NCBI GenBank assembly: GCA_963921825.1
Contig: OY997591.1
Span: forward strand, 53,669,031-53,733,030
Origin: Erodium maritimum
Taxonomy: Eukaryota; Streptophyta; Magnoliopsida; Geraniales; Geraniaceae
DNA length: 64,000 bases
Direction of reading: 5' to 3'
Both the position numbers and the translations under genes were made by a program. The stretch's first letter is position 1, and each line of letters begins with the position of its first letter. Under the pieces are notes generated by a model. The model saw only the letters and a list, made by a program, of their open reading frames with translations. It was not told where the DNA came from and ran no database searches. Positions 1 through 64,000 of this stretch are shown here, piece by piece.

Positions 1-478
1 AAATGCCCAAAATAAAACCCATGCCAAGTTTTATGCAAAACCCTGAGCAATCCCAATTCACAAATAATTTTGAGCAAAACCCACAACCCAGAATCGCTAT
101 TTTCAGATCATAATTGCACCTATGTCAGTTTGAGTACACAAGCCTCAGATCAAACACCCAAAATTTTTAGATCATAATCGAGAAAAACATAAGAGATTCA
201 AAAGCTCGATGGAAACGATTACCTCGACAACACCTAAACCAGAAGACAGACATTTAGATCAGGAGCCTCAGAAATCATCAAATTCTGATTCGATTGAATT
301 GTCGATGGTGGATGGAAGCTGAGGCATGATTGAGTTAGGATTTTCCCAAGCAGGTACAGTCCGTAAATGGAGAGCCTCGCCCATCTGAATGCCACAATCA
401 AGGGTTCATGGAGGTGAGAAACGGCCGGTGCCCTTGAATGCACAAAAAACGCAGCCGGAAGGATAGAAGGGCGTACCT
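1..478. other. Left-edge spacer or intron, nothing recognised
   Basis: AT-rich at the far left, mixed composition from 230 to 478. If the minus-strand exon candidate is real, this is its first intron; an AG acceptor near 228 is possible. No domain or repeat was recognised. Confidence 0.3.
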
Positions 479-705
479 GCCGAGAGATCGATCGTGGCTC
501 AGTTTCTGAGGCTCCGGGACAGATTTGGACCGGCAACGACGGTGCCGACATTACTCGCCATGAGATGTATTTCCTGCTCAACTCGCCTAGATCTAAGCCG
601 GTCGTATCCGACTCCGCCGACATTGACGGGCTCGATTCCGATGTAGTCTTCTGGATCGATTGAGAGAGAGGGATTGATGAGTTTTGGAAGATGAGGAGGA
701 TTCAT
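479..705 (-). CDS. Possible 5' exon of an unrecognised host gene
   Basis: I do not recognise this protein. On the minus strand an ATG at 705 follows a CT-rich leader (about 720-850) that looks like a plant 5' UTR, and opens a 68-codon frame ending at 499. A second ATG at 623, one frame over, opens a 49-codon stretch that runs to a good splice donor (CAG followed by GTACGC at 473-478). Either could be the first coding exon of a gene continuing past the left window edge. The leader is cut on its upstream side by the Harbinger element that starts at 859, so the promoter may have been displaced. The existence of a gene here is inference from base composition and the donor only. Confidence 0.25.
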
Positions 706-2164
706 TATATTGGAAAATTAACTGAGAATGAATGACCAAGGAAATTGAAACGGCAGCATAATGTTAATGGAGAGAAGATGAAAAGAGTGAGTGGAGAAGA
801 TGGCTGAAGGAGCAGTATTGAGGAATAGTGGGACAGGAACAGTGCCACGCTGGCATAAGAGCAAGGACGACGAGGTTATGTCCGACGTTGAGGAGATGAC
901 GTACGAGGAGCTGGCTCCCCGGATGCCGACGTATGAGGAGATGGCAGCCCAACTGCCGACATATGAGGAGATGGCAGCCCAAATGCAGCCAGTTGAGCGA
1001 CGATTCCGGCGGATGATGGAGAGGCAGATGCAGGCAGTAATGCCAAGGGTCCAGAGGGCCATCCGTGGGGAACCAATGCGCCGAGAGATCAACAGAGTTT
1101 GTTCGGCAGCCCACATCCAATTGATGGCGAACTATTTTGACGACCAACCCCTATACGGCCCTGACATGTTCAGACGTCGGTTCCGTATGTGCAGACCACT
1201 TTTCCAACGGATTATGAACGCGGTGAAGGCTCACGACCCTTTCTTCATTGGATGGAGGCCCGACGCTACCTCACGGCCGGGGTTATCAACGGAACAGAAG
1301 TGCACCGCCGCTATACGGATGCTTGCGTATGGGTCCGCGGCCGATTCACTGGACGAAACTCTGCGAATGGGGGTAAGCACCATACTTGAATGTTTACGTA
1401 AGTTTTGCAAGGCCGTCATTGAGGTCTTCGGAGCCTAGTATGAGCGTACACCCACACCGACTGACATGGACCGCTTACTCCGAGAAGGGTACAACCGAGG
1501 GTTTCCCGGAATGGCGGGGAGTCTTGACTGTATGCATTGGAAGTAGAAGAACTGCTCAACCGAAGAGCAGGGAGCCCATGGACGGGGAGGTCACAACGGG
1601 GAAAAGACGATTATGCTTGAAGCTGTAGCGTCCCGTGATTTATGGATTTGGCATGCATTTTTCGGGATGGCTGGATCGAACAGCGACATCAACGTCCTCA
1701 ACCACAACCACTTATTCCAAGACGCTTACTACGGCCAAGAACTTGCTGTTGAGTACTACATCAACGGCCATCGGTACGACCGACCTTATTACTTGGTGGA
1801 CGGCATTTACCCAGCATGGGCACGGTTCGTGAAGACTATTCGGCATCCCTACGAGCTCAAAGAGAAGTTGTTTGCTAGATGCCAAGAAGGTGCTCGGAAA
1901 GATATTGAAAGGGCTTTTGGAGTACTTCAAGCAAGGTGGCACATCATTTCCCGTCCCACTCGTAGTTGGAGCAAACACACTTTGGCTGATATCATGCACA
2001 CTTGCATAATTCTACACAACATGATTGTAGAGGATGAGCGCGACCGGTACGAGTATGGGGAGGAGGAGTTGTTGTGGGCGCAACCTCCAGAAATGCCGAA
2101 TTGGACACCACCGGAACGATGGCACCACTACTGCAGAAATCGGCTTAGGAGACGGATAAAATGG

Positions 2165-2490
2165 ATCTGTGACCTAAGTTTTGGCACTTAGGTGACGGAT
2201 ACAGCAATCCGTCAGCCAAGTGGTGAAACTAAGGTCACGGATCTTGCATCCTTCACCCAAGTGGACCACCTGGCCGACGCATAGCTGGATCCGTCGCCCA
2301 AGTGAGATAAGGTAACTACTATCCGTCACCCAAGTGAGAAAACTTTAGCCACGCATGCTGCATCCGTCGCCCAAGTGAGAAAAGTTTAGCCATGCATGCT
2401 GGATCCGTCTCCCAAGTGAGAAAACTTTAGCCACGCATGCTCTATCCGTCACCCAAGTGGGCTCTATCCGTCACCCAAGTGGGTTGACTA
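2165..2490. repeat. CACTA left subterminal repeats (ATCCGTC.CCCAAGT)
   Basis: Many copies of the core ATCCGTC(A/G)CCCAAGTG, partly as a tandem unit of about 51 bp containing TTTAGCCA(C/T)GCATGCT between 2330 and 2460. Arrays of short motifs close to the ends are typical of CACTA elements and in En/Spm bind the element's own regulator protein; that role is inferred here. Confidence 0.75.
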
Positions 2491-2856
2491 TTTTACAAAA
2501 AAATTGACCACAATATTCAAGATGAATTAACCGTTCGATGATAGTTTTTTTTACATACGTATACTAGTTTGGATAGTACATACGAGATGAGCGGTTTTGA
2601 TTATATAATATGCGAGAGACCGACACGTATTGATTGAAATCGCCAATTCCACTATGTGCATGAACATATTTAGCCTTACGGTAGTATAACGTATGACGTT
2701 GTCTCGTTCATTTTTTGTATGTGATATGTATGAGTACTATACGATCTTATGTTGTATATGAGGCATGCTAAGTACTTATATCGTTCAATTATCAATACTA
2801 CGATAGTCGGGAAAAATGACGGGTTTTGGGGATTTGGTCAATGTAAGTCAACTTCT

Positions 2857-2890
2857 GCTGGCCGATGGATGCATATATCCATCGGCCAGC
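2857..2890. repeat. Perfect 14-bp hairpin in the CACTA interior
   Basis: GCTGGCCGATGGAT and its exact complement are separated by GCATAT. A partial repeat of the loop and arm (ATGGATGCATATATCCATC-like) follows at about 2900-2920, then an AT dinucleotide run at about 2927-2942. Confidence 0.7.
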
Positions 2891-3167
2891 TTTTTTATCG
2901 ACGGATGCATATATCCATCATTCAATATATATATATATATAATTATTTCCACTATTTTAATTTTATCTTTGAACTTGGGCATCAAATTGAAACCCGACAT
3001 TGAGCGACCGGTGTCCATAATTCACAAGTTTATAATCATTAGATTGATATTGTTGTAAAAAAAGTTATATAATGTATTTGATCACAAAAAAAAAACAATA
3101 TTTTGTACTTCGAATCGAGAAAACGATCAAGAAAATTTGTGTTATCCTTGTCTTAGTATTATATAAA

Positions 3168-3551
3168 GGGTAAATTACCTACCCCTAACTTTTTTTAACT
3201 GATATCTATCCCGATGTGTAGTTATATGACAAATAGCCCATTTTTCTGTTAACTTTTTTCTAAAATGACGAAAATACCCTCAACCACACTTCAATAATTG
3301 TTTTTAAAAAATTATTTAAAAATTCATTTTTGTTATATATATATATACTTACTTAATCACTTCAGTTTTATTTATAAAAAAATATTTAAAAAATCACTAA
3401 GGGCGTTTTCATCATTTTAGAAAAAAGTTAACAGAGAAAAAGGGTCTATTTGTCATATAACTAAACATCTGGGTAGGTATCAGTTAAAAAAAGTTGTGGA
3501 TAGGTATCAGATAAATGTGATAAGTTAAGGGTACATATTTGTAATTTATCC
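3168..3551. mobile_element. Mutator-type MITE with long inverted repeats
   Basis: The 9-bp TSD TTATATAAA lies at 3159-3167 and 3552-3560. The ends are GGGTAAATTACC and its near complement GTAATTTATCC, and the inverted repeat extends inward for well over 100 bp (both arms contain the complement of GACAAATAG and GTTAACTTTTTTCTAAAAT). There is no coding capacity. The 9-bp TSD is typical of Mutator-like elements. Confidence 0.82.
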
Positions 3552-3738
3552 TTATATAAATATAAACAATGTAGCGCACATGAAAAAATTAACTTGCTAT
3601 AAATAATTAGTTGACAATAGGTACTAAGTACGTTGATAACAAAAACTATTTAATTTAATTATATAAAGCTATTGAATTTAATTATATAAAGCTATATATA
3701 ATAAGTTAAAAAGTGTATATATATTTTCTAATCACAAA

Positions 3739-3930
3739 AACTCCCTAGTTGAGTTGGTAAAAGGCACATCCTTTGGTGCCATGAGGTCAGGGGTTCGAAC
3801 CCCATGGTGTGCGCGCGGGCTGGCGGAGCGGTGTGGCGGGTCGGGCGGGTCTGGACGCGCGTGTGGCGGGTTTGGTTGGTGATGTGGTGGTGACGTGGCG
3901 GACGCTGGTTAGACTGATATTTTTTTTATT
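3739..3930 (+). mobile_element. tRNA-derived SINE candidate
   Basis: It has an exact match to the pol III A box consensus (TAGTTGAGTTGG, 3746-3757) and a B box (GGTTCGAACC, 3792-3801) at tRNA-like spacing. A GC-rich body and a T-run near 3921-3928 follow, as in many plant SINEs. No clean TSD could be read. It could also be a decayed tRNA pseudogene. Confidence 0.5.
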
Positions 3931-3944
3931 AATCTATTATTACA

Positions 3945-4160
3945 CTTGGGTGACGGATACACTTGGCTGACGGATTGGATCCGTGGCTAGAGTGACAACC
4001 TTGGGTGACGGATTGTATCCGTCACCTAAGTTTTTACCCTACCGACAGATGTACGCATCCGTCGGACAAATACTTGGCCGACAGGTGCATCCGTCACCTA
4101 AGAACTTGGGTGACGGATACGTCCTCTTAGGTGACGGATCCAATCCGTCTCCCAAGTACT
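3945..4160. repeat. CACTA right subterminal repeats (inverted set)
   Basis: The same core in the opposite orientation, ACTTGGGTGACGGAT, often paired with its complement a few bases on to give small palindromes (for example around 4006-4030 and 4107-4155). Confidence 0.75.
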
Positions 4161-4675
4161 TATTTGCAGTAGTGCACCACGGAGGGCCATTACAATACCA
4201 GCAACGAGTGGATGCTCAACAAAATGTCATAAATCCTGAGATCCACCATCAACTACAACAAGATCTTATGGAGCACTTATGAGATCGCTTTGGAGCTGGT
4301 TTCCATGACGACGAGTAGTCGTTTGTGCTCTTGGAGCTGCTTTGTTTTGGGCTGTATTAAAAGGGGTTGAATAAAATTAGAAGTTCATTTATATTCGTGT
4401 TGAATTTATTAATTATTGATTGTCATTAATTATTGCTTTCCAAAATTGTTTAAATTATGACTAAATTAAACGGTTTCTGATAACGGATTAAATAAAACAG
4501 GAAAATATCAAATAGTAATCCAGTCAGCACTGTTCTGCACTCTCAGGACCTCAAGGTCCTTTCTGTTGCAAAACTCCCACTTTTCTGCACTCCCACTCCC
4601 TGACTTTTGTCCAGTCAGCACAAGGTCTGCACTCCCACTCTCTGACCAAGGTTCTTTCTGTTGTTCATGCTCTAA

Positions 4676-5402
4676 CTCCTCCTATTATCTTAGTAAGATT
4701 GATCATCACCTTTTTTTCCTGTGACGTTTTAATGGTTAGTTTGGTCATCATTTTGTTGTTTATGTAACCGCTAAAAGAAGTCCATTATTTCATGAAACCC
4801 GTGAGAGGTTAAACTAAAAAAGTTTTAAAAAAATCTACTAAAAAAAAGCTTAAACTGATCAACATACCCTACGTTGAAATCCTACATTTTAGTTAGACGA
4901 TAAATACAATCTAAATGCTTAATTTAAATCTGAATTAGATTTTCATCTTCTTGATTTTTAAATACAAGAGGGCTTTCAAATTTTGTTATATGTTCCGAGT
5001 TAAGAGGATGATATCCAATCCGCTCATTGGGTAAAATTCGTAAAAAAATATCAATCCATATGTGGGTGACGTGTCTCAATTTTGTCAATCCTCATATTTA
5101 CTAGCGGGTCGAAAATGATGTGTTTGGATCAAATCGAATATCCTCCTATACACACCCCTTTCTAATACTATTTAAACTTGATCTCATATTCGGTTTTCGT
5201 TCTGATCTCGCCTCAAATGATCAACATATTTTAGTATGGCACGTACCAAAGTTGCAAAAGTATTGTTTTATTTTTTTCCGTTAAAGTTTTGTTTATGTGG
5301 GATCAAGTTAGAACATTTTATATTTAATTCGATTTTCAACCAGGTATTAATAATATTCTCAACAAAAAATACTAAGAAATTAAGAATTTGGGAATTTAAA
5401 TA
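4676..5402. other. AT-rich spacer, nothing recognised
   Basis: No ORF, inverted end or domain could be recognised. It lies between Harbinger E1 and the ORF1-only LINE. Confidence 0.4.
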
Positions 5403-5414
5403 ATATGAAACATA

Positions 5415-7142
5415 TAAGATCAAACCATATTTCAACTCACTATAATATTTCTATATGCACACGATGAAGGCGAAGTCGAAGCTCCAGTCATGGTTTTAAC
5501 GCCAACCAGACTCTCTCCTTTGCTTTTTTCTGTGCAGTCCTGTTGTCGAGTTACGACCAGTATTGTTCCATCGTTGCTCGAGGCGTTGCTCCGGCTCGCG
5601 TTAAGAGCAAGGGTAAGAACAGGGCTCCTCCAACCAGCACAACCGAGACAAAGGGAGGGCTGGCTGGTGTTGATGGGGTTTCTGTCAACCCTGCCCAGGT
5701 TCTAGTCCGTAGTCCAGAGGAGAAAGCTTCATCTCCTGCTCGGGTCTCGACGACGAAGAGGACTAATTGTCGGAGCAGATCAAGGAGGAAGGCTACACTT
5801 CAAATTGACGAAGCCTTCGTTTGCAATCTTCCGCCCGGGTCATCAGAGGAGTGGGTCAGAAATGTCTTTAGCTCCTTTGGTACGATCGTCTCTGTGTCCG
5901 TTCCGAAGCGGCAAAATCGTAATGGCCATGTTTTCGGATTCATTCGTTTAGAATCAAAAAATGAGGTGGATCAGACCATAGAGGGGTTGGATGGTTTCAA
6001 GATCAATGGGAATACTCTTCGTGTCACCGTTGCTCGACGTCGGAGGCGGAAATTAAGCCCTCGCCGAGATGATGGACCGTAGGGAGCATGCTCTGTTTCA
6101 GAAACCTTGAAACAGAGCTTGAACTTGAGGTCTCAAACTTTGAATCAGAGCCAATTTTTGAGGTCTCCACAACAATTCTCTATAGGGGGAAAGAGCTTGG
6201 AATTAGCGGAGAGGATCGAAGTGTTCCTGTAGATTTTTCCTCGCCGAACGGCGATGGCGAAGATCTGTTTCACTCTTTCGAGATCTTCGAGAAGGTTTCG
6301 AATCCCGGGATTAACGCGATCGAATTGATTCGAGCGGATCAGGATGATTCTCAAATCCCCGATGTTGTGTCCTTGGATCACGCAGCAGATTGCGAAACTG
6401 TTTTCAGGGATTTGATTGCATCAATTCACGCCGATTTTTCTGGCGATCAATCCTCGCGTGGAGAAGACACAGACGCGACCGGGCTGAGTTCCTCTGCTGG
6501 GCTAGTTGAGGTGCCTAGGCCCGACGTTGGGCATGTTGTGAGCCCAGATCCAACTTTGACAGCTAATGGCTTGAGCCCATCTGACGCGAGTGGGAAGCCT
6601 ATTGCAGGCCTATCTTCAAGCCCAAAAGTTGGTCAAATCGCTGGGCCTAGTCTTGATTGAACGGATCAGTGTGTTCAACCTTTGTCGGTTGTGTCACCAA
6701 CTCCCTTCCTTTCTCTACATTAAAGTTTCGATCAGGAATTTCTTGTGTTGTCACCTGAAGCAGTAAAGAAAGGGAAAGGAAAAAGAGGGAAGAAACCTCA
6801 ACAGACCTTTACAGTGACAACCCGTTCACTTCGTATAAGTGACAAGGAGATGCTCGAGGCTCAGCGTAGAAATGAGGTTTGGAGACATTTTGTCGCTACA
6901 GGGACTATGCTGCAGATAGAACTTAAGGATGATCGTCCTTCTATAGTTTAGTAATTCTTTGTATTAGGCCGATGTCCTTTTTCCTCTTTGTTTTTTCGTT
7001 TTTTTAGGAAGATTCTCTTATCACTTTGTGGTAGAGTCTCTTTTGAAGGTCAATAGGGATCGCATTTTAGTGGTCCTCTCTCTTTTCCCCATCTTGGGAT
7101 AAAAAGATTTAATAAAATCATCATCTATCAAAAAAAATATAT
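5415..7142 (+). mobile_element. ORF1-only LINE retroposon, copy I (RRM type)
   Basis: A 1.73-kb insertion with a short A-run at its 3' end (about 7130-7137) after TTAATAAAATCATC-type 3' UTR sequence. The TSD ATATGAAACATA is at 5403-5414 and 7143-7154. It holds one LINE ORF1-like gene and no endonuclease or reverse transcriptase; ORF1 is followed by about 180 bp of 3' UTR and then the tail. Plant L1 LINEs with an RRM in ORF1 are known (the BNR group of Beta vulgaris). The absence of ORF2 makes this non-autonomous. Confidence 0.72.
5543..6951 (+). pseudogene. LINE ORF1-like RNA-binding protein (RRM), broken
   Basis: A basic N-terminus leads to an RRM at about 5800-6040 with RNP2-like AFVCNLP and RNP1-like HVFGFIRLES, then an Arg-rich tail (RRRRRKLSPRR). 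An acidic, low-complexity middle follows (about 6090-6660), then a basic C-terminal segment (about 6745-6951) with KKGKGKRGKK. The frame shifts once after the RRM (near 6080), and stops at 6658 and near 6721 interrupt the second half. In L1 elements ORF1 coats the element RNA; here that role is inferred. It closely resembles copy III on the minus strand at 47321-49026. Confidence 0.75.
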
Positions 7143-7154
7143 ATATGAAACATA

Positions 7155-7686
7155 AATCAAGAAAACTTAAATAATAAAAACATAAAACAATAGAAATTTA
7201 GAATTTTGAGAAGGGGTTACAAAGGAAAAATTAACAAAATTGAGGGAACACAATTAGTAAATTTTAAAAATTTAAAAGGTATAATAGAAAAAATAAGTAG
7301 TGAAACAAAAGAGAATTTAGGGGGACAAGGGATTTCTGTATCTTCTCCACTGATCATAAAGTAATGTCGTGAAATAAACACTTGACATAGCCGTAAAAAA
7401 GAAGAGTGAAACAAAATATTTTCTTGTAAATTAATATCAAACTAAGGTATTTTTAAATTAGTGTACATAAAAGCCAAAGTATATTGAACATTTCCCCAGC
7501 CTATAAAAGAATGCAATAATTTCAGTCAAAAGATGAACGTACCCGACCCATATTTGACCTAAATATTTCAATCCCAATCAAATGTATATTAGCTAACAGT
7601 TTATTGATTCTTACATACACTGCACTGTATTTTGCAGCAAATGAGGTAGCTACTGATTCTCTTGCACCCAACCCAATCAAAGTCAA
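7155..7686. other. AT-rich upstream region of the small host gene
   Basis: No element was recognised. It probably holds the promoter and upstream sequence of the gene at 7752-8096. Confidence 0.4.
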
Positions 7687-7692
7687 TATATA
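7687..7692 (+). promoter_or_regulatory. Candidate TATA box for the small host gene
   Basis: TATATA lies about 60 bp upstream of the chosen ATG, which would give a short 5' UTR. It is one of several AT-rich stretches, so the call is weak. Confidence 0.35.
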
Positions 7693-7751
7693 CCCTCAAT
7701 ACAAGGGGTAGCATTGGAATCAGAAGTTATAAATTCAAGTATCTTCCAAGA

Positions 7752-8096
7752 ATGTACATTGAGAAGATGAAAGAAAGAGATGAAAAAGAGGAGTGTGGAA
7801 CAATATGGGACTGTGGAAGCCCATTGTACGATTGCCATGAATTGGTGTCATTTGGTCATCTTCTTGACAGGCATGCCATGGCTTTCCCATCTTCTTCGGG
7901 GTCGAATAGTCGTGCAGAGTCATGGAGAAAAGACATGACCAAACCTGAGTCTTCCACTTCCATGGCAGGCAGCTTGAGTCCATTAATGGGGTGGAGTTGG
8001 AAGAGGAGACAGAGGAAAGACAAGCTCAACAAGTTCTTCAAGACCAGACTTGTTGGGTTCTATAATAAGGTTGGTTTTTGGAGGAGATTCAAGTAG
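7752..8096 (+). CDS. Small plant protein with a WDCGSPLYD motif, function unknown
   Basis: This intact single-exon frame encodes 114 aa from the ATG at 7752, or 109 aa from the ATG at 7767. The in-frame extension further upstream has no ATG, so one of these is the likely start. The N-terminus is charged (KERDEKEE), followed by CGTIWDCGSPLYDCHELVSF and a HLLDRHAMAFP stretch. A Ser-rich middle and a strongly basic C-terminus follow (WKRRQRKDKLNKFFKTRL), ending FWRRFK. I recall small uncharacterised plant proteins with a similar WDCGSPLYD motif, but cannot name the family or assign a role. No signal peptide or membrane span is visible. It is the only host gene in the window that looks whole. The basic tail could suit nuclear targeting, which is only a guess. 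Confidence 0.7.
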   Translation: MYIEKMKERDEKEECGTIWDCGSPLYDCHELVSFGHLLDRHAMAFPSSSGSNSRAESWRKDMTKPESSTSMAGSLSPLMGWSWKRRQRKDKLNKFFKTRLVGFYNKVGFWRRFK

Positions 8097-8235
8097 GAAT
8101 CAACTTATCTAACATAAGGTTGGGTTTCTAACATGTACATTCTTCTTCAAGATATCATATCCATCGTATACATGTTCATCTTATGTCCCAAAATTATTTC
8201 GAGTGTTAGAAATGTTTTTCAACAAATTCATAAGA

Positions 8236-8241
8236 AATAAA
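8236..8241 (+). terminator. Candidate polyadenylation signal of the host gene
   Basis: AATAAA lies 140 bp past the stop codon, within TAAGAAATAAAATTGG, just before retroposon copy A. Confidence 0.35.
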
Positions 8242-8324
8242 ATTGGACTCCAAATTTTGGGGAGATTTCACTCTTTATATCCAACGTATATAATAATACT
8301 GTCAGTATCAAATCTCTTTTTTTT

Positions 8325-9444
8325 TAAACGAGTAACCGGAGAATACTATTAATACCCAAAGGTAATCAAACAAGGAAGGGCGTAAACGCCCAGGGTTCCA
8401 GATATGTGTCCGGACCGACCGTAGCAAGTCCAGTGCTCATGGACCCATAAAAATAGTCTACTTGTAATCGTTGGCAAACACTCAAGACAACTCCTTACCA
8501 TCGTCTCAAAACAGTGAGACATAAAATAAAAGTATCTAACCAAAATATACAGTAAATTGTTCCAACAATAATGCAGATAATCATAAAGCAAATAAAATAG
8601 ATGAGCTGTTGGTGCAGGCTGCCCGGGACCTCCCAGCACTGGCTGTCCCGGGTCTGTGGATATAGGCCACCAGCGGCCAGACCCACCCCTGTCGGGTCGG
8701 TTCATTCCTGCATAGGAGGCTGCCCCGCCTCCGCCTGCATCATTTGTTCCTTCTCGATCCTGTCCGGCTCCTTAGGCGGGACCCCCAGCTCATCATCATC
8801 GTCCTCCCAGTTTGGCAACATGGAGATGCATTCAAATGGCGTCCCACCCTGTCGGGCGTCAGATCTGATGGCAGTCATTGTACGTCCCACCGAGGTTGAC
8901 GCATACCGGCTCGGGGGATGGTACTTTGGGTAGGGTACCGACAGTAGGGTACGGTGAAGAGGCACCAGGTCGGGGTAAGCACCACAGACGTCAGCATAAG
9001 ACCGGCACGACGGCACCGACGACAGGGGCTCGTAAAGAGCGCTGACGCTTGCCTTGATGGAACCCGGCTTGTCCTTTGGCGGCGAGGACGTGCTGCCGGC
9101 GAGGCCCTGGTGTGCTGCCGACAGATGGTCGGTCCGAACGACGAACGACAGGGAGCAGCCGAACTAGAGAGGGTTACGACAGGGGAGAGACGAACACCGG
9201 CTTCCAGAGAGGTGCAGCAAAGGTGCGGCTGTGACACGGTTGCGCATAAACGGCGACGGGAGAGGGGGCCCGACGAGTGTGGTTGCGACCGACGAGAGGA
9301 ACCTGGGAAAGGATGGGAGAGTGGCTGCGACCGGCGAGCGGCGACGACGGCAGCTAAGCTTGGCTATGGAGGCGACGGAGAAGAAACTCTAATAAGGGTG
9401 CACCCGAGAGGGTTTCTAAGAGCGTTTGAAAAAAAAAATCACAT
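8325..9444 (-). mobile_element. Non-autonomous poly(A) retroposon, copy A
   Basis: The TSD AAATCTC plus a T-run is at about 8310-8324 and 9445-9459. The element reads on the minus strand: a GC-rich, gene-like 5' part (about 9430-8870), a middle, and a 3' part ending TTCTCCGGTTACTCGTTT and A residues at about 8325, which overlap the TSD. No endonuclease or reverse transcriptase is present. Its 3' half matches copies B (19198-32173) and C (45604-46245) by eye, including the blocks ACAGACCCGGGAC, TAGACTATTTTTATGGGTCC and TACGGTCGGTCC. The tail and TSD imply LINE machinery copied it. Confidence 0.7.
8349..8705 (-). CDS. Conserved ORF of the A/B/C retroposon family, unknown function
   Basis: A 118-codon open frame on the minus strand. 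It contains STDPGQPVLGGPGQPA, a hydrophobic middle of about 40 residues, then RLFLWVHEHWTCYGRSGHIS and a short C-terminus. The same frame is open in copy B (19265-19618; PTDPGLPVLGSLGKAASKAL) and largely in copy C (45855-46130; PTDPRLPVLGGLGKTALRAL), with colinear spacing. I recognise no known domain. The conserved frame may be a real protein or may only reflect recent copying with few indels. The first ATG is at 8705, but an earlier start upstream is possible. Confidence 0.4.
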   Translation of the reverse strand: MNRPDRGGSGRWWPISTDPGQPVLGGPGQPAPTAHLFYLLYDYLHYCWNNLLYILVRYFYFMSHCFETMVRSCLECLPTITSRLFLWVHEHWTCYGRSGHISGTLGVYALPCLITFGY

Positions 9445-9459
9445 AAATCTCTTTTTTTT

Positions 9460-10069
9460 GAAGTGGAACGTAACCATATGTTAAGAGAGAAATAAAACCC
9501 AACCCAAAGCGAGAAAACCAAATAGCAAAAAGAAAAATAATGAGAAATAAGTCCTAACAGCACTGGACGAGAAAAACATAATTTAGAAGCTCAAATGACG
9601 AAATGCTTCATTAAGATGTCTAGAATTCGATGCTGAGATATCGTTCAAAGAAACCGATACAACAAATCCAAACGGAAGCTAGGATAGAGCAGGACCCTTT
9701 TCGGAGTGGTGCCGAAGCGGACTTTATACTCTTCCAAGAATCTAGCGTGCGTGGTCCTCCTTGATATGATAATGTAGGGCTTCAAGAACGCGAGAGTGCT
9801 AGCTCCGGACATAGAAGAAGAGCATCGTGCCAAAACTTGGTAGATCACTGCCACCTAACGTCCAATGGGACAGTTTTGCTAGTCGACCCCTACTGGACCA
9901 CGAGCTCCTCATTGATCGAGGAAAGAGTGCTTGGTACCCCTCACTGATATTCATGTTGCCTCATCAGGCTCTGTAATGCCCTATGACCTCGTGATTACGC
10001 TAGTACTAAGCCCATCTCCCTCTGTCACGATCATGACAAAAAACGACCACACTCAACGTGATATCTCCC
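9460..10069. other. Unrecognised stretch between retroposon A and the copia fragment
   Basis: A minus-strand frame at 9645-9854 is open but unfamiliar. No ends or domains were recognised. It may be further decayed retroelement sequence belonging to the copia fragment on its right. Confidence 0.3.
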
Positions 10070-11681
10070 CATCATCGCGCGCAACCCCAACCACTAGAGA
10101 AAAAAATTATAAATCATTTACAATAAAGCTCACAGGGCCTAATTCCCACCTGCTCTTGTTGATGCTACAACACAGGTATCATCTTCTAATCTGGGTTATC
10201 TGTCCTGGTATCACAAAGATCAAGTTTTGTTTTCTTGAATGTTATCTTTAATCTCTGAGGAATGTTACCTTCATTTGGATCGAATAACCACATCAACTGA
10301 AATATGGTCTAATAGAATTACAAAAGAGAAAAGCAAAATCATTGGCTTTAACTGTCATTTATTAGATGCGGAATTTAATAATGTTGTATTTCGGAGATTA
10401 CGAACTGAACATAATGCAACGGTCGGGGCTCTCCAACAATGTCCCATTCCATTCCTAGGACGAATATGGCATGAGTTCAACAATCTCTTGTTGGTGATTC
10501 TTCATTTCCTTGTTATGAATATCATTTTTCTAGACAAGAAACATATTATCGTCCACGCTATCAAGGTTCTACTAGTAGTCGTAGGAACATGCGTTGTCTT
10601 ATAGTTACAGCCAAGGTTGTAAATGGCGGGCGCCTGGGCGGCCTAGGTGGCGCCTAGGCGCCAAAAACATGTTTTCCGCCACGATTTTCGTGGGTCGGGC
10701 GGTTGAAGGCGCGGAGCCTATTGGGCGGGCCGGACGGGCGCCTAGGCGATCAGGGCGGGCGCCTGGAACCCGGCGGGCGACTGGGCCGGGCCGTATCGTG
10801 CGACATATATTTAAAAAAAGCAAACGAATCGCACAGAGGTCGCGACAGTCACGTTCTCCAGGTGGCGAGAGTCTACGTTCTCCCATCTCTCCGGCGATAG
10901 GAACTGTGGTAAACCTAGCTCGACGTCCGTGCGTTGGAGTTAGACGGCCGAGAGGCGTTTCTCCGGCTGTCTGTTACTCGTGGTAAGAAAAGAATGGAGG
11001 ATTCTGATACACTAAAGAAATTGCAAAAAAAAATACTATAATAGAGGAATGACCGGTTCGTATTTAATTATGATCCTTGAAAATTAGTATACAATAAGTT
11101 CCGTAATTAAATGCTAATTGAATGATGTTTCAGAAAAAATCCAATTAATAATAAATGTGATTAGATGTCTAATTAATAATAAGAAATTAATTAATGTAAT
11201 TAGAATTAGTAGTTAATGTAATTAAATTCTGTGAGGAGAAATCTATTGAGAACCACTCTTAACATAGAAACCGCGAGAACCAATCCTATCCACACTCATC
11301 TATGATCCAACACTCATCAAAATGCCACATCATCACCCCAATCCAAGCCAAATTCACGCCACTTTCAACCATTCTCACACAAGCAAGGGTATAATTGTAA
11401 GAGCAAGAACAAGGGAACGGCCCCGCTCCCCGCGCCGCTCCGTTCGCTGGCCGGGCGCGCTGGCCGTTCCGCTGTAATCGTCGAAAAGCACGGCCCCGCT
11501 CCCCCTCCACGCGCTCCCGCTCTCGCTGCACACGCCACCGCTCCCCACTCGCTGGCCGGGCGCGTTGGACGCGCCAGCGCGCCGTCTGCTGCGCTGGCAG
11601 CGTGTGGGGCTGCCACGTGTCCCGACCGTTGCACACTAACGGCTATATTTTTTTTAATTCAAAAATCAACAAATAAAACCC

Positions 11682-11689
11682 TATAAATA
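11682..11689 (+). promoter_or_regulatory. TATA box of the E2 gene
   Basis: TATAAATA lies 105 bp upstream of the ATG at 11794, within CCCTATAAATACCCC. The equivalent place in E3 (near 17523) reads CCCTGTAAATACCCC, so the two elements share this promoter region. Confidence 0.65.
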
Positions 11690-11793
11690 CCCCTCTCCTC
11701 TCATATTTTTCACACCACTTCCTACTTCAACTATCCAACTTCACTATCTCCTTCCCAAATTCTCCTCTCTCGTTTCAATTATTCTCGCGAAAA

Positions 11794-13362
11794 ATGTCGG
11801 GCGACGCTGGGTCTCGTGCACACTCATTTGGTGACGAACGAGAATTCACCGAGGACGAACTGGCACGAGGTTTCGGAGACATTCTAACGGGCCCTCGCTC
11901 CAACTCCCCAAGCTCGAACCCGGGGTCGAGTTCAGGTTAGTGCAAACTTATTTTATTGTATTAATGCATTGTATTCATTTTTTTGATTAATTATTTGCAC
12001 TTATTTTATTATTTTATTTTTGAGCACTTAATTTAATGTATAAATTTTTTTTGTATTAAATTTTTGAGCACTTAATTTAATGTATAAATATTTTTGTTAG
12101 GGCAAAACCGTCCCCCACAATACCAAATGGCGCCAGGGTTCCAAGTGCCATCACAATGGAGCATGCCCCCACAAGGTTTCCAGATGCCACCGTTCCCACC
12201 AGAATCACAATCACAATGGGGCATGGGACCCCAATTCTACAACTACAAGGGTCATCCACTACCCGACGTAGAAACCCCCCAACCATCCTCTTCCCAACGA
12301 CGAGGCCGAGCCCCTGCCCGAGCCCGAGCCCAAGCCCCTGCCTAAGCCCAACCCCGAGCCCAACCCGAAGAACCAGAGGCGGATGGCCGGACATTCAGCA
12401 AGGAGGAGGACCACCACCTCATAACTTGCTGGTTGAGCACAACAAGAGACGCCGTCAAGGGCAACTCGCAAACCGGCAACACATTCTGGTGCGCAGTGCA
12501 GAGGAAATACAACTCCCAGAACCGTTACCCACCTCGCCGCTGGGAAGCCATCAAGAAACGTTGGCTCAGAGGTTCCGGCCAGACAAGGAGGATGCTCGGC
12601 TATTTGAAGAGGTCCAGGGCCGAGAAGCCGAGCGGCGCAAACGACGAAGAGCACTTGAGACGTGCGAAGGAAATGTGGGAGAATGATGGGAAAGTGGTTA
12701 AAGACCACCCGCTAAAGTTCGACCTGGATCATTGGGTCTGGAGGCTCGATGGCAATGAGAAGTTCAGTGCCGAGGAGGGCACAATGGGAACTGTCCTCCG
12801 TCAAGTACGCCAACAACGACAGCGGTTGGATGAGGCTGGGGCTTACAGCTCAACCCCACCCACAAGCACAGGGGAGGAGGGAACACATATCAGTGGTGAG
12901 TCCCAACAACCAGAATGGGGAGGAAGCGAGAACTACGAGGGGACTCAAGTCCCTCTCACCGACACACCCTCATTCCCTGAGGCCGACCCAAGTCCCCCTC
13001 CCCGACCGCAAGGGAAGAAGGCAGCGAAGTCCGCAAAGAAGGGGACCGTCCTCACGGCCCAAATGTCTGCCTTCGTCGAGCTGGAACGTTCACGGGTGGA
13101 TGCTGAATGTTCACGTCGCGAACAACATGTAGAAAGGCATCGCCTCATACAGTCATTAACCCAACAGTGGGAATCAAACCTCGCCACCTACAAGGAGGTT
13201 CTGGGGGCGGATACATCTTCCTACGACGAAGAGGCTATGGCAGACCATAAGTTTTTCAAGTCCGAACTACGACAACTCATATCCACCCTTAAAGCCCAAA
13301 TCGAAGAACTTCGACGACAACCCCCACCATCGGATGTCGGCCCAACAGACGATGATTCTTGA
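11794..13362 (+). pseudogene. Harbinger ORF1, Myb/trihelix-like DNA-binding protein, one stop
   Basis: Exon 1 runs 11794-11935 (MSGDAGSRAHSFGDE...) to a GT donor at 11936. An AG acceptor at 12099-12100 opens exon 2 in the matching phase, so splicing keeps the frame. Exon 2 has a Pro/Gln/Met-rich part, then TFSKEEDHHLITCWLST, GNTFWCAVQRKYNSQN and RRWEAIKKRW, the pattern of the Myb/SANT-like protein of plant PIF/Harbinger elements. The C-terminal part is charged, with a possible coiled coil near 13060-13330. A TAA at 12343-12345 interrupts an Ala/Pro/Arg-rich linker ahead of the Myb domain; otherwise the frame is open to 13362. In this family ORF1 acts with the transposase in binding element ends. 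Confidence 0.8.
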
Positions 13363-13736
13363 ACTTGTATTTGGTTTTGGGTTGTATTAAAAGGGGTTGA
13401 ATAAAATTAGAAGTTCATTTATATTCATGTTGAATTTATTTATTAATTATTGATTGTCCTTAATTATTTATTTCCAATTTTTTTTAAATTATAAACAATT
13501 TAAACGGTTTCTGATAACGAATTAAATAAAACAGGAAAATAACAAATAATAATCCAGTCAGCACTGTTCTGCACTCCCAGGACCTCAAGGTCCTTTCTGT
13601 TGCAAAACACCCACTTTTCTGCACTCCCACTCCCTGACTTTTGTCCAGTCAGCACAAGGTCTGCACTCCCACTCCCTGACCAAGGTCCTTTCTGTTGTAC
13701 ATGCTCTAATAGCATGGTGTCATGTGGACAATTGTC

Positions 13737-14742
13737 CATTTTTTTTCACCAATTCACTAATTTAATATTTCCCGATTCGTTTGAACTCCGATTAACTTCA
13801 AACTTGCGCCAAATTTTTTTTTTCAAGGGCTTTAAATCAAGATCAGTCATGAATATATTTTGAAGCACGAAAATAAAAATTTATATCAAGGTGATAAAAA
13901 TAATGTTGAGCGTTGATAAATCTTCACTAATAAATGTTTTATATCGGAGTACCAAACTAGTGCTAAATGTTGATAAAAAAACATGTAATGAGGTGATAAG
14001 AAACAAATAATGAGGTGATAAAAACCATTTTCAATTTTGATAATAAGTGTGATACACTAGAGTTTAACGTTGATAAAAAAAACTTGTGATGAGGTGATAA
14101 AAAACCCGTAATTCAATGATAAATCTAGTGTTTAGTGTTGATAAAACTGGTGTTCATAAAAAGCACGTGATGAGATGATAAAAATCATGATCAGTTTTGG
14201 AGAATGGGGTGATAAAACCAGTGTAAAGTGTTGATAAAAATAGGGTAAAGTGTTGATAAACCCAGAGCAAAGTGTTGATAACAATTACCCATATATAATT
14301 CCTTTAAAAACTAGCCCCGAAATAAATAAAAAATTCGTGCTTCAAAAAACATGTGATGGGGGTGATAAAACACACGTAATTTGAATGATAAACCTAGTGT
14401 TTAGTGTTGATAAAACTAGTGTTCATAAAAAACACGCGATGAGGTGATAAAATTATGATCAGTTTTGGAAAATGAGGTGATAAAACCAGTGTAAAGTGTT
14501 GATAAAACCAGTGTAAAAGTGTTGATAAATCCAGAGCAAAGTGTTGATAAAAATTACCCACATTTTTTATAAAAAAAATCAACCCAGAAATAAATAAAAA
14601 AGATTTGTGCTTCAAAATATATTCATGACTGATCTTGATTGAAAGCCCTTAAAAAACAAAACTAATGGCGCAAGTTTGAAGCCAATCGGAGTTCAAACGA
14701 AGCGGGAAAAATTAAATTAGTGAATTGGTTAAAAAAAAATAT
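13737..14742. repeat. Foldback element with GTTGATAAAA tandem core
   Basis: Arms of about 130 bp at 13737-13869 and 14605-14742 are inverted copies of each other; both contain ATGAATATATTTTGAAGCAC or its complement and the complement pair CACCAATTCACTAATTTAAT. Between them (about 13905-14560) lies a degenerate tandem array based on GTGTTGATAAAACCAGTGTA and GAGGTGATAAAA. There is no coding capacity. The exact ends and TSD could not be fixed. Confidence 0.65.
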
Positions 14743-15115
14743 GATAGTTTTACTAAAAAGCCCTTACCACTTACTAAAAATTGCTGTTTTTTTTTGCAGT
14801 CAACAAATCAACTACTCAATTGCATCTCATCCATCCATTCCTAAAATGGATGACTTAGATTGGTTCTCACGGTTCCTACGTTAAAACATGGTTCTCACCA
14901 GATTTCTCCTTTAAATTCTGTAGTTAAAGTAATTTAATGTAACCGTGATTAACTGTCAATTATAAGATTTTTCAAAGTAATTGTCTAATTAGCAATAATG
15001 AATTAGAAAGAGAATTAGATGCGTTTAAAAAAAAACAGAGAATTAGATGTCTAAATATTATTATCGTAAAAATCAAAACATATATATTTATTTATATAGT
15101 ATATCGTATGTATTA

Positions 15116-16399
15116 TACAATATTCAATACAAAATATGGAGCGCATGTCTTCTCTCTGCCCTAGTGCTGCGGCGCCGCACAGAGTGGAAGGATGGACCAT
15201 GGCCATGATCAAGGCCATGGTTCTAGACATGATGATGCTTCAGAGTTTCGAAGCAACCACCATCCATGGAGAAGCTATTCCTTGGAATAGCTTGGGTAGC
15301 AGACGCAACCCTATTAGGGCTTTGCTATCAGCGGCGGCTCCCGAGGGGGTCTTTTCGCAGGTGGGGGACGGTGGCTCCCGAGGGGGTTTTCGCCGTCGGA
15401 GTCTACCATGGGGATCGTGTATCCGAAACTGTATTTGCTGGATTCCGGCATGCCAGGAGGGGAAGATAGGCTGGCGGGGATCGGCGAGGAGAGCTCGAGA
15501 CGGGGAAGTTCAGAGGTCAGGAACGGTGGCGGCGTCTTGGCAGAGGAGGTCGGTTGCGCTGGATCTGTCATCGCCGGGGGAGGAGAAGGAGCCGTCCCTT
15601 GTGTTCTCCTCGGTCCGGCGATCGGTGGGTGATGGTCGGGGTGGAAGCAAGCGGGCCAGGCAAGGTTCTGGACGAGATCGTGCGCCGGCGCGGGCGGCGG
15701 CTTTGGGGCTGGTGGTGGAATTCTCGTCGGCGGCGACGGTAGTTAGGCGAAGAAGTCAGGGCAAGGGGGTACTGCACGGGAATCCTAACCCTAATGGGCC
15801 GACTCTGGGCCGTGGGGATGGGATGGGCTGCACGAATGGGCTCATGCAAGATGCGAGTGGATCACACGCAGCAGCGGCGGGGGGATACAAGCACCCTCGT
15901 CTACAGGAATGAGTCTGAGGTGGCCCGGGGAGGGGTGGGTCGACTTTGACCCCTTCCGGCGGATAGATGGCGAAGGTTCCATCTTCAGTCGATAACTGTC
16001 TCGCCTACCAGTCCGGAGTCAGCAATCCCGCGTTCAGGAGTTCTACCATTATCACTCAAGGGAGGACGACGCACGCTGACATACCGGGGGAGATGTAGGT
16101 CCACTAGTGTTCCCCTAAACGTGGCTGGCTTCGTCTCGTCCCAATTGGAAGAAGAATGTTGTATCGGTGTCACCAGACGCTACCGCAGATACACCCTTCG
16201 TCCGCAACCTTTCACTAGAGCCGATTTTATTGCTTTCGTTTCATTTCAGTTTACTAGTTGGTTTGGTTTATGTAGGTGGAGTATGATTACATGCCCACCA
16301 AAGTTGGTTTTTGCCTATGTAGGTGGTGTACGGTTTCAGTACCCACCAAACTATCATATTATGATCTAATACAATTGCATGGTTATTCTCAAAAAAAAA
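15116..16399 (+). mobile_element. Poly(A) retroposon, copy D
   Basis: The 15-bp TSD ATATCGTATGTATTA is at 15101-15115 and 16400-16414, with a 10-A tail at 16391-16400. The 1.28-kb insert is GC-rich at its 5' half and AT-richer at its 3' end (GGTTATTCTC then A-run). It carries no reverse transcriptase. It is not obviously the same sequence family as copies A, B and C, but has the same architecture. It sits inside the hAT element. Confidence 0.8.
15136..15912 (+). CDS. 258-aa ORF at the 5' end of retroposon D, unknown function
   Basis: An uninterrupted frame starts 20 bp inside the element and runs 258 codons: Met-rich at first (MAMIKAMVLDMMMLQSF), then Gly/Arg/Ser-rich with RRR clusters and no recognised domain. 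Its GC-rich composition makes chance open frames likely, so the frame may not be translated. A basic, low-complexity protein starting right at the 5' end would fit an ORF1-like RNA-binding protein, but no RRM or zinc knuckle is visible. Confidence 0.3.
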   Translation: MERMSSLCPSAAAPHRVEGWTMAMIKAMVLDMMMLQSFEATTIHGEAIPWNSLGSRRNPIRALLSAAAPEGVFSQVGDGGSRGGFRRRSLPWGSCIRNCICWIPACQEGKIGWRGSARRARDGEVQRSGTVAASWQRRSVALDLSSPGEEKEPSLVFSSVRRSVGDGRGGSKRARQGSGRDRAPARAAALGLVVEFSSAATVVRRRSQGKGVLHGNPNPNGPTLGRGDGMGCTNGLMQDASGSHAAAAGGYKHPRLQE

Positions 16400-16849
16400 A
16401 TATCGTATGTATTAATGTAATGAAAAGGATTCCTCTCAAAAAATAAATATAATAAAAAATAGGTATATTATATATATTAAAAACTAAATTCTAATATAAT
16501 AGATGTTTATTAATTTATTATGATGTTTGGTTTAGTATAATATTTTGTTTTTCAAACTTGTTATCTTTTATATATTAAAAAATAATTTATTTTTAATAAT
16601 TTATTATATGTGTCTAATATATTGTTTATTAATAATTTAAAATAATAAAATAATATAAATCCGCCTAGGCCCCGTCTAAGCCCCGACTAGTCTCCGCCTA
16701 GCGCCTAGGGGTCCTCGCCGTCCGACTAGCGCCTAGCGCCATTTACAACCATGGTTACAGCCTAGCCTATCAGTTTTGTGGACTTAATAATCACATGGCG
16801 ACTACTTGCAATCATCAGTTTGAAATGAGAGTGAGATTTTGGCCAAACT

Positions 16850-17240
16850 TCAAAGGGATAAGTAGAGTGAATCTTCATTTCACGTCTGCTTTGGCCCTTG
16901 AATAGACCTTTGGGAACTTTAACTGTGTTATCCAAATTAGAGACTACCTCTAAAACATGCTCCATACATTTGGGGACAAGATGGGGAAGGCTCATTGGGC
17001 TCAACACTTGTTTGGTCTCCCAAACCAATAATGAGGTCGGTAAAAAAAGATTTTGTTTTAAAATCAAACCCGTCCCAGATCTTGCAAATACCTTGGTCGA
17101 GTTTGACGGAATTTTGCACATAAACAACTTGGTGTTGCCTTTGACCTCCTCTGATGAGCGTCCTTCAACCAGGAATAGGAATCGATCATCCCACCCTGCT
17201 ATCTCTTGGAGGACCCGAATCCTTTAACTCCTGAGGACCA
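16850..17240. other. Unrecognised, possibly more of the copia fragment
   Basis: Moderate-GC sequence with short open frames on both strands and no recognised motif. It lies between the copia knuckle-like remnant and Harbinger E3. Confidence 0.3.
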
Positions 17241-17243
17241 TAA

Positions 17244-18304
17244 GAGCTCGCACAACGGGCCGGCTCTTGCCCCCGACCTGCGCGCGCGGTCCGCAGCCTT
17301 CGGGCCGTCCCACTGTGGGTCGGATTTCACGGTCCGCGACCCTGAAACACGCGGCCCGGGCTTCGCCCCTCGCCACTCGCTCCTCGATCGCGGGGCGGGC
17401 TCGCGCCCCTCGGCCCTGTCTGGCTCCCCTCCTCTCGCGTGCCGACACGTGGCAAGTCCGACCGTTTGACAACGGTCGACAACGACTATTTTTTTTTAAT
17501 TAAATCTAAAACATTTTAAACCCTGTAAATACCCCAACCCCAACCTCATTTTTTTCACACCCATTCTACAATTTCACTCTCTCATTCCCACATTCTACTC
17601 TTTATAATTTCCAAAATGTCCGACGATGAGTTTATGTCCGACGTTGAGGTTCCGACATACGAGGAGCTGGCTGCCCGAATGCCGACGTATGAGGAGATGG
17701 CAGCCCAACTGCCGACATATGAGGATATGGCAGCCCGAATGCGGCCAATTGAGCGAGGACTCCAGTAGAGGATTGAGAGGAGCATGCAGAGAGCAATGCC
17801 AAGGATCGAGAGGGCCGTCCGTGGGGAACCAATGCGACGAGAGATTAACAGAGGTCGTGCTGAAGCCCACAACCAATTGATGAGGAATTATTTTGTCGAT
17901 CAACCCATATATGGCCTTGATATGTTTAGGCGTCGGTTCCGTATGTGCAGACCATTTTTTCAACGGATTATGGACGCGGTCAAGGAGCACGACAGGTACT
18001 TCGTTCAGAAACCCGACGCGGCCTCATGGCCGAGCTTATCAACGGAACAGAAGTGCACCATCGCGATAGGGGCTTATAAATAATTTAAACGGTTTCTGAT
18101 AGATAATTAAATAAAACAGCAAAATATCAATTAATAACAACTCAGCATCCAGTCAGTATAGGGCCTCAGCCCCAAGGCCTCACCCAGGGGCTCTTCATTG
18201 CAAAACACCCACTATTCTGAGGCCGTAGGATCTCACTTTTGTCCAGTCAGCATAAAGACCTCAGGGCCAGGGCCTCATCCAGGACTTTTCCATTGTATAT
18301 GCTC
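17244..18304 (+). mobile_element. PIF/Harbinger element E3, internally deleted
   Basis: The TSD TAA is at 17241-17243 and 18305-18307. The ends are GAGCTCGCACAACGG and, inward from the right, GAGCATATACAATGG. It keeps the GC-rich leader and promoter shared with E2, then the N-terminal third of the transposase gene found in E1, then jumps at about 18068 straight into the shared 3' region (TTTAAACGGTTTCTGATA). This is a classic deletion derivative on the path towards a MITE. Confidence 0.82.
17616..18083 (+). pseudogene. Harbinger transposase N-terminal fragment
   Basis: It starts with MSDDEFMSDVEV at the ATG at 17616, in the same place relative to the promoter as the Myb ORF in E2. It has the three PTYEE repeats seen in E1, then MRRRINRGR-like sequence and FRRRFRMCRPFFQRIMDAV. 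A TAG at 17766-17768 interrupts it. The frame ends at 18083 just past the internal deletion, so the whole DDE catalytic core is absent. It shows what the lost 5' start of the E1 gene probably looked like. Confidence 0.8.
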
Positions 18305-18307
18305 TAA

Positions 18308-19180
18308 ACTCTGTCCTGATCCTCCCACCCTGCTATCCCCGAGGACCCTAAGAGTTCGAATCCCAAGACCAACTAGGTCTTGCCAACATGGCCACGTGTA
18401 AGGCTTGTTCTACTCTAATGGTTGCTTGCTACACCTTGTCCGCTATCGATGTGATTTGTGCTTCTCCTGTTGTTGTTTTGCTGAGGAATCCTTTCCCACC
18501 TCCTTCACTTCTGTTTAACATGCTGACCTTGGTTTCTTTTACTCATCAACTTTGTTTTCATTTCCATACCCTTTGTTTCTGTGTTGGGGTTTTTGTCTCA
18601 ACCTGTCCATGTAAAGCTGGTCTTGTACTGTTGATAAGAAAAGGTCCCAACTACATTTAGAAGAATTAGACGGAGAGAATATGTGTTTTTGGTCATACTC
18701 TTGACTCTTGAGTAAGTAACCGCCACACCGTTCAAGGTTTCCAAGCACAAAAAGAAGAAAAAGACACTGAAACCAATTCTCTTGTTGGCATTATATGTTG
18801 GAGCCAAAGTTAATCTTTTCCTTGAAATTAATCTCTTAATGGCTATGACAAGTCTCTTTCAAGGAACAGAAATAATTATTGACTGAGGCCAACAAGTTAC
18901 CTTTTTTTTACTTCCCTTATTATCTTCATCTCTTTTGTCTTTAATGGAGATCCAACTGTGGTCACTCTCAAGCCTTGGTTACATCAATGAATGTGATCAT
19001 CCAATTCTGCACCCTTCTGACTGTGGAAGTGTGGCTTGAAAGACTTATCCAAACACCGTTCATGTTCTTGAATGTCCAAAGATACAGCCAAATTATTGTA
19101 TGCAATGTTTGAATTAATTATCAGCTACATCAAAACACAGATTACAAAACACTGCCTATAACGAACACTCGTGTTTGTTA
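18308..19180. other. Unrecognised spacer
   Basis: Mixed composition with short frames only. A B-box-like GAGTTCGAATCCC lies near 18352 without an A box at tRNA spacing. No element ends were read here apart from the TSD of retroposon B at its right edge. Confidence 0.3.
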
Positions 19181-19264
19181 GGCCTATTTGGTTTTTATTT
19201 TTTGAAACCGTAAACAGTAAATATTATAGGTTAGGGTAGAACTGAGTATAGGGGTATTGTATTA

Positions 19265-19618
19265 CTATAAAATGTAAACCTTACAGGTTGGGACATAACT
19301 GTCCAGGATTCCAGATATTTGTCCCAGTCGACCGTAGTCCATTAGGCGTTCATGGATCCGTAGAAATATTATGCTTCTGCTCACAGATCTAAACTCAAGA
19401 GCTCCACTTACCGACATTTCAGAAATAATAAACCTAAAACATCTAAAACAAAACAACCAAATACCTAAACGACCTAGGAATAAAGAGAAATGCAGACCTA
19501 AAATGACAAGGATTAGTGCTTTGGATGCGGCTTTCCCGAGACTCCCCAGCACTGGTAGTCCCGGGTCTGTGGGTAGAGGTCTCGGGGGGACCTTCCCACC
19601 GCCGCTGGGTCCTATCAT
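19265..19618 (-). CDS. Conserved ORF of the A/B/C retroposon family, copy B
   Basis: A 117-codon open frame, colinear with 8349-8705 in copy A. It has PTDPGLPVLGSLGKAASKAL, then a hydrophobic run (VILGLHFSLFLGRLGIWLF), then FLRIHERLMDYGRLGQISG. Copy A has equivalents at each position (VLGGPGQPA, WVHEHWTCYGRSGHISG). No domain was recognised; a membrane-spanning or simply non-coding origin of the hydrophobic part cannot be told apart by eye. Confidence 0.4.
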   Translation of the reverse strand: MIGPSGGGKVPPRPLPTDPGLPVLGSLGKAASKALILVILGLHFSLFLGRLGIWLFCFRCFRFIISEMSVSGALEFRSVSRSIIFLRIHERLMDYGRLGQISGILDSYVPTCKVYIL

Positions 19619-19936
19619 TCTTCCCGCGGAGGGTCTATCCCCTCCATTTGCAAGTTCTGGGCTCGCTTAAATGTAGCCTTCTTGTCTCTTTCTTCCTGAC
19701 TACTGATTTCTTCATGTACCCCTTCCTCTTGTGGCTACATTGTGTGTCGCCACACCGCCGGTTCCGTTGACTCCCCCAGCTCTTCAGCCCTCAGGGTTTG
19801 CGTTGTACCACCCCCCCCCCAATAGGGTTTGCCGAGAGTGTGACCTTCTCCACATTGTTGTCCCCCTTTGCCCCAACCCTTTTTTTTCGAGGTTGGGGTC
19901 CGATTGCCGGGTTGTACTTCAGCGGGCCTATGAGGT

Positions 19937-22853
19937 TGTAAAACCCCACTCATTCAAAAAGGGTAACATTGGAAATATGAAATGTTGGGGTAGATTTCTG
20001 CAACGAGTGAATTTTGAGAAGAAAAATCAAAAAATAAATAAATAAAAGGGAAGAGCGGGCTGAATTGGCACTGGACTGGTTATAGGCTCAGTTCATTGCG
20101 TGGGCCAGGCCCAAGTCGCTCACGCCCAGGCCCAGACGGAGTGAGCCCAAACCCTAAGCACCTCTACCCTTCATCGCGCCGCTTCGGTAACCATTCCTCG
20201 CGCACGCGAACCGAGACGAGAGCTCGTTTCCCTCAAGCTGCTCTCTCTCGCGCACGAACCAGAGCAGATCTACGCCGCCGCCTTCGTCTCCGGTCTCTTC
20301 CTCCACCGCCACCTTCTTCTCCACCCTCTTCTCCGTCTTCTTTCTTCACCCATAGCAAAACCCCACCCAAAAACCCCGTCTCTTCGTCTTCCTTGTCGAA
20401 CCCAGAGTACGAACCTCCGCCATCGTTGAATCGAACTCCACCGCGCGAGATTCAGGCACTACCAGCGACGGTGAGCTCATTCCTCACCAGATCCGTCGTT
20501 CCCGTCGCGTATCACCAGAGAATCACGGATTTTTTTAGCGGCTTTGGAGCCGGGCGTGACTGGAGAACGCCGCCGGAGTTCCCGAGCTTCAGGTCTGACA
20601 TTTTGGCTCCGGCGAGCGTCCCTGGTGGTTGGATCTGGACAGGGAAGCTCGTCCACTGTCTACGCACGTCTCCCCTTTACTCTGCCTTCCTGACCCGGTC
20701 ACCGGCGACGAGAAACAACTCTGAAGCTTCCCGCCGTCAACCTCGCCTCGCCGGAACCCTACCGGCCTCGACGCTGTCACGGCCAGACCAGAAATCCAGG
20801 CCTTGGGCCTGACCAACGACACAGGGCCAGAACCTGGGCCTCTAGCTCGGGCGTTGGGCCTCGGGCCAGACAACAACAGAGGACGGGCCTTGGGCCCAGT
20901 GTGGACTCGGGCCAGGCTCAGACATGGGCTTGAATTCGGACCCAGACCTGATCTGGACCCGGGTCGGGCTTGGATCCGGGTCGGATCCGGGTCAACCCAG
21001 ATTTAAAGAAAAAAATCATTTTAAAATCAGGGTATTTAACTATTTAATTAAGTTAATTTGGACAAAAAATCAGGATCTTTGGACAATTATCAGTATTGAT
21101 TTGGACGTTTTATTTGTCAAACCTAGACGGGACTTCGCCCGAGAACAAGGGCTTGGAACCGAGCTACAAGGACGAAGACCACTCCGAGACCCGTGTGAAG
21201 AACGGAGGAGAGGCCACTCGAACCTTTCAGCAGAGTATTATTAGAGGAAGACCATAAAGTAGGGAAAGTTCTAACTCCTCGAGTATTTAAATACTAGTAT
21301 GCTTATTAGGTTAATAAAATCGGAAAGGTCCTAGAAATGCATATAGGATACGAATAACTAGAATAATCGTACTTCAATTACTAATAACCGAATGTGTCTA
21401 GAAATGCATGCATAGGATGCAAATCACTAGTTTAACTCGTTTTCAATACTTGGGAATTGATTTACTGGTAGAGAGGTCGTGATGAGCCCTCGGATTAGTT
21501 GTGTTAGCTTCACATGGTTGTTTGCTAGTCATTAGGATAATCAAGAGTCTAACGAAACTAGATTGAATGCATGATTGAATGCTTAAATGCTTGAATACTT
21601 GAATGATCGAATGCATGCTTGTGTGATTGAATGGTTGGATGAATGATTGAGTGTAATTGGTTGTGCTAAAGGATATGATCGGGTGAGTGATAGACCGATG
21701 GAGTGCGGATGGTAAGTAAGATGGTAAGTGTAATTACGGGTATGAATCCCTTGTGTGATTGGTTATGGACCCTGCGGGGCATTGGTTGGTTAATCCTGCG
21801 AGATATTGATTGGAGGACCCTGCGGGGCGTTGATTGATTAATCATGCGGGATATTGGTTAGGGACCCTGCGGGGCATTGGTTAGTTGATCCTGCGGGACA
21901 TTGATGGTCTACCCTGCGGGGAACGGTTACTTATTGATTCACCCGAGTGTATGTGGCCTGCGGGAGCATTGTCTCGGTTCCCGATGATCTATGGCCCTTT
22001 AAGGGCATTTCCGAGAATCCCGATGATAAGCGTCCCTCAGGGACTGTTTCCGGTAGCCTCGATGTATGTGCCTCCTCTGTACCGAGGGACAATCCAACAT
22101 ATCACAAAGACTATTATGGATCGGGGTATGGGACCCGATATGACACAAAGAGTATTGTGGATCGGAGGGTGGCGACTTCACGTCCCGCGGCATTACTTGA
22201 AAGTTCTATCTTCTATTGAGTGTTAAGAAATAATATTGTTCCCCTAATTTTTCCATAATTAGAGTTAGCTCTTGAAAAGCGTCAAATATCTATTTTATTT
22301 TGAGATTGGAGTTATTAACGTAATATTCACTCGTTCTTATTTTAACTGTCATCAAACACTTGCAGTACTTCTCTTTTGATTTCTCATAATACCGTGATTC
22401 TTAAGAATTGGATATTATTTCCTCTTTAACCTTTTCATAGTGTGCTATTGGTTAATGGTATTAAGTACATATTGTGCGACCGTGCTAAAACCATTTATCA
22501 CTAAAATGAGGCTAAACTGTTTATGATTTTCCCTACTGAGCGTAAGCTCACCCGTACTTGTTTTATCTGTTTTTTATACAGGCGTTATTGATTAGTAGTG
22601 GGATCGAGGCTCGGGAGCTTCAGGAGAGCGGGGACTTTATGATACTAGAGACGTTTTTTTGTGGTCACTGTAGTGAACCCTTGTTTTACGTACTCTTATG
22701 GAACCTTGATTCTTATTTTGATTCGGAACTTATTATTCGAGTATTTTATTGGAATCTTATGAAAAATTAACAGGTTTTATTATTCTATTATTATTTAATT
22801 CTTAACTCAAGGTATGTCTCGAGTCCGGTCAAAACCGGTTTCGGGGCGTGACA
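19937..22853 (+). repeat. 5' LTR of the gypsy element
   Basis: 2917 bp, TG...CA. It contains a GC-rich block (20096-20990) that reads as a long open frame only because of its composition, a tandem CCCTGCGGGGCATTGGTT-type array at about 21766-21920, and CCCTACTGAGCGTAAGCTCA near 22530. Confidence 0.88.
21766..21920. repeat. Tandem CCTGCGGG(G/A) array in the LTR
   Basis: Alternating units of about 35 bp built on CCCTGCGGGGCATTGGTT and TCATGCGGGATATTGGTT. The same array is in the 3' LTR at about 30236-30392. Confidence 0.7.
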
Positions 22854-25800
22854 ATTTTCAAAACCTCGGACCGAACGTCAATTAGGTGGGTAGAGTTAGG
22901 TGGTCTAAGTCGTAGTACTCAGTGACGCAAGATTTGATGCGTAGAGTTGGAACGACACAAGTCTTGATTGTTTCAATGTTTGTTCAAGTTTGAACCTTTT
23001 ATATTACAATGGCTGTAGTGCTTGATTGGTATCCTTACCCTATTGACTGTAAGTTACACTGATCGGTGAAACCGAACGGCTGAGATTGGGATTGGATTAA
23101 CGAGCATTGATTGACCCGTTCTAAATTGGTTGTTGAGTAAATCGTTTGTTACGTATGTTGGTAAGCTTGGTTGCTAGTATGAGTTGTGTGTTGTGCCCTG
23201 AGTGTTCTTGTTGTTTACTTAACCGAACGGGTGTACTGGTCTGTTATGTTTATATTGTGGTCTAGCCCGATGCTTCGTGACCCGGGAAACCTAGACCGAG
23301 AGATAGTCCGGTGTGGTGCAGTACCGTCTTATCCGATGCTTTGTGATCCGGAAAGACTGGTTCCACCCCGATGCTACGTGATATTATGGTCTTATCTGAT
23401 GCTCCGTGATCCGGAAAGACTAGTTCCACCCAATACTTCGTGATATTATTGTCCTTCCCGATGCTTCGTGTTCCGAACGGACAGGTTCCACCCCTACGCT
23501 TCGTGATACGGGACTGATTTCACCCCTATGCTTCGTGATACGGGACTGGTTTCACCCCTATGCTTCGTGATACGGGAAGACTGAGCCGATGATGTTCCGA
23601 CACCATAATTTACTGTATTATTCTAATGCTGCGTGTTCTGGAGTAATGAAGTGTTAGTTGTTAAATTGTTGATTTGTTTAAGTGATAACCGTTATTTGAG
23701 AATTAAAGTTGAAAGTTGACCCAAAAAGGGAGTTTAATTAAATAAAAGGTAGAACCCGAACGATACTACGGTATCCTACAGTGATGTGCACTTCGTGATG
23801 ATTGTATGCCTTATTTGCTGGCTTTCACTTGACTTGGATTGTTAAGACGTCCCGCTTAAGCGGATGGTTAGTGGAAAAGACGAATAGGTCATGCCGAAAT
23901 TTCTGTATAACTGAAATGTTTGCACTATCACGGGTTGACTCAGGTGCACCACTGTAGTCGAACGTGATGGTTGGATGTCAAGTGGTTACAACGAGATTCG
24001 GGGACGCCTGAATCGGGTTGTAACGACGCCAGATCGACATGAATGTTATAAGAGAAAAGTAAAGGGTTTGGATTATGGAAAGAGTTGAGACTCATGAGAT
24101 AGGAACTAAGGATATGAATTGGGGAACTGAGGTGTTGTGATTTGAACCCCACGTGATGGGAAGATATCCGACCGAGGTAGACACCGGTCCGGTATGTGGA
24201 GTGTGAAATTGCTTAAAACTATACCTCCTGAGGGAGTTGACTAAACTACTTGCTTAATTGTACTACTTGCTTGATTGCAGTACTTACGTGATTGAACCAC
24301 TTGCTTGAGTGCATTGCTGCTTGATGTTGTGAGACGCACAAGGTGCGGGTTTCTTTGTCTATATAAATATTATATATGATTATACTATGTATGATTATAC
24401 TACTTACTATTGATCCAAGTGGGATCCATATGAGACGCATGAGAACGTCATGATATGATGAATCGAACCAATGGTGTTCAACTGAGATATGAACTTATAT
24501 GATATAAATGCAGCGAGTACACGAGATGTCACGTGTTTATATCCCGAGAGAGACCAGGAGCCGCCCAGCTGTAGGGCAGGGCCAGACTCCAGCTGTTGAG
24601 CAGACAAGGGCAGCGAGTGCCCAGGGTGTTACTTCCACAGAGCACCAGAGTTTTGAGGGTGGACCGTCAAGGTTACCACCTAGAGCTTCACCAGTCGTAG
24701 AGCCGACTTAGCCGACCCCTCTAGAGGTGGTGGTCTGCGCAATACTAGCAGCGCTCAGCGCTCAGTAGGAGACTGCAACACCGGCACAAGAGTTTGTGCC
24801 TACTGCTGACGCAGTCGTTACCGACATGCCAAGCCAGATGAACAGTTGCACGACCCAGGCACTCAGAGATTTTCGTAGGTTGGGTACACCTATCTTTTCC
24901 GGAGGTTCAGACCCCGAGGCAGTTGTAGTATGGTTAAAGAGGATTACCCGCAACCCTAATACTTTTAGAGTATTTTGAGAGTCATTTGAGAATATTTTTC
25001 ACGACCTTCCAACTGAGGGAGAAGAACGATATTGGTGGCATAGTTTGCCTCGAGCAAACAGTTGGAACATCTGGGCCGAGACTGCCCGTTGAGTGATGGA
25101 TCTACACATCGTTCCACAGGTCGACCTGCGAGAGCCGATAAGAGAATGTGCTGTCACAGCAGCAAATTCTTCCACCCCCAACGAGAGGAGGACCTCCGAC
25201 GCGACGTGGTCAAGTGTGCGCGATTGACGGGCACCGAGCTGAGGGACTTGATACCGATCTTGAGATCGCTTAGAGTACCTATGCACTATTTATCATTGGA
25301 GTTGTGTCTGCTGACACTTGAGTATTACACGTGGTTGTATCGCTTTGTGGTTACTTTGTGTAGGAGACGAAAGTGCGATAACAAACCGTCTCGTTCTTAA
25401 GAACTTTCCGTACTGAAAGTTTCCCCTCCCTATTTCAAACGCGTCGATCAAACTTTAAGAACCGAGTTGGGAAACATCAAACGTTCATTGAATGCAATCA
25501 GCATCAAACGCTCGAGCGGAGAAAGGCTACGGGACCAATAAACGGTCCGACCGGTCACCAGAGATGACCGAGTGACGACAAGATCAGAGTAGCGCAGCGG
25601 AAGCGCAGTGGGCCCATAACCCACAATCATCGAACCCTATTAAAAGTTGGAAATCTTAAGAGTCGAACCTTTGAAAGCGACCTTCGTGTCTTAACACCCC
25701 GGTCGATGGACGAATAGTTGGACGAGTGTGAGTCGCACGTGTAAGGATAGATTAGAGGGTAGTCCCTAAGTTCGTCCCAGAAGAGACGATCAAATTACTA

Positions 25801-28337
25801 CCAACTCACGAAGTCAATATCGGAATTGACCCAAGACCAATGACGACGCCGACATCCTGGAACCATGCAGGTTCACGCCAGCTGAGTGATCTCACCGAAC
25901 GTCAGTCGGAAGAGTCGGAAAGACGAAGGACCTGTCCGAGCGCGTCGTCGCACAACATCAAAAAGATGCATTACAAGAGTCACATCCTTCGCACCACACT
26001 GAACAATTAGATAGCACCGAGAGTTACAAGGATATCATACGACACTCTCATCGGAGCAGAAAGCGGAAAACGAGAACCGAGTACCAAGGTGTACCTTTGT
26101 CAGCAAGGGGAAAACGAATGCCAAACGTCCCGCGAGGACTAAGCAAAACCATAAGGTTACGCCATGGAAGTGAGAGCACCTCACGCTGAAATCCAGCAAC
26201 AGATAGCCGAGGGCGACTACCACAAGCTTCCAGGCAAGTAACAAGATGGCACCGAACGAAGGGTTGTGTGGTAGGTCGGATTTGGTGCCATGCATGGGCA
26301 CAGGGGAAGTTGAAGGAGTTGTTCGAGGAACGATTGGAGGAACCACACTAGTTTCTAAACTGTCCAAATTATCGAGATCTCAGTGCATGTTGATTACTCC
26401 TTAAATGGTGACTGGAATGGACTTGACCATAAGTTGTTTGATCGATGGCTCGTGATCGAGTGTCAACGGTATAAGGAATACCACCGGTTGGGATAACCTT
26501 TGTCAATCGATCTTAGATTGTGTTTTGCTGTCGAGTGTGATTATCGTACGTTTGGTTTTGGTGTCTTGAAGGACGCCTACATTCGACCAAGTGTCAGTAA
26601 GAGGTTCTATCGGTCCTTGTTGTTGTATGTCGTTCGTCCGACTAGATGTCGGTAGATTTCATGGTGGTACTGAACCATGCACCGGTTTTGAGAACCGTTG
26701 TCTCGTTGATATGATGATTTAGGTGAGACAACTTGTGAGGTGGGTTGATCAGGGATTGAGAACTGGTATCGATGTCAAGAGAAATATCGCGAGTTGGATA
26801 ACCTTCTTGATTGATCACAGTTAGGTGTTGATGGTTTACCGCGAGTTAGGTTTGTGATGCTTGATGTGTGACTGACCCGTATCAGGTTGCGAACCTTGAT
26901 AAGGTTTACCCGGTGTGACATGCTGCTACGTTGGACAGGTGTGCCATGATTGGTATGACATGAGCTTTTGATTAGGTTATGTTTTGAGGCATGCCGCCTT
27001 TCGGCTAGATGCCGGCACATTGTACCATTTACTTGAGTGAGGTGCGTCTACCTTTCCACGAGATGTGATGAAACGAGCGGTTGTTCCACACCCTGCAGTA
27101 GTGATGAGAACTTTGTTTGATGGTAGCATTTGTGTGTTGCTTGCTTGCTCCGTGTGTGTTAGGTCGAGACATGACCTTATTGACGTTCCAGTGTGAACTT
27201 TTCTTGTAACGATTATTACAGAAAAACTGAGAAGTACATCTGCGGATGGCTCCGTCCTTGCCCGACTTTCGGTGTATTCCGGTAGGACGCACATATCGAC
27301 GGAAAATTCCGGTATGGCATGTCCGAACCGAGGTCGTTCTACCCGGTGTGACACCGGTACCGTTGAGGATTCAGATGAGAGGTATCTACATCGAAGTTGT
27401 TTGTGACAGTCCGATGTCTACACTAACTTTGGATTTCGTTATAGGTTGCCAAGATCGTTACCTGGCATTCCTCAGTGTCTGAGGGACAATCGACTTGTTA
27501 TGTGTACTCATTTATTCTTTGGGCTGAACTAATTTTTTTCACGTTGAAATTGTGAACTGTTAAGTAATAACGTTTGTCAACGTCAAGTTTGATTTTGGGT
27601 ATTAACCTTACAAAATTGTTGTGGTTGGTCTTGACTCGATAGTGTTTGAGTTCTGTTGTGGGTAGTCCCGGTAACGGTTGGTAAGGAGGAAATTGAGAAG
27701 TAATGTTGGTGCGTGGTTCCGACTCTGTTCGACCTACAGAGCGTCCCGGCGGGATACCTGTGCAGACGGAAATTTCCGGTATGGGATATTTAGACCGTTA
27801 CATGAGGTTCTTAAGTGTTTGAGTGCTATTCAGCATGTGTTTTGCTGGGTTTTTCTTTGAGTTTATGTGGGACGTTGCACGTTTGAGTTGTGAACTGTTG
27901 AGAAAGACTGCTTTTCACCGCCAAGTATGGCGTTTGAGAAAATAGTGTGATCTAATGAAGCACGATTAAGTGAATGTTCCGTAAATTCGGAAACGGTTAA
28001 AGACCGTGCAGAGTCGACAAAAGAATTATGCAGTTAAAAGGCGCAGACCTCTGGAGTTTACAGTCGGTGAGCGCGTATTTCTGAAAGTGAGCCTAAGAAG
28101 GACTTTTAGCGGTTCGATCGCGTCGGAGGCAAGTTGGCCCCGCAGCTTATCGAACTTTTTGAGATCTTCAGGCAGAACCAGAGCCGTTGCCTAGCGGCTT
28201 CCACGTGTTCCCGAACTATGGAAGTACACCACGGATCCCTCGCTTGTGAGTCTTAAACGAACGTTCCCCGAGATAGGGACAAGAGGAGCACGTTCATTTT
28301 AAAGTTCGAGGACAAAATTCTTTTAAGGGTTGTGGAC
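22854..28337 (+). other. Interior of the gypsy element (leader, gag and pol fossils)
   Basis: A long non-coding leader (about 22854-24500) with a tandem array, then gag-like sequence with LRDFRRLGTPIFSGG near 24860. A heavily decayed region follows in which no complete protease, reverse transcriptase or RNase H could be recognised. Integrase C-terminal-like residues (VGERVFLKVS) lie near 28055. Old, multiply broken coding sequence. Confidence 0.65.
23256..23585. repeat. Tandem CCGATGCTTCGTGATACGG array
   Basis: About eight degenerate units of 40-50 bp in the leader of the gypsy element, each with (G/T)ATGCT(T/C)CGTGA followed by GGTTCCACCCC- or GGTTTCACCCC-type spacer. A related ATTCTACGTGACGGGAAGA motif occurs in the solo LTR near 43965-44045. 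Confidence 0.68.
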
Positions 28338-31327
28338 TGTAAAACCCCACTCATTCAAAAATGGTAACATTGGAAATATGAAACGTTGGGGTAGATTTCT
28401 GCAACGAGTGAATTTTGAGAAGAAAAATAAAAAAAAGAAGCGTGGGCTGAACTGGCACTGGGCTGGATATAGGCTCAGTTCATTGCGTGAGCCAGGCCCA
28501 AGTCGCTCACGCCCAGGCCCAGACGGAGCGAGCCCAAACCCTAAGCACCTCTACCCTTCATCGCGACGCTTCGGTACCCATTCCTCGCGCACGCGAACCG
28601 AGATGAGAGCTCGTCTCCCTTGAGCTGCTCTCTCTCATGCACGAACCAGAGCAGATCTACGCCGCCGTCGTCTCCAGTCTCTTCCTCCACCGCCACCTTC
28701 TTCTCCACCATCTTCTCCGTCTTCCTTCTTCACCCATGGAAAAACCCAACCCAAAAACCCCGTCTCTTCGTCCTCCTCGTCGAACCCAGAGCACGAACCT
28801 CCGCCATCGTTGAATCGAGCTCCACCGCGCGAGATTCAGGCACTACCAGCGACGGTGAGCTCATTACTCACCAGATCCGTCGTTCCCGTAGCGTATCACC
28901 AGAGAATCGCAGATTTTTTTAGCGGCTTTGGAGACGGGCGTTATTGGAGAACGCCGCCGGAGTTCCCGAGCTTCAGTTCTGACATTCTGGCTCCGGCGAG
29001 CGTCCCTGGTGGTCGGATCTGGACGGAGAAGCTCGTCCAGTGTCCACGCACGTCTCCCCTTTACTCTGCCTTCCTGACCCGGTCATCGGCGACGAGAAAC
29101 AACTCCGAAGCTTCAAGTCGTCGACCTCTCCTCGCCGGAACCCTATCGGCCTCGACGCTGTCACGGCCAGACCAGAAATCCGAGCCTTGGGCCTGACCAA
29201 CGACACAGGGCCAGATGCTGGGCCTCCAGCTCGGGCGTTGGGCCTCGGGCCAGACAGCAACAGAGGACGGGCCTTGGGCCCAGTGTGGACTCGGGCCAGG
29301 CTCAGACATGGGCTTGGATTCGGACCCAGACCTGATCTGGACCCGGGTCGGGCTTGGATCCGGATCTGATCCGGGTCAACCCAGATTTAAAGAAAAAAAT
29401 CATTTTAAAATCAGGGTATTTAACTATTTAATTAAGTTAATTTGGACAAAAAATCAGGATCTTTGGACAATTATCAGTATTGATTTGGACGTTTTATTTG
29501 TCAAACCTAGACGGGACTTCGCCCGAGAACAAGGGCTTGGAACCGAGCTACAAGGACGAAGACCACTCCGAGACCCGTGTGAAGAACGGAGGAGAGGCCA
29601 CTCGAACCTTTCAGCAGAGTATTATTAGAGGAAGACCATAAGGTAGGGAAAGTTCTAACTCCTAGAGTATTTAAATACTAGTATGCCTATTAGGTTAATA
29701 AAATCGGAAAGGTTCTAGAAATGCATATAGGATACGAATAACTAGAATAACCATACTTCAATTACTAATAACCGGATGTGTCTAGAAATGCATGCATAGG
29801 ATGCAAATAACTAGTTTAACTCGTTTTGGTTTGGTTGTTGTGGTTTCTAACCCAGGACCCACACTTCCTTTTTAATGGATTTCTTTCTCTCTGATCAAAA
29901 AAAAAACTCGTGTTCAATACTTTGGAATTGATTTACTGGTAGAGAGGTCGTGATGAGCCCTCAGATTAGTTGTGTTAGCTTCACATGGTTGTTTGCTAGT
30001 CATTAGGATAATCAAGAGTCTAACGAAACTAGATTGAATGCATGATTGAATGCTTAAATGCTTGAATGCTTGAATGATCGAATGCATGCTTGTGTGTTTG
30101 AATGGTTGGATGAATGATTGAGTGTAATTGGTTGTGCTAAAGGATATGATCGGGTGAGTGATAGACCGATGGAGTGCGGATGGTAAGTAAGATGGTAAGT
30201 GTAATTACGGGTATGAGTCCCTTGTGTGATTGGTTATGGACCCTGCGGGGCATTGGTTGGTTAATCCTGCAGGATATTGATTGGAGGACCCTGCGGGGCG
30301 TTTAATGGTTAATCATGCGGGATATTGGTTAGGGACCCTGCGGGGCATTGGTTGGTTGATCCTGCGGGACATTGATGGTCTACCCTGCGGGGAACGGTTA
30401 CTTATTGATTCACCCGAGTGTATGTGGCCTGCGGGAGCATTGTCTCGGTTCCCGATGAACTATGGCCCTTTAAGGGCATTTCCGAGAATCCCGATGATAA
30501 GCGTCCCTCAGGGACTGTTTCCGGTAGCCTCGATGTATGTGCCTCCTCTGTACCGAGGGACAATCCAACATATCACAAAGACTATTATGGATCGGGGTAT
30601 GGGACCCGATATGACACAAAGAGTATTGTGGATCGGAGGGTGGCGACTTCACGTCCCGCGGCATTACTTGAAAGTTCTATCTTCTATTGAGTGTTAAGAA
30701 ATGTATTGTTCCCCTAATTTTTCCATAATTAGAGTTAGCTCTTGAAAAGCGTCAAATATCTATTTTATTTTGAGATTGGAGTTTATAACGTAATATTCAC
30801 TCGTTCTTATTTTAACTGTCATCAAACACTTGCAGTACTTCTCTTTTGATTTCTCATAATATCGTGATTCTTAAGAATTGGATATTATTTCCTCTTTAAC
30901 CTTTTCATAGTGTGCTATTGGTTAATGGTATTAAGTACATATTGTGCGACCATGCTAAAACCATTTATCACTAAGATGAGGCTAAATTGTTTATGATTTT
31001 CCCTACTGAGCGTAAGCTCACCCGTACTTGTTTTATCTGTTTTTTATACAGGCGTTATTGATTAGTAGTGGGATCGAGGCTCGGGAGCTTCAAGAGAGCG
31101 GGGACTTTATGATACTAGAGACGTTTTTTTTGTGGTCACTATAGTGAACCCTTGTTTTACGTACTCTTATGGAACCTTGATTCTTATTTTGATTCGGAAC
31201 TTATTATTCGAGTATTTTATTGGAATCTTATGAAAAACTAACAGGTTTTATTATTCTTTTATTATTATTTAATTCTTAACTCAAGTTACGTCTCGAGTCC
31301 GGTCAAAACCGGATATGGGGCGTGACA
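28338..31327 (+). repeat. 3' LTR of the gypsy element
   Basis: 2990 bp, same ends as the 5' LTR. Most of the extra length is an 80-bp insertion at 29825-29904. The 5' part of the LTR differs more between the two copies than the rest, which is almost unchanged. Confidence 0.88.
29825..29904 (+). mobile_element. 80-bp LINE 3'-end insertion in the 3' LTR
   Basis: Flanked by AACTCGT at 29818-29824 and 29905-29911; the 5' LTR has one intact AACTCGT (near 21434). It ends CTCTCTGATCAAAAAAAAAA. The TCTGATCAAAAAAAA end is the same as the 3' end of the ORF1-only LINE copy II (near 40115-40128). A severely 5'-truncated LINE copy, younger than the LTR element. Confidence 0.75.
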
Positions 31328-32190
31328 GAGGTACACTGGCAGATGATCCTGGTTGTAGCGAGGGGATGAAACCCTAGCATTTTCCAGGAGACGAATCTTC
31401 TTCAATGTTGGTCGCGCTGTCGACCCCCTCCTCGGAGTGGGGTACCCTAGGGGTCGGCCATGTCGGGGATTGGGGAATCTCGTTCTGATGCTCCTGCTTG
31501 AGCCTGGCTTGGGTGGTGACCGTCGGTGTGGTGCCTGGAATTGTTCCAATCGGGACAACACCCTTCGACGACGGAGCACTCGGGACCTGCCACGTGATCA
31601 TGGCCCTTGTTGGGTCGTAAACCTAGCGCTGCCCCAACATTCGTTAGGGTCATTCGTGAGAGGTGGCGGGGGTCGTGCATACCAAGGGTCGTGTTCCCGT
31701 CCTCCAGCCCTGTGTCCGATCAGGCCTGATCGATGGTACCTTCCAAACCTATCGGCGGTGATCGTTATGGTTCGATAGGGAGGGCGGTCTGGAATCTGGT
31801 ATGGCTCGTACATGTGTCATGCTGGTGCCGGACGAGGGTACCAGATTGGGTCACGTCGAGAAACAGAGAAGGATCGGTGATGCAGAGAGTAGTGGCGGGG
31901 GAAGGATCGCTTTAGTTGCCATCCTAGGGGTTTGGCGTGCGGTGGGTTGTCGATGAAACGGGGCGGTTGGTCGCACAAAGGGGTAAGGGATCCATGGTTG
32001 ATCGGAGTTCATGATGATCAGATGGGGACCCGAGGATCGAGGGTCGGAATGGAGAAGTGGTCGTGATGACGCCGACGACGACAGAGTTCAATCCATTTAG
32101 GGTTCAATATACTAGCCCTAGTAGTGTTCTCCGAGAGCAAAAAAATAACAAATTTTTGGTTTCCAAATATGTTGGCCTTTTTGGTTTTTA

Positions 32191-33840
32191 ATAGACTATA
32201 ACAAAGAATATTAAATAATTGTAAAAGCTTACGATTAATGGTGGGTATATTGTACATAATATCATGAATTATTATTTTATAAAAACGTCTTCACTTATTT
32301 TCATATGCAAATCAACTAAAAAAGTTATTTTTTTAACAAAGAGTTGAAATAACATGCAAAAATATATGCATAATAGTTTCAAATTACAAAAACACTTAAA
32401 ATTTAAAAAGCAAAACTTTTGTTTCCAAAATATTAAAATCATGTGACTATTGTATGACTAATTTCTGTTAAGGATCATGGATTTATAGACAGGGGATATT
32501 TTTGCACAAAAGAGTGGTTCATCGGATTATTTATTTGATATGAAAGAAAATATCATACTCTTCCCTTGTTTAGCCGCCACCCACACCTTCTTTCACCAAA
32601 ATGTATCTACTAAGATTTTAACATGTGGCTTCACGGAGAGGCGACACCATAAATAAATTTTCACCCGTAGTTCAAAGTGAAAAATATAATTCACGTATAA
32701 TATTAAGAAATAGCATAATTCATTGATAATTTCATCCATTATTCCAACATATATGAGTTTATAGAGTAATTTCTGTTCGACAATAATAACTCAAAATTAT
32801 TAAATATTTTTGTAAAAAAAACTTATAATTTAATTTCAAACTAAACGAATTTAAACGAGGGTAAGTATTGGTGAGGTTGTTTTTGTCTCCCTGGGCTTCT
32901 CTTTTTGTGTGTGGGTTTCTTTCCCTCTTCCTTTACTCTTGACTGTAGGTAGTTTTTTCCTATCTTTGAGTGGCTTCCTTTTGTTGCAGCTGCTTCTTCC
33001 TTTTGCCTTTCTTGGTCCTTTATTACCTGCCATCTGCTTTTACTTGGACCACAAGTAATCACATTACAAGGCAGATGTTTAGGCAAGCAAGCTTATGTAG
33101 AACCCTGGATTGAAGCATATGACTGATTCAACTCTCCAACAGTCATACAAACAATTTTTTTGCAGATCAAAGTCCTTCAAGTATATGGGAAGTTTAGCCT
33201 ATTCAAGATCCATCTCCACTACAGAAACAAAATCATTAGAGTCATCATCCATTTTTGCAAACTCAACTTGCAGAATTGCACAAGATTAGGAGCACCGTAT
33301 TATTTTTAATTTTGGATTTCATCTAAAGCTCTAAAGCCACTGAATTTGCATGAAGCTCTCACTGTTGTATTGTTGGAAATCATCCAAATTTCACTTGTAA
33401 ATTTCATCTTGCAATCTGTAGCTACATTGCTCAGCATGTAACTCTTTTCTCTCTCAGAAAATGAGGCTTAATCTAAATTTGCCTTCCCTCATAAAACAAA
33501 ACGAGGTACATATATTTATTAAATAATTTTCAATTTAGGACTTGTAAGAGTTATTGATTAGCTGGAGTGATATTATAATATGACTAAATATGATTAGTTG
33601 GTATTCAAGGTTATAAGAAAAATAAGGTCACCTTTTCTAAGCATGGAAACGTGATCGTTTTATTGATGAAACTAGTTAAGCCTACGAGTACATTTAAAGT
33701 GGAAATACGAGAAAGGTGAGGCATAGTTTGGTCACAGTGGAACGGGAATAACCAAAACGCTCACCCTATAACTATTGAGGCTGGATAATCTAGGTAAAAA
33801 AATAGGGGGAAGTTCCCGATTCACTCTACGAGATGCATAA
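32191..33840. other. AT-rich spacer, nothing recognised
   Basis: Low-GC sequence with no ends, domains or long frames recognised. Short open frames near 32850-33080 are low-complexity and Lys-rich. Confidence 0.4.
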
Positions 33841-34854
33841 GATATCTAAATTTCTTTTCCTGTCTGGACTCGGACATGTCTGTGTTGTATGAAGGACATG
33901 TTGATCCCTCGCATGAGATCCTTGGGTGGAGGTGAGGGGATCCTAGTTCGCCAAGGAGGTATCCAGGAAAAGGAGGAGCCTCGGGAACAAGTGACGACCG
34001 ATCCCTCGAAGATGGGGTGGAGCTCTTCTAGACCACCCTGCATAGTTCGAATAATATCATTGAGCCCAACAAGGTTGTTTGGAAGGACTTGCCTCATGCC
34101 CCTCAAGGTTGTGCTCCCTTTTCCTCGTACCTAGATGATTCCACATTCTGTTGCCGCGGTCCGGGCAATGGACATCATATTGTTCTCCCAGGAAGAGAGC
34201 TTGGTTATGCCCCATCCTACAACCTCCCTTCCTGTTTGTGCTGAGGAGGAGACAAAGGTCTTTGTGTCCCTATGAGGAGTCCTGTTTTCTCGGAGGTGTC
34301 CATTGGGGTGGGTCCTTTGTGCCAATGATCATACCTTCTATGTCCCTTAGGTAAGCAAGTGCCTTAGAGCCGACCTGATATCGACTTGGATACAGATCCA
34401 TAAGAGGAACTCTCGACCTCGAGGATACTGGTGGTTTCCAGATGGAAACGTGGTGGTATCAACGGGCGCGTCCACCATATATTCCTGGTGGTGGATCGGA
34501 CGCCATTTTCCTCGATCGGATGACAACTCTTTTAAGGGGATCCTCGTGCCCCTCGAAGGGTCCCGGCCTACTAGTCAATCATGATCGACAATGCACCTTC
34601 CGAGGGTGGGATACCATTACGCTAAAGAGAATCAACAGTTCGGTTGGTAGGGATGGGTGGATGAAAAATGGCGCTCGTCAATGACCCGAACCTTCATCGA
34701 GTCTGCCCAAAATAGAGTGACCCAATCAGGCGCAACATTGTGGCGACTACTTTCCTTCCTTTACTCTCCGAGGGGAGGCACCGGGAAGTTAGGCAGGATG
34801 TGCAACCTAACAACACCTCGAGAGGTGCTGATGTTGAAGGAGCACGAGTGGAGT
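33841..34854. other. GC-richer unrecognised block, probably retroelement-derived
   Basis: Composition differs sharply from the spacer on its left. A GTGGCGACTACTTTCC motif near 34740 recalls sequence next to gypsy LTRs, and the block abuts the gypsy remnant. No protein domain was recognised. Confidence 0.3.
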
Positions 34855-37477
34855 TGATGTGAACGTAAAATACACCTACTCTAGATGTTTTTAGCGCAGA
34901 TTTTTGAGCTTTTCAGTCCCTAGGTGGTGTATTTTAAAATTTTAATATGTGTTTCTATACTTTGGTGTAATTAATCCTTCTCCACATGAACCAGGAGTTC
35001 GGAGTGAAAATGAGCTAAAAACGAAGCAACAAACCGTGAATTCACCAAGGGGTCATATCACACTTCATAAAAAGTTATGGTTTTTGCAAAAATAAATGTT
35101 TCTTTATACACTTTTCTAGGGCTAAAACAGGCTTAAATAGCGAGTTTAGATGTTAATTTACATCGACAAAATATGTCTCCTCAAGCTCCCACATTTAAAC
35201 CTTTCTCATCTTGAGAAAGCAAAGGAAGGCCCAAGCCAATGACTCAAAAAAAGTAAAATAAGTTATGTAATATAAACAACATATTAATGTAAAAATGCAT
35301 AAATGAAATATAATTGCCAAGGCAAACCCCGTGATACAAGAGTTTGGTGGTTCTGCTTATTGAAACTTAAAACCAATGTATATGCTGATTCTATGAGCCT
35401 ATAAAACCTCATATAAATGCAAGTAAAAAATATAAGAAGAAAAAGAAAATCTAAGACTTAAAAAAAGTTGTGCATACTATGGAATTTTTAGTCCATAAAG
35501 AACTTACGAGTAAAATGTCGGGCAATACCTATTGGATCACTTTTCCAAAGTTATTCAATCTTTTTTCATACTCTGAATATGGAGGTTTGCCTACAAGCTC
35601 ATCATTTTTTAGTTAGTGATCACGATTATTGACTTAATTGATGATCAGAATTACTAGAGAGGTTTTAGACCATAATGTTAGAATCGACTTATAAATGCTT
35701 AGTATACTTATGGGACAATTAGAACCTGAACCGTACATATAGATCTATTCCAAAATTTCAGTCATATATGTTATGCTATGTTCTTGCCAAGGAGTTCGGC
35801 GATTGTGAAACTTTCCTAGTGCCTATATGAGATCATGAAGTTGGTATAATAGTATTATATTATGTTTGTCTGTTCCGTTCGTGTACAAAACTAATGCAAA
35901 TATGAAAAATTAAGAATAGATGAGTGTGTGGACTACGTATGCTTCTATAGATCCGATGTGACCACCCTTTTTCTACCACTATCTTCTGAAACTAGTGCCA
36001 TGTGAAGATTTTACCGGGGTATGTAGTTGTTTTCAGCTTTATTGATGATACTCTTTTCTTTTAATTTTTTCTTTTGTTTTACCATAAAAATACTAATCAG
36101 ACAAGTAGCTCATTGAATTGGACTACAAGAACACTAATCAATAAGGCCTTGTGAGTGCTATCGCATTAGCTTGCAAGACGATGGGACATCCATGCATGAA
36201 AATCCGGACGATGAACCATGATATTCAGCATAATCTAGTACAAAAAGGAACTACAAGTGCACTAACCTTTATGGCGTTGTGGGCGTAGCCGCGTTAGCTC
36301 ACTAGAGGATGGGAAATCTGGACGGCGACTTATGCTCTGAAAGTAGTGGAGTCTAGTCACACTCTCACTATTAAAATTACTTTTACCTAACACTTGAATT
36401 TATTCTATCCCTTGCATACTTTGTGCCTAGTGTGTGATTCATGAGGCTCGAGTAGTAGTACGACTCAATTCAATCACAAGAGTTCCAAGGCAAAAACAAA
36501 GTTTTCCAGCACAATTTGTTTTAACTGATTGAAAGCATCCTATCATCCATCAACCTACATACATCCCATATATAAGCTGAACATAACCAAACGTCGACGT
36601 CTCAAGATGACCTGAAACCTAATCGTAGATGCAAGCATGCACATGATCGTGTTGAGGCGTGAGGCATCTAGTATTCTATTATCAATCTAATCAAGCATCA
36701 TGACGAAAATTTGACTCACATAGCATACAAAGTTTCTTAATTCTCTCTTGTATAAACATAAAGCTGAATTTTTTTCCATGCAATACAATATTCAAGTCTT
36801 TATTCCAACATACTGATGGCTTATCCGCCCAATCTCAAGCATAGTACAAAAATAAAGAAAGTGAAAAATACATGACTCGAAATTTATTATTATCGCAAAC
36901 TATATGCAAGACTCTTCTTTAATTGGGATTTTTGTCCGTGTTTTTGTTTTTAATGTCCAACAAGACATTACATGCCTCCCCCTCCCATACTAAGCGTAAA
37001 CTACGTGGGGCACAGAAAAATAAGCAAGTGATTTAAAATGACTTGGCGTATAAAAGTAACCCTACTCTTAATAACGACACGACACCAAAGAATACTCAGA
37101 TTATAGCAACATAAGATAAGATCATTCAATAGTGTCTACTAAGATCGGACAATCCCAATAAAAAAGATTTCACCAGAAGCGAGTATTAGACTTAAAGCAT
37201 AACCAAGGGAACGAGTGTAATTAATGCTTTTAATGTTGCTCATGCCTAGGTTTATTATCGGAGATCGAATTGTAATGCCTTACTTCTTGTGATTTGATAG
37301 AGGGCGAGAAGGTGGCTAAACTCTGAGAACTAATTTGTCTGGTATATCTGGTACGAAATTCCCTTCTTGGGACCTATATTCTGAGTATACCACATAAGTA
37401 GATAACAAGTGACTAAATACAAATAATCTAAAAATATAACAAAAATCTAAGAAAACAAACTAGAAAAAATGAGGGAA

Positions 37478-37478
<1 letters not shown>

Positions 37479-37511
<33 letters not shown>
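37479..37511. repeat. (AAT)n microsatellite
   Basis: About 11 uninterrupted AAT units within the gypsy remnant. Confidence 0.9.
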
Positions 37512-37513
<2 letters not shown>

Positions 37514-38153
37514 GAAATTTGGGGTGCCACCTAATAGTGTTTTGTTTAACGTCCTTACGTTAAATAGATGTTGGGTACTATGACCGATTTGTACCACTCT
37601 TCACAAGACTCCTAATATGAACCACCTTCACCTTGAAGAAGTGGTTGCTCCGACAGGCAAACGCTGAATAATAAAATAGGCGTCTGCCGTTACTTTTGGG
37701 ATGGTTGCTTTGATACGTCTTTTCTTCATACCATCTTGTTTGTTCAGTACATCTACTCTCCTTATCCTATCTTCCAATGTAAGGTGGGTTCTTCCCTTTC
37801 TAAGCGTATGCCCCGTGTGAGGTACTGCACGGAGTTTACGGCAAGAAAGGTCGACCTTGGGACTCTAATAATAATTGGTTGAATTGAACGTGACCGATCT
37901 CTTGCCTAAGGTGGTCTCCACTCTGACCAAGTGCATGTTTATCTTTATCCTCGCATTGGACAAGAAAGGTCGTCCAAATATGACGAGGTCCAATCGATCA
38001 CCTCCGAAGTTGAGTATGATAAAATCGGCTCACTCTAGGTTTGATACAGAAAAATCTACTTACTGTAAACTTATATCGGTGATCCTAAGGACTACTAGTC
38101 ATAGAGTTTTGAATAGTGATAGAGGCAACAGGTTGATACCTATCCTTAAATCA

Positions 38154-40138
38154 AAATTTCCACGCATACCAAAAATGGAGCGCCCTGACCCTCCCCTCTC
38201 CGCCTCACACACCTCAGGCCCTCCTTACCCTAAACTTTTCGTTTGCAATCTTCCTCCTTCTTTCTCTCGCAGCCTGCTTCTCTCCCGTTTCTCTCCTTTT
38301 GGCCCCATCCGTAGGGCCTTCCTTTCGGCAAAGCTTAACAGAGCAAACAAACGTTTTGGTTTTGTTCAATTTCCCGGTCGGAAGATGCTGCGAAAGTCGT
38401 CGCAGCTCTGTATCGCTCGAACGTTGAAGATGACCGTCTCATTTTCGATTTCTCCCTCTGTTACTCGGTGGGTTCTGAAGGTCCTCTCCCGGAGCCTGCT
38501 CGCAAGCCTTCCCCTGGGCTTCATTCCTTCTAGGACGCAGTTTCTGGTTAGTCCAAGGCTCCGGCTCCCTCATCTGCACTTCTTCCGACTCCATCTGCAT
38601 GCGAGAAACCGGCCATGGTTTTCTTAGGTTCCTCAAATGCAGGTTGGACAAAATTTCTTGGCCTTAGCATTGTTGGGGTCGCTGCCTCATCTCAGAGCCT
38701 TTTTTCGATCAGTGCAATGTTCTCCCCTGCTTAGAAACTTCATGTTCAACTCTCCGATTTGGGTAACAGATGTTTCCTGCTCTCCTTCTTGGACCTGGAG
38801 ACTCACAAGGCAGCTGCTGCCTCTAGCTGGTCTTGGCTTCGCTCTTGGTTCTGCTTCTTCTTCTCCGATGTTACTGACTTCATTAGTGGAGGTTGCCTCT
38901 GGTGGATTTCCATCATTGGTCTCCCTCTCCCTAGCTTGACTCATAACTCGATCCTCAATGTTGCGGCAGTGGTTAGAAAGCCTATTTTCATCCATCCATG
39001 CACTTCTTCCCGCTCAAGACTAGATCAGGCCTTCGTTCTCGTCGTCTCCTTTGATTTTTCGCCGGTGCCCAAGGACGAGATCCTTCAACTCTCCGGGAAA
39101 GAATTTCGTGTCAAGGTGCTTTTTTCGGATCAGCCTCTCGTTCCCTCGATTGATCAATCGTTAAACTCTCGGATCTAGAAATTGAGCTCGATTAATGATG
39201 TTGGCTCGGGCTTTTCTCCGGTTTTGCATGGCCTGGTTTGGCCATCTCTGGCCTAGTTCTCTGATTCTCTGACCCCGCCCCCAGCGTCTTTGGCCCCGTC
39301 TCTGGCCTCCCTGATCCTGGCTCCTTTTGATCGACCTGAGGTTTCTGTTGAGCGACCTAGGGTTTCCGACGGTCTGTCCTAGGATTCCGGTGGTCGGCCC
39401 GAGATCGTTGCACAGAATTACGAGTCTTCAACCTCGATCGTCTGGTCCCGAGAATCTTGAGAAGCTGAATCGGTAGGTCGCTCCCAAGGCCCTCGAGTTG
39501 CTCAATCTGGCTCACTCTCCTCTCGATTTCTCACATGGTTCCGAGAAGCATGCGTGAATTTATCAATCAGATGGTGAAGTTGGGATTTGGTCCCCCATCC
39601 CTAACCCATAGGCTTCCAAAGCTCTTGGGCCTGGTGTTGAACCTTCTTTATTGGGCCCTCTTTTACCACCAGGCCTATTTCCTCGCTTCTAACTGGGTTT
39701 AAATCGTTTATCGCTGATATCAACTCCCCCTCGTTGGACGACGATTCACTTCTTATCGAATTTATTAGGAAAATAAAGTGCAAGAAGGCCGATCGTCGTA
39801 AAGCTCCTACTCTCGCTCATGTCGACAAACCCTCTAACAAGTCTATTCGCAAGAAGTCGAAAGCTAAATGTTCATGGGCCATTGCCAAATCCATGGGGTT
39901 TACTTCCAAATTTAGCGAAGATGAAGTTATCAACATGTTTGAGAACATCACTTCATTTCTAGCTTCTCAGCTTTTGTATCTTTCATTATGTTTTGGTTTG
40001 GTGTTTCTCTGTTTTTTAGGGTCTTTATGACGTTAGCTCTTTCTTTCTTCCCTTTCTTGTATCATCTCTTTTCAAGATCTTTTGGTCTTGGGTGGAATAA
40101 ATCCGTTATTTTTTCTGATCAAAAAAAAGAAAAAAAAA
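38154..40138 (+). mobile_element. ORF1-only LINE retroposon, copy II (RRM type)
   Basis: The 19-bp TSD GATACCTATCCTTAAATCA (38135-38153) matches GATACATATCCTTAAATCA (40139-40157) with one change. A 3' A-rich tail lies at about 40121-40138 after TTTTTCTGATC. The 1985-bp insert has an RRM-type ORF1 and no ORF2; the tail follows the end of ORF1 after about 90 bp. The target was a gypsy protease fossil. Confidence 0.82.
38176..40030 (+). pseudogene. LINE ORF1-like protein with RRM, broken
   Basis: The ATG at 38176 (MERPDPPLSASHTSG) leads to an RRM with RNP2-like KLFVCNLPPSF and RNP1-like KRFGFVQF. The frame is then disturbed and only pieces are readable: a Ser/Leu/Pro-rich middle on the plus strand up to about 39600, and a C-terminal piece at 39734-40030 with LLIEFIRKIKCKKADRRK. 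Several frameshifts and stops separate the pieces. The domain order (RRM near the N-terminus, long low-complexity middle, basic C-terminal part) is the same as in copies I and III. Confidence 0.65.
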
Positions 40139-40189
40139 GATACATATCCTTAAATCACATAAAGCGGTGACTGTCCTCTGATCTCCTAC

Positions 40190-40605
40190 AAACTAGAATT
40201 GACCCAAATTCAAGTGAGGCCCATCGAAGGCTTGGGCCGAGGCGTCTTGGTCACCAAGTAACAAATACAAGTAAGTGTCTTGGCTTGGTCACCAAGTAAT
40301 CAATATAGGGAAACAAATATTAAGAAATTGGGTCTTAATTGTGGAGATTTTTATTTCCCTATTTTGTATGAAGTATCTCTACACCACCCCTATAAATACC
40401 ACATGTAAGCTATCATGAGGGATTCGTTGAATCAGTGTAAATCCCTAGCATTGTGTAAACATTCTCTGTATAGTGAAGTTTTGCTGGTTGGCGCCCGTGG
40501 TTTTTTCCTTTCCGTTGTTTGGAGGGGTTTTCCACGTTATATCGTTGTGTTCTCCGCGTTTTGGGTTTTGATCTATTTCGTTTTATTGCCTATCGTTTTA
40601 TAACA
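40190..40605 (+). repeat. 5' LTR of the copia remnant
   Basis: The right end is set by the primer-binding site; the left end is approximate, next to the gypsy fossil. A CCCTATAAATACC promoter element lies near 40387. Confidence 0.6.
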
Positions 40606-41725
40606 ACTGGTATTAGAGCCTGGTTGTTCAATCTAGGTTTTCTGACGATATGGCATCATTGAAATTCGATCTACCGTTGTTGGACTACACCACACGATTT
40701 TCTCTGTGGCAAGTAAAGATGTGGCCCGTTCTAGCGCATCCTGACCTTGATGATGCGCTGGATGGATTCAACAAGAAGGATCCGAAGACGTGGAACGATG
40801 AGGAGAAGCGTAAGGATCGTAAGGATCTATCTCTGATTCATCTTCATCTATCAAATAATATTTTGTAGGAAGTACTGCTGGAGAAAATTGCTGCAGCGTT
40901 TTGGCTCAAGCTGGAATCAATCTGCATGTCCAAAGATCTGACCAGTAAGTTGCATGTGAAGATGAAGTTTTTCACGCACAAGCTGCAAGATGGTGGTTCT
41001 ATACTCGATCACCTAGCGGTCTTTAAGGAGATCATTTCTGATTTGCAGTCCATAGAGGTAAAGTATGATGATGAAGATCTAGGTCTATTACTCTTATGTT
41101 CATTGCCTAGTTCTTTTGCAAATTTCCGAGATACCATATTATTGAGCCGCGATGAACTAACTCTTGCGGAAGTATATGAGGCCCTTCAGCAGAAGGAAAA
41201 TATGAAACTTATGGTACAGGGAGAAGAATCATCATCCTCTAAGGGAGAAGCTCTACAGGTACGTGGGAGGACCGAGCAGAGGACAACAACCATGAAAACA
41301 AAAAATAAGAGCAAGAATGGGAGAGGTCGTTCGAAGTCCAAAGGGGGCGACAAGTTCTACAAGTATCGTAAGAAAAAAAAATCACACCAATTAAAAATGT
41401 TTATAAGCTTCAGAATAAGGAGAAAAGAAACGATTCGTACAAACCGAAAAACAATTCTGATGGTGATGGTAAGGCCTCTATTGTTTCCAACAATAATTTT
41501 GATAGTGATTGCTTAGTTGTGTTTGCTGGCTGTGTTTCTGCTTATGATGAATGGATTCTTGATACTGCCTGTTCATTTCACATCTTCTGTAACAAAGTCT
41601 AGTTCAGTTCTTATAAGTCTATGCAGAGTGGAGATGTGGTGCGTCTGGGAGATGATAACCCACGTGAGATTGTGGGCATATGCTCCGTTGAGATCAAGAT
41701 GCATGAGGGAATGGTACGCACATTG

Positions 41726-44624
41726 TGTAAGAACTGCCCCTGGTCGATCCCGGTCGAACCGGAGGTTTTTGGCGAAAGTTGACTTTTTGCCAGAAAAGTC
41801 AACTAATGACTCCGGGAGTCATTCGGGACCTTTCCGGGACCCAAAAAGCTTAGCCGCCGTTACGTTTAGCTTAGTTGGGTCATTTCCTTTCAAATGACAC
41901 CTTTTGTGAAAAAGTCAAACCCGGGTCAAACTTGGTCGATTTTGGATTATTATCGAATAAATTAATAAGGGTTGAGATATTTTGGGGGTATGAATGGTCC
42001 CCAAGCGGACACATGTTCTTGTTAGCTTGGAAGGGAAGAAAAGGGGGTGAAAATACCAAATGGTCCCCACATAAGGACAAAGGAGAGAAAGAGGGGCTAG
42101 ATGACGAAAGGGACATTTCCACCTTGAGGATAAGAGCACATGGAGCAAAAACTCTGCTCATTTCTTCCTTGTTGGCCGAACTACCTAGCTAGAAGAGAGA
42201 GAAAAAATTTCCTCCATTGTTGCTCCTTGAAGCTTGAAGAAGAAGCAAGAGAAAGGAAGCTCCTTTATAGCCATCTCTACACCAAATCCTCTCAAATTTA
42301 CCTCATCCTCTTCATCTCTCCATTTCCTAAAGGTTGGTATGCTTTATTTCCTTAGTTGATGAAATTGGATTTGTGGGTTTGAGTAAAGATGACTTGAACT
42401 AGTGAGTTTTAAGTGTTGGATGGCTTAAATGTTAAACTTTAAAGAAGAGGTGGAGTTAGATGAGAGAAATAACTTGATTTGAGTAGTTTTTTGATGAAAC
42501 CCACTTGGGTCTTGAAACTTTGGATGATTTGAGGTGGAAATTGAAGTTCTAAAGCTTAAAATTGGTGTTATGGAGAACCTATAACTAATTAGGAGCTTGT
42601 TGGAGAATTTTGGATATTTTTTTCCGGCGACTGGAGGCTCGCTGGAGCTCTGGCCGGTCGCCAGAATCCGGCCACCGGTGAAGGAAATGACCGGCCATGG
42701 TCCGGCCACCCTTGGAAGGGACCGGCCATGGTCCGGCCACCCATGAAAGGGACCGGCCATCCGAGCGGCCGGTTGAGCCACACACGGCCATGTGTGACCG
42801 TGGGGCCCACATGGCCGGGTTTTGGTGGTTTGGAAGTTGTGACGGTCGTGATTGACCCCCGGGACGACGTTTTCACACCCGGAACGAATTATGGAGGTGA
42901 TTCCTAGACTTTCGGAAAAAGCGATTAGAAACTTTAATTGCGAAATTGGGAAGGCTCGGACCCCGGAATTTGTTTCCGTCAAGTGCATTGGAACAAGTAA
43001 ACTTGATTAGGTTGGTTAGAAACAAAAAGGGAAACTTTCGGAGTCCCTAAAGACGTTTTTCCGATTTCGGGCAGAATGGGCCTCTCGGGCCCATTTTGAT
43101 AAGTTGGGCAATTGGGATTAGTTTGGGTATTTCCCTCTTTAATCCATACTTGAATTAGCATTAATTCGTGTATTGCTTGTAATCTTAGACTTTGGACCCG
43201 AGCGTGACGGGAGAGGAGACGGTTGGATCTCGTGAAGTGGAGAGGGAAGCGAGCCAGGACGTTAGCAGCTAGGAGTTGATCGTGTTTGCTTTTGAGGTAG
43301 GGATCGTAGCGAATACCGGTTCGATTGTGGAAAGTTACTAGTATGCATGCTTGTTAATAATAATAACTGGAAATGTCCTAGTTCACATATAGGATGTGAT
43401 TCACTAGAATAACCGCTTTCAATTACATTAATAACCGGACGAGTCTTAGTGTGCATGTAGGATGTGATTCACTAGAATAATTTCTTTCAATTCTTGGGAA
43501 ATTGTCGTGCTGGTAGAATGGCCATGTCGAGCCTTAGGTTGTTTGCTGATTGAAATGCCTGATCTTTGATTGACATGCATGATGTGTGACTAAGTGTCGA
43601 TAAGATTAAGAATCATGTTATGTTATACCCAGTGAGCATGTTGTGACTATGCGTGGGCAAGTGTGTCGTGTTTGATGTGCTGTGAATCTTTGGTTGTGAT
43701 ATGATCGGGTGAGCGATAGACCGATTTGTGTGTTATGGTGAGTTGGCTCGGTTGGTATACCGTGGTCGAACTATGGTTTTGTGATGGGTGTTAATCGCTT
43801 GATGTGTGCTCCAAGAGGAGGCGGGTCCGGTATGATACCTACACTGAGAGAGTATGCCGGTGTAGAGTAATGAGGACGAGGACGATTTAACCATTACCCC
43901 GATGTTGTGTGGTCCGGGAAGGTGTACGACCGAGGTATGTGCCGGTCTGGTATGCGTGAGGCCCTGATTCTACGTGACAGGAAGACGTCCGACTGAAGGA
44001 TTTCCGGTCTTGGATGTTACCCCGATTCTACGTGACGGGAAGATGTCGGGACCGATTCTTAGTGTTTCGGTACGATATAAATGGGACGGGTTGCGATAGC
44101 CGGAGATGTTGGGTTTGGTGTTACTAAGTTTTGTATTGTTCTGTTGTGTGTGATGTGCATGCTGATTGCCTTTGTGCATTGTATTATTTGTGATTTTGAT
44201 CTTACGAGGGTGATTAGTGATTGTTACTTGTTCCATGGGCGTTGTTGATAGCTATGCTTTGCTAGTATGCCTTAATTGGACGGTTACTCGTGGTATTGAA
44301 CTGATGTTCATAACCTTAACTACTTTTCCTACTGAGCGAAAGCTCACCCCTTACCTTGTTGTGTTTCAGGTCTTGAGCGAGATTTGTACTAGCTGGATGC
44401 TCGATGCTTGGGAGATAACGAGGGTCATAGGCTAGCTTGTCTAGAGACGTACTGTGATTTTGAATTAAACTTTAATTCTGGAGTTATGAGATGTTGACTC
44501 TTTTATCAGTTTATGGTTACAATTTATTATTACTTTAAACTTTATTTCCTTTAAAACTGCTTTATTTATTATTCCTTTAAGCTCACGTCTCGAGTCCGGT
44601 CAAAACCGTATTTGGGGCGTGACA
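41726..44624 (+). mobile_element. Solo LTR of a gypsy relative inside the copia remnant
   Basis: The 5-bp TSD CATTG is at 41721-41725 and 44625-44629. It starts TGTAAGAACTGCCCC and ends ACCGTATTTGGGGCGTGACA. Its 2899 bp are close to the LTR length of the element at 19937-31327, and it shares landmark motifs such as GATCGGGTGAG(C/T)GATAGACCGA and CCTACTGAGCG.AAGCTCACC, but is clearly diverged. No interior coding sequence is present, so LTR-LTR recombination has removed the rest. Confidence 0.82.
42665..42770. repeat. CCGGCCATGGTCCGGCCACC tandem repeat in the solo LTR
   Basis: Three to four units of about 35 bp, CCGGCCATGGTCCGGCCACC plus an (C/T)(C/A)TTG(G/A)AAGGGA-like spacer. Confidence 0.7.
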
Positions 44625-45603
44625 CATTGACAGACGTGAGACACATACCAACCATGGCGAGAAACCTCATCTCTTTCAGTACTCTTGACGATGAAGAGTA
44701 CAAGTACTCCGGTTCACAAAATATTCTAAAGGTATCAAAAGGCTCTCTCGTTCACATGATAGGTGATATGAATTCTGCAAGATTATACGTTCTTAGAGGT
44801 AGCACTTTAAATGGTTCTGCTATTGCCGCTGTTATTTCTGATGAACCTAGTAAAGATAATTTGTGGCACAAGCGTCTTGGACATATGAGTGAACATGGCA
44901 TGACAGAGTTGATCAAGAGAGATTTACTTGATGGCTGCAACATGAGTAAGTTGGAGTTTTGTGAGCACTGCATTTTTGGTAAGCACAAGAGAGTTAAATT
45001 CAATGTTTCCGTTCATACCACTAAAGGGATATTAAATTATGTGCATGCTGATGTTAGGGGACCTTCCCGTAAAACTTCTCTTGGTGGTGCAAATCACATG
45101 CTTACTATTATTGATGATTACTCTAGAATAGTGTGGCCTTATTTTCTAAAACATAAATCTGATGTGTTTGATGCTTTTAAGAAGTGGAGAAGCAAACCGA
45201 GAAGAAGGTAAAAGTGCTTCGTTACAGACAATGACATGGAGTTTTGTTTAAATGATTTTGACAACTATTGTAGCAACGAAGGCATTGTAAGGCACCACAC
45301 CATCCCGTCCACGCCTCAACAGAATGGTGTGGCTGAGCGCATGAACCGAACCATCATCTCTAAGGCTCGGTGCATGCTTTCAAATGCTCGTATGAGCAGA
45401 CGTTTTTGGACTGAACAGCCTCCACTGCCTACTACTTAATAAATAGGTCTCCAAGCATTCCACTTGATAAGAAAACTCTCATTGAGGTATGGTCTGGTTC
45501 ACCTGTTGATTATTCACCGTTGAGAGTTTTTGGTTTCACTGCGTATGCACACGTTGATAATGGAAAGTTAAAGCCTAGAGCTGTCAAGTGTGTGTTTCTT
45601 GGT

Positions 45604-46245
45604 TAGGTTGGTCAATCCCGACCATCTCCATGTCGCTCGTCGGGATGGACATCGGATCCTCCAACACCGGAGTGTCGCTGACCGTTCTTCAACCGCTACT
45701 GCTCCGGATCTGAAGCAACCCTCGCCAGTCACGGCTAGGCGCGGAAAGAAGGAGCAGCACAGAGTTGGTTCGGGGCGAACCACGGCGAGCTCGCTAGGGA
45801 CAAGGAAGAAATCCAGGATTCACAGACGGAGGCGATTCAGCCTCCTTCGGAAAAATGAGAAGACTCGGCGGGGGTGGGAGGGTCCGTCTACGGACTATAC
45901 CCACAGACCCGAGACTACCAGTGTTGGGAGGTCTCGGGAAAACCGCACTCAGAGCACTCTATTTCCGTTTGCTTTATGAATTAGGTCGTTTTTATTTGAG
46001 TTGTATTAGTTTGGATTGCATTTGGATTTTTCTTTTCCTGTTTTGTATCGTTGAAATGTCGGTAAGGAGACGTCGTGAGTTAGTGTCTACGATCAAAAGT
46101 AGACTATTTCTACGGGTACATGAGTGTTGAACTTGTTACGGTCGGCCGGAAAAAATATCTGAAATCCAAGAGTTTTACATCCTACCTTGTATGGTTTTTT
46201 GTCCACAGTAATGCATTTCTCCAGCTACTCGTTTAAAGAAAACAG
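45604..46245 (+). mobile_element. Poly(A) retroposon fragment, copy C
   Basis: The plus-strand sequence from about 45855 to 46190 matches copies A and B (ACAGACCCGAGACTACCAG, AAGTAGACTATTTCTACGGG, TACGGTCGGCCGG). It ends CTACTCGTTTAAAGAAAA near 46242, like the end of copy A. The left boundary is the abrupt end of copia sequence near 45604. No TSD was found, so it may be the older resident with the copia truncated against it. Confidence 0.6.
45855..46130 (+). CDS. Conserved ORF of the A/B/C retroposon family, copy C
   Basis: A 91-codon frame with PTDPRLPVLGGLGKTALRAL, a hydrophobic middle, and RLFLRVHEC followed by a TGA (46128-46130) where copies A and B continue (WTCYGR, MDYGR). Beyond the stop the same frame keeps matching (TCYGRPEKIS). 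It is the shortest and most damaged of the three. Confidence 0.35.
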   Translation: MRRLGGGGRVRLRTIPTDPRLPVLGGLGKTALRALYFRLLYELGRFYLSCISLDCIWIFLFLFCIVEMSVRRRRELVSTIKSRLFLRVHEC

Positions 46246-46249
46246 ATAT

Positions 46250-46866
46250 TTTGATACGTACATACCAATTTTCTGTTTTGCTTTTGTGATCGAGATTGCA
46301 CCAAAACTTAAAACATCACCATAAACACGCTACTAAAAACGTGTGGGGCACATAATAAGTGATCAGCAACACTCTAGTTATTAATCAGGAGCGGTGAAGA
46401 AAAAAAATGTATCAATAAATACAATACCCAACTTGGTTTTGTTTTAATTCTGCACATGGAGCCAACCTTCTCGGAACCTATATTTTGACTTTGACTTTTA
46501 AGGACCTTGATTATCGGTATGATCACTTCATGGAGTTCGGAGTATTTGGAAACAAGATTATGGTACGGAAGCTTTGACTTACAAAACATACATGCCACGA
46601 GTTGACCTACTTGGGACGAACTCCAAAGCTGAAATATATATATATAAGTTGTGGGTGTCTAGGAAGTTGCCTTGTAGTTCGTTTTTGGTATAAGCTGTAC
46701 CATTACTGACGAACGTCACCAGGGTGATTTAGGTAGGGGTTACGTTATCTTAGGTGTTGTCTATTGTCTAAACACTATAGCGACTCAGTCCGCATTATCA
46801 TAGTAATATTGTTCAAAATGTACCGTGTAAAATACTTCTTTTTTTATCAGCTACCGTGTAAAATAC
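46250..46866. other. AT-rich spacer, nothing recognised
   Basis: No ends or domains were recognised. It contains a short TA run near 46637. Confidence 0.35.
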
Positions 46867-46869
46867 TTA

Positions 46870-47180
46870 GAACCTCTCTAATGATGATAACTTGTGCAGT
46901 AGTTTAGAATAGTGGTATGAGCTCTAAATCACTCCCTTTCATCACCAACGCTCCCATATCAAACATCTGGTAGTTGTTTGGAGCCACATTTATAGTTGTT
47001 TTGGAACAAAATGACATTCTCTCTCCTCTAAAATGTATTGAGCCGACGACACGAGTCATGGTAGGATCCTACCACCACCAACACTCTCTCTTCTCAAATC
47101 TGATTATTTTATTATTCTCTTCTCAAAATTTCTCACAACTGCTCCTACCATGACTCCTACCACAACCATTGGAGGTGCTC
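46870..47180. mobile_element. Tourist/Harbinger-type MITE
   Basis: The TSD TTA is at 46867-46869 and 47181-47183. The left end is GAACCTCTCTAATGATG and the right end, read inward, GAGCACCTCCAATGGTTG. 311 bp, no coding capacity. The TIR start (GAxC.C) and TSD fit the Harbinger group, related to but different from E1-E3. Confidence 0.6.
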
Positions 47181-47320
47181 TTAGACGACCAAGCAAATAG
47201 TCCAATGTCCTCTAGGTATACTAAACGATGTAATGTAGATGTGTAGTGTCAAAATGTTATCTAAGTCGTTCGAGTGGAATCACTTAGGTGATGTACGATC
47301 TTGCATCATACAAACAGATC

Positions 47321-49026
47321 TTTTTTTTTTTGGATAAGCGCTAAAAGTTTTATTAAAGGTCGATCTCCAAGTAGGAGAAAGCCAAAATAAGCAACCACGA
47401 TTACAAGACTCCAAAGGAGAAACAAGGAAAAAATCCCTTAACAAAAAACTAGGCCAAAACAAGACCTATTCTTCCTCATACCACTTGCTTTCCGAGCTCA
47501 GATTACTGGGGTCCTTCCGGTTGGGAAATCGGTTCTTGGATCTGGTACGAGGTACCAAATTGGATCTAGGCTTTCCCTTACGAGCCTTAGTCGCGAGGGC
47601 TTCATCCAAGCTTCTATTAAAGGATTATAGATGGTCTATCACTTTTTGGGACACGTTCTGAATGGGTGGGAGCTTCACACCAAAAACCTTATCAGTAACG
47701 TAGTCCGAAAGATGAACAGGAGCCCGACTCAGACGTTTCGGAGGTTTGAGGAGAGCATCCTTCCATGGACCAGACTGATCCCCAGAAGAAATACCCTGCT
47801 CTAGAGCTCTTCCTACAATCACATCGTGCTCAATTTCCTTTTGATCTACCATCGCTACGGGATGGGGCGAAACCAACATCTGCAGCCCATCACTAACCCT
47901 GTTTTGGGCCTGCTCCACACAACCCAACCCAGATCCACCAACTGGATCGGATTGACTTGAGTCAGGCCCAAACAAAGGCCCATTTGATTACCCAACAGAC
48001 ACGACTTCCTCTTCCACACGCAGGTCCTCTTCCACACGCAATCCCTGCTCTGCGTCTTCAAACTCGCGTATATCGCGATTAACAGAAACTGCAACAGTCA
48101 CGCCGCAATCTTCGGTACTCAGATTCTGAGAAGAGATCTCGTGAATCACGGACACCTCGCGATCTCCGGTGCGAGCCGATGCTGGAGAAACAGCAAACTG
48201 AGACTCCGACAAACCGACCTGCTTCTCCTCCGGTCGACCATCCTCCATCCCAGCCATGCTCGAAGACTGACCTTTGTCAAACGTCGAAATAGAACGCAGG
48301 GCATTAATCGCCAAAGAGGGGGGAGTTCCTTCATTGGACACAACCATAGGTATGCTCTGTTTTCGTATATCGGAAATAGGGCATGGTAACTGGTTTCCCA
48401 AGTCAACTTCCGGCGACAATTCTAGTCGGCGACGAGCAAAGGCGACAAAAAGTACGTACCCATTAAGCTTAAACCCGTTTAGACCCTCGATCGTCTGCGC
48501 CGCAGCTCCTTTGGACTCGAATCGTATGAACCCGAAATAACGACCTTTAAGATTTGGGCGTTTTAGTACAGAACTAGCAACGATCTTACCGAACGGGCTG
48601 AACACGTTACGAGTCCACTCCTCCTATGAATTATACAGAAGGTTGCTCACAAAAACCTCATTCTCTTTCTCCACCTTCCCAGCAAGAGACCGACGCCTCG
48701 TTAACTTGGCTTTCTTTTCCGGTAAAGTACCAACATCCAGCTTTTGCTGGGTCTTCACACCATCACCAGCAACCAAAACAGGTGGTACATCAGGTGGAAC
48801 GCCCCCATTCAATGGAGCCTTCGATGTTGCCAAAACGGAGCCGATCTGCATCTCATCACCTTCCTTCGCAGTCTTGTTCGAAGATTAGCGAACCCTACGA
48901 ACCTTAGCATGGACCTTCTTCTTCCGCGTAGTATGAACATTGATCCTTGCCAAGGACTGGCAGTAAACATCAAAACTTGATGTTAATACCGAACAGAATT
49001 TGGAGAAGGAGAAAGGCTTGAGAGAA
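47321..49026 (-). mobile_element. ORF1-only LINE retroposon, copy III (RRM type)
   Basis: A T-run at 47321-47331 is the minus-strand poly(A) tail. ORF1 ends only about 135 bp before it and no ORF2 is present. The right (5') end is placed near 49026 from an imperfect duplication (AACAGATCTTTT near the tail, AACATCTTTT near 49027). Length is about 1.7 kb, the same as copy I. Confidence 0.68.
47466..48950 (-). pseudogene. LINE ORF1-like RNA-binding protein (RRM), one frame with stops
   Basis: A single minus-strand frame of about 490 codons, interrupted only by stops near 48877, 48625, 47985 and 47624, with no frameshift seen. The order is a basic N-terminus (TTRKKKVHAKVRRVR), an RRM with EVFVSNLLYN and GRYFGFIRF separated by NVFSPFGKIV, then ARRRLELSPEVD as in copy I. 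An acidic/Ser-rich middle follows, then a basic tail (KARKGKPRSNLVPRTRSKNR) ending SSESKWYEEE. The near-complete frame suggests a fairly young copy. Role by family: binding the element RNA. Confidence 0.75.
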
Positions 49027-49199
49027 AACATCTTTTCAAATAGGTCTTCTTAAACGACATAAATATGAGAATGTAAAATTATAATTGAACCTTCAACCAG
49101 TTTAAACTTTTAATTTAGTTAATCTTTTAATATAATATTGGAGTCTGGTATCTCATTGGAAAATAGTATATAGTTATACGTGATCACTAGAATCTAATA

Positions 49200-51190
49200 T
49201 GTCTCTCTCGCTCCGTTCGAGTGCTTGTCCAGAGGAAATCCTGGCCCAAGAGACCCTATGGAGCTCTTTGTCATCGTCGTCGACAAGTTTGCATGTCATG
49301 CATGTCTTGTCCCATCGCCGCCTACAATACAGTTCTCGATACTTGTTCTGCCCCCTCGCCCATCCTCAAACGTTGTGCCTCCCTTAAAACCTCGACGTCG
49401 AAGGAGATCGATGCAAACCATATTCGGGCAAGCTTATTCGATTCTTCTTCCCCCACCGTTCGTTGTTGTATATCCACCACCATCCACAGCTATCATGGCT
49501 TTTTCTCCGGGGTTCTCTGCTCATTAGCAAGGCCGTGAAGAGGTTGTCCGGTCAAAACCACATTTGTTGCTTCCTCTACAAGCAACCTTCAGGCCAAGGC
49601 TCCTTGTGTTGTTCCACCTCCATCAGTTACCCTCAAAGACGTCCCGACGATCGTGGCTCTCAGTGTCCCTACACCGCCCACGGTTGTTCCCAGCATCACT
49701 CCACCGCCACCAATTGCTCTTAGCGATATCCCGCCGCCTCCACTGTGTCGGGACCCTTTTTGTCGGAAGGCGCCCATGGTCGAGCCCAGGAAGCAGTAAT
49801 TAGAGGCGCTCTATGATGGGGTTGCGATCTCTAATGTAGCGCGGGTTCTTGTGATCCCATCCTTCTTACTACACCTCCGGGCATGGTTCACCATCGTTGG
49901 GGGATCAAGCCACGGGAAGTCGGTTCTTCTTCAGGGACAACGGACTCGCCGGACTCTCTTGAGTCTAACATGGCCATCTCCAAGACGGCTTCTATTCGTG
50001 TTTTCTGGAAGAGGATGAGGAGTTGGAGGTCCTGGTCTCGTGCTCTTCGGTGAGCCCTTCGGTTATGGCCCGCCAACAATTTGCCATGATGGGAAAGCTT
50101 TGGGCTTCGAAGCCTCCCCGGAAGGAGGTTCTACTCTAAATCATCACCAAACCATGGGATAGATCTGTGGAGGGCTTAGTGATCAAGGACATAGACCCTA
50201 GAGTTTTTGTTTCTATTTCGAGTCGGAGGAGGCTCGTGCTTGGGTCCGGGAAACGATCTCTAGTGCTTCGATGGGCGGCCGCTCCTACTAGGAGACTTGG
50301 ACCGATGGCTAGGGAGCCTCCTACCCTAGATCAGCTACAGCTATGGTTCCACACCCAAGGGCTCCCTCCATTGGTACGGACCTGAGCGACTAGAGAAACG
50401 ATTAGCTCAGCTCTTAGGTTATGTGTCGCTGTCATAAGTGACCAATGGGGTCTTTGCTGGGGAGGAGCGGTGAAAGTGAGAAACTGGAACCTCGTGGAGT
50501 GTCCCCTGCATGGTCACCTTCTACTATGTTTTAGGGAATTTCTGGATCTGGTAAGGGTCTCGCTCACCTACACAAAGGGGCCTTCCTTTTGTTTTAATTG
50601 TGGGCTGATCGGACATGTAGACCAAGAGTGCGACAGAGAGATGGTGGGTACCCCACGGTTCGATTCGTCTATGTTAGAGTTCTAGAAGGATCAGTGTGTC
50701 AAGTCGTATGAGACTGATTGGGGGGCTCAGGGGTCTAGGAGCCTGCCATCCAGGGTCGGACCCGTATCCCTGAGTATTGTACCTACGGGCATTTTACCTC
50801 GAGGAAGGGGTCCAATTGTATCCTTGAGTATTGTACCTAACAGTACAAGTCCTCGGGGAGACATCTAGGTTGGGAAAGTCGACCCCGGTTGGAAAAACTT
50901 GGTGGTCGGCCATCTCTCTAATAGCCAGAAAACCGAAGTTTCGGATCCACCTAGGCACAAAGATAGAGCAAGAGCTAGAACTGGAGCTGGGGCTGGAACT
51001 AGTGTCGGGATAGTGAAGAGTGAGTCTGCTGTTGAACCCCAAAATGATCAAGCGATGGCTAGTAAGAATCCCCGCCAAGAGGAATGTTAAGAACCTCTAA
51101 CTTCGGGAGTGGCTTCGGGAGGGTTCCCTAGTGAAAGTCATACCTCCTACAACTGATGCAGTTCAAACACGGTCGCTTTTCCCCTAGATG
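49200..51190 (+). mobile_element. LINE ORF1 region, zinc-knuckle type, decayed
   Basis: A GC-rich 5' part (49200-49850) precedes coding sequence of the second kind of plant L1 ORF1, the DUF4283 plus CCHC type. Boundaries are approximate; no TSD or tail was found and no ORF2 follows. Confidence 0.55.
49888..50685 (+). pseudogene. LINE ORF1 with CCHC zinc knuckle, broken
   Basis: Readable pieces in order: a DUF4283-like segment (LVIKDIDPRVFV near 50175), QLQLWFHTQGLPPLVRT near 50330 (the family pattern of W.Q..GLP), then LVRVSLTYTKGPSFCFNC and GLIGHVDQEC, a CX2CX4HX4C knuckle at about 50600-50632. Frameshifts and stops separate the pieces. The family binds nucleic acid in plant L1 elements and also occurs as free-standing genes, so this copy could derive from either, but the surroundings favour a LINE. 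Confidence 0.65.
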
Positions 51191-52040
51191 CAACGTTTAG
51201 GAACTACCTTGAGTAGGACTTCCAGTTTCTTTATCCAACCTCCACCATCCTTCATGCCTATGTGGCGTCTCAATACCATTGTTAACGGATATATTGTTAA
51301 AATAACTGCGAACAACTATGTTCTATGTCTGCTCTTCTTTAGTGGCCAAGAATATTATTCCTTACGCACTCATTTGTACTTGATTTCGAAGTTTGATAAA
51401 ATTGCACCTTTTAGTCAAAAAGTGTCTGGTATCTCACAGACATGGGTTCAAACACCACTATCTCTAAAATATATTTTCTTATTGATATAATTTGTCTCAA
51501 ACGAGTCTTTTTATTTTCAATGAGCGATCTCCCTCCTTCTAAATAATTCACATCCAAACTCGTAAACGGATTTTTTCGTGAAGACACGTGTTAGAATATA
51601 ACTATTATTTGAGCTTTCAACTATCAATTTGAGTTTTTAGTTGAGTTGGTCCTCTAATTTTATATACTGCATCTCCATATTGATATACTTAGGCAATACA
51701 CCACTGTGTTGCCCAAGCTATTTATATTGCGCCTCCTTAGAGGAGAACATAAAAAATAGGGCAATCATCTCGTTTCCGTTCTATTAAAAACCTTTTCATG
51801 TAAGTAAACATTTTTCCTCAACACTACAACTCATAATTCCAAACAGTTCATTCAAAAGGTATATTGTGCAAGCTACAAACTCAATGTTACTGTTGGAACC
51901 TATAATGCATTGTGCTGAAACATGTAGCAGATTGTCGTTGCGACTTATAATCCATTGTATTGGAACCTATAATATGTTATCATTGGAATTATTGTGTGCT
52001 ACATTCAGGTTTCTACACTTTGTTACATAATTCCAACTAA
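51191..52040. other. Spacer, nothing recognised
   Basis: AT-rich, no domains. It contains repeated phrases such as AACCTATAATNCATTGT near 51896-51975 that look like local degenerate repeats. Confidence 0.35.
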
Positions 52041-52984
52041 TTTTTATCAGCAAAGCATAATTTTCAAAATCAATTATTGCGAAAGTAGAAAGAGAAGACA
52101 AGGGCAACACCCTCAGTGAACAAGTTAAAAACCAGACCACTGAGCGAGTTCTTAGCCTCAAACCAAAAACAAAAACAACCAATACAATGGGTCAAATAGA
52201 AACCAAACACAATATGAATCCCAAAACAAGACCACTAACTTAAGGCCCAAAACTCAAACATGCAGCCAATGGGCCTAGCCCAAACCAAAACAACAACCAA
52301 CAAAAATCAAAAGACAAAACTAAAAGTAAAAGGAAACCTCGGGCCCATGTGCCTCTGAGCAAGAACTCGGAATGCCGGGTCGCGCCGCCTCGGAACTCCA
52401 CCCATTGAGAAACGAAGACAAAGCACGTTGGACGGAATTACCGGAACACCCGGGGCGACCATTAGGGACCAACACAAACCACTTCGCATCTAGGGCACAC
52501 ACCACCACCACCACAATTCAGCACCACCAACGAACAATCATTAAACCAAATCCACGAACTTGATTCCATATACCTCATATAGGCATTAAACAACGGATGT
52601 GATGGTCAAAAAAACAAACATCACCAAACAATGCATACAGATCGAGTCGTAAGCCAACCAAACGGGGATATAAAGATGAAGGGACCATTCACCGAAGGCT
52701 AGGAACAACACGCCTCACTCAACCCTGGGTTACCATAATGAATAACCTGATGTCGACCACCCCCGAGCGATGACCCAAATGGGGAATAAAAATACGGAAA
52801 ATCTCCCCCAAGGCGAGATTAAGCTAGGAGCATCGAATCTGGACCGTCGACGAGAATAAAAATACGAGAAAAAAGACCAGAGCACAAACATCGGAGGAGA
52901 TAGGCTCGTTTCTTGCCCAGGAACTAAATCTCCACCATTGAATTATTGGATCCAAAGACCCGTGATTTTTAGGGGGGTTGATTA
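52041..52984 (-). mobile_element. Possible LINE-derived 3' segment, minus strand
   Basis: TTTTTATCAGCAAAGC at 52041, read on the minus strand, ends like plant LINE 3' UTRs (TTTGCTGATAAAAA). The body is an A/C-rich, non-coding-looking sequence on the plus strand. No TSD or domain was found; the call rests on the end only. Confidence 0.3.
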
Positions 52985-52993
52985 TAAAATTTA

Positions 52994-53298
52994 GGGTTAA
53001 TTACCTTTTGTACCAGTTTCTATTGGTAACATACTTTTTGTACCCTTACGTTTTATAGCGTTCGATAACAGTCCCTCCGTTTTGCTAACTGTTATTTAGT
53101 GCCCTTTATGAATTGGTCACAAATAATTAATAACCTTTTTGTATTGATAACTGAACATATAATACCCCTTATGCATTGGCCAGAATTCATCAAAATGGCG
53201 TAAACTTAAACAAACAAAAAATTTCAAAGCGCTACCAATATATCAGGATACTAAAGGAGTGTTACCAATACATAAGGGCTACTAAAGGTAATTAACCC
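52994..53298. mobile_element. Mutator-type MITE
   Basis: TAAAATTTA at 52985-52993 and TAAAATCTA at 53299-53307 form a 9-bp TSD with one change. The ends are GGGTTAATTACCTTT and the complement of AAAGGTAATTAACCC. 305 bp. The ends resemble those of the MITE at 3168-3551 (GGGTAAATTACC), so both may belong to one superfamily. Confidence 0.75.
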
Positions 53299-53308
53299 TA
53301 AAATCTAT

Positions 53309-54847
53309 GGTTAAATACCTTTTGGTAACCTTTTGTTTTGGTCATGTACCTTAAAGTTTCATATGTTTCAAAATATCCAATAAGGTACTCTATCTTTTGG
53401 TCACGAATCTTTTTTAACATTTCTATTATTTTTTTTAACAAAATGGCGTAAAATGATTTTTTTACACTTTGCACTTTCAAATTAAATATCTTTATGAGTT
53501 GAAAGATTATTCTTGCCCCTCTTCATCAATAATTCCTTAATAATTCACTAATTTCTTAAATAATTCATAGTTTATTATTGTTATAATTCTTTTTTTATAA
53601 TTATCCTGAGTTCAACATGCTGGAAAAATGTGGTTAAAATGTGATTTTGTTTTTTAAATGTGATTTATGGTATTAAATATATTTTATGGTTTTAAATGAG
53701 ATTTGTGTCGTTGGTTGGCCATGACCTCTTAATGAGAGGTTTTTATGGGATTAGCTACCCCATAAAATCACCTTCTTATCCCTATTAGAGAGCCTATGTA
53801 TACCAACCTATTAAGTTATCTTCTAAACACTTCACATATCAAAAACCATATATCGAAAACCACCTCTTTCTCTCTCAATTACGTTTTTCATTCTTCCTTA
53901 GTCCGGGTGATTTCTCTACACGGAGTTGAGTTCGCTGACGCTAGTCGTTGTATCCTGGGACACCGCTGCCCATACGGGACAGTCAAGTGTCTTAATGAGA
54001 CAGGAGTACATAGACTCGACTAAACCCGAATTTCTTAATCCGTAATCAGTAAGCTAGCTGATTCGGTGAAGATTATTTCTTATTTCTTATTTTTGTTTCG
54101 TAATTATTTTGTTTACTTGAATTTGTTTATCGTCAATATACTAACCTTATATTCCTTACACAACCAACTTAAAATTCTTCATATTTGCTTCGAATAGAAT
54201 AAAATCGTCAGATCTAGAACATAACTGGACGCGGAGAGCTGAAGCGCTCACTTTTGATCCCAGTTCTTCCTCGTTCTGTAGATTTTAGATCTACGACGGT
54301 CTCGTACAAATACCTAGCCGATAGTTATTTCGCCACCACGTAGAGATAGAGAGATAGAGTAGGAGCACGAAGAATCGCTCGCCATCGCATTTCTCCCGCC
54401 CTACCTTGCCTACTAGATCTGCTCGTCAGAGAAGCCTAGCTCATTAGAGATGAAGAGAAGACAAAACTCGAGCTTATCGCCATGGTCTCCTCGCCGTTTC
54501 CCCATACTCACGACCAAAGATGTATATTATAATTAGATTAGGGTTTGTTTTTGGCATGAATTGGTTAGGTTAGGAAAAAAATTAGTTCTTTCCTTAATTT
54601 TAAATTTATTATATTTTTTAATGAGTTTATAAAACTCATAAGGTTTAAATGAGTAAGGGAAAAATTATCATTTTACTCTCCATTAACTAGCTCATGGTGT
54701 GACATGACTAACAAAATAAAATATTCCGTTAGATTTTGAACAAATATTCAAAAAAAAGTGTGTGACCAAAAGATATGGTACCTTATTGGACATTTTGAAA
54801 TATATGGGACCTTAAGGTACGTGACAAAAAAGGTACCAAACAGTATG
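53309..54847. mobile_element. Larger Mutator-like TIR element with a non-repetitive interior
   Basis: Inverted arms of about 110 bp at about 53317-53430 and 54740-54840 share TTTCAAAAT(A/G)TCCAATAAGG and TCTTTTGGTCAC. The interior of about 1.3 kb has GC-richer, gene-like stretches (53890-54060 and 54180-54500) flanked by AT-rich DNA, and no transposase. It could be a Pack-MULE that has captured host sequence. The TSD was not resolved. Confidence 0.55.
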
Positions 54848-55632
54848 TATTCTTCCTTATTTGGTGGTTCATCTACAGCTCACTACGTTTTACTACAACC
54901 ATATTCTCGTTTTATAAGTATAAGACTGTCATTAATTTGTGTCTAATATTTGGAACACTAGAAAATTGAAATAATTTTATTAATAAGTTAGAGTTATATA
55001 CCTTAAATAATTCTTCGTCGAAGTGTTGGAGTAGTCACTCCCACTTTTCACGGAGATGGTGAAATTCTATAAGAGAGGATAGGGCCATCGGGATCGAGGC
55101 TATCAATCTTCGACTTTTTTATCCACACGTAGTGGGCTGCTTCCAATTATAGTAACATTTAGTGGCCTTGTGAACGAGCCAATTAAATAGTGGATGTGAA
55201 TCAAAATTGATGTCATAGGCCATCTACATTCACAATTATAACAAAATATCTTAAGTATGTAAGTATTCCGATATAAAAAGTGTAAATGAAACGAGATCAT
55301 TTACATAAAGCGGGCCGAATAAATTCTCCCGCTCAACTTCAATGAGAGAAAAATATTATCTCTTTTCATCAAAACATTTGCATGAACCGGTCGTCCATAG
55401 TATGCTAGAATTTGACATTCATGTAGACAGGGCAACCCTTGGCATAGTCTCTTGTGAATGGTGTATGCCTTTCGTCGGCCTTGTTGATTGCGGAAGGCCG
55501 TCAAAATTCAATGAAGTAGTAAAAAACAGAATCAGACTAAAATCATTATCCATTTTTACATTAGGAAGGAGTGGAGAGAGTTGGAGTTTTTGAGAGGTAG
55601 AATGGATGAAATGTTTATTGAGCTGAGTTGTT
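54848..55632. other. Spacer, nothing recognised
   Basis: AT-rich with short frames on both strands and no domain recognised. Confidence 0.35.
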
Positions 55633-56526
55633 TGTATTAGGGGTGTTCAAAAACATTCGTTAATCCATTCCGCTCGCTTATCCGCCCGGTCTGTTGACCA
55701 TCTGTTCTTCATCCATATATGAGTGAGTGGATAGTGGATCAAATTTAATGATTCGTAATAATATGGGTGGTTTCGGATCAGGGTAGATAGATCAATGGAT
55801 GATTCACCCGCCCACATATGGTATTAAGAGCATCCACAATGCATGGGCTGGGAGCTGGCTATAAGCACAAAAATAGGAGAGAGAAATTATTTAAATATTG
55901 CTGGTGGTAAGAGGAGGTGGTAAGCTCATAGCGGCGCTAACCGCTGGGGGGGAGAATTTTTTGAATAAAAATACCACGAACAGGCTAGCATTGCAGGGGT
56001 GCTGATTGTAAGACTGGCTGTAAGGCTGAAAATATTAATTTAATATTTTAACAGTCAGTCTTACCACAATTTGTTGACTGTTAGCATTGTGGATTCTCTA
56101 AGGTCAATGTAATATATAGAGTTCAACCAATCATACCACTATAAAGGTGATCACCAGTCGACCCAACTACATGTGTGAAATCAATATTTTTGTAATAAAA
56201 TCATGTGTAGTATTTTTGTAATATAACTTGGTGTCTGAAAATTGTTTGAATAAAAAAATGGTATTAATTAATTCCAAAAATAATTTTCATCTTAAATTTT
56301 GATTAACGTTTATGGGTGATGAAGATTGTATCAAATCCACCCACATATTTTGCGGATGAAATCCGCCAAACGTGCATTTATTATGGGTGGGTCGTGGATC
56401 ATAAAAATCCAAATCTGCATCCGCATGGGCAGATGAAAACCCCCTCCCGCGGGCGGATATCCGTCCATGGAAAAATTCTACATGTTGGAATTGCACGTTT
56501 GAGATTTTTTTATTTTTAATTTTAGG
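55633..56526. mobile_element. Possible hAT-like MITE carrying a Harbinger MITE
   Basis: The left end AGGGGTGTTCAAAAA is of the kind seen in plant hAT MITEs, and the sequence is rich in CCGCCC/GGATAGTGGAT-type words repeated near 56340-56465. The matching right end is unclear. Low confidence for boundaries and class. Confidence 0.3.
55828..56098. mobile_element. Tourist/Harbinger-type MITE
   Basis: The TSD TAA is at 55825-55827 and 56099-56101. The ends are GAGCATCCACAATGC and, inward from the right, GAGAATCCACAATGC. 271 bp, no coding capacity. Confidence 0.8.
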
Positions 56527-56729
56527 GATGTATTTGTTTTTTCAGTTATAACCTAAAAATGAATAACCAATTGGCCTTGCTCCACTATCAATAAGAAGAG
56601 GCGGGGAAAAATAGTCGAAAGAGGAACATCTGTGACCCAGGCATACTCTCAGAACCGTATGAAACAACCAAGCCCTAGCATCCATCGAACCTTAGCTAGG
56701 GAAAAAATCTCATGAAACGAGGATCTTGA

Positions 56730-57795
56730 GCCAATTGAGAAGTATGATGAAGAACCAATGAAGAGAAATGATGGAGGATGCTTGGGTCAAGGATGTTCTT
56801 CTCTCGACTCTTTTTCCTCGCATTTTCTTATTGTTGGTGGAGCAAGGCCATCTGGTTATACATTTTCAGTTGGTTGACGGTTGGAACTTTACATCCCGAC
56901 GTCATCTTCTAGATAGAGAGCTCCTTTCCTTGGAGGGCCTCCGCACCTTTCTCTTGGGCATTTGTCTCAATTTTTCCCGCTCAGACAGGTTATCATGGTC
57001 TTTGGACTCTCATGTTTTCTCAACTTCCAGAGCTTTGGATGCCTTTTCTAACACAAGCAGGTTGGACTCGGTTTTTTGGGCATCTGTACTTTGGAAGAGC
57101 TATGCTCCTCTTAAGTTCCAATTTTTTGCTTGACTTGTCGCTCTTGAGGTCATCTCTACTAGATCTTTCTTGGTGGCGAGAGGTTTCCCAATCCCAATAG
57201 GTCGTTGGTTGTGTCCTAAGTGTGGCAGACAGTCGAAGACACCTCTCGCCTTCTCGTTACTTGTGGGTGAGCTTGGCCGGATTGGTCCCTGGTTCTCCAA
57301 CAGCGGGAGGTTTCCTCATCTCTTCATTCGTCTCCTGCTTTGTTCATCTCTTCGTGGCCTTCTATTTACAAGGAACGCCTTCTGCACAAATCTTGGTCTT
57401 GTCTAAGTGTTTTGGGATTATGGTTTCTTTGGATTGCTCGGAAGGCTAAGGTATTTTCAGGGAGCTCTTATCCCTCATCCATCTAGCATTTTTCGGAGAA
57501 TCCAATTCGAGAAGCTTTTATTGATTGAGGTAGAAGGGCGAGCCCTTTCTCCTAGTTTCTAGATGGTGTTATCGACGATTGCTCTTCCAAGCATTTTTAA
57601 GCTCTTCTTCTGTCTTTTTTTCTCCTTGTTTCTCCCTTCTTTCAGATCGTGTTGTTTCTCCCTTTGCGAGGGGCGGCTGCCGCTGTCTCTCTTTTACTTC
57701 GGGTCTCATAGACTTATTTCAGATCCTAGTATTGCTTTGGTGATTTCTTTTCTGAAATTTACAACATATTTTTTATACATTATTTATTTTCTGAT
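56730..57795 (+). pseudogene. 5'-truncated LINE ORF2 tail with zf-RVT domain
   Basis: The C-terminal part of a plant L1 ORF2 on the plus strand. It starts near 56765 (VKDVLLSTLFPR), continues with RLSWSLDSHVFSTSRALDAF and FWASVLWKSYAPLKFQFFA, then the zf-RVT knuckle FPIPIGRWLCPKCGRQS at about 57185-57235. It has at least two stops or frameshifts (a TGA after FQFFA near 57134). A T-rich 3' UTR follows, ending TTTCTGATAAAAA near 57790. No RT, endonuclease or RNase H is present, so only the last about 1 kb was inserted. No TSD was seen. Confidence 0.68.
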
Positions 57796-57800
57796 AAAAA

Positions 57801-58388
57801 TGAACTTTGAAAATCGTGATCATGGGCGCCGAGAGAAGCACCTCCAAGATTTGTTCGTGTTGATCTGCTCCAAATCATCGGTGGTGCTTTAACAGTTCTA
57901 ATGCATAGCTGCCTTCCATGGATTTTTGTAATATAATGAAAAGAAAAAGTATGATGAAACAAATAAATTGAAGAAACGAGTCGGAGACTGGACTGTGTCA
58001 GACTCTCTTTCACAGTCACAAGACTAACTGAGAGAGCTTTCTCTTTTTTTTTTCCTTTCTCTTTCCGCAACTTCCAAAACTTTGCTTTCTCTCTCTTGTC
58101 ACAATTATGCTTGCATGATAACAATCTAACCAGGAATAAAAAGCAACATATTAAGAATAAAATACGTGAAAAGAGAAAAATAAAGCTAAAGTGAAAAATG
58201 AAAGTGCCGATAATCAAAAAGTGGAGAAGGAAGATGTTCAATAGAATAGTGCCAAATATGTCTACTTCAACTTTCGTTATTTATTTATTTGATCGGATCA
58301 CGTATCCCTATACGTCTTTCATATAGATTTGAGCACAACAAGTTCAAATTTTCTTACCCATTTTGGAGATTGATCATTCTGGACAGCA
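57801..58388. other. Spacer, nothing recognised
   Basis: AT-rich with short frames only. The left TSD of the LINE at 58404 lies at its right edge. Confidence 0.35.
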
Positions 58389-58438
58389 GGTAATATAACA
58401 ATTTTTTTGAAACGGATGAACGAGATTTATTATTTGAA

Positions 58439-61400
58439 TTATTGCAAAATACAATTGAGTGCATCCGGAATAGTAAATCCGGACCACGAAAGGACAGACA
58501 TAGAACGGGCTTCCCGAGCTAGCCAGTGGGCTGCTCCGTTCGCTGACCTAGAGACATACTCGAGTTTAACATCCTCGAGAACAGCTAGAAGGGTTCGACA
58601 GTCGTCAACCAATCGGCCCAAAGGGGAGAAGACCTGATGAGACCCTTGGATCAAGTGCACCAGGTACTGAGCATCGCTCCGAATAATTACTCTGGATAGG
58701 TGCGAGGCTTGAATCCATTGCAAAGCTTTCCAAACAGCCATGGCTTTAGCATATTCGGGACCCAGCATGCCACTCCCACTACCGCTCCTCCCTTCCAGAA
58801 CCACTCCCATCTCTGTTCGACAAAGCCACCCCCATCCAAATTGCCCTGAATCCGCAAAGGTCGCTCCATCCACATTGATAGTTGACCAATTTTAAGGTGG
58901 TGGAGTCAGCTCGTCTGCCTGCAGTGGGGAACAATAGTGGGTTTGGGTCGACCAGTCTGGGCTTCTGACCAACTACACTGATTGCTAAGTACAGTAGCGA
59001 GGATGCCCAGTGGGGTCGGAGTAGTATGATTCCAGACCTTACCATTCCTCGCTTTCCAAATCTCCCAAAGTAACAGGCTCATTTTACTCTTTCTCTGCAT
59101 ATCTGGTAATTGCAACAAAGAAGATAACCAGTCATGTAATGTACCTGAGGGGGGGATATGGACCTGCAACCCTGAAAGATCCCAAACAGATCTGGCAAAA
59201 GGGAAGTGGACGAGGAGGTGGTCGGTAGTCTCCGGATTTCCCTGGCACATTGGACAAGTATCCAGAATCGGAACAAATTTTGTCCGGAGATTGACTGCAA
59301 CTTGTAAAGTGCTAGATAGAACCCGCTAGAGGAAAACCTTAATACGTGGTTAGATATCCAGGTCCCAAATGCATGTCCAAACCGTTGAGCCATTCGAGAC
59401 GTGTCATCGTCCATTCTCCCGGGATAACGCTCTGTATCCTTCCTTTACCGAGTAAACTCCCCTGAATATTGTACTTCCATGACCATTTGTCTACGTGTCG
59501 TGGGAGAGGCGGGGGTACCTGCAATATGTCTTCCACAATGGCCGGAGGGAGATTCTGTTGAAGTTTCGGAATGTCCCACGACTGTCCATTGTCCGAGGCT
59601 AAATCCAACACCCTCATACCCGGAGTTAAGCAGGTGTGAAGGGGGATGACCGGGTTATTCCCTAGGAGCCAGAGAGATCCCTCCACCATAATCGAACAAC
59701 CGTCCCCAATAGTCCGAATCAAGCCCTACCTAAGCAGGCCCTGTGTGGTCCGAAGGCCCGTCCAGATCTGACTGGGGTTATTTCCTCCTTCTGTAGTTAG
59801 GAAGTCACCTTTTGGAAAGTACCTCGCCTTGAGGATACGGGTGACCAAGCTATCTGGCTGGGTTAACAGCTTCCAGCCCATTTTGGCCAACAATGCTATG
59901 TTCATATCTCTCATGTCCCGGAAACCCATTCCCCCCGCCTCCTTCGGTCTACAGAGCTTCGTCCAGTCTTGCCAGATAATCGGTTTGGTGCCTCTCGGAG
60001 TACCCGTCCACCAGTATCGGGCTAACGCGACATGGATCATTTGGATGGATTCCCGTGGTAACAGGAATACACTCATGGCGTAGAGTGGCATGGCTTGAAG
60101 TACTGATCGTATCGTCACCTCCTTTCCCCCTGCAGATAGCATCTGGCCATCCCACGTGCCTATTTTGGCCACAATCCGATCACACAGAAATTGGAGGCTC
60201 TGACCTTTACGCCTCCCCAGCATATTCGAGACCCCCAGGTACTTTGTCGGGCCTGAAATCTCCTGGATCCCTAGAATACCACAACATGCCGCCCTGTGTG
60301 TTGGAGATGTATTGGTACTGAAGAATATGGACGACTTGCTCTTATTAATGACTTGGCCCGATAATTGAACGAAGGATTACAAAATTTGGTTTAACTGTGC
60401 AGCCTCATCCGGATCGGCCCTACAGAATATATAACAATCATTTGCAAAAAAGATATGGGAAACTACCGGGGGTCCTCTAGCCACCGAAACCCCGTGAAGC
60501 GTCCCGTCCCTCTCCGCTTGATTGAGCATACGGGAGAGGCCTTCCATACAGAATAGAAAGAGATATGGGGACATCGGATCACCTTGGCAGATCCCCTTCC
60601 CAGCTGTGAAGGGGGTCGTATGCTTCCCATCTGAGCTCACCGTGTATTGGATAGACCGCATACATGCTAGGACCAAAGACCTCCATCCCACGTCAAAACC
60701 AAAGGCGCACATCATAGATAAGAGGAAGGACCATTCCACTTTGTCGTAGGCCTTGCTCATATCCAGTTTCAATGCCATGTATCCCCTCTGGCCTTGCGTT
60801 TAGCGCTGAGAATATCATCCTGAACATGCCGCCCTTGCACAAACGCTCCCTGGTTGGTAGATATAATTGGATCCAGGAGCGGTTTTAGACGGTTTACCAG
60901 GACTTTGGATAATATTCGAAATATGACGTTGCAGAGAGCTATGGGTCGTAGTTCTGTGATCTTCCTCGCCCCCGGTATCTTTGGAATCAAAACCAAAGTA
61001 GTCTTGTTAATGTCCTGATCAATGTTGCCTGTTGACACTGCAGCCCGGACAAATTCAATAACTTCCGGAGGCAAGGTATCCCAGTAGTGTTGGAAGAATT
61101 TCGGATTGAGACCATCTGGGCCTGGGGATTTAGATGGTCCCATTTGAACACTGCATGTCGCACTTCCGTATACGTTACCCGTTTCGTCAACTGTAAGTTC
61201 TGAAGAGGAGTGATCATATGAGGGACCGACATGGGAATATCATAATCCTCAATATCCCCCATAGTAAAGATACTAGCAAAATAGGAATGAATCAGCTCCT
61301 TCATCCCCGTGTGCCACTGCAACTCCACCCACTCGTCATTAACCACCGATTTCAGTTTGTTTCTTGCCTGCCTTTTTGTGGCCGACCTCTGAAAAAACTT

Positions 61401-62513
61401 TGTATTTCTGTCCCCTTCTCCCAACCAGTGTTGTTTCGCTCGTTGGCACCAAAAATGTTCCTGTTTGGCCAAGGCTCGGTTATACTGTTTCTGCAGTGCC
61501 AATCGGCGTTTAATGCCTTGTCTATCGGTGCGACCATTTAGTCCGGCCAGTTTCCTCTAGAGAGAGCGAATCTGATTTATGTTATCTCGAAAGATAGTCT
61601 GGCCCCACGCATCTAAAGACTGCCCAATGTCTTTGATGTGGTGCTTTATGTGACGACCTCCCGGCTGTCCCCATTCAGCTTGGACCAGAGTACCACACTC
61701 AGGATGCTCCAGCCACATATTCTCGAATCTGAATTGCCTTGGCCTTTGTTCCACGGGTTCCTTTTGTATCTGCAATAAAATAGGCATATGGTCGGAGGTC
61801 GAGACCCCCAAATTCTGCAACGACACGTCTCTAAACCGAACTCTAAGCTGAGGCTATATGAAAGCCCTATCCAACTGACTCTCTACCTGTGTCTCTAGAT
61901 CATGTCCCCGGGACCACATGAACTGATACCCTTGTAAAGGGAGTTCCTCCACCCCAATGGCCGAGATAACATGTTGGAATCCCTGCATAAGGCCTAAAGG
62001 ATACACCTGATCTCTCTTTTTCTCTGAGGGCCGAAGGATACCATTAAAATCTCCCATGAGCACCCAGTCAAGAGGAGCTGAGACCGTACCCAGGTGACGC
62101 AGGTTATCCCAAGTCTTATGCCTGTTCTCCCAAACCGGTTCCCCATAGATTCCTGTAAACCGTATCGGCAACTCCTGATCAAATCTTACCACTGCATCTA
62201 TATGGGATTGTTCGGCCGATAAAATGTCCACCACACACTTCTCATACCAAAGCAACATAACCCATCCTTTATTCGATGGAGGACGAGTACCTGGGATCGC
62301 CGGGGGGGTAACTCTCGGGACCCCTGTACCCCCATGAAAACACAATGTCCGCCTTAGGATGGCGAGTCTTGACCGAGAATTCTGAGCGTCGACATGACGG
62401 GTCTCCGTGAGAAATATAAGGTCCGGTTAAAATCGGGCAACCAGGTCTTTCAACTGTCGCGGATTGTGATCCGTGCCCAACCCACGACAGTTCCAAACCA
62501 GGAAGTTCGTCAT
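58439..62513 (-). pseudogene. LINE ORF2: endonuclease, reverse transcriptase, RNase H; broken
   Basis: The start MTNFLVWNCRGLG at 62513 is the usual start of the APE-type endonuclease (NCRGLG). Endonuclease motifs include FTGIYGEP, LMGDFNGIL and TSDHMPI. RT motifs include KSPGPDGL near 61120, RPIALCNV, NQGAFVQGR, KLDMSKAYDKVEW (60770) and GICQGDPMSPYLF. The catalytic FADD box reads FAND (near 60450), so the first Asp is lost. zf-RVT follows (CQGNPETTDHLLVH, 59250), then RNase H (MDGATF, EYAKAMAVWKAL, IIRSDAQYL) ending at 58439. About five frameshifts and several stops are spread along it. An RNase H domain at the C-terminus is known in plant L1 lineages. Confidence 0.85.
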
Positions 62514-62717
62514 TGAAAAGCACAATGCACAACACACCATCCCTAACCCTAATCAGAGTAAATCAAAACAAAATTTATGTATCTGATCAAACAAAGGGAA
62601 TAGGGGCGGCAGATCGAAGGGAGACGTGCGACTAGTCCTCCCGTCACCAGCACCGTTCTGTGCCCAGAGATATGCAGCAGCGCCGCACCGCTGGAGATCG
62701 TCACGAGGAGAGTTTCC

Positions 62718-63025
62718 GGCATCCTCTGATCTACCAGAACCAGAATAAAACACTCCAGTCCCACGAGGAACACAACCGGAGTGAGGCGCCCGAGCGAAAA
62801 CAGTGAACCAAAACGAAAACCGACCCCGATGAGATGATCGGCGCCGATGCAGAGAAAACCCTAAGGTTGCCGGCATCCCGTGATCAACCAGACCAGAATA
62901 AAACACCACAGTCCCACGAGGAACACGAACGGAATGAGACGCCCGAGAGAATGTAGTGAACCAAACGAAAACCGACCCCGATCAGATGATCGCCGACGGT
63001 GTAGAGAAAAGACCCTAGCGTTACA
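62718..63025 (-). repeat. Tandem 154-bp repeat in the LINE 5' UTR
   Basis: Two units, 62872-63025 and 62718-62871, share GGCATCC.(G/C)TGATC.ACCAGA, AGTCCCACGAGGAACAC and GAAAACCGACCCCGAT. Tandem 5' monomers act as promoters in rodent L1s; a similar role here is inference. Confidence 0.78.
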
Positions 63026-63067
63026 CGGAGCGTTTTTGTACAATTAGTTAATGGTAATATAACAATT

Positions 63068-64000
63068 AGTGTAGAGTTAATGCAAATAGACCCGCTTATT
63101 AAAAGAGTTGGGCTGAATGATATAGACATAACTAATTTATATGAAAGACTAGTCTCTAGTTGTAGCTCAATGATTCTTTTGTGTGTCAAACCAACTACAT
63201 GTATATTTCGTGTTTTTCACGTATCATCTTAAAGTAAAAATGATAAGAACACATGGAAAAATTTAGGATATGACATATATAGACTCATTAGTTTTTCTAA
63301 AACTTCGAAAATGTTAAAAAGTTGAGATTTGAGATTTCAAAATTCTTCTACTCCAAGTAGTATGGTCACTCTCTCAGGCCCCAGTTTCCCCTTGCCTAAC
63401 CCTAAAAAGCTCACGTCGTCTCATTTTCTCGTCACAGTCGATGACACCCACGGTCATGATCGTGGTTGTTGCCGGCAAAGGCCTCTCCTCCCACCTCCTT
63501 TTCTTTTTCTCACCCCTTCTTTCCCTTCTTTTCGCACTTCGACCTCACCTCCTTCACCTTTCCACTTTCTCCGTCTCGTCGTCCTGCTGCTAACTCCGGT
63601 CTCCAAGCCTTTTCCGTCGTCGCCTTCTTGTTGCTGAAGTCTTCGCAGTTGTCGTGTGGTGTCTTGGGTTTGACTATGCGTGTGATGGCATGCCGGATGT
63701 GAGTGTCGACTCGAGTCCTTCTAGGGTGTTGCAATCCAGATCCTCTTCCTCAGATCTGACGCCTTGCTTCGTCGGGTTTCGGCCTTTGTGGAGCGCAGCT
63801 AGTAGGAACTCGGCAGACGTTCTGGTCTGCTTGTTGTTCTAGTTTTGGGACCGTCTGGATTGGGTCAGGTTGAGATTGGGCCGGTCTAATCCATTCTAGG
63901 TCGAGTAGGGTTTGGTCCAGACCGGTTTGGGTCTGATCTGGTTTGGGTCGGGTCGGTTTGGCCGGTTCAGGACCGAGTTGGGTTCGGGAAGGATTGGTGC
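63068..64000. other. Unrecognised right edge, GC-rich from 63360
   Basis: AT-rich to about 63350. Then a CT-rich, leader-like stretch (63365-63640) and a G/T-rich end with repeated GGTTTGGGTC and GGTCGGG words (63870-63980). The pattern resembles the 5' parts of the retroposons in this window, so another such element may start here and run past the edge. Confidence 0.3.

Follow-up and report, generated by a model that had tools for sequence, protein, structure and literature searches.

A probable split Pong-like PIF/Harbinger family with ORF1 and transposase genes on separate elements in Erodium maritimum

In the genome of Erodium maritimum, a Pong-like PIF/Harbinger family was found that is probably two-component (split), one type of element carrying only a DDE transposase (TPase) and the other only a putatively SANT/Myb-like ORF1. 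PIF/Harbinger transposition is divided between two proteins, the genes of which normally travel together. In this family, both types are housed in one shell: they insert at TTA/TAA targets, have terminal inverted repeats (TIRs) of the same kind and homologous leaders that run up to the ATG, and are closed by a nearly common 3' end. The first-pass annotation had read three elements, E1, E2 and E3, in a 64,000-nucleotide stretch (the window; contig OY997591.1, positions 53,669,031 to 53,733,030) as an apparent two-component family, with deletion from a common two-gene parent as the simpler alternative. This reading is supported by a census of the host genome (763 Mb), in which all 33 ORF1 elements read, including E2, lacked TPase and all 17 TPase elements read, including E1 and E3, lacked ORF1, with the same gene-shell junctions throughout each class.

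Anatomy and identity of the three elements

E1 (859..4672), E2 (11401..13706) and E3 (17244..18304) lie on the plus strand, as do all of their parts given below, and each has GAGC...GCTC ends between TAA TSDs (856-858 and 4673-4675, 11398-11400 and 13707-13709, and 17241-17243 and 18305-18307, respectively), in agreement with the common TIR starts and TSDs of the first-pass annotation. Its assignment of TPase sequence without ORF1 to E1 and E3, and of ORF1 without TPase to E2, was likewise confirmed. All three elements are damaged in the window, and copies with open frames are present at other loci of the genome.

E1 is a TPase-only element with no leader, its TIR start passing directly into approximately codon 4 of the TPase. 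The first part of the TPase remnant (866..2125) is followed by a 2,049-bp CACTA-type insertion (2126..4174, no strand assigned; TSD CAC at 2123-2125 and 4175-4177), after which the gene resumes with its 3' part (4178..4318), where other copies end alike. Three in-frame stops were found (TAG at 1436-1438, TAG at 1544-1546 and TGA at 4280-4282). A chance 5' truncation of E1 was rejected, as the element begins with TAA-GAGCAAG where the homology to E3 stops, and TAA is also found at its 3' end. The 3' end of E1 (4341..4672) is 92.6% identical to that of E2 (13371..13706), which is common to TPase elements; the near-identity previously put at about 340 bp was measured as 92.56% over 336 bp (E = 2e-142).

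E2 comprises a 5' leader and putative promoter (11401..11793) with the TIR, a GC-rich stretch, a TATA region and the 5' UTR, followed by ORF1 with a predicted exon 1 (11794..11935), a predicted GT..AG intron (11936..12100) and a predicted, putatively SANT/Myb-like exon 2 (12101..13362) containing one TAA (12343-12345). E3 is a diverged and internally deleted TPase-only element, in which a leader (17244..17615) homologous to that of E2 from the TIR through the ATG precedes an N-terminal TPase remnant (17616..18071) of about 150 codons with one in-frame TAG, and then a 3' end (18072..18304) which, where it can be aligned, is about 70% identical to the E1 and E2 3' ends. The TPase DNA of E1 and E3 is 83.4% identical over 453 bp. 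The leader, TATA region and start-codon position claimed to be common to E2 and E3 held up on alignment: the global score from TIR to ATG was 193, compared to -58.5 ± 19.4 (maximum -3) for 300 dinucleotide shuffles, and the GC-rich part (78; shuffles 2.9 ± 11.5, maximum 34) and the TATA-to-ATG part (115; shuffles -0.4 ± 11.0, maximum 43) also scored far above the shuffles.

The E1 TPase matched PF04827 (E = 4.3e-72, on 1547-2191) and PF13359 (E = 5.4e-10), a DDE transposase type that places it with Pong-like PIF/Harbinger elements; the TPase of Ping and Pong is of the PF04827 type. A protein search with the TPase returned 4905 proteins at E<=0.001, and among the 120 listed, all those with an organism given were from plants; no match to the TPase parts was found in plasmid, viral or prokaryote-genome collections. 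Judged by their sequence, E1 and E3 are Pong-like PIF/Harbinger elements with TPase sequence alone. For ORF1, the Pfam match to Myb_DNA-bind_5 (E = 0.0074, 16.6 bits) was below the 21.7-bit cut-off and the protein search found no relative; BLASTP aligned it to ORF1-TPase fusion proteins of Arachis (E = 9e-9 and 1e-10), and tblastn to the ORF1 of L055, a two-gene element of the host genome (E = 2e-14). The predicted ORF1 structure (mean pLDDT 50) was too poor for a structure search.

The target site and termini are also those of PIF/Harbinger elements. All 28 sites listed, of which 12 were preselected for a visible TSD, 13 came from 20 loci by the TIR pattern alone and three are E1-E3, had 3-bp TSDs (TTA 16, TAA 9, TGA 3), and no TSD was seen at the estimated ends in 9 of 21 ORF1 elements. 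The TIRs are short and imperfect with GAGC..GCTC ends, and the 5' and 3' TIR patterns each matched 9 of 10 TPase loci.

Census of single-gene copies in the host genome

Searched by similarity to the E1 TPase and E2 ORF1, none of the 50 elements read (33 ORF1, 17 TPase) carried both genes between one pair of ends. The ORF1 leader search listed 41 matches, among them the window itself and the leader of a TPase element (the best 40 of 1439 candidates being scored); 20 of its loci were read, yielding 21 ORF1 elements with no TPase inside. ORF1 alone was also found at all 10 further loci taken from the ORF1 tag list and in the ORF1 element at L050. A TPase search scored the best 93 of 11131 candidates, and 55 of these 93 places had a stop-free TPase. 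All 10 TPase loci read from among the stop-free ones were TPase-only, with a leader ahead of the ATG and the common 3' end past the stop, and the same held for three of three loci chosen by tag, and for L029 and L050. Faint similarity to a TPase (33% over 94 aa, E = 8e-5) was noted 5 kb outside the ORF1 element at L025.

By counts of 24-base tags, the ORF1 class numbers at least 215 copies and the TPase class at least 273 (reversed controls, 0); of these, 110 and 164 loci, respectively, were placed. In this genome-wide sampling, which the first-pass annotation had proposed, no two-gene parent of the E1-E3 family was met among the placed loci. Only three ORF1-TPase pairs lay within 10 kb of each other among the 110 x 164 loci; in two of them, distinct elements adjoin with a 3-bp TSD between them, and the third is E1-E2.

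Of the 20 loci in a first set, 19 contain the ORF1 intron sequence (L019 lacks it, and L022 has part of it), as do 9 of the 10 in a second set (L049 lacks it), and retro-copying of a spliced transcript was therefore rejected.

Junctions, leaders and the probable origin of the split

The junctions between gene and shell sit at the start and stop codons. When all 50 elements were checked, a single alignment bridged the 5' junction in 33 of 33 and the 3' junction in 32 of 33 ORF1 elements (exception, L049), and the 5' and 3' junctions in 16 of 17 TPase elements each (exceptions, E1 and E3, respectively). The junctions are the same class-wide and therefore do not reflect independent deletions; the unique breakpoints that, according to the first-pass annotation, would speak for deletion were not seen. 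As no parent was met in the incomplete sample either, independent deletion derivatives were rejected as the main reading.

Leaders are class-specific, with 96% identity within the ORF1 class, 91% within the TPase class and 73% between classes (tree of 33 sequences, leaving out L019, which has no start motif, and E1). The 3' ends (tree of 35 sequences) are nearly common to both classes, with 94% identity within each and 92% between them. The 3' ends may have been exchanged between the classes at a later time, which would leave both types readable by one complex.

Alternatively, a rare two-gene master might supply both proteins, the single-gene copies being its abundant non-autonomous offspring, as with mPing and Ping. 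In the orchid PePIF1 family, according to the accessible part of the report (PMC6327408), intact two-gene autonomous elements do coexist with copies that have lost TPase or ORF1, which are termed defective there; only part of the copies counted in E. maritimum was placed, and internally deleted copies exist (E3, L019, L022, L027, L029, L042 and L049). However, single genes usually occur at full length (18 of the 21 ORF1 elements measure 2.24-2.35 kb), and the codon-precise class-wide junctions, the class-specific leaders and the lack of a two-gene copy of this family among the sampled loci also make such a master unlikely.

A comparable search retrieved L055, indicating that the method can see two-gene elements. 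Like the E1-E3 family, this Pong-like element has GAGC...GCTC ends and TTA on both sides, but it carries both genes, TPase first, and is distant in sequence (52% aa identity for TPase, 25% for ORF1). The presence of this relative points to a two-gene ancestor as the probable source of the split. Such an ancestor may have lost one gene per lineage, or the shell may have gained the other gene, once per class.

Proposed cooperation in trans and known systems

For the split family, we infer that each element gives one protein in trans, so that both types would spread jointly and neither would move alone. The ORF1 protein would bind the common ends and recruit the TPase, as in rice Ping/Pong. In the accessible text on that system (PMC2836001), both ORF1 and a DDE TPase are needed, the target is TAA, and separate ORF1 and TPase constructs, as well as Ping/Pong mixtures, move mPing. 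Ping and Pong differ in that either element codes for both proteins, whereas the elements of the E1-E3 family have one gene apiece within a common shell.

More tentatively, and at somewhat less than even chances, the family could be a naturally multipartite DNA transposon, its two obligately cooperating types being non-autonomous singly, autonomous jointly and kept compatible by 3' end exchange, and further Pong-like families of the genome could live in this way too. In a second ORF1-type family of the host genome, no TPase was found in the four elements read, and at some TPase loci no ORF1 lies close by.

There was little indication of purifying selection acting on ORF1, since pairwise dN/dS among copies whose frames reach 390 aa or more was 0.98 for recent copies (n=8, L018 left out) and 0.90 with the frame-shifted L018 and L024 left out (n=7); for recent TPase copies, chosen stop-free, it was 0.72 (n=10). 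These ORF1 values would fit ORF1-only elements being passive cargo, with the TPase elements using the ORF1 of another family and the E2-type ORF1 dispensable, and ORF1-type genes of other families are many (150 scored of 4049 candidates). Nevertheless, E2-type elements come close to TPase elements in both tag-based copy number and 3' end, and an exon-2 frame of at least 420 aa is kept in 8 of 21 ORF1 elements (including L018, with a shifted-frame start), so that we regard passive cargo as improbable.

In Medicago, the available portion of the MtPH report (PMC2213677) likewise records TPase elements without orf1 (both MtPH-E elements, and two MtPH-M elements that lost it), but the other elements are two-gene or non-coding, and ORF1-only partners are not described in that portion. 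The interacting Arabidopsis proteins ALP1 and ALP2, related to Harbinger transposon proteins, also come from separate genes, as far as the accessed text goes (PMC7282668), but these are domesticated host genes and not mobile. If true, a split family at hundreds of copies per type would mean that linkage of the ORF1 and TPase genes is not required, would parallel multipartite viruses and would offer a natural test of transposon cooperation, cheating and co-adaptation. In annotation, either half alone would be classed as a defective copy.

That the working unit is a compound of abutting TPase and ORF1 elements moving as one two-gene unit is very improbable: exactly 3 bp separate such elements head to tail at L050 and head to head at L026/L029, but only these two pairs occur among the placed loci, the TPase is frame-shifted in L050 and internally deleted in L029, and at L015 two ORF1 elements are joined in the same way, tail to tail, an arrangement that would follow simply from element flanks being good targets.

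Gene content of the window elements

Three PIF/Harbinger-type elements lie in the window, E1 (859-4672), E2 (11401-13706) and E3 (17244-18304), and, as proposed in the first-pass annotation, they have the same terminal inverted repeat (TIR) starts and target site duplications (TSDs), with GAGC...GCTC ends and TAA in all three. Its assignment of transposase (TPase) without the SANT/Myb-like partner protein ORF1 to E1 and E3, and of ORF1 without TPase to E2, was borne out by gene content. E1 encodes a Pong-like TPase (Pfam PF04827, E=4.3e-72), the frame of which is interrupted by two in-frame TAG codons, one TGA and a CACTA-type insertion; the leader (the 5' stretch from TIR to ATG) is missing, and the TIR start joins the TPase directly at about codon 4. 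In E3 the leader is complete and a 3' end is present, and some 150 TPase codons, interrupted by one TAG, remain between them. The ORF1 of E2 is predicted to have two exons (11794-11935 and 12101-13362) with one premature TAA. The near-identical 3' end of about 340 bp claimed for E1 and E2 measures 336 bp at 92.6% identity, and the leader common to E2 and E3 up to the start codon was confirmed by an alignment from TIR to ATG that far exceeded shuffles, also for the GC-rich part.

The E2 ORF1 matched Pfam Myb_DNA-bind_5 weakly (E=0.0074, below the cut-off), and a search of a large protein collection returned no relatives at E<=0.001. Two Arachis proteins in which an ORF1 is joined to a Plant_tran transposase aligned with the E2 frame over their ORF1 half (E=9e-9 and 1e-10), and so did the ORF1 of L055, a two-gene element that the host genome also contains (E=2e-14). 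We took the E2 gene as a diverged Pong-type ORF1; a structure model with a mean pLDDT of 50 was left out of all inference.

The CACTA-type element inside the E1 TPase (2126-4174; 2,049 bp, TSD CAC) carries numerous ATCCGTCACCCAAGTG-like motif copies; nested within it is an inverted repeat whose arms lie at 3176-3247 and 3435-3506. Directly after E2 there is a fold-back type sequence (13739-14738) whose arms measure 85 and 58 nt and are 88-93% complementary; direct repeats inside it contain GTTGATAA.

Single-gene elements in the host genome

When the E2 leader was searched against the host genome (763 Mb; 41 matches listed, 40 of 1439 candidates scored), 20 loci holding 21 elements (two at L015) were read. 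Each of the 20 had ORF1 sequence together with the leader and the common 3' end, and TPase lay inside none of the ORF1 elements; a separate TPase element adjoins at L026, and a weak TPase-like match (E 8e-5) lies 5 kb from the ORF1 element at L025. Three of the 21 elements (L019, L022 and L027) are shortened, the other eighteen having a length of 2.24-2.35 kb. In eight of the 21, exon 2 is open for 420 aa or more; one of these eight, L018, starts frame-shifted. Ten further loci, from the listing of a 24-base exon-1 tag, had more diverged leaders (~83-95%; L043 71% in part) and again contained ORF1 without TPase, L042 and L049 being shortened. This tag occurs 215 times in the host genome with at most two mismatches (reversed control, 0), and 100 of these places were listed. 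At L024, the 5' flank of the ORF1 element (8097-8301) has the sequence ...CATGCTCTTA, which resembles an element end followed by a TSD, and the 200 bp there had no match to the family 3' end.

In a TPase protein search of the host genome, 93 of 11131 candidate places were scored, the window among them, and by our count in the best-score list 55 of the 93 were stop-free. Ten loci, all chosen stop-free, were read. Each fits a leader, ATG, a 457-470 aa TPase and the common 3' end into ~2.1 kb, with ORF1 in none (0/10); the 5' and the 3' TIR patterns were each matched in 9/10. The same anatomy was found at three further loci picked by tag regardless of stops (3' TIR pattern unmatched at L060). Two more elements are TPase-only, L029 with an internally deleted TPase and the first of L050 with a frame-shifted one. 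For the TPase, a 24-base tag was counted 273 times in the host genome (control, 0), with 100 places listed.

Gene-shell junctions and no two-gene parent among the loci sampled

The second gene being recognised by similarity to the E1 TPase and E2 ORF1, none of the 50 elements read, E1-E3 included, carried both genes: 33 were ORF1-only and 17 TPase-only, the numerous single-gene copies that the first-pass annotation expected of a split family. Its picture of the opposite case, mostly two-gene copies and single-gene copies with unique deletion breakpoints, was not what these elements showed. The ORF1 junctions lie at one place at the start in 33/33 and at the stop in 32/33 (L049 is deleted there), and the TPase junctions in 16/17 at the start (E1 is leaderless) and 16/17 at the stop (E3 is deleted there). 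By eye, leader homology continues past the ATG for a few codons, and 3'-end homology starts at, or just past, the stop codon. Independent deletions are contradicted by one junction place per class, which a single ancestral event per class would give. Among 110 ORF1 and 164 TPase loci, combined from tag and search lists, three pairs lay within 10 kb, compared with 0.58 expected by chance; two of these pairs abut, and the third is E1-E2 in the window.

Leader identity is 96% within ORF1, 91% within TPase and 73% between classes, and 64-67% for E3 to both; 3'-end identity is 94%, 94% and 92%, respectively, and 61% for E3. Thus, the 3' parts would have been exchanged after the leaders diverged, or have spread from one class into the other. 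In a leader tree (midpoint root, support values not considered), E3 and L037, both TPase elements, are outermost, and the remaining TPase leaders form one group with the ORF1 leaders; this branching would hint at a greater age of TPase-only elements.

Searches with Arachis ORF1 (150 loci scored of 4049 candidates) and TPase (113 of 10259) queries gave two pairs within 10 kb (0.44 expected), one of which is a two-gene Pong-like element (L055:976-4631, ~3.65 kb; GAGC...GCTC ends, TTA on both sides), with TPase (one in-frame TAG) followed by ORF1. Two-gene elements are therefore detectable, and at least one exists in the host genome. The other pair, by coordinates, is 9.5 kb apart on opposite strands. 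The window has MITE-like ends similar to the 3' end of L055 (CCATTGTGGATGCTC), and a likely Tourist-like MITE of ~270 bp there (55825-56101; TAA-GAGCATCCACAATG ... CATTGTGGATTCTC-TAA) has ends resembling those of L055.

Gene separation may reach beyond the E1/E2 family, judging from other Pong-like sequences. All four loci read for a second ORF1-type family are ~2.4 kb elements without TPase (L051:1811-4240, L052:1409-3803, L053:1372-3816 and L054:1530-3914), with GAGCACCTCCAACGG ends and TAA/TTA on both sides; L051 and L052 have an additional frame, SANT-like by eye. For another TPase family, partial reads at three loci (L056-L058) revealed no ORF1, and in two of the three a GCTC end, then TTA or TAA, lies 3' of the TPase. 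On host contig C1, 0/37 other ORF1-type loci lie within 10 kb of the 43 E1-type TPase loci.

Mobilisation and insertion sites

In Ping/Pong, ORF1 and TPase are both required, and they function when supplied on separate constructs, also in mixed Ping and Pong combinations (PMC2836001). With the ends in common, both element types would be predicted to be mobilised by a single ORF1-TPase complex. The dN/dS values (ORF1, 0.98 for eight copies or 0.90 for seven; TPase, 0.72 for ten) speak against such joint mobilisation; copies mobilised in trans would give values like these, but so would passengers, as ORF1 would be if it were passive cargo. TPase elements without orf1 are already known (PMC2213677), and in the titles and abstract openings searched, subscription papers and Repbase aside, we found no description of a natural split of both Harbinger genes onto separate elements.

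Elements exactly TAA or TTA apart occur head to tail (L050:228-4901), head to head (L026 with L029) and tail to tail (L015:3410-8026), and these abutting pairs look like insertions at the TSD of another copy. The preferred target of PIF is CWCTTAGWG. Where an element end meets its TSD, the sequence can be GCTCTTAGAGC. As the PIF/Harbinger insertion preference reaches beyond the TSD (PMC2836001), the flank of one copy may offer a favourable site for another to insert. Among 28 listed insertion sites, sequence preference outside the TSD was weak. At C1:77694615-77697669, an E1-family TPase and that of another Pong-like family lie, by coordinates, tail to tail, at a spacing that would suit abutting elements.
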